Part shown: in pieces, positions 1-24,463 of the stretch
Layout: each line of letters starts with the position of its first letter
Numbering within the stretch: the stretch's first letter is position 1
Virus record (IMG/VR): IMGVR_UViG_3300030104_002237
Coordinates: 1 to 24,463 of that record
Direction: 5' to 3' (one strand)
DNA length: 24,463 nt
Source of the DNA: a virus
Notes under the pieces: generated by a model
What the model was told of the DNA's origin: nothing
The model's database searches: none
Seen by the model: only the letters and a program-made list of their open reading frames with translations
Program-made: the position numbers and the translations under genes

Positions 1-270
1 AAAAAACCTTTAGCAACAAATGTTCAGATGGATGGAGAGCATTACAAAAATAAAGCCATACAGCCGATTGAATATATCATCGCCAATAAACTTTCTTTCT
101 GCTTGGGTAATGTTGTTAAATATATAACCAGAGATAAGGTAAACAAAGTTCAGGATTTACTTAAAGCCAAGCACTACATTGATTTAGAATTAGAATTAAT
201 CCATAAACGTGATCCCGATGGTAACTGGTTAGACATTAACGAGGATGCAACCCATGAAGAATCTAAATAA
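1..270 (+). CDS. DUF3310 family small phage protein (5' partial)
   Basis: The protein carries the compact signature of DUF3310, a small family common in phage early regions and of unknown biochemical role: a GxHYK motif, IQPIEYI, then GNVVKYITR and DLLKAKHYIDL. The first ATG in the window is at 28, but the frame is open back to base 1. The residues before that ATG (NVQ) match the segment that normally precedes the G-x-HYK motif in this family (VQVGG-like). The true start is therefore probably upstream of the window and this entry is 5' partial. The gene overlaps the next one by 17 bases, suggesting coupling in a rightward early operon. The family call is firm; the function is unknown. Confidence 0.8.
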   Translation, partial: KKPLATNVQMDGEHYKNKAIQPIEYIIANKLSFCLGNVVKYITRDKVNKVQDLLKAKHYIDLELELIHKRDPDGNWLDINEDATHEESK

Positions 271-517
271 TATTGGCGGTGTAAAGAAAAACAGACAAAA
301 CAAATATGGATTAAGACGAACCCATATCAAGATGGATGATGCTTGGTTAGCTGGTTCGGTTGCTTGTTACCTACAAACACTAATAGATGCTCCTCTGGGT
401 GATGAAGATTTTGGATTAGCAACCAAAGATATAGCACAAGCCCATGGAGCAGTATTAAGAAATATAGTAAATTACATACGCATAACAGAAGAACATTATC
501 ATAAGGAGAAATTGTAA
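254..517 (+). CDS. Hypothetical small phage protein (87 aa)
   Basis: Family not recognised. The N-terminus is basic (residues 1-25 rich in K, R and N); the rest looks helical, with KMDDAWLAGSVACYLQ and an AQAHGAVLRNIVNYIR segment. I chose the ATG at 254 because a GAGG at 241-244 lies at a suitable distance; an in-frame ATG at 245 sits directly against that GAGG and would be poorly placed. It overlaps the end of the DUF3310 gene, and its stop codon overlaps the next start (TAATG), so the three genes are probably co-translated. A role in early phage metabolism is only a positional guess. Confidence 0.6.
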   Translation: MKNLNNIGGVKKNRQNKYGLRRTHIKMDDAWLAGSVACYLQTLIDAPLGDEDFGLATKDIAQAHGAVLRNIVNYIRITEEHYHKEKL

Positions 518-786
518 TGCACGTTACGATATTTACCATCATTGCCTCATGTCATCTATTTACAGTAGCCCATGAATATGAAACAGCTAGGATCAATACT
601 AGAATCAAAATGTATAACCAAGAATTACTCAACCATGGAAAAGAACCAGATAAACCTCCAATAGTATTAAGGAATAGATTGATTGAAAGAGTATTGTTAA
701 TCTGTCCCGGCTTTACACCATCCAAAGAAAATGAATTAGTACCAAACGACAAGCCTAAGTATTTACTAGATATTAAAGAAAATTAA
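517..786 (+). CDS. Hypothetical small phage protein (89 aa)
   Basis: Family not recognised. A good AAGGAG at about 503-508 precedes the ATG, and the start overlaps the preceding stop as TAATG. The first 17 residues are mostly hydrophobic (VTIFTIIASCHLFTVA), short for a membrane anchor; the remainder is charged with a proline-containing middle (EPDKPPIV). The gene ends two bases before the stop of the convergent integrase gene, so the two transcription units meet tail to tail with no visible terminator between them. Confidence 0.6.
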   Translation: MHVTIFTIIASCHLFTVAHEYETARINTRIKMYNQELLNHGKEPDKPPIVLRNRLIERVLLICPGFTPSKENELVPNDKPKYLLDIKEN

Positions 787-788
787 AT

Positions 789-1865
789 TTATCCCGACTT
801 ACGCATCCAAAGTTTTTGAATGTAATCACCTACCGCTTGCGCGTTGCTCGATGAATCTTCCTCAAATATATGTGCGTAGCGTTGCGTTGATTGTAAATCT
901 GCATGGCCTAATAAGTTTCCGGTTTCCTCTAGCTTCGTTAAAGAACGTCTAGCATAACTCGCAAAGCTATGGCGCAAGTCATGTATTCTTACATCCGGGC
1001 AACCCGCACGTTTGCGTATTCCTTGCCACATCTTTGAAGGATCATTAATGCCAATGATGTACTTATCGGTTTGCTCTAATTTATTAATAATATTCATGGC
1101 TTGAGAAGATAAATAAATTACCCTAGCCTCACCATCCTTATCGGTTTTATGTTCCTCTAAGGTGATCTTGTTGCCTTGTAAATTAGACCATTTGGCTTTT
1201 GCCAGTTCACCTTTACGCGCACCAGTTAAAATACATAACCAAATAAAACTAACCGACCTCATCCATCGCCCATTTTCCTCTTGCGATTTTAAATTCAATT
1301 CACATACAACGGCATTGAGTTCTTGCTGCGTTAAATAGCGTTTGCGTTTTTCTTCTTTATTCTTCTTAACAAACTTGGCTGGATTAACTTCGATTAGTGA
1401 TAAGGCAATCGCATTATTAAAGGTAGCGCGTATTAAATCAATAATCCGGTTAGCCTGGTACTTATAACTCTTACTAACATTATCGTGAATACGCTTTATA
1501 TCACCTCGTTTTATTTCGCTTATCAGTTTATTGCCAAGCGGTTTTTGTAAATACTTTTTATATGTTGACTCAGCATAATTAATCCTCTTTACGCCTCGAT
1601 TTTCCATATCATCAACATACGCTTGCCAGATATCCGCAAACGTAGGTTGGCTTTTATTAGTAAATGGATCAATGCCTTGTACTGCCATACCAAGCATTTT
1701 CTTGGCTTTATTTCTAACAGCTACTATGGGCGCATCCAATGGCGCTATCTTCTTATCTCTAAAACTAGAATGACCATCGACCTTATAATGTAAGTAGTAA
1801 CCTTTCGCATGATCGTTGTATTTTCTTAAACCATTAACTTTTTTATCTATTGCGTACTTTGGCAT
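789..1865 (-). CDS. int: Tyrosine-family site-specific integrase
   Basis: This integrase should recombine phage attP with a bacterial tRNA gene. From the ATG at 1865 the protein has 358 residues, usual for P4/lambda-type tRNA integrases. The N-terminus (about 1-75) resembles the arm-binding DUF4102-like region, followed by a SAM-like core-binding domain (about 75-165) and the catalytic domain. All catalytic residues are visible: R217 in TGARKGEL, K240 in EEHKTDKDG, H295 and R298 in HDLRH, H321 in LLGHA and nucleophile Y330 in STQRYAH. An upstream in-frame ATG at 1910 would add 15 residues, but 1865 has a purine-rich ribosome site (GAGGAGAGAGG) just upstream. The gene starts about 130 bases from the att core and reads away from it, the usual int-attP arrangement. 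Confidence 0.95.
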   Translation of the reverse strand: MPKYAIDKKVNGLRKYNDHAKGYYLHYKVDGHSSFRDKKIAPLDAPIVAVRNKAKKMLGMAVQGIDPFTNKSQPTFADIWQAYVDDMENRGVKRINYAESTYKKYLQKPLGNKLISEIKRGDIKRIHDNVSKSYKYQANRIIDLIRATFNNAIALSLIEVNPAKFVKKNKEEKRKRYLTQQELNAVVCELNLKSQEENGRWMRSVSFIWLCILTGARKGELAKAKWSNLQGNKITLEEHKTDKDGEARVIYLSSQAMNIINKLEQTDKYIIGINDPSKMWQGIRKRAGCPDVRIHDLRHSFASYARRSLTKLEETGNLLGHADLQSTQRYAHIFEEDSSSNAQAVGDYIQKLWMRKSG

Positions 1866-1883
1866 TACCTCTCTCCTCATTCC

Positions 1884-2116
1884 GTACCTTGTTCGTACCT
1901 TGCAATTCATAGTAATAAGATGAATTGTAAGGTGTTATCGTGTATCAAAGAGTAATCCAGATTTGTTGGTTTTGCAAGCGAATCTAACTAAAAACGTGGT
2001 GGGTGTTGAGAGACTCGAACTCCCGGCCCTCTCGGTGTAAACCTTATAGTTTATGTATTAAATAATTGAAATATATGAATAAAAATAAGGGAATATAGCG
2101 CGTACCTTATAGGTAC
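1884..2116. repeat. GTACCTT repeats flanking the att core
   Basis: GTACCTT occurs at 1884-1890, 1895-1901 and 2102-2108. The first two are 11 bp apart and lie just upstream of the chosen int start; the third is within a small palindrome (GTACC-ttata-GGTAC, 2102-2116) that reaches into the end of the nuclease gene. ACCTTATAG also recurs at 2041-2049 and 2104-2112. Short repeats on both sides of a core are what arm-type integrase sites look like, but a 7-mer can recur by chance and a fourth copy is at 23286-23292. Confidence 0.35.
1997..2041 (-). other. attP: attP core: 3' part of a tRNA-Val(UAC)-like gene
   Basis: Read on the minus strand, this 45-bp stretch is the 3' portion of a tRNA: anticodon loop TTTACAC, 3' anticodon stem CGAGA, variable loop GGGCC, T-stem GGGAG/CTCTC around loop TTCGAGT, acceptor strand AACACCC, discriminator A and CCA. 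The loop places UAC in the anticodon, and the acceptor implies a GGGTGTT partner; both fit tRNA-Val. The sequence upstream of the loop does not supply the 5' anticodon stem, so the tRNA gene is incomplete. A 3' tRNA end beside an integrase gene is the classic phage attachment core that restores the tRNA after integration. The isotype is inferred. Confidence 0.88.
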
Positions 2117-2544
2117 TTTGCTTTCATTAATTCTAAGGCTTCTTTTAAACTGGCATGACTGTCCGTATTTCTTATTATTTCATCTTTAATATAGATCGCT
2201 GTTTTAGATGTACCTTTATTGTTAGTCACTTCATGGAACGGGTAAAATAAAACTTTATCGTATTCGGTACAGCAAAGCGCAAACAAATCTATCTGCTCTT
2301 TTGTAAAAAATCTTTCTTTGGTATGAGAGCCTCGCCTAATATCAAATTTCCATAAATTTTTTTCTGATTCGTGTCGATGTGATTTTGTTTTAACTTGAAC
2401 CTTGAGGAAGGTTTGATTGTAGTTAAATAAAAGATCAACTTCTGAATTTGGAGGCATAAACAAAACAGAATCACTTTGCATGGAGAGGATTGAAGCTGTG
2501 AAATATTCACCTGATCTGCCGAGCCTTTCCGTTGCTCTGTTCAT
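2107..2544 (-). CDS. PD-(D/E)XK-like nuclease
   Basis: The 145-aa protein has the layout of the small PD-(D/E)XK nucleases related to group I intron endonucleases and Holliday resolvases (PDDEXK_5-like): a helix with GEYFTA (E13), then SEVDLLF (D37), then the strand KVQVKTK with Q50 and K52 in place of the ExK motif. The spacing of E13, D37 and Q50-x-K52 fits a metal-dependent active site, and Q instead of E is known in this group. It lies between the virion genes and attP, 11 bases after the last ejection-protein gene, a position often used by accessory genes. Possible roles are a homing nuclease, a resolvase or a superinfection factor; the sequence does not decide. Confidence 0.6.
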   Translation of the reverse strand: MNRATERLGRSGEYFTASILSMQSDSVLFMPPNSEVDLLFNYNQTFLKVQVKTKSHRHESEKNLWKFDIRRGSHTKERFFTKEQIDLFALCCTEYDKVLFYPFHEVTNNKGTSKTAIYIKDEIIRNTDSHASLKEALELMKAKYL

Positions 2545-2555
2545 TTAATATTATT

Positions 2556-4871
2556 TTATCTGAAAACGTCCGTAATCATTTCGCCTGATGGCGGTGCTAT
2601 TGTTCTCAAACCAGAACGTCTAAAAATGTTTTCTACGGCAGATCGTTGTGCTTCTGTATCTTGCAACTGCCTCATTAAATTTAATATGTCTTGCTGCCTT
2701 TCTGGAGAACCTTCTAATAAAACATTTTGTAACGAGTTTGCTTTATTACCCAATGGATCAAATACTGAACCTTTAATTCTTTCTGTTGTAGCACCAGCAG
2801 CCCTTACACCAGCAGAACTTCCAGGGCCTTCTGCTGCAATGAACGCATCTATTAAAGATTGCAGAAACCCCGCATCAGCAGTTTTTTCTGCTGTATTAGA
2901 ACCACCTAAAACCACTTGATTTGTTTTTGCAATTTTATCCTCTCGCATCAATCTTTGTATAAAGAGTTTTTTAGCTTCATCATTACCAGAAAATAAAACA
3001 TTTATTTTTGCTCTTATATCTGGAGAATCAAGTAACTTTTTAGCTAGATTGGTATTATCACCCAAACTATTAATTTGGTTTGAAATAGATTGAAATACAC
3101 CTATTCTGAAAGCATCTTTTTCCGCATCGGTAGAAAGATCATTAAATGATTTTTTAAAATCTGATCCCTTAGTGCTTCTTTTTTGCAATTTTTGACCAAG
3201 TTTAAACGCATCGTTTAATGCAAATTTATCAGCACTTTTTGCTAGGGCTGTTGCATATTCACCGCCTTTTGTAGAGTCTTTTAATATTTCTCTAAATTGA
3301 TTAGCAACATTTTTTCTGCTTAATACTACATCTGGCCCAATTTTTTCAACAGTTGTTGTAGTTTGCAAATTAAATGTCTTTCTATCTACTGCTCTTTTTA
3401 TCTGATCTAAAAACTCCAATGGTAACTCTTTTGTTACGCCAGTAATTTTGCCGTCAGCGTTTCTTATAAATAGTTCTTGAAAAGAAGGAATACCAGAGTC
3501 TTGAATTGGCTTGCTACTTTTTGCTTGTAGTTTTGCTAAATAATTTCTTCTTGCAGTATCGTATTCTTTACGAATAATAGGCACTTCTAAAAATTTATAT
3601 ACATCCAAATTACTTATTTGTGTATTTTCTCCAAACGCCTTTTTATATAAAGGATTTAATTTTGCCTGAATAGCGTTTTCAATATCATCAATACCACCAG
3701 ATAAATTAATACCTTGAGTATCTATTGTTTCTTCTGCTGCTTGTCCTAATGACTGGCTTACTCTTTCGGATTGTATATTAGAGGTTTGATTGTCAATTAT
3801 ATCTTGTCCTTTACCTTCAACTGATCCTGAACCTCTTTCTGTTAAAGTAGTTGAAATTTTTGATCCGGGTTGAGTGATATTTACGCCTCTTAATTTTCTC
3901 CTAACAGCATCACCGCCATAATCAGTAAGTATGTCAACTGGCGAAATTCCCTCTAATTTATCAGCACGAATGTTTGCTTGTATTCTTTGTATAACCTGAT
4001 CTGCTGTAATTTCATCTCGTAAAAAAGCATTTCCAATTTCCTCGATAGCTTTTATATCGTTTTTGGAAAAATTTTTATCAGATGAATTTATAAATTTTTT
4101 AAGAGTTGAAGAAGCAAACTTAAAGGGCAACGATAATACTGCAATACTCGTTGGTAAGACTGTACCGATAGTTCCGCCAGCAGCAGTACCGGTCAAGCCA
4201 GAAATAACTTTATCTTGTACCACGCCACCAACTGTATCTGCATCAGACTCATTATATCCCACACCGCCAAATAGACCTTGTACGCCACCCATCTTCATAC
4301 CTTCTAATGTTCTTTGACCAAGAGTAGCACCAGGCTTGGTAATGCCACCAGCAAGTAATCTACTACTATCTAATACTTTTTTTGCATTATTTAATATACC
4401 AGCAGTTCTAGCTCCTGTAATTCCAGTAGTAACTGCGGTTGGAGTAGGGCCAGTAAATGGTGATAACGCTAATGAAGCAACTATTGGTACAGCACTACCA
4501 ACTATATTAGATGCTACGGCAGTTTTTGGGTAAGCAAGCTCAAACTCTTTATTTCTTGCTCTTTGTTCTCTTAATCTTTTATCAAAAGCATCTCCAAACT
4601 CTTGATCTGTAAAAAGTGTTACACCCAAATTATATGGATTAAGTTCTGCAAAAGTAGCACCTATTTCATCAGATGTACCTAAAGTAAGCCCTTGTAAACC
4701 TTGATCTACAATTCCTTGCGCAACTCTACCAGTTGACATTTCAGGTTGTGACAAAGCAGCATCACTACCTTTAATAGCTACCCTTAAAATAGATTGCTGT
4801 TCACTATCTGTTAAATCGTTAAAGTTATCTGGAACTTCTACTATTCCGTATTTTTTTGTTTGTAGTTGCAT
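2556..4871 (-). CDS. Large internal virion / DNA-ejection protein (putative)
   Basis: A 771-aa protein at the distal end of the late operon, where podoviruses encode proteins packed in the head and ejected with the DNA. Its N-terminus (GIVEVPDNFNDLTDSEQQ) resembles the short beta element that begins many such proteins. Residues about 118-160 and 221-250 are Gly/Ala/Thr/Val-rich and hydrophobic and could enter or cross a membrane; the remainder is long, charged and mostly helical, ending in a helical segment near 735-765. No lytic transglycosylase or peptidase motif was found. It is separated by two bases from the upstream gene. The role is inferred from position, size and composition. Confidence 0.5.
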   Translation of the reverse strand: MQLQTKKYGIVEVPDNFNDLTDSEQQSILRVAIKGSDAALSQPEMSTGRVAQGIVDQGLQGLTLGTSDEIGATFAELNPYNLGVTLFTDQEFGDAFDKRLREQRARNKEFELAYPKTAVASNIVGSAVPIVASLALSPFTGPTPTAVTTGITGARTAGILNNAKKVLDSSRLLAGGITKPGATLGQRTLEGMKMGGVQGLFGGVGYNESDADTVGGVVQDKVISGLTGTAAGGTIGTVLPTSIAVLSLPFKFASSTLKKFINSSDKNFSKNDIKAIEEIGNAFLRDEITADQVIQRIQANIRADKLEGISPVDILTDYGGDAVRRKLRGVNITQPGSKISTTLTERGSGSVEGKGQDIIDNQTSNIQSERVSQSLGQAAEETIDTQGINLSGGIDDIENAIQAKLNPLYKKAFGENTQISNLDVYKFLEVPIIRKEYDTARRNYLAKLQAKSSKPIQDSGIPSFQELFIRNADGKITGVTKELPLEFLDQIKRAVDRKTFNLQTTTTVEKIGPDVVLSRKNVANQFREILKDSTKGGEYATALAKSADKFALNDAFKLGQKLQKRSTKGSDFKKSFNDLSTDAEKDAFRIGVFQSISNQINSLGDNTNLAKKLLDSPDIRAKINVLFSGNDEAKKLFIQRLMREDKIAKTNQVVLGGSNTAEKTADAGFLQSLIDAFIAAEGPGSSAGVRAAGATTERIKGSVFDPLGNKANSLQNVLLEGSPERQQDILNLMRQLQDTEAQRSAVENIFRRSGLRTIAPPSGEMITDVFR

Positions 4872-4873
4872 AT

Positions 4874-5914
4874 TTAATCTTCAAACTCAATTCTTTCAAA
4901 ATAGTCAGCAGTTACTGGGCTAAAATCTAAACCTTCTTCATTAATAGTATAACCTTGAAAAATTGGCTCTGTGGGCAAACCTAAATAACTATAAGATAAT
5001 GCTGTACCAGCCCTATTTTCTTTAAATCCATCTAGCATATGTTTTGTACCTTTTCTTGCTAAATTTAATATCTGAGATTTCATTTCTGGTGTCATACCCT
5101 CACCCTTACTTTTAGAGAGTTTTTCTTTTATATTACCTAATAAACCTTGAGCCTCTTGAAAAGACCTTACTTCACCCTCTTTAACAACCGAGCCATCCAA
5201 TCCTTTCATATAAAGAACTAAAGAAGAATAAGCAGCAGTTCCACCTTCTTGTTTCAAAGAATCTTCCAGTTTCTTAAAGGCAACAACCGCATTATTAGTT
5301 GGAGTCCATATTTTTTCTTGTACTTTTCTTTCGCTTAAAATATCTGCTCTCATATCTTCCATCGTTTGTGGTTGAGCTAATTTAAAGTATTCTAACCCCT
5401 TATCTGCATATCCTTCTGTTTGAAAAGCATCACCAATTGCCCTGTAAAATGATCTGTAAGAATCATAGTCATCTTTTTTTATGGATGAAGTTATTGCTCG
5501 AAATTCTGCTTCTTCTTTCTCTTTTCTCTGCCGTTCTAAATCACCTACTGCAAAATTTGCATACGCATTTGGATTACTTATAAATGATTCTCTAAGTTCT
5601 GTTGGAATATTTGGATTGTTTGCTATGCTTGATCTCAGTTTTTGCTCTCTAGCTTTAGCTTGCCTAGCTGCATCCATAGCCATAAAGTTTTGCTCTCTGG
5701 CAAGATAATTTTGACCAATATCTTTACCTTTAAAGGCATCACCTAAAGCAAATAATAAATTGGCTTTTTGTTGTCTTTCAGTCAACGCTCTTTGTTGTTC
5801 TGGAGTAAGTATGCCAGTTGGCTGTGCGTTCATATTGGCAAACGTATTACCAACATTACTTATACCCGTATTTACTTTACCGCCAAGCGTTCTTAATAAA
5901 TCTGCTATCGCCAT
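4874..5914 (-). CDS. Putative internal virion protein (346 aa)
   Basis: No specific family recognised. The protein is predicted to be mostly helical: a Gln/Arg-rich helix at about 40-105 (PEQQRALTERQQKANLLFAL and following), an NPNIPTELRESFISNPNAYANF linker-like stretch, then a charged helix ELERQRKEKEE-like region. Helical Gln/Ala-rich proteins in this place, between an S74-domain protein and a large Gly-rich protein, are usually minor virion or ejection proteins in P22- and T7-like phages. The start shares one base with the preceding stop (TAATG), suggesting coupled translation. Function is inferred only from context. Confidence 0.5.
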   Translation of the reverse strand: MAIADLLRTLGGKVNTGISNVGNTFANMNAQPTGILTPEQQRALTERQQKANLLFALGDAFKGKDIGQNYLAREQNFMAMDAARQAKAREQKLRSSIANNPNIPTELRESFISNPNAYANFAVGDLERQRKEKEEAEFRAITSSIKKDDYDSYRSFYRAIGDAFQTEGYADKGLEYFKLAQPQTMEDMRADILSERKVQEKIWTPTNNAVVAFKKLEDSLKQEGGTAAYSSLVLYMKGLDGSVVKEGEVRSFQEAQGLLGNIKEKLSKSKGEGMTPEMKSQILNLARKGTKHMLDGFKENRAGTALSYSYLGLPTEPIFQGYTINEEGLDFSPVTADYFERIEFED

Positions 5915-6942
5915 TATAATGCCCCGTAATTAACCATGTAGTAACCGCTTTCATGTAGCGATACTGCATCAGGATTTGTTTTCATTACCTCTTGCGCAAT
6001 CACACCTTTATTTAGTGCTGTAATACCAAGTTTCTTGGCAATCTCATTCCAACTCCAAGTATAAATGTTGTAACCTTTTTCGTTACCGATTAACTCAATG
6101 TCATCTTTTAATCTTTCATCTGACATGGCAAATAAGGCTGCTATTTGAGCTGCTGATCCAAGTACATCACCAGCACCCGTATCTTTTCGTGATGTTTGTG
6201 TTACATTTTGTGGCATAGCACTTAAACCTTGAGCAAGTAAACCTAGCTGTCTTGGCCCATAATCTAAACCACGCAAGAACTCGTTGTAACCAGCATTGAG
6301 TCCGGCTTGCTGTAAATTCTGTTGTTGTGATCCCATGTTGCCTAGCAATCCTAATGTTTGATATTGATCGCCAAGCAAGCCACTTTGCAAACCAGCTTGG
6401 AAACGTCTGTTATCCAGTTCTCTGCCAATATCTGATTCAGCAGCACGTTGCGCTTGGTTAAATCCAGCTTGTCTTAAACCAGATGAAGTTCTTGCTGCTT
6501 GATCGGCAAACGCTCTATTAGTTTCTGCTTCGAGTATTCCGCTTCTTGAACCACCAAATGCGCCAGCCGAGATTGCTCTGTCCTGATCGCCACCAATAGC
6601 CATTTGTCTTGCTCTATCAAGATCACTTAATGATTGGTCGATTACTTGCGTGGTAAACGGGTTTTGGTAAGCATTGATATCCGCACCAAGTAAAGTCGGT
6701 GCTGACTGACCGGCAAGCGTATTGATTGCGCCTCTTGGATCAAGAGCTTGCGCACTTTCAAAAATACCCCTAGTTGCATCAAACCCTCTTAATTGGTCTG
6801 GATTAAAACCAGCTACCCTAGCACCCGTGTAAGGTACGAATGGCTGCGATGCGATACTTTTAGACTTATCGTATAAGTCCTGAAACATCGCCATTTGTGC
6901 TGGATCAACTGTTTGTTGTGATACTGTCTTACCTTTACTCAT
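5914..6942 (-). CDS. Virion protein with C-terminal S74 chaperone domain
   Basis: The first roughly 260 residues are rich in Gln, Ala, Gly and Arg, with repeated R-x-F/A-Q patterns (GLRQAGFNQAQRAAESD, RFQAGLQSG) and are probably helical. The last about 70 residues form a Peptidase_S74 intramolecular chaperone: S274-D-E-R-L-K-D, then YNIYTWSWN and GVIAQEVM. In this family the chaperone helps a trimer fold and may cut itself off just before the serine. The gene overlaps its upstream neighbour by 4 bases (ATGA) and its downstream neighbour by 1. Similar proteins in podoviruses are annotated as tail-fibre-domain or DNA-transfer proteins. A second S74 protein is encoded at 9365-11365. Confidence 0.65.
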   Translation of the reverse strand: MSKGKTVSQQTVDPAQMAMFQDLYDKSKSIASQPFVPYTGARVAGFNPDQLRGFDATRGIFESAQALDPRGAINTLAGQSAPTLLGADINAYQNPFTTQVIDQSLSDLDRARQMAIGGDQDRAISAGAFGGSRSGILEAETNRAFADQAARTSSGLRQAGFNQAQRAAESDIGRELDNRRFQAGLQSGLLGDQYQTLGLLGNMGSQQQNLQQAGLNAGYNEFLRGLDYGPRQLGLLAQGLSAMPQNVTQTSRKDTGAGDVLGSAAQIAALFAMSDERLKDDIELIGNEKGYNIYTWSWNEIAKKLGITALNKGVIAQEVMKTNPDAVSLHESGYYMVNYGAL

Positions 6943-7364
6943 ATTTCCTTCCTAATCATATACTCTTGAACAAAGCCAAGAGGTTTCAATTTTCTTAACC
7001 ATCCTTTACGACCACCGCCATAAAGTCTTTTACATCCAAAGTGTTTTGCAAACTGTTCAATACTAGGAAGCATTGATTGTAGTTCTTCATAGTCACCGCC
7101 ACAAAATAATAAGTTAATGGCGCTTAACCGAGGGTACTTGATAATCTCTGTTATCATAGCTGATTTTTCGCCAGTCCATAAGTGAAAAACCCCTTTTTTT
7201 ATACCTTCTTCTACGTCTTTTATATTATAGCAGTCTGTATGCCTTAATGCCTCTTTAATCAAAGGCTTGGCAAACTGCCATCGAGTAACCCATTCTTCCT
7301 CAGACTGTGCTGGCGGTGCTGAGATTTCCTGAGTTGTCGACACTAACCTTATACTTTGTTCCAT
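6939..7364 (-). CDS. GNAT-like acetyltransferase-fold phage protein
   Basis: The C-terminal half resembles the small GNAT-like proteins found among tail genes of many phages: a strand with AMITEIIKYPRLSAINLLF (69-87), a helix LPSIEQFAKHFGC (99-111), and the ending YGGGRKGWLRKLKPLGF (115-131), which matches the terminal beta strands of that fold. The classic acetyl-CoA loop Q/RxxGxG/A is not clear, so catalysis is doubtful. The first ATG (7364) makes the gene overlap the upstream one by 65 bases; recognisable homology begins near residue 24 (EEWVTRW), so a later non-ATG start is possible, for example GTG at 7343. It overlaps the following gene by 4 bases. Confidence 0.6.
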   Translation of the reverse strand: MEQSIRLVSTTQEISAPPAQSEEEWVTRWQFAKPLIKEALRHTDCYNIKDVEEGIKKGVFHLWTGEKSAMITEIIKYPRLSAINLLFCGGDYEELQSMLPSIEQFAKHFGCKRLYGGGRKGWLRKLKPLGFVQEYMIRKEI

Positions 7365-7527
7365 TTGGGCTTACCAATACTAATTGCGTTTGATCTCCAC
7401 CATTGACTTCTATTCGTTCACCTTTGTTAAAAGTCAACCCCGATTGATACTCTAATTCTGACACTAAATAATTCTGGTACTGCGGATCATATTCCGCACT
7501 TGGTCTAGTAAACGTCTTTCTTGCCAT
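7300..7527 (-). CDS. Hypothetical small late protein (75 aa)
   Basis: Family not recognised. The sequence is polar and looks like a small beta domain, with alternating strands such as RIEVNGGDQTQLVLVSPNG and TKYKVSVDNSGNLSTA. The start shares a base with the stop of the gp10-like gene (TAATG), and its 3' end overlaps the GNAT-like gene by up to 65 bases. Its place after the nozzle protein suggests a minor virion or assembly role, but that is positional only. Confidence 0.6.
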   Translation of the reverse strand: MARKTFTRPSAEYDPQYQNYLVSELEYQSGLTFNKGERIEVNGGDQTQLVLVSPNGTKYKVSVDNSGNLSTASTV

Positions 7528-9041
7528 TACCTTTTACCCCGGTTGGTTACATCCAAGCGTACTGTACCTAATTCAAAGTTTTGCGTTGTGTCACCTGTAA
7601 CTGTCATTTGAATTTGCCTTGCGCTAAATCGAGCATCGGTATAACCATCGGTAGCATCAAACGAAAATGAACCAAAATCTATTTCTGGGCCAAGCGGTGT
7701 AAAGCGACCTTTAAAACTTAACGTAACTCCTGGTAGCGTACCCGCTTCTGAATCAGGAATAATTTGATTGCATTGCACATAACGATCACCATTGCCAATC
7801 TCTATCGGCCCTGATTGCGCAAACGGAACAGAAGTTCCCAAGTTAGGTGAATTGTTTAACGTAGTGCTTTCATGCTGATAAACAAAACCATCATTATCAC
7901 AAGCGATGGGATAATCAAATACACCTTGATCCACCCAACAACCTCGATCCATTGAACCAACCGACCAAACATTGTCACCATAATTCCAGATCACATATTT
8001 ATTTGGTTTTTGGCTATCGGTTGACGGGAAGAACCAGATAATCTCATTAAAGTTTGAGTTGTGACCGCCCGCGATTGTTTTGCGGTAACTGTAATTCATG
8101 TCATCAAAAATATAATCATGTACTTCGCAAGGTATTTCTTTTACCGAGCCGTCAAATACAAAGAAACTGTTCTCTCCCATCCATGCCAAGAAATTACCAG
8201 CACTAACAATAGAGCGCGTAGAAATCGCTTTGCAGTTTGTACCCGCATCTTGAATACCATAAATAAATGGTTGTCCCGTGTAATACATTCGGGCGATGCC
8301 AGTATCAGTAAATAAAATAATATCAGTTTGCCATTTACTCGCGCCAATCACTCTACCGCCAGTTGGAACTTGCAAGTCACCAGCCGTATTAGTAGATGCT
8401 GCTGACCAAGTAGTTAATGCTTCTCTTGATGACCACGCTATTTTTCTTGGATCACCACCTGAACCAATCGCTACAACGTGCCTTTCGTTGGTAACTATTA
8501 CGCCTAAGTTTCCGGTTGGTGCGTTAGTGATTGCTGTACCCGCAGCATCAGGCGTATTTGTACCACCGCCATGAGGCCTCCATTGATATATTTTTCCATC
8601 GGATGCAGAGCAGAATATTAAAAACTCACCAAAGTTATCAAACGAAAATGAGGTAGTATCAAACAGTAATCCTGACTGTGATCTGGCATCACCATAATCT
8701 TCTACGTTGTAATTATACGCACCATATCCAAGCGGATCATTTGATGCATCCGTTACAAAGTTAGCTGGGGTGATGTCATACCAGGTATTACGAGTTAATA
8801 CATAAACTTTTTGTCGAGTGCCAACGGCAAGTATTGGGTTTCCAGCGTTATCGCTGTAAGCGTACATTGCGGTTGGTGTACCCGTTAAGGCTGCTGGTTT
8901 TAGTTTTTCCCAACCGCCAATAGGTCGTAAGTTGCCGTTCTGAAAACGAACTAAATCACCATCAGTCCAGCGACCTTTCTTTGAGTAAGCAGTTCCGTTA
9001 GTTACAATACCCGGAACTGGTGTAATTGGTAGTAAAGCCAT
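7527..9041 (-). CDS. P22 gp10-like packaged-DNA stabilisation / tail nozzle protein
   Basis: A 504-aa beta-rich protein. The start (MALLPITPVPGIVTNGT followed by GRWTDGDLVRFQNG and IGGWEKL) is the common N-terminal pattern of the phage stabilisation proteins related to P22 gp10. In P22 this protein forms the tail nozzle under the gp4 adaptor and closes the head after packaging. Many W/Y-containing repeats (RKIAWSSREALTTW, IIWFFPSTD, KYVIWNYGDNVWSVGSM) are typical of a beta-propeller. It lies in the same operon as the adaptor at 12563-13210, its expected structural partner. The family assignment is by recognition of the N-terminal and propeller motifs. Confidence 0.75.
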   Translation of the reverse strand: MALLPITPVPGIVTNGTAYSKKGRWTDGDLVRFQNGNLRPIGGWEKLKPAALTGTPTAMYAYSDNAGNPILAVGTRQKVYVLTRNTWYDITPANFVTDASNDPLGYGAYNYNVEDYGDARSQSGLLFDTTSFSFDNFGEFLIFCSASDGKIYQWRPHGGGTNTPDAAGTAITNAPTGNLGVIVTNERHVVAIGSGGDPRKIAWSSREALTTWSAASTNTAGDLQVPTGGRVIGASKWQTDIILFTDTGIARMYYTGQPFIYGIQDAGTNCKAISTRSIVSAGNFLAWMGENSFFVFDGSVKEIPCEVHDYIFDDMNYSYRKTIAGGHNSNFNEIIWFFPSTDSQKPNKYVIWNYGDNVWSVGSMDRGCWVDQGVFDYPIACDNDGFVYQHESTTLNNSPNLGTSVPFAQSGPIEIGNGDRYVQCNQIIPDSEAGTLPGVTLSFKGRFTPLGPEIDFGSFSFDATDGYTDARFSARQIQMTVTGDTTQNFELGTVRLDVTNRGKR

Positions 9042-9060
9042 TCACTTACCTTGATTCAAA

Positions 9061-9363
9061 CTAGCTATTACTAGATATATACGAATTACCAGTAGTAATC
9101 GCTGTTGTGTAAGATGATTTATCGTCACTTGATCCAGCTACATCAGGAGTATCGTCATCTGAGTCTACTGGTGCATAAGCCAATACTGTAGATAAGTGAT
9201 CTACGTTTCTTTTTACTGCAGCATTTGCATCGGCCTGTGTAACTCCCGCAGATGGATCGGATGCAGCAACATGCTTTGATGCTTTACCCTTTGAATTAAT
9301 ATCGTTTATAACAGTTACGCTATCTGTAGCTGCTGTTAAACATTCGCTTACTGTTTGTGCCAT
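9061..9363 (-). CDS. Hypothetical protein between fibre and nozzle genes (100 aa)
   Basis: Family not recognised. The protein is small, acidic and Ser/Thr/Asp-rich; the middle (DPSAGVTQADANAAVKRNVDHL) may form a helix, and the C-terminal third is low complexity (DDDTPDVAGSSDDKSSYTTA). A GAGG inside the end of the fibre gene precedes the ATG, which lies one base after the fibre stop codon, so translation is likely coupled to the fibre. A fibre-assembly or minor tail role is plausible but not shown. Confidence 0.55.
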   Translation of the reverse strand: MAQTVSECLTAATDSVTVINDINSKGKASKHVAASDPSAGVTQADANAAVKRNVDHLSTVLAYAPVDSDDDTPDVAGSSDDKSSYTTAITTGNSYISSNS

Positions 9364-9364
9364 T

Positions 9365-11365
9365 TTATTTGTCCTCGGTTATTTGTGCTTTTAATTCTTC
9401 AACTTGTGCTGAAAGTTCTTGTACTGCTTTTACTAACATAGGAATAAAAGCTGATTCACCTACTGTTTGAACACCTGATGGGTTTGTTTCCCAACCATCA
9501 AAACCTTCTTTAATTTCGGGATGTTTATCTATTGCTTCTTTAACTTCTTGAGCTATAAAGCCGTGTTGTAGTCCGCTTCTTCCTTTTACTCTTTCTTCTG
9601 AACCTTCTTCATATTCTTCTGTTAAAACTGGATCAACATCTTTTTTCTTTCTATATTCAAATATTTTAGGTTGTAAGTCATTTATAAATGAAAGACCAGC
9701 AGTATCGTCTTGTATATTTTCTTTTATTCTTCTATCAGAGCTTGATCCTACTGTAGTTGAACCAGCAGTTAAAGTTGTAAAAGAACCTGACTTACCATAA
9801 GTAAGTTTTCCATCACCTTGTCCTACTTGGTTATAACCAATAACAGTTTCATACTCAACACCTGTAGCACTTGCTCTACAATCTTGTCCTACATAAGTAT
9901 TATAATTACCTGTTGTAACAGTTGCTCCAGAGCTTGTTCCAATAGAGCAGTTCTGTATACCTGTCGTTACTGCTCCTAAAGCATTTAACCCGATTGCACA
10001 GTTGTTAACTCCAGTAGTTAATCCTTCTAATGCAGAAACACCCATAGCTGTATTATTAATCCCTGTAGTACAAGTTGTTAATACTGCCCTTCCAAATGCT
10101 GTGTTATTATTTGCGGTTGTAGCAGCATCTAATGCAACACTACCTACTGCCGTGTTACCATAACCTGTTGTGTTTGCTCCTAAAGCATAATAACCCATTG
10201 CGGTGTTAGCATCTGCTGTAGTGCTTAATCTTAAAGATTCATAACCAAGTGCAGTATTATAGTTTCCGGTAGAGTTTGTTCTTAAAGAACCTGATCCGAC
10301 TCCTGTGTTCTCAGTTCCAGTTGTATTAGCTACTAAAGCATTTTTACCAGTTGCGGTGTTATTCGATGCTGTGGTGTTATTAAGTAAGGCTTGTTGTCCT
10401 ACTGCTGTATTAGAAGCTCCAGTTGTATTAGCTTGTAAAGCTCTCATACCAATACCCACATTTCCTTCTGCTGTTGTGTTTGATTCTAACGCTTCGTAAC
10501 CAACGGCAACATTTTGTTCTCCTGTTGTGTTTGCTGTCAAAGCTTCAGTACCTACAGCAACATTAAAACTTGCTGTGGTGTTTGAATATAAAGCACTTGC
10601 ACCGACTGCTGTGTTGTAAGAGGCTGTGGTATTTTGTCCCAGAGCAGCTTGCCCAAACGCACAGTTACTTGCTCCTGTAGTAGTAGCTACTAAAGCATAA
10701 TCTCCAAACACGCTGTTAAGTGAACCTGTAGTAATACTTGATCCCGCGTGTGTACCAAAAGCAGAGTTGTAGTTAGCAGTAGTGCTTGCGTCTAAAGCAT
10801 TTGCGCCCACTGCTGTGTTTCTAGTTCCTGTAGTGTTTGCTGATAAAGCTAAATTACCAACTGCGGTATTATTATCTGCTGATGTTGCTGCTTGTAAGGC
10901 ATTAGCACCCAAAGCTACATTTGATGTTCCGGTCGTATTTGCTGCTAACGCTTTGTTACCTAATCCAGTATTTAGATCGCCAGTTGTAGTTGCCGTTAAA
11001 GCATTTCTTCCTATAGCTGTATTATAATTTCCATCAGCAGCAACACTATCAAGTGCTGTATCTCCTAAAGCTACGTTACCTGTGCCTGTAGGATAGTTTC
11101 CGTCTAGTTTGATTGTTCCACCATCTATGGATAAATTGCTTGATGCTGTTAGTGTTGTGAACGATCCAGCAGCAGCGGTATTACCACCAATAACAGAACT
11201 GTCAATAACAGAGCCGTCTAAATTTAGAGCGACCGATGTGCCAGTAGCACTAAATATTGCATCTATGGTATCCAGGTCTGCATTTAATTTTGTTCCCCAA
11301 GTATCTGTACTGGCCCCTACTTCGGGTTTGGTTAAACTTAAATTCGTTGTTGTTGTATCTGCCAT
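9365..11365 (-). CDS. Repeat-containing tail fibre/spike with S74 chaperone
   Basis: A 666-aa probable receptor-binding fibre. Residues 1-30 ([15 protein letters not shown]) form an N-terminal element frequent in phage fibres. Residues 97-505 hold 24 tandem repeats, nearly all 17 residues, with consensus NTAVGxxALxxNTTGxx; this resembles the trimeric YadA/Hep_Hag head type of beta-roll. Residues about 541-666 are a Peptidase_S74 intramolecular chaperone with the S543-D-R-R-I-K-E-N cleavage motif, HGFIAQEV, and a coiled-coil tail ([19 protein letters not shown]). Homotrimerisation and removal of the chaperone are expected from the family. The repeats carry most of the length and could change copy number by recombination. 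Confidence 0.85.
9850..11077 (-). repeat. 24 tandem 51-bp coding repeats (17 aa each)
   Basis: Within the fibre gene, units N-T-A-x-G-x-x-A-L-x-x-x-T-T-x-x-x follow without gaps; only the first unit is 18 residues. The G at position 5, AL at 8-9 and TT at 13-14 are nearly fixed, while positions 6-7, 10-11 and 15-17 vary. DNA copies have diverged, so this is an old protein repeat rather than a recent DNA amplification. Confidence 0.85.
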
Positions 11366-11379
11366 ATTTCTTTCCTATA

Positions 11380-12150
11380 TTATGCTGCTTCTGACCAAGA
11401 CGTTGACGGATCGGATTGGTCTATCCAAGTTGTTGTGGTTACTGTTTGATCCGTATAATTGGTTGTCGTTACAGTATCATCTGCCCATTTTAAGCTACCA
11501 ATCGCGGAAACACTAGATGTTTGTGCGATAGTTGCTTCACCAGAATATTTTATACCACCTAGCGCAGTAAAACCACTTGTCTGCTCGATGGTCGCTGATC
11601 CTGATGCAATAATTTCTGGTGTAGCAGTAAACGCTGACGTTTGTGCTAGTGTTGCTACACCTAATTTAACCAGTCTGCCCGATGAAGTCATCGCGCTTGT
11701 TTGTGCTATGGTAGCTTCACCATCCAAGACAATAACGGCTGTTGCGCTTAACCCAGAAGTTTGCGCAATCGTGGCTGTACCAAGTTTGACTAATTCTGCG
11801 GTTGCGGTTAACCCGGAGGTTTGTGCAATCGTAGCTTCGCCACGATCTATTTGTCTGCCAGTAGCGGTAAAACCAGAAGTCTGCGCCATAGTTGCAACAC
11901 CGAGTTTTACCACTTCGGCTGTTGCCGTTACCGCAGATGTTTGTGCTATGGTGCTTGCGCCTAGTTTAACTAAACGCCCACTTGCTGTTACACCTGATGT
12001 TTGTGCTGATGTTGCAGATACAGCAAACGTCATCGAGCCAGATGCCGAAACACCTGACGTTTGCGCTATGGTAGCTGATGCGACCTCATACTGAGGAGTG
12101 CCATACGCAGCTATACCATAGTTATAAACACCATAGCCAACGGAGGCCAT
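11380..12150 (-). CDS. Repetitive tail-associated protein (256 aa)
   Basis: The N-terminus (residues 1-22) is Tyr/Gly-rich (YGVYNYGIAAYGTPQY). Residues 26-225 consist of ten consecutive 20-residue repeats with consensus ATIAQTSGxTATGxxVKLGx, and the C-terminus is Thr/Trp-rich (TTTTWIDQSDPSTSW). Such a beta-strand repeat with conserved AQTS suggests an elongated fibrous part, perhaps a side fibre or a head/tail decoration. The gene lies between the main fibre and a Gp80-like tail gene. I do not recognise a named family. A 211-codon open frame on the opposite strand is a by-product of the repeat composition. Confidence 0.6.
   Translation of the reverse strand: MASVGYGVYNYGIAAYGTPQYEVASATIAQTSGVSASGSMTFAVSATSAQTSGVTASGRLVKLGASTIAQTSAVTATAEVVKLGVATMAQTSGFTATGRQIDRGEATIAQTSGLTATAELVKLGTATIAQTSGLSATAVIVLDGEATIAQTSAMTSSGRLVKLGVATLAQTSAFTATPEIIASGSATIEQTSGFTALGGIKYSGEATIAQTSSVSAIGSLKWADDTVTTTNYTDQTVTTTTWIDQSDPSTSWSEAA
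11476..12075 (-). repeat. Ten tandem 60-bp coding repeats (20 aa each)
   Basis: All ten units are exactly 20 residues and contain the core A-T-x-x-Q-T-S. The variable half often reads GRLVKLG or AEVVKLG, with other versions (GRQIDRG, PEIIASG, GGIKYSG). The period differs from the 51 bp of the neighbouring fibre, so the two repeat arrays arose separately. Confidence 0.85.
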
Positions 12151-12153
12151 TAA

Positions 12154-12549
12154 TTACGCCAACGTAACGTCTAAGTCACCAGCATCAAATCTGAATACAT
12201 CACCACTAGCTACTGCTTTGGATGCAGATAACGCAGCCCAAGCCATTAAGTTGCCACTTGATGAAGCATCAAAAATCCCTACATGAGTAACTGTTCCCCA
12301 AGAACCTGTTGCAGTAACAAATTCCACCGCTGCACCATTGGTTGCTGTTGTTGGAGAAGTGCCTGATACAGTCATAGCAGCCATACTTTTTCTTGCGTAT
12401 GAACCACCTGAACATTCAGTACCACCACCAGTATCAGAAGGGGCTGCTGTAAATAAACCAACGTATAAAGTGCCTGGTGCTGTGTAAGCACTACCACCAA
12501 ATACATGATCTAAGACTTTATCTTCTAAATAATCTGTAAATCCAGCCAT
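12154..12549 (-). CDS. Gp80-like phage tail protein
   Basis: The 131-aa protein begins MAGFTDYLEDKVLDHVFGG and continues AYTAPGTLYVGLFTAAPSD, SGGSYARKSM, GSWGTVTHVGIFDA and GNLMAWAAL. These are the conserved blocks of a small beta-sandwich phage tail family (Gp80-like), often found beside fibres. The protein is thought to be a structural tail component; its exact position in the virion is not known to me. It ends three bases before the repetitive-protein gene start, in the same operon. Confidence 0.65.
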   Translation of the reverse strand: MAGFTDYLEDKVLDHVFGGSAYTAPGTLYVGLFTAAPSDTGGGTECSGGSYARKSMAAMTVSGTSPTTATNGAAVEFVTATGSWGTVTHVGIFDASSSGNLMAWAALSASKAVASGDVFRFDAGDLDVTLA

Positions 12550-12562
12550 TTCTATTTAACTC

Positions 12563-13210
12563 CTAATTTTTCATAAAATATGTTGTGTTTCTTGGTTTGC
12601 CATAAGTTCTACTTCTTGGTATCAATGAACCCTGACCAAACGATGCTCTTTCTTGTTGCATACGCATTTCTTCTAACGCTAGTTCAAACTGCGCAGCAAA
12701 CATTGGTACTCTATCATCTTCCATTAAATAAATAGAGGCTTGTTTCAATGCACCATACAAATAAACATCCGGGTGATTTGTTGAAACAAAATTACTGGTG
12801 TTCGAGTCGCTTAACGCGCTGATTTTACCATAATAAGTTAATTGTAATGTATATGAAGTATCAGGGGTAGGGGCAAGTTCAAGAGTACCATCAACAATAG
12901 CAAAGTATTTTGGTTGACCTGAACTGTTATCGTTTGCCCGTCTAAATATATCTAGTGTTTCTATTGACTGTTGGAACAAAGGCGTAAAGTCACCTGATGT
13001 AATTTCTACATTAATAACTTCTAACCAATCTGTTGGTAAGGTTAAGTATTGAGCATCGGCTGTTGCCGTAGCTCTTTTAATCATATCTTTATCCCTGACT
13101 TTACGATTTAATTCCGCTTCGGTTGTGTCAATAAAAATATCAATTTGTGTGGTTAAATCACTTCTGTTTAAGTAATTGGCTATCTGCGTTTTCAATTCAT
13201 CGTAAGTCAT
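12563..13210 (-). CDS. Head-tail adaptor protein (P22 gp4 / SU10 adaptor-like)
   Basis: The 215-aa protein has a helical N-terminus (MTYDELKTQIANYLNR, IDIFIDTTEAELNRKVR, DMIKRATA) followed by YLTLPTDWLEVINVEI and a C-terminal helix (YLYGALKQASIYLMEDDRV). This pattern is that of phage adaptor proteins that bind below the portal and connect it to the nozzle. The partners are encoded in the same operon: portal at 18867-21002 and gp10-like nozzle at 7527-9041. It overlaps the upstream gene by 4 bases (ATGA). Residues after about 180 are basic and probably extended. Confidence 0.7.
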   Translation of the reverse strand: MTYDELKTQIANYLNRSDLTTQIDIFIDTTEAELNRKVRDKDMIKRATATADAQYLTLPTDWLEVINVEITSGDFTPLFQQSIETLDIFRRANDNSSGQPKYFAIVDGTLELAPTPDTSYTLQLTYYGKISALSDSNTSNFVSTNHPDVYLYGALKQASIYLMEDDRVPMFAAQFELALEEMRMQQERASFGQGSLIPRSRTYGKPRNTTYFMKN

Positions 13211-13497
13211 ACTCTACCTTGCCATATTCTAAATAATTTATTGTCCGGATCGTTGAGCCATTTCTTCCACTTCTTTTTATCGTTAGCCCAACCTTCTCTT
13301 ATTGCCTGTTGATATATTACCATAGGTACTTCGGCAACGTGCTTTAATTCTTTACCTTGTTTTCCGTGAGATAGATTTTTTACGTTATCGAGGATAGGTT
13401 GGACATTCTGTGTAGTGTGATAAATGTTTTTATCATCTTCGGTAGCGAACTCGCTTATTACACCAGATTGTGAATCAATGATTGTTCTTTTTGCCAT
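13207..13497 (-). CDS. Hypothetical neck-region protein (96 aa)
   Basis: The family is not named with confidence, but a short protein of this kind is often found between capsid and adaptor in related podoviruses. The middle has HTTQNVQPILDNVKNLS and the C-terminus is Trp- and Lys-rich (REGWANDKKKWKKWLNDPDNKLFRIWQGRV), suggesting a small DNA- or head-binding protein. It is the first gene after the terminator that follows the capsid gene and overlaps the adaptor gene by 4 bases. Function is unassigned. Confidence 0.6.
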   Translation of the reverse strand: MAKRTIIDSQSGVISEFATEDDKNIYHTTQNVQPILDNVKNLSHGKQGKELKHVAEVPMVIYQQAIREGWANDKKKWKKWLNDPDNKLFRIWQGRV

Positions 13498-13511
13498 ACT
13501 TAAAACCAGTT

Positions 13512-13539
13512 AAAAAAAAGAGGGGTGATTACTCACCCC
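13512..13539 (-). terminator. Intrinsic terminator after the capsid gene
   Basis: The + strand reads GGGGTGA (13522-13528), TTAC, TCACCCC (13533-13539), with an eight-A run at 13512-13519. In the leftward transcript this is a perfect 7-bp GC-rich hairpin with a 4-base loop followed by CT and eight U. It lies directly after the capsid stop and before the tail genes, so it likely lowers tail expression relative to capsid. Confidence 0.85.
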
Positions 13540-13551
13540 CCTTGCTACAAC

Positions 13552-14487
13552 TTATGAAGTTGATAAGTCAGCAGCGATTCCGTGAGCCTTCTCATTTGAT
13601 ACTTCCAATCCAAATTCAACGACTAACATTTTCGTAATTGCATCACCAATCGTTGCGATATCAATAGTTTCAAAATCTCTCATGAAACAAGTTTTCGCAA
13701 AGTTAGGATCAACAAATAAAGCTGATCTTGAACGACTGAAATTTGAAGGAACTACTTTAAGTTCTCCAAAGTCACCCGCATAGATAGCTACTGATGCTTC
13801 AACTGTGTTTGCATCTACTGTTTGAGTCACAGAAGTTCTGCCACTAAAACCAGATACAACACCTTTAACGTGTGGGCCAACGATTAACATTGAAGGCTCA
13901 CCACCATTTGCAAAGCAGAGTTGTTGTACTGCTTTCAAGATGGTTTCAGTAAACGCACGTTGTGTACCATCAGTAGGTGCAGCACCATTACCAGCGCCCG
14001 CTCCGTTAGTACCACGCGATACGTTTGTTTCTGTCCACGTTTCAAATCCACCAGTTTGACGAACAGTAGCAGCAGCACCGGCATTTTTAGCAACTTTAGA
14101 GCATAAGGCCGTTTCCATATCTCTCTTTAAGGCCTTAGCCATAACAGCTAGTTGATGCGCCATTTCTGATTTTTTTCCCGCTGCATCAGAAGCGTTTTGC
14201 GTACCAGTTACAGTTGCATCACGGCTGCTGATTTGACAGAAGTTTACTTCTCTAACTGTTGCAGTAGAAGCAGAACGAGAAAGTTCAAAACCTTCTAATT
14301 GTCCTGTTCCAGATGCAGTTGGTAGAGCTTCGGTTTGCCAGTCAAACTGGACATTTCTTACATTAGTTTTGCCAATAGAACTCATAAATGGCGTACTCAT
14401 TGGAGATATGTTGTAGATTATGTCAGACAACTGTTCTCTATCAGAAGTAGCAGTATATGTGTCAAAGGCGTTTGTTACTTTAGCCAT
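13552..14487 (-). CDS. Major capsid protein, SU10-like (DUF5309)
   Basis: The 311-aa protein shows the DUF5309/SU10 capsid pattern: NAFDTYTATSDREQLSDIIY, then SPMSTPFMSSIGK near residues 29-41, FDWQTEALP, QISSRDATVTGTQ, MAVMAKALKRDMETAL-type helix and SMLIVGPHVKGVVSGF. Proteins of this family fold like HK97 and form the icosahedral shell. It follows the scaffold gene by 13 bases, and a strong terminator follows it, both usual for a highly expressed shell protein. No N-terminal delta domain is present; scaffolding is supplied by the separate upstream gene. Confidence 0.85.
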   Translation of the reverse strand: MAKVTNAFDTYTATSDREQLSDIIYNISPMSTPFMSSIGKTNVRNVQFDWQTEALPTASGTGQLEGFELSRSASTATVREVNFCQISSRDATVTGTQNASDAAGKKSEMAHQLAVMAKALKRDMETALCSKVAKNAGAAATVRQTGGFETWTETNVSRGTNGAGAGNGAAPTDGTQRAFTETILKAVQQLCFANGGEPSMLIVGPHVKGVVSGFSGRTSVTQTVDANTVEASVAIYAGDFGELKVVPSNFSRSRSALFVDPNFAKTCFMRDFETIDIATIGDAITKMLVVEFGLEVSNEKAHGIAADLSTS

Positions 14488-14500
14488 TTTTTAATACCTT

Positions 14501-15526
14501 TTAAATAAATTGTTCAAAGACTTTAGCTGCATCTTGCACTTTGCCAGATTTAGCTAATTTCGCTTGCGCTTTTTTCGCAGCAGTCATTGTCTTTGGTTTA
14601 TTGGAAGTACCAGGTCTAGCTACCCTTGAGGCTGCCTTTTGGGTTGGTTTCTTTTTGGAAGCTGCCACTTGTTTGCGGTATAGCATCCCATCTCGTAAAC
14701 CAAGTAACACTCTATAATCAATCACGTTATTAATTTCTTGTGGCGTAAACCCCAATTCATTAATTGCGTATGTTGTGATTGCAGCTTTTTCCTTTTGAGA
14801 TTTTTCTGCATCAGACCATCCCGGAATCTTTTCTGTAAGTTGTTGGTTGCCGTATTCAACAAATTTTTGAATCTGTTCTTGCTGTTTCTGGGCTGCTTCT
14901 TGTTGCAACCTTGTGTTTTCAGCTTTAGCAGCATCTAACTTCTTACGTTTATCTTCCCAAACGTCTTTTTCACGAACATAAGCTATTGGATCAGACTCGT
15001 AAAGCGCACCCCAATCTGGTTCGTTTTCCAATTCACCATTTAAACTCGCCTCTAATTGAGGCAATAACTGAGCGTAAATAGCATCTTTCTTGGCTAACTC
15101 TGCTTGCTGTTCCTCGAAACTTTTACGTTGTTGGGACAGTTCTTGAGTTTTCCTTGTATAGTCTTGTTGGCGAGAATAGCCGTTTTGGAGTTCATCTAAC
15201 GTGACCTCTTGCTCTACGCCATCAACTTTAACGACATAGGATTGAGGTTGTAGTTCTTCCTCTACTTCTGTTTGTTCTTCTAAAGACTGTTCTATTTCTT
15301 CCCCTTCCTCAAAGTCATCTTCCACTTCAACTTCTGCTTCGGCTTCGACTTCAACTTCCGCTTCTGATTCTGTTTCCACGACATCTTCTGGAGATGTTTC
15401 TAACTCAACTGCTTCTTCTGCTGGTGCTTCTGGTGCTTCCTCATTGGGAGTCAAAAACCCTTCAAATGAAGTGACAGTTTTATCTAACTCTGATTGTAAA
15501 GCAATCGGCTTGGCGTTGTTGCTCAT
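14501..15526 (-). CDS. Scaffolding protein
   Basis: A 341-aa protein directly upstream of the capsid gene. Residues about 28-95 are extremely acidic (runs of E with V, A and D), followed by the conserved block VKVDGVEQEVTLDELQNGY and RQQDYTRKTQELSQQRK, which I recognise from many podoviral scaffolds. A long Gln/Glu/Lys helix follows (about 130-235), and the C-terminus is basic (KKKPTQKAASRVARPG, AAKKAQAKLAKSG). An acidic N-terminus and basic helical C-terminus fit a capsid-assembly scaffold that binds the coat through its basic end. Confidence 0.8.
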   Translation of the reverse strand: MSNNAKPIALQSELDKTVTSFEGFLTPNEEAPEAPAEEAVELETSPEDVVETESEAEVEVEAEAEVEVEDDFEEGEEIEQSLEEQTEVEEELQPQSYVVKVDGVEQEVTLDELQNGYSRQQDYTRKTQELSQQRKSFEEQQAELAKKDAIYAQLLPQLEASLNGELENEPDWGALYESDPIAYVREKDVWEDKRKKLDAAKAENTRLQQEAAQKQQEQIQKFVEYGNQQLTEKIPGWSDAEKSQKEKAAITTYAINELGFTPQEINNVIDYRVLLGLRDGMLYRKQVAASKKKPTQKAASRVARPGTSNKPKTMTAAKKAQAKLAKSGKVQDAAKVFEQFI

Positions 15527-15558
15527 ATTAAACTCCTAGTTTTTAAAATTTTACCTAG

Positions 15559-15822
15559 TTATATGTAATTGTGCAATTTTTTAACTTGCGCACTTGTGAT
15601 TTTCCCACGTTCTACCAAAATGCGTAGATGCCTCTCTACCTCTGGTAAAATATTTATTGCTGTATGTAAGGTTTCACGAAAAGCTATATTATCTTCGCCT
15701 TTACTATTCAACCATAAAGCAACGTATTCTTGTTTTAAATTTTCAATGGATTTTTTAAGTGTATCGCTGTTTAAGATTAATTCAGCTTCGTTTGAATCTA
15801 AGATTTCCTCTCTTGTTGCCAT
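15559..15822 (-). CDS. Small helical late protein (87 aa)
   Basis: Family not named. The protein is almost wholly helical: ILDSNEAELILNSDTLKKSI, then ENLKQEYVALWLNS and LPEVERHLRILVERGKIT. Small helical proteins of this type lie next to the scaffold gene in several podoviruses, but I know of no assigned function. It is separated by 32 bases from the scaffold and 4 from the upstream gene. Confidence 0.6.
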   Translation of the reverse strand: MATREEILDSNEAELILNSDTLKKSIENLKQEYVALWLNSKGEDNIAFRETLHTAINILPEVERHLRILVERGKITSAQVKKLHNYI

Positions 15823-15826
15823 ATAT

Positions 15827-16921
15827 TTATCCTAAGTTATTTAAAATTGATTGTATGTTAGCAAAATCAAATGGAGTATATCCTTTGAATGGTTGTGGTG
15901 TAGGTGTTGCTTCCATAGCTGGTATACTATTTCTACCTCTTGGAGTCATAGCACCACCAAAACCAATGCTTGCTTGTAATTCTTGAACTGCTTGTTGTGT
16001 TTCTTCCGGAGTCAATCTGATAGGAGGTAAACCAGCATTTATTCTTTCTTGCTCTCGCATTGCATCAAACTCGGCTTGTCTAGCTTCTCTATCTATATCG
16101 TATTGACCTGACTCAGTATATTCATTGCGACCAGACTCGAAAGAAGAACCAGCACCGCCATAAAGAACATTCATCGCTGCAGCTTTTTCTCTCGCTATTG
16201 CTGCATTATCCATTGCGTTAGTTTGAGCCGAACCTTGTCGTACTGTTTTACCACCCCCGCCACCTTGTTTTGCCAATTTAAATGGAGATTGACTTGCACC
16301 ACCAACCTGTCTTTCTTTTAATTCTGCTTTTAACCTATCAACCATTGCATCTTTCATTTTTTGCTCTTGGCTTCCACCAAGAAAACTTTTTATCTCAGAT
16401 AACACAGAAGAATCTGTTGCTTCGTTGTAGGCATCCACTCCCCTTGCTGCATCTAAAGCCGTTTCCATGCCATCATATAGGTTAGTTAGTGCCATTTGAC
16501 TTGCAATAGAACTTGGATCACTTTGATTGAAAGGGTTTGCGTAATTTGTAAATTCTTTTTCTCCGATAGGAAATGTGTTTGGCGCACTTATTGGCATAGG
16601 CGCTCCAAGCCCCATTGATGCACCCGTACCAACGTCAGTTGAATACATAGCGGATGTAGGATTAGCTAAAGAGTCTGAGAGTTGAGCGTTCAATGCTGCA
16701 AATGGATCGACACGCTGAAAATCTTCTAAGGTAGCTGGCATGGGAGTTGGCATTGGTACTGGCATAGGAGGTGGTGCTAAACCATCAGCCATGTAACCCA
16801 TTGGAAATTCGCTAGAATAACTAACTCCCGGAGCTATCATGCCTGGAACATTTTCACCACCCGCTACTGATAACGCATATTCTAGTCCTGATGTAAAATT
16901 GGGATCGTATTGTATTGCCAT
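15827..16921 (-). CDS. Hypothetical late protein with Pro/Met-rich segment (364 aa)
   Basis: Family not recognised. Residues about 48-62 are Pro/Met-rich (APPPMPVPMPTPMP); residues 60-160 look flexible and Gly/Ala/Ser/Pro-rich; a charged helical part follows (AMVDRLKAELKERQVGG), then a Gly/Lys/Gln stretch and a helix with PEETQQAVQELQASIGF. The composition suggests an unstructured or virion-internal protein. It lies between the lysis genes and the scaffold, where a head-associated protein would be expected. Only position supports that idea. Confidence 0.5.
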   Translation of the reverse strand: MAIQYDPNFTSGLEYALSVAGGENVPGMIAPGVSYSSEFPMGYMADGLAPPPMPVPMPTPMPATLEDFQRVDPFAALNAQLSDSLANPTSAMYSTDVGTGASMGLGAPMPISAPNTFPIGEKEFTNYANPFNQSDPSSIASQMALTNLYDGMETALDAARGVDAYNEATDSSVLSEIKSFLGGSQEQKMKDAMVDRLKAELKERQVGGASQSPFKLAKQGGGGGKTVRQGSAQTNAMDNAAIAREKAAAMNVLYGGAGSSFESGRNEYTESGQYDIDREARQAEFDAMREQERINAGLPPIRLTPEETQQAVQELQASIGFGGAMTPRGRNSIPAMEATPTPQPFKGYTPFDFANIQSILNNLG

Positions 16922-16932
16922 TCTTATTCCTT

Positions 16933-17172
16933 CTATCTTGAAATTAATCTATCTATTTTTGATTCTAAATTATCTAATCGAGCAAATAATCTTTCCATAT
17001 CTTCTAGTAAGTCCACTTTGGTTACATATTTGCTTGGTAATTCTTCTCTGGTTTTATTTAATAAGATATCAATTCTTTTCATCTCTGCTGCGTTTGCTCT
17101 AATTCCATATATTAATGGTGCGTACACTAGAGTTAAAATAACATTCCAGAGAAAAAAAGCATTGATTTCCAT
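16933..17172 (-). CDS. Small membrane protein with coiled coil, lysis-associated
   Basis: One hydrophobic helix at residues 5-24 (AFFLWNVILTLVYAPLIYGI) is followed by a heptad-like amphipathic helix (RIDILLNKTREELPS, DLLEDMERLFARLDNLESKIDRLI). The gene lies directly after the peptidase gene, which itself follows the 3TM holin. This single-pass protein could be a second holin or antiholin, or a spanin-like inner-membrane partner, though no outer-membrane lipoprotein gene is visible. Assignment rests on topology and position. Confidence 0.55.
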   Translation of the reverse strand: MEINAFFLWNVILTLVYAPLIYGIRANAAEMKRIDILLNKTREELPSKYVTKVDLLEDMERLFARLDNLESKIDRLISR

Positions 17173-17175
17173 ATC

Positions 17176-17565
17176 TTAATAACTCCATATATGTGGGCGA
17201 GGTCTGCCATCTTTTTGTTCCGAAACATCCAGATGAATAAAACGCCCAGCTCCTTTTTGTTTAATACCAATGCCAGATATATCTTTTGACATTGCTACTT
17301 GTACTAATTTATACGCTTTGGCATGAGAGCAACTTATATCTGCTGCTAACCCTTCTGCATGAGCGCCCGCTTTAGATTTTCTTTTTTCTATCGGATGCTC
17401 ACTACATCTATAACCAGATGTAATGATAAATGGAAAGCCTACCTCTTGTCTAATATCTTGCACCATAGCAACTATGCTTTCTTGGATGCCCTCTTTACCG
17501 CAATGCTGACAAGCAAATTCTTTGGCTTTAAAGTTCGGGTATTTATCCCAATCAATATTAGACAT
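17176..17565 (-). CDS. M15-family peptidase endolysin
   Basis: A 129-aa zinc peptidase of the M15 (Peptidase_M15_3) group, expected to cleave the peptide part of peptidoglycan at the end of infection. The conserved blocks are FIITSGYRCSEHP (46-58), GAHAEGLAADI (67-77) and RFIHLDV (108-114). Zn ligands are likely H69, D76 and H111, with D113 close by. Two Cys (C19, C22) in an N-terminal CQHCG may bind a second metal or be incidental. No signal peptide or signal anchor is evident, so export would depend on the holin at 17568-18041. Confidence 0.88.
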   Translation of the reverse strand: MSNIDWDKYPNFKAKEFACQHCGKEGIQESIVAMVQDIRQEVGFPFIITSGYRCSEHPIEKRKSKAGAHAEGLAADISCSHAKAYKLVQVAMSKDISGIGIKQKGAGRFIHLDVSEQKDGRPRPHIWSY

Positions 17566-17567
17566 AC

Positions 17568-18041
17568 TTATTTGTCCTTGTTACTTGAACCAAAGTAAAA
17601 GCTAACAACTGCTGATGCGATTCCTGACATATAACCAAGAATTAACATAACGATATCATCGCTAGTATCTTCGATTGGATAAATGGTAACTAGAAAAATA
17701 TAACCGATAAAACCACCCAATGTTAATGTACCTAAAAAACGCGGAGTCCAATCTGCGCTAAATTTATTTCTTGCATCTTGGATATCTGCTGTTTCTAAAG
17801 CATAGACATCAATATCCATTTGCTTCATTTGTTTTTCAAATTCTTTTTCAGCCGTTTTTAATTTTAGAAGTTGTTCTGGCGTTGCTTGTTGAATGGCTTG
17901 CTCAATCTTTTTGGGAACTGGTTCTACGCCTAATGCTTCGGCAACTACGTTAGCAGCCAAACCGCCAACTGGCCCACCAATGGCTGTACCAATGGTCGGT
18001 GCTAATGCGCCTATAAGTTTTTTTATGCTTTTAAATTTCAT
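17568..18041 (-). CDS. Holin, 3TM superfamily
   Basis: The 157-aa protein matches the phage Holin_3TM pattern: an N-terminal Gly/Ala-rich hydrophobic stretch (ALAPTIGTAIGGPVGGLAANVV, about 12-33), a charged helix EQAIQQATPEQLLKLKTAEKEFE, then two membrane helices (about 102-121 and 129-150). It should form the inner-membrane lesion that releases the M15 endolysin encoded immediately downstream. The start overlaps the stop of the small basic gene at 18041 (TAATG), so the lysis genes appear coupled to the tiny-gene cluster. The C-terminus is polar (GSSNKDK). Confidence 0.8.
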   Translation of the reverse strand: MKFKSIKKLIGALAPTIGTAIGGPVGGLAANVVAEALGVEPVPKKIEQAIQQATPEQLLKLKTAEKEFEKQMKQMDIDVYALETADIQDARNKFSADWTPRFLGTLTLGGFIGYIFLVTIYPIEDTSDDIVMLILGYMSGIASAVVSFYFGSSNKDK

Positions 18042-18235
18042 TATACACCCACTTTTTTCATTGCTATTTTATGTGATTCACCAAAAGTAGAGCCTTGATT
18101 CATTGCGGTTACCATGCTTTTAAGATGTTTAGCTGTGTGGTGCTGTGAATGTCTTGACATGGCATTTTGTTGTCTTGTATTTAAAGAAGAAACATTGACC
18201 CCTTTAATTTTTTTAGCTTTACTTTTGGTTTTCAT
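18041..18235 (-). CDS. Small basic His/Lys-rich protein (64 aa)
   Basis: Family not named. The protein starts with a lysine-rich stretch (KTKSKAKKIKG), then NTRQQNAMSRHSQHHTAKHLKSM, and ends with a Ser/Gly/Lys segment; its net charge is strongly positive. It starts three bases after the stop of the 19-codon gene at 18239 and has no good ribosome site of its own, suggesting re-initiation after that gene. Nucleic-acid or membrane binding is a guess from charge. Confidence 0.6.
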   Translation of the reverse strand: MKTKSKAKKIKGVNVSSLNTRQQNAMSRHSQHHTAKHLKSMVTAMNQGSTFGESHKIAMKKVGV

Positions 18236-18238
18236 TTT

Positions 18239-18298
18239 TTAGTACCCGTAAGGTTTTTTTGTTTTTTTAGATGATTTTTTCTTTCTTTTGTTAGGCAT
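18239..18298 (-). CDS. Very small Lys-rich protein (19 aa)
   Basis: Translation from the ATG at 18298 gives MPNKRKKKSSKKTKKPYGY and a TAA stop, so 10 of 19 residues are Lys or Arg and it ends in PYGY. Similar tiny Lys-rich proteins ending in YGY occur in many podoviruses. The start overlaps the end of the 50-aa gene by 8 bases. No ribosome site is seen; it may be translated by coupling. It is short enough that most automated gene callers would omit it. Confidence 0.5.
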   Translation of the reverse strand: MPNKRKKKSSKKTKKPYGY

Positions 18299-18443
18299 TT
18301 TTAGTTTTCCTTTTCTTTTTCTTTTTCTTTTTCTTAAATCCGGCTTTCATATTATCGTAGGCTTTTTTTGATATCGTTGTTTTTTTCTTGGTTCTACTTG
18401 TTCCAGCTTTTCTTCTTTTGTTAATGTTTCTGTATAACGACAT
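18291..18443 (-). CDS. Small Lys-rich protein (50 aa)
   Basis: From the ATG at 18443 the frame gives MSLYRNINKRRKAG, then KKAYDNMKAGFK and a run of eight lysines before RKTKNA. An AAGGAG at 18449-18454 lies five bases before the start, the best ribosome site in this cluster. The beginning (MSLYRNI) resembles small basic phage proteins known from other podoviruses. The lysine run is encoded by alternating AAA and AAG codons (18305-18336 on the + strand is a pyrimidine tract), a place where ribosomes could slip. Function is unknown; DNA binding is possible from charge. Confidence 0.6.
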   Translation of the reverse strand: MSLYRNINKRRKAGTSRTKKKTTISKKAYDNMKAGFKKKKKKKKRKTKNA

Positions 18444-18452
18444 AGTATCTCC

Positions 18453-18701
18453 TTACCAGTTTTTGCAAGACCAGTATCTTGCGGTGAGTTTATCTTTAGC
18501 TGTATCGCATTTGTGTCTTGCTCTGAATGATTTACGTCTGGCTGGCTGATTTTTCTTGATCCTCATATTGGGATCACCAAAACGAACTAATCTTACTGTT
18601 TCACCTTTTTTTGCCAATACCGCAAACTTCTTATTTTTACCCGGTGTTCTTTTTGGTTTGTTGTAACCGCTAAATCTTTCGCCTCGATAAGTTATTGCCA
18701 T
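18453..18701 (-). CDS. Conserved small phage protein, DUF5872-like (82 aa)
   Basis: The sequence AITYRGERFSGYNKPKRTPGK, AVLAKKGETVRLVRFGDPNM and RRKSFRARHKC...ARYWSCKNW matches a small conserved family seen near portal genes of many podoviruses. The fold is probably a small beta sheet with a basic, Trp-containing end. Two Cys lie near the C-terminus (C66, C80 approx.). Its position between portal and holin genes is typical for the family. No biochemical role is known to me. Its stop codon overlaps the ribosome site of the next tiny gene. Confidence 0.7.
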   Translation of the reverse strand: MAITYRGERFSGYNKPKRTPGKNKKFAVLAKKGETVRLVRFGDPNMRIKKNQPARRKSFRARHKCDTAKDKLTARYWSCKNW

Positions 18702-18703
18702 AA

Positions 18704-18886
18704 TTAATGAATCCTATTTTCTTCTACATTCAAAATTTCTGAATCGCGGTCAATTCTACCCATAAACATAAACATCATTGTATTCATTGCTTCTTCTTGC
18801 GAATCAGCCGGAATATCTGTTCCTGTAAATATTTCATCACCTTCCACAACTTCTATTGTGTAAAGTTTAGTTTGTTTGCCTTCCAT
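18704..18886 (-). CDS. Small acidic late protein (60 aa)
   Basis: Family not recognised. It is acidic, with a possible beta strand (KLYTIEVVEGDEIFTG) followed by a helix (DSQEEAMNTMMFMFMGRI) containing several Met residues. AAGGA lies about ten bases before the ATG, and the start lies inside the end of the portal gene (20-base overlap). The acidic nature contrasts with the very basic proteins that follow, which could suggest a binding partner; that is inference. Confidence 0.55.
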   Translation of the reverse strand: MEGKQTKLYTIEVVEGDEIFTGTDIPADSQEEAMNTMMFMFMGRIDRDSEILNVEENRIH

Positions 18887-21002
18887 TGTTAAATAATCCT
18901 TGCGACTGAGTTTTTGCTATTTGTCGTAGCGTTTCTCTGTCACGTTCCATTAGCGCATTAATTTCTGCCACATTAATTTGCGCACCATATTTAGCGTTAA
19001 GTTCAGCAGCTTTTAATCTAATGTTAGCTTCTGCTTTATCTCTATCTCTATCGTCATCCATTATTATTTTCATGCGATCTGTTTCAGCATCAATCACCGC
19101 TTTTTGCGATTGTACTTGTGCTTTTTGTATTTCTGCTTGAGCTAACAATTCTGCTGGATCAGGTTTTTGCTGTTCTGGTTGCGGAGGCATTGGCGGTATT
19201 TGTGTGTTAATAAACGCTTGTGCATCCTTAAACCCAGCCATTTCAATGATTTTTGTTAATGTGTTCGAGTATTGCTGTAAGCTAACCAATGGATTGTTCG
19301 GCCCCATTGTTTGTAGTATTTGCTCTTGTTTATTAGATAGTTGAGCCAGTATGCCCGCTTTTTCTTCATCACTTGATTTACTGATAGATACATTAACTAC
19401 CATATCTTTATCGGCATCCCAATAACGCGGATCAACTGTTATAAACTCATTGTTCAAACGATATACTGATTGTGCATCCTGATGTTTAATGACTAAACCA
19501 TTAACCAATTTAAACAGTTGTTGCATCCCACCTTCTGCAAAATGACGGCAAATTAATTCTATTCGACCTTGCGCACCTGACATAGTAGCTGCTACCGCAG
19601 ACTTGGTAGAGGATTGAAGTGCATCAGCGTTCAAACCAGCCGATGCTTTAGAAACTCCAGTCCTATTTTCTTTGGCATCATCCAAATATCCCAACACGGG
19701 GAACGCTTCTTTACCAACAAACGGCACGGCAAAAGGCTGTACCATACCAGGCGCTCTCATTCTAATCGGTTGACCAATATCAGTATTCAGTACGTCATCA
19801 ATATTAACTTGTCCTTCCACGACACCCATTCTTGGGAAAATGGCATGACCAAGTGAATCTAACGTATCACGCATAATTTGTGATTTAGCTGCTTGTATTG
19901 GTTTTAAGTAATCTGCGGGGCAACTGCCAATAGAGGTATGTGGTTCTGGATCAGGACAGAACATAACAATCGGTAAGTCATCCCATGCTTCACAATTTAT
20001 AATATTTACGCCATTACCAATGGTGCAAACTCTGACTCTTTCAGCTATGCCGTCATCGTCTAAGTCATAAAAACAGTAATGCTCGATATACAATACTTCT
20101 TTGCCGTATTCACCACTAGCACTAGGGTACATATTATCGGCAACGGGGTTTCTAGCTTCACGTTCCGTATAAGTATCAGCATCAAAAGCCGATCCTGAAC
20201 CCGCGTATTCTTCTATTTCATCTCGGTCATAACCCATAGCGACCAAATCAGAAACACTTTTAACCATGCGGTGTGCTATGTAAGGAGATGATTCAAAACT
20301 TCTTGCATCTCTTGAGATTAACACTTCTTCTGGCGGTACAGCTTCGATGCAGACTTGGTTTTTATTTTTTACGCGCCTGATGGTTAAGTCATAACTCGCG
20401 GGTGACTCTTGAGTTATTTCTTCGCCAGTTTCAGGGTTCATCATGGTCATAGACTCCATCTTCACCGCTTCTTTTACAACTTCCACATCGGGATCAAGGA
20501 TTAATGCTTGATAAGAGGCGGGATCAATGTCGGTATATTCATGCGTAGTCGCACTCATTGAGTCATCCCAAAACGCCTTAACAAATCCTGACTTTCTTAC
20601 GAGCGCATCTTTAAACGCATCGTAAAGAATTTTAAAACCGGGGTTCTTTTGTTGAACAATGTAATTAATATAATTGGTTTGTTGTTCGGCAACTGTAATA
20701 TCTTCTGGGCCAGTCGGTAAAAACTCGACTACTTTTTTAGTACCAAAGAAAGTACGCATGATAGACGGCAACATAAATAAAATACTATCTCGAACATCAG
20801 TCGATACAAACTCTGACTGTAAATCACTTGTACCATCTGGTTCGCTACCAAGATAGTATTCGGTGCTTTCTGCGCGTTCTTGACCGATTTGCCCGATGTA
20901 ATCCTCTGCATCGTTCAATTCTGATTTAAGAATACCTTGTAAATTATCGTAATGTTTTTCTTTTGACTCTTTGTGTTGCTTATCTTTTTTATCGTATTTC
21001 AT
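18867..21002 (-). CDS. Portal protein, P22-like
   Basis: A 711-aa protein, in the length range of P22 portal (about 725 aa). The N-terminal part has a helical segment with EDYIGQIGQERAESTEYYLG, then FVSTDVRDSILFMLPSIMRTFFG, the common start of the portal wing. SYDLTIRRVKNK, VPPEEVLISRDA and KSQIMRDTLDSLG are also typical. From about residue 600 the sequence becomes Gln/Ala/Asp-rich and helical (KAQVQSQKAVIDAETDRMK and later), matching the long helical barrel of P22 portals. The protein should form the dodecameric DNA gate, binding terminase outside and the adaptor at the tail. It follows the terminase gene by three bases. Confidence 0.88.
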   Translation of the reverse strand: MKYDKKDKQHKESKEKHYDNLQGILKSELNDAEDYIGQIGQERAESTEYYLGSEPDGTSDLQSEFVSTDVRDSILFMLPSIMRTFFGTKKVVEFLPTGPEDITVAEQQTNYINYIVQQKNPGFKILYDAFKDALVRKSGFVKAFWDDSMSATTHEYTDIDPASYQALILDPDVEVVKEAVKMESMTMMNPETGEEITQESPASYDLTIRRVKNKNQVCIEAVPPEEVLISRDARSFESSPYIAHRMVKSVSDLVAMGYDRDEIEEYAGSGSAFDADTYTEREARNPVADNMYPSASGEYGKEVLYIEHYCFYDLDDDGIAERVRVCTIGNGVNIINCEAWDDLPIVMFCPDPEPHTSIGSCPADYLKPIQAAKSQIMRDTLDSLGHAIFPRMGVVEGQVNIDDVLNTDIGQPIRMRAPGMVQPFAVPFVGKEAFPVLGYLDDAKENRTGVSKASAGLNADALQSSTKSAVAATMSGAQGRIELICRHFAEGGMQQLFKLVNGLVIKHQDAQSVYRLNNEFITVDPRYWDADKDMVVNVSISKSSDEEKAGILAQLSNKQEQILQTMGPNNPLVSLQQYSNTLTKIIEMAGFKDAQAFINTQIPPMPPQPEQQKPDPAELLAQAEIQKAQVQSQKAVIDAETDRMKIIMDDDRDRDKAEANIRLKAAELNAKYGAQINVAEINALMERDRETLRQIAKTQSQGLFNNGRQTN

Positions 21003-21005
21003 AAA

Positions 21006-22538
21006 TTACCCAACTCTTAAAATTCTTGACTGTAATGGTTTCTTGAAATTATACCCCATAAATGATTGACTTCCACTAAATGAAGCTGCAGCACTCGCCA
21101 TAGTCAATGCAAGTGCATCTGCTCTATCGGGTGATTTGATACCTCGTTTTTTCATTTCTTCTTTTGACTCAAGTTTTATTTTTCCGGTCGAGGTATATTT
21201 ATAAATTGGCGCAGCCAGTTCTGCCACCAGTTCATCGTCATTTGGTAAGCGACAATCTCTTTGTGCTAACCAATCTTTTATTGCAAACCAAAGTTCGGCT
21301 CGTAAGTTTAAAAAATTCTTCTTGGTAGATGGGGCTTCTGCCACATTAACACCTCTTACTGGTAAATTCTGTTCTGCTAATCTGTCAACAACCCCGCTAC
21401 CCAGTCCAATAACATCCACCAACACTTCTTGGGGCTTAGTCATCATCGTTTCATTATCATACTTGTTTTTTACCGCCCCGCAAAGTTGCATTAAATCCAT
21501 AGAATTAAAAGTTTTAATTTCAAGTACAGTATTCCCTTGTCTAACGCATAGCGCAGAATTATCTCCACCGAAACGCGCTACATCTAAACCCCATACAATT
21601 GGTGCGGAAGCACTTATTGATACATCTCGATCTACGGCTGCGCGAACTAAATCCATTGGTATAACTGTATCGTCATCCGCACTTGGAAATTCACCCAATA
21701 CTTCTACCCTGGCAACAGTAGAATTTTCTCCGTATTGCTCAAGCATGGTTTGAAAGAGTTTTTGATCCGTACCTTCCACAGTCCGGCTGTCTATTTGCTC
21801 GTTATGCCAGTATTTGCGCTTGGAGTGAAAGCTATCGTAGAACGGGCCGGTGTTTCTGCGAGGGTTGGAGAAGGTAAACCAATACCGATGCGCGGTAGGT
21901 TCGGAGAAAAATCCCTCTGATACGGAATAAATAGGTGCGGGAATACCTGATGCTTCATCCATGATTAAACAAACACCATAAGATGAGTGAATACCAGCGA
22001 AAGCATCTGGGTTTTCTTCTGACCAAAGTTGGGCTTGCGCATAGTAGTAACCCGTATCTATTTGTAAATCTCTGATAAGGGCTTCTTCAAACCATGGCGC
22101 TGGTTTAACTGTGGTAGCGGTTTTATTAAACCAATGTGAGTTAATGGCAAGCGTAATCCATTTACCGAGTTCAGCCCAAGTTCTTGAGCGTAACTGCTGT
22201 TCGGTGTTAGCGGTAACAATAATGGTTGCACCAAGCCGGGTTGAGAGCATCCAAAGTATTAACCAAGCAACTAAAGCTGATTTGCCGATACCACGACCGG
22301 AGGCGACCGCTAGTCTAAACATCTCTGGTAAGTCTATGGTCTGGTTGCGTTGGATGTGAATTGCAATATCTCGCAAAATTTTTTCTTGCCACTTTCTTGG
22401 GCCAGTAAAATCTTCAAGGGGGGTGTTCTTTTGCCCCCAAGGGAAGGCGAACTTAACAAAGTTTAATGGATCGTCTTTAATATTGAGTGACCAAAGCTCG
22501 GTCATCAGTTGTTTTTCTTGCTCTGCCCCGTATTTCAT
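21006..22538 (-). CDS. terL: Terminase large subunit
   Basis: The ATPase-nuclease that packages phage DNA. In the 528-codon frame from 22592, Walker A is ASGRGIGKS (97-105), Walker B is VCLIMDE (207-213) and the coupling motif is FTFSNP (239-244). The nuclease domain has D337 (GLDVARFGGD), D393 (LVDVIGLGSG) and D489/D492 (SPDRADAL). I chose the ATG at 22538 because the 18 residues before it do not look like the family and are encoded by an inverted repeat; proteins of this type usually begin shortly before ELWSLNIKDDPLNFVKFAFPWG. Neither start has a clear ribosome site, so the longer 22592 start remains possible. Confidence 0.92.
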   Translation of the reverse strand: MKYGAEQEKQLMTELWSLNIKDDPLNFVKFAFPWGQKNTPLEDFTGPRKWQEKILRDIAIHIQRNQTIDLPEMFRLAVASGRGIGKSALVAWLILWMLSTRLGATIIVTANTEQQLRSRTWAELGKWITLAINSHWFNKTATTVKPAPWFEEALIRDLQIDTGYYYAQAQLWSEENPDAFAGIHSSYGVCLIMDEASGIPAPIYSVSEGFFSEPTAHRYWFTFSNPRRNTGPFYDSFHSKRKYWHNEQIDSRTVEGTDQKLFQTMLEQYGENSTVARVEVLGEFPSADDDTVIPMDLVRAAVDRDVSISASAPIVWGLDVARFGGDNSALCVRQGNTVLEIKTFNSMDLMQLCGAVKNKYDNETMMTKPQEVLVDVIGLGSGVVDRLAEQNLPVRGVNVAEAPSTKKNFLNLRAELWFAIKDWLAQRDCRLPNDDELVAELAAPIYKYTSTGKIKLESKEEMKKRGIKSPDRADALALTMASAAASFSGSQSFMGYNFKKPLQSRILRVG

Positions 22539-22549
22539 AGCGATTAAAA

Positions 22550-22593
22550 GATGCGCCCGTCTACGGGAGAGAGGATATAAAGACGAGCGCATC
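22550..22593 (-). promoter_or_regulatory. Inverted repeat in the terL leader
   Basis: Arms GATGCGCCCGTC (22550-22561) and GACGAGCGCATC (22582-22593) pair at 11 of 12 positions, with the remaining one a mismatch in DNA, and are 20 bases apart. In leftward RNA the second arm is followed by UUUUAAUCG and then, seven bases on, the terL ATG at 22538. It could act as an attenuator, hide the alternative ATG at 22592, or be a packaging recognition structure. Function is inferred. Confidence 0.45.
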
Positions 22594-22683
22594 CGTCAGA
22601 ATTAAAAAAATTTTTGCGCAACAGTTCTATAACTTGTACCCCGCGGTCGGGATTGAAGGGGGGGCAATTTTGGCTTATTTTGG
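22594..22683. other. GC-rich gap between terminase genes
   Basis: This gap has no gene. It contains a GC-rich island unusual in this AT-rich genome: CCGCGG (22641-22646) in CCCCGCGGTCGGG, and a run of seven G at 22658-22664. Packaging initiation sites often lie within or near terS, so this is a candidate, but no direct evidence is present. Confidence 0.3.
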
Positions 22684-23181
22684 TCATTTTTTGTCGGCTT
22701 TCTGATTAATCACCAGACCTTCCACCCTTATATTCTCTGGGTTTGAGGCGTGATTGATGGTCTTGTACTTTGCTGGTACTTGTTCGATTAGATTTTTTCT
22801 ATCGTTAATGATCTCAGCCAGGTTAACTGAATAATTTGTATTCGTTTCGGTTCTATCCTTCCACGCGCCCACATCATCGCCAGAACCCCTATTTTTAAGG
22901 AAAAATATCTGTGCGCTGACGTTGCCAGAGGTTGCTGAATCGAAAAGCGCATTAGATACATCAGCAACGGCCTTAACTTTTCCTTGTCTTAAAGTATCGC
23001 CAAAAATGACAGAATCTTTTTTTCTTCTGGTAATAGTACGCGGTGAAACCCCCAAACTATCAGCGATTGCCTTATCTGATAAACCAAGCCCGGCAAAATG
23101 TTTTATTTTCTCTAAGGTTTCTTTATCGCTTAAATCGATCTTTTTTCGCCCCCGTTTAGCGGGGACTTGCGCATCTTTCAT
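22684..23181 (-). CDS. terS: Terminase small subunit
   Basis: The 165-aa protein starts with a basic stretch (KRGRKKIDL) and then a helix-turn-helix: LEKIKHFAGLGLSDKAIADS and LGVSPRTITRRKKD (about 24-56), the expected DNA-binding part of a small terminase that recognises the packaging site. A helical segment with GKVKAVADVSNALFDSATSGNVSAQIFFLKNRG follows, characteristic of phage TerS and terminase-related HTH proteins, probably for oligomerisation. It is the first gene of the late operon and precedes terL, as expected. The C-terminus is polar and may contact TerL. Confidence 0.85.
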   Translation of the reverse strand: MKDAQVPAKRGRKKIDLSDKETLEKIKHFAGLGLSDKAIADSLGVSPRTITRRKKDSVIFGDTLRQGKVKAVADVSNALFDSATSGNVSAQIFFLKNRGSGDDVGAWKDRTETNTNYSVNLAEIINDRKNLIEQVPAKYKTINHASNPENIRVEGLVINQKADKK

Positions 23182-23214
23182 TGTTTTTCATCCCGTTTAT
23201 GAATTATTTAAGTG

Positions 23215-23260
23215 CCTCACAAGCCCCATTATATAACGTATTGAGCATAATTAGAACAAT
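23215..23260 (-). promoter_or_regulatory. Candidate leftward late promoter
   Basis: On the minus strand a consensus TATAAT (+ strand ATTATA, 23228-23233) lies about 47 bases before the terS ATG. No good -35 box is present at 17 bases; the nearest are TTCTAA (17 spacing) and TTGTTC (20 spacing). A host sigma-70 promoter needing an activator is possible. The next gene to the right is divergent, so this gap must contain the operon start. Confidence 0.45.
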
Positions 23261-23280
23261 CAATGAACATTATTAGTTGA

Positions 23281-23298
23281 TATGAGTACCTTATGAGT
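23281..23298 (+). repeat. Paired TATGAGT motif, possible operator
   Basis: TATGAGT at 23281-23287 and 23292-23298 are 11 bp apart, about one helical turn, in the divergent control gap upstream of the rightward gene. A near-consensus TTGATA (23277-23282) overlaps the first copy. This could be an operator for a phage regulator, but there are only two copies and the motif is AT-rich. Confidence 0.3.
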
Positions 23299-23316
23299 GC
23301 ATCATACTATTAACAC

Positions 23317-23332
23317 TAACCAAAAGAGAGGA
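23317..23332 (+). promoter_or_regulatory. Leader motif copy 1 with ribosome site
   Basis: TAACCAAAAGAGAGGA occurs here, eight bases before the ATG at 23341, and again unchanged at 23717-23732 before the ardA start. The GAGAGGA end serves as the ribosome site; the upstream TAACCAAAA part is not needed for that and is conserved too. Confidence 0.6.
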
Positions 23333-23340
23333 TAGGAAAA

Positions 23341-23664
23341 ATGAGAAAAGTAACACAGCAAACAGTAAAAGCATTTTTAAACGATGAATATAAATCAGTT
23401 GGTAACACTACAACCAATGGCAGTAGTTTATATTTACATGGTCATGAAATCGCATGGCGATTACCTAATGGCGATATTGAGATCAATATGTGCGGATGGG
23501 GAAGCGTAACCACTAGAGAAAGATTAAATGGGTTATTAGACATGATGAACTCTCATTTAGGTATTAGTCAACGCGATTATAATCAATGTTTAGTTGGTAA
23601 AAATGCCAATGTCATAAGAACAATAAGCACCAATGAAACAATTAATGTTGGTAAACCTCAATAA
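23341..23664 (+). CDS. Hypothetical early phage protein (107 aa)
   Basis: The family is unnamed, but the pattern (VTQQTVKAFLNDE at the start, LYLHGHEIAWRLPNGDIEINMCGWGSVTTRERLNGLLDMM) resembles small early proteins found in several phages: a helix, then short beta strands around GN/GD turns, then the conserved TTRERLNGLL helix. No catalytic motif is apparent. It has its own repeated leader with ribosome site and its own downstream hairpin, so it is probably a single-gene unit, first in the rightward direction from the divergent control region. Confidence 0.65.
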   Translation: MRKVTQQTVKAFLNDEYKSVGNTTTNGSSLYLHGHEIAWRLPNGDIEINMCGWGSVTTRERLNGLLDMMNSHLGISQRDYNQCLVGKNANVIRTISTNETINVGKPQ

Positions 23665-23670
23665 TAATTG

Positions 23671-23710
23671 ATCTTATCAAGCGCATCTATCAGGTGCGCT
23701 TTATTAAGAT
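23671..23710 (+). terminator. Hairpin terminator after the 107-aa gene
   Basis: AAGCGCATC (23679-23687) pairs with GGTGCGCTT (23693-23701), nine pairs including one G-T, around loop TATCA. Outer arms ATCTTA (23671-23676) and TAAGAT (23705-23710) can add six pairs. The stem is followed by a short T-rich segment, so termination may be partial and some transcription may reach ardA. Confidence 0.55.
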
Positions 23711-23716
23711 TAATTT

Positions 23717-23732
23717 TAACCAAAAGAGAGGA
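23717..23732 (+). promoter_or_regulatory. Leader motif copy 2 with ribosome site
   Basis: A second perfect copy of TAACCAAAAGAGAGGA, six bases before the chosen ardA ATG at 23739. It supports 23739 as the ardA start over the in-frame ATG at 23694, which lies inside the preceding terminator hairpin. Confidence 0.6.
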
Positions 23733-23738
23733 AGGAAA

Positions 23739-24299
23739 ATGGAAGCAGTAAAACTAAAACAAGAAACAAAGCCAGAACCAAAAATATATGTGGCTAATTT
23801 AGCAGCATACAATAACGGGCGTATGCTTGGAGCTTGGGTTTCTCCCTTACAATATGATAGCTTTGATAAATTTGCAAAACGTATTAAAGAAGTCACTGCT
23901 TACGCTGATGAAATAGCGGTGCATGATTATGACTATCTACCATCATCAATGGGCGAGTATCCAGACATTGAAGGCATATATGATTTTTGCCATCAAATAG
24001 AGGATAGTTATTTATGTCTTGATGCGTTGATTGCTTACGCTGAATATATGCATGGATCGGATGTAACAAAAATAAACTTTAGTGATGCGGAAGATTTATA
24101 TTGTGGCAAGTATAACCATTTTCAAGATTATGCAGAATATTATTTTGATGAATGTGGCGATGGTGCGGAAATAGAAAAACTGCCAGAAAGCCTTCAATTT
24201 CATTTTGACATGCACTCTTATGCTAGAGATTTGCAGCATGATTACCATGTCGTTGAGCGTGGCGCACCTCATTATGGTGTATTTGTATTCCAAGCATAA
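23739..24299 (+). CDS. ardA: ArdA-family antirestriction protein
   Basis: A 186-aa acidic protein of the ArdA family, which imitates DNA and blocks type I restriction enzymes after phage DNA enters a new host. Matching blocks are KIYVANLAAYNNG and LGAW (15-33), EIAVHDYDYLP (58-68), FSDAEDLYCGKYNHFQDYAEYYFDE (114-138 area) and FDMHSYARDL with a C-terminal GVFVFQ. The many Asp, Glu and Tyr residues are expected of the mimic surface. The length is slightly above the usual 165-170. The start at 23739 has a ribosome site (GAGAGGAAGGA); the upstream in-frame ATG at 23694 falls in a terminator. It is flanked by hairpins on both sides. Confidence 0.85.
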   Translation: MEAVKLKQETKPEPKIYVANLAAYNNGRMLGAWVSPLQYDSFDKFAKRIKEVTAYADEIAVHDYDYLPSSMGEYPDIEGIYDFCHQIEDSYLCLDALIAYAEYMHGSDVTKINFSDAEDLYCGKYNHFQDYAEYYFDECGDGAEIEKLPESLQFHFDMHSYARDLQHDYHVVERGAPHYGVFVFQA

Positions 24300-24313
24300 C
24301 AGTTGAACATATC

Positions 24314-24337
24314 AAACCCATTCAATCGAGTGGGTTT
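24314..24337 (+). terminator. Intrinsic terminator after ardA
   Basis: AAACCCATTC (24314-24323) pairs with GAGTGGGTTT (24328-24337), ten pairs including one T-G, around loop AATC, followed by TATTATG. The hairpin starts 14 bases after the ardA stop and ends in a T-rich stretch, as in a rho-independent terminator. Confidence 0.7.
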
Positions 24338-24367
24338 TATTATGTTTAATAACGGGAGTAAGTGAGA

Positions 24368-24463
24368 ATGAAGACTACAAGTAAAGGTATTTATTATTTT
24401 AATTTAAGAAAGGATGCAGAAAAAATTAAAGATAGTTTAATCGGTAAAGAAATTAATTTTTTT
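24368..24463 (+). CDS. Hypothetical rightward protein (3' cut off by window end)
   Basis: A frame opens at ATG 24368 after a GGGAG at 24354-24358 and continues for 32 codons to the last base with no stop. It begins MKTTSKGIYYFNLRKDAEKIK. It lies 30 bases after the ardA terminator and does not share the repeated leader. The family cannot be told from this fragment. Confidence 0.5.
   Translation, partial: MKTTSKGIYYFNLRKDAEKIKDSLIGKEINFF

Follow-up and report, generated by a model that had tools for sequence, protein, structure and literature searches.

A tRNA-Val(UAC) 3' half beside a tyrosine integrase: probable attachment site and likely host order of a temperate SU10-like podovirus

Why does a piece of viral DNA carry half of a bacterial tRNA gene next to an integrase, and to which bacterium does this half gene point? 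The window, i.e. the whole stretch of DNA analysed here, is the entire IMG/VR record of 24,463 bp; it is without end repeats and is probably a piece of a larger phage. On its minus strand, positions 1997-2041 read TTTACACCGAGAGGGCCGGGAGTTCGAGTCTCTCAACACCCACCA, which is the 3' half of tRNA-Val(UAC) from the anticodon loop to CCA. It is made up of the anticodon loop TTTACAC, the 3' strand of the anticodon stem CGAGA, the variable loop, a 5/5 T-stem, the T-loop TTCGAGT, the acceptor strand AACACCC and ACCA, so that the tRNA geometry proposed in a preliminary description of this DNA is borne out, with the T-arm and the acceptor 3' strand intact. This 45-mer is very probably the intact attP core of a temperate SU10-like podovirus, and the adjacent integrase would recombine it with the tRNA-Val(UAC) gene of HIMB59/AEGEAN-169 bacteria.

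The 5' half of the tRNA is missing, as had been described, and AT-rich phage DNA takes its place up to a PD-(D/E)XK nuclease gene. No whole tRNA was detected in the window by ARAGORN or Rfam, as expected since the fragment is half a gene. On comparison with the host tRNA-Val gene, which starts with GGGTGTTTAGCTCAG and ends in the fragment, identity extends from one base before the anticodon loop (2042) to CCA, i.e. over 46 positions with a single mismatch (2026); the target named earlier, a tRNA with anticodon UAC and acceptor GGGTGTT/AACACCC, is thus the one observed. When the 31-nt 5' half of the host tRNA-Val and the phage 45-mer were joined in silico, a canonical tRNA-Val(tac) was recognised by ARAGORN, and none was recognised in the phage region alone. 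The features of the core are as follows.

1997..2041, minus strand: assigned attP core, tRNA-Val(UAC) 3' half (44/45 identity to tRNA-Val(TAC) genes; full tRNA regenerated with the host 5' half)
2042..2042, minus strand: one extra host-identical base, the left limit of the identity block (comparison with the host tRNA gene)
2026..2026, minus strand: sole core position, in the variable loop, that differs from the 19 matching host genes and phage L002 (C in the window, T there; sequence comparison)

The genes on both sides of the fragment are phage-like, in agreement with the preliminary description, and this holds within the window as well as further out in two related contigs, L002 and L003. 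The tyrosine integrase that was said to adjoin the fragment is indeed complete (PF00589 and PHROG 1), and its alignment shows the conserved R, HxxR, H and Y motifs; its start could be refined, probably to codon 16 of the 373-aa ORF (position 1865, 358 aa), because the integrases of relatives start there. Both the major capsid and the portal families of the SU10 type are present, as in a predicted SU10-type podovirus. The relevant genes are listed below.

28..270, plus strand: DUF3310 / nucleotide-kinase-type early phage gene (PF11753)
789..1910, minus strand: tyrosine integrase (Pfam PF00589, E=5.6e-15; PHROG 1, integrase)
2107..2544, minus strand: PD-(D/E)XK nuclease-like protein on the P-arm side of attP (PF11645; syntenic in L002, L003 and L004, with a similar 137-aa ORF there in L213)
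13552..14487, minus strand: SU10-type major capsid protein (PF17236, E=3e-84)
18867..21002, minus strand: SU10-type portal protein (PF23899, E=1.5e-192)
21006..22592, minus strand: terminase large subunit (PHROG 2, E=3.6e-48)

Members of the same integrase family were identified in other viral contigs, at 99% identity in L002, 54% in L003/L004 (full alignment) and 56% in L213/L215. L002, an independent 34-kb phage contig, has this tRNA fragment too, within the same flanks, and its 45-mer agrees with the host gene throughout (45/45). At the place of the window's Val half, L003/L004 carry the 3' half of tRNA-Pro(UGG) and L213 that of the initiator tRNA-Met(CAT). L002, L003 and L004 all have the nuclease, the tRNA half, the integrase and DUF3310 in this order, and L213 has a similar one; beyond the integrase, an exonuclease and Sak4 are found in L002 and L003, RusA and SSB in L002 and a primase in L003. 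Because of this conserved order and of the phage genes beyond the integrase in L002 and L003, positions 1997-2041 are read from sequence as an attP core lying within the phage genome, not as attL or attR. A displaced attR, too, would show up as a solitary tRNA fragment next to an integrase, and the fragment might on that account mark one end of a prophage (attL or attR) or be what is left of a host tRNA gene, one of its sides then being host DNA. This is highly improbable, as L002, L003/L004 and L213 have homologous sequence on both sides of the core despite the difference in tRNA, kilobases of phage genes lie on either side, and the host flank of the real gene, with tRNA-Asp downstream, is absent. 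The earlier view that the locus is neither a host tRNA gene nor a host-prophage junction is accordingly supported by the recurrence of the same fragment flanks in an independent phage contig and of other tRNA halves in relatives. Its further claim, that the attP marks the unintegrated form, holds for the attP and for the presence of a non-integrated form, although an intact attP by itself is also compatible with tandem copies.

When 947 kb of DNA of related phages was scanned for the geometry of tRNA 3' halves, it yielded 0, and one was present beside every complete integrase site of the window's integrase family; this outcome, together with the 44/45 match in 19 marine species, argues that the fragment is not a chance resemblance. 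A scan near the integrases of other integrase-bearing SU10-like contigs detected no CCA-ending tRNA halves. A role apart from integration, be it as a transcribed tRNA fragment, as a regulatory decoy or otherwise, has nothing direct in its favour and appears very remote, since the adjacency to int, the boundaries of the fragment (anticodon loop and CCA), the exchange of tRNAs on a fixed scaffold and the arm-like repeats described below all fit an attP.

Same-direction repeats of the form AAGG[T/G]AC, 11 bp apart, flank all three cores. Their offsets from the core start are -78/-67 and +140/+151 in the window and L002, -77/-66 and +140 in L003/L004, and -79/-68 and +140/+151 in L213, and with the integrase start placed at codon 16 the repeats at +140/+151 lie just upstream of int. 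A pair with 11-bp spacing occurred in at most 1 of 5,000 shuffles per region, a figure that supports the sites and is to be read with the motif having been picked after inspection and the regions being homologous. Outside the repeats, the three attP regions (Val, Pro and fMet) are diverged yet alignable. The repeats are probably arm-type sites of the integrase, and their positions in the window are given here.

2113..2119, minus strand: putative P-arm arm-type site AAAGTAC, at -78 from the core start (position common to L002, L003/L004 and L213 within 1 bp)
2101..2108, minus strand: putative P-arm arm-type site AAGGTACG, at -67 from the core start (repeat comparison)
1894..1901, minus strand: putative P'-arm arm-type site AAGGTACG, at +140 (found at this exact offset in six contigs, which between them have three tRNA targets)
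1883..1890, minus strand: putative P'-arm arm-type site AAGGTACG, at +151 (repeat comparison)

Window positions 2102-2116 also form a palindrome, GTACCTTATAGGTAC, which overlaps the P-arm repeats; with the T-rich stretch that comes after it, it is terminator-like on the plus strand. A search for an int promoter between the core and int gave no consensus match.

For the host assignment, a relaxed pattern of the 45-mer was scanned over one genome per species in 84,980 species and detected 20 loci. Nineteen of these belong to uncultured bacteria, mostly titled marine Alphaproteobacteria, and match at 44/45, the difference being window position 2026; the twentieth, from Cohaesibacter, which lies outside the order considered below, matches at 43/45. 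All loci but one (19 of 20) are recognised by ARAGORN as a complete tRNA-Val(tac), the exception (L021) being on a contig that starts one base inside the gene. The check suggested in the preliminary description, a search for genomes with the exact 45-mer, was thus answered in part: the window's exact variant is present in no genome searched, and a 44/45 match is present in 19 species. Exact searches with the 45-mer in viral contigs and with a 41-mer in genome contigs likewise gave no match because of the one-base difference. One genome of the order (G061) has the same C as window position 2026, but its T-loop differs.

The order to which the first matching genome (G001) belongs was represented by 162 genomes, one per species and often single-cell or metagenome assemblies. 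The tRNA-Val 45-mer is present with up to 3 differences in 83 of them, and the L002 version is exact in 19. Pro(UGG) and fMet(CAT) halves of the sister phages are also exact copies of genes in this order: 81 of the 162 genomes have the L003/L004 Pro 45-mer without any difference, and the fMet 45-mer of L213 occurs with up to 3 differences in 115, many of them exact and including genomes without the Val and Pro 45-mers. Among 385 genomes drawn class-wide, the Pro 45-mer was detected in 2, both members of the order, and was absent from every genome of this sample outside it. Three different tRNA targets among the sister phages therefore indicate one order. Of these, the fMet target gives the weakest match, as its 45-mer is common in viral contigs; the initiator-tRNA 45-mer was seen in at least 120 viral contig stretches (L241-L320) and says less on the host than the Val and Pro fragments.

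The name of this order rests on the names of metagenome-assembled genomes and on literature. HIMB59/AEGEAN-169 (SAR11 subclade V) is widespread in surface oceans and has few cultures. The genomes of the order split into two groups by tRNA sequence, and the matching genomes include MarineAlpha5 bins, which have been placed with HIMB59 (PMC8879329). The HIMB59 order is described as having two families (PMC10734472), and AEGEAN-169 and HIMB59 are one group (PMC10308909). Since MarineAlpha5 bins match and a two-family order fits the two tRNA-sequence groups, we infer that the order is HIMB59/AEGEAN-169.

It may be argued that the attP is genuine and that the host is another marine bacterium with the same tRNA-Val(UAC) 3' half, the match to the HIMB59 order reflecting tRNA conservation. 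Users of the published method do warn that conserved tRNA genes may indicate broad ranks only (PMC3861242), Cohaesibacter reaches 43/45, and the window's exact sequence is in no genome searched. However, the relaxed pattern has only 20 loci in 84,980 species, 19 of them in marine alphaproteobacteria, which agrees with the 19 genomes of one order that carry the exact L002 variant, and the Pro and fMet halves of the sister phages indicate the same order, Pro being absent outside it in the class sample. Another host is hence improbable, though less so than the readings of the fragment as a prophage end or as a part without a role in integration. With HIMB59/AEGEAN-169 as the preferred host, the attP provides a specific phage-host link between an uncultured phage lineage and this group, which appears to be new; no described phage of HIMB59/AEGEAN-169 was found in the literature searched, a search that was not exhaustive. 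It also suggests that lysogeny is possible in these bacteria.

Taken with the sister contigs, the data favour, with reasonable but not high confidence, a temperate SU10-like lineage that infects HIMB59/AEGEAN-169 and has repeatedly changed its target among tRNA-Val, tRNA-Pro and initiator tRNA-Met by replacement of the attP core, the arm-site scaffold and the gene order staying fixed within ~1 bp. While attachment sites in tRNA genes and host assignment by attP-tRNA identity are known, the likely host of an uncultured SU10-like lineage and the evidence for tRNA-target swaps on a kept attP scaffold are new. The comparison of the three targets offers a natural series for how tyrosine integrases change their tRNA target.

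In the proposed course of integration, the tyrosine integrase would recombine attP with the host tRNA-Val(UAC) gene, and strand exchange is likely to take place in the anticodon loop because the 46-bp identity starts at its 5' edge. The host 5' half and the phage-borne 3' half would restore the tRNA gene, with int then reading away from it, and the displaced host 3' half would end up beside the phage nuclease gene, at the opposite end of the integrated phage. The predicted attL junction is 5'-GGTAGAGCATCTCG / TTTACAC...CACCA / CGTTTTTAGTTAG, the slashes marking its joints. In the host genomes tRNA-Asp usually follows directly after tRNA-Val, and an insertion would therefore separate the two.

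The preliminary description had also suggested looking for prophages with this integrase beside tRNA-Val, and here the outcome was negative: in the 162 genomes of the order, the portal as query gave no match (this search was run without a positive control), the best relatives of the integrase are only ~30% identical, and no integrase motif was detected beside the host tRNA-Val genes examined. The missing prophage counts weakly against integration in the order, since there is one genome per species and the assemblies are often from single cells or metagenomes. In four genomes of the order, genuine insertions lie between the tRNA and a second copy of the Pro 45-mer, which bounds them, and tRNA integration at the tRNA-Pro site thus does occur in these bacteria.

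Several further observations concern these tRNA sites. The islands between tRNA-Pro and the second 45-mer in genomes G083, G086, G093 and G009 (L205, L206, L207 and L208, respectively) are without an evident integrase; the one in L205 is a 6.2-kb type I restriction-modification-like set, and those in L206-L208 are of 1.2-1.7 kb. The resemblance of their far flanks to the flanks of viral contigs suggests that they are mobilised in trans by phage integrases. The tRNA-Pro(UGG) 45-mer of L003/L004 was observed in 28 viral contigs (L177-L204) with several kinds of flanks and at least three integrase families, which points to a shared integration hotspot. Two element types meet at the tRNA-Pro 45-mer of L189 (~5041-5085), one contributing the upstream flank and the other the downstream flank, which is what tandem or hybrid elements would be expected to give. 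In L008 (180-2367), the tRNA-Asp beside tRNA-Val is split by a ~2-kb island with an apparent integrase C-terminal remnant and an intact tRNA-Asp at the far end. In L007, the last bases of contig PTKX01000024.1 are the CCA of tRNA-Val; the assembly could have broken there because occupied and empty sites were mixed.

With respect to known systems, the window's phage shares its portal and capsid families with SU10-type podoviruses and relatives such as Sinorhizobium phiM5, Pelagibacter HTVC106P and Methylophilales Venkman, to which its portal is 33-40% identical; the best identity of the portal, 44%, is to uncultured phages. No close isolate was found in the phage collection, and similarity to known phages at the DNA level is confined to a 2% stretch shared with the pelagiphages HTVC201P and HTVC304P. 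The integrase is ~28% identical or less to annotated phage integrases among the matches listed. In the anticodon-loop class of tRNA-integrating tyrosine integrases, the identity block runs from the anticodon loop to the 3' end and the phage-supplied 3' half restores the gene; the window's phage is alike in its identity block and in the 3' half that it supplies. Identity between attP and tRNA, with tRNA fragments of ~36-46 bp and exact matches of 42-46 bp, has already been used to predict hosts of marine phages (Mizuno 2013, PMC3861242), as in the 46-bp tRNA-Leu match of an HTVC019P-like pelagiphage and the 43-bp tRNA-Val match of Ca. Actinomarina. The phages of Mizuno et al. 2013 (PMC3861242) resemble the present one in having an integrase beside a tRNA fragment that matches a host tRNA, whereas the window's phage differs in its SU10-type head genes, in its likely host order, HIMB59/AEGEAN-169, and in the several tRNA targets found within one integrase lineage.
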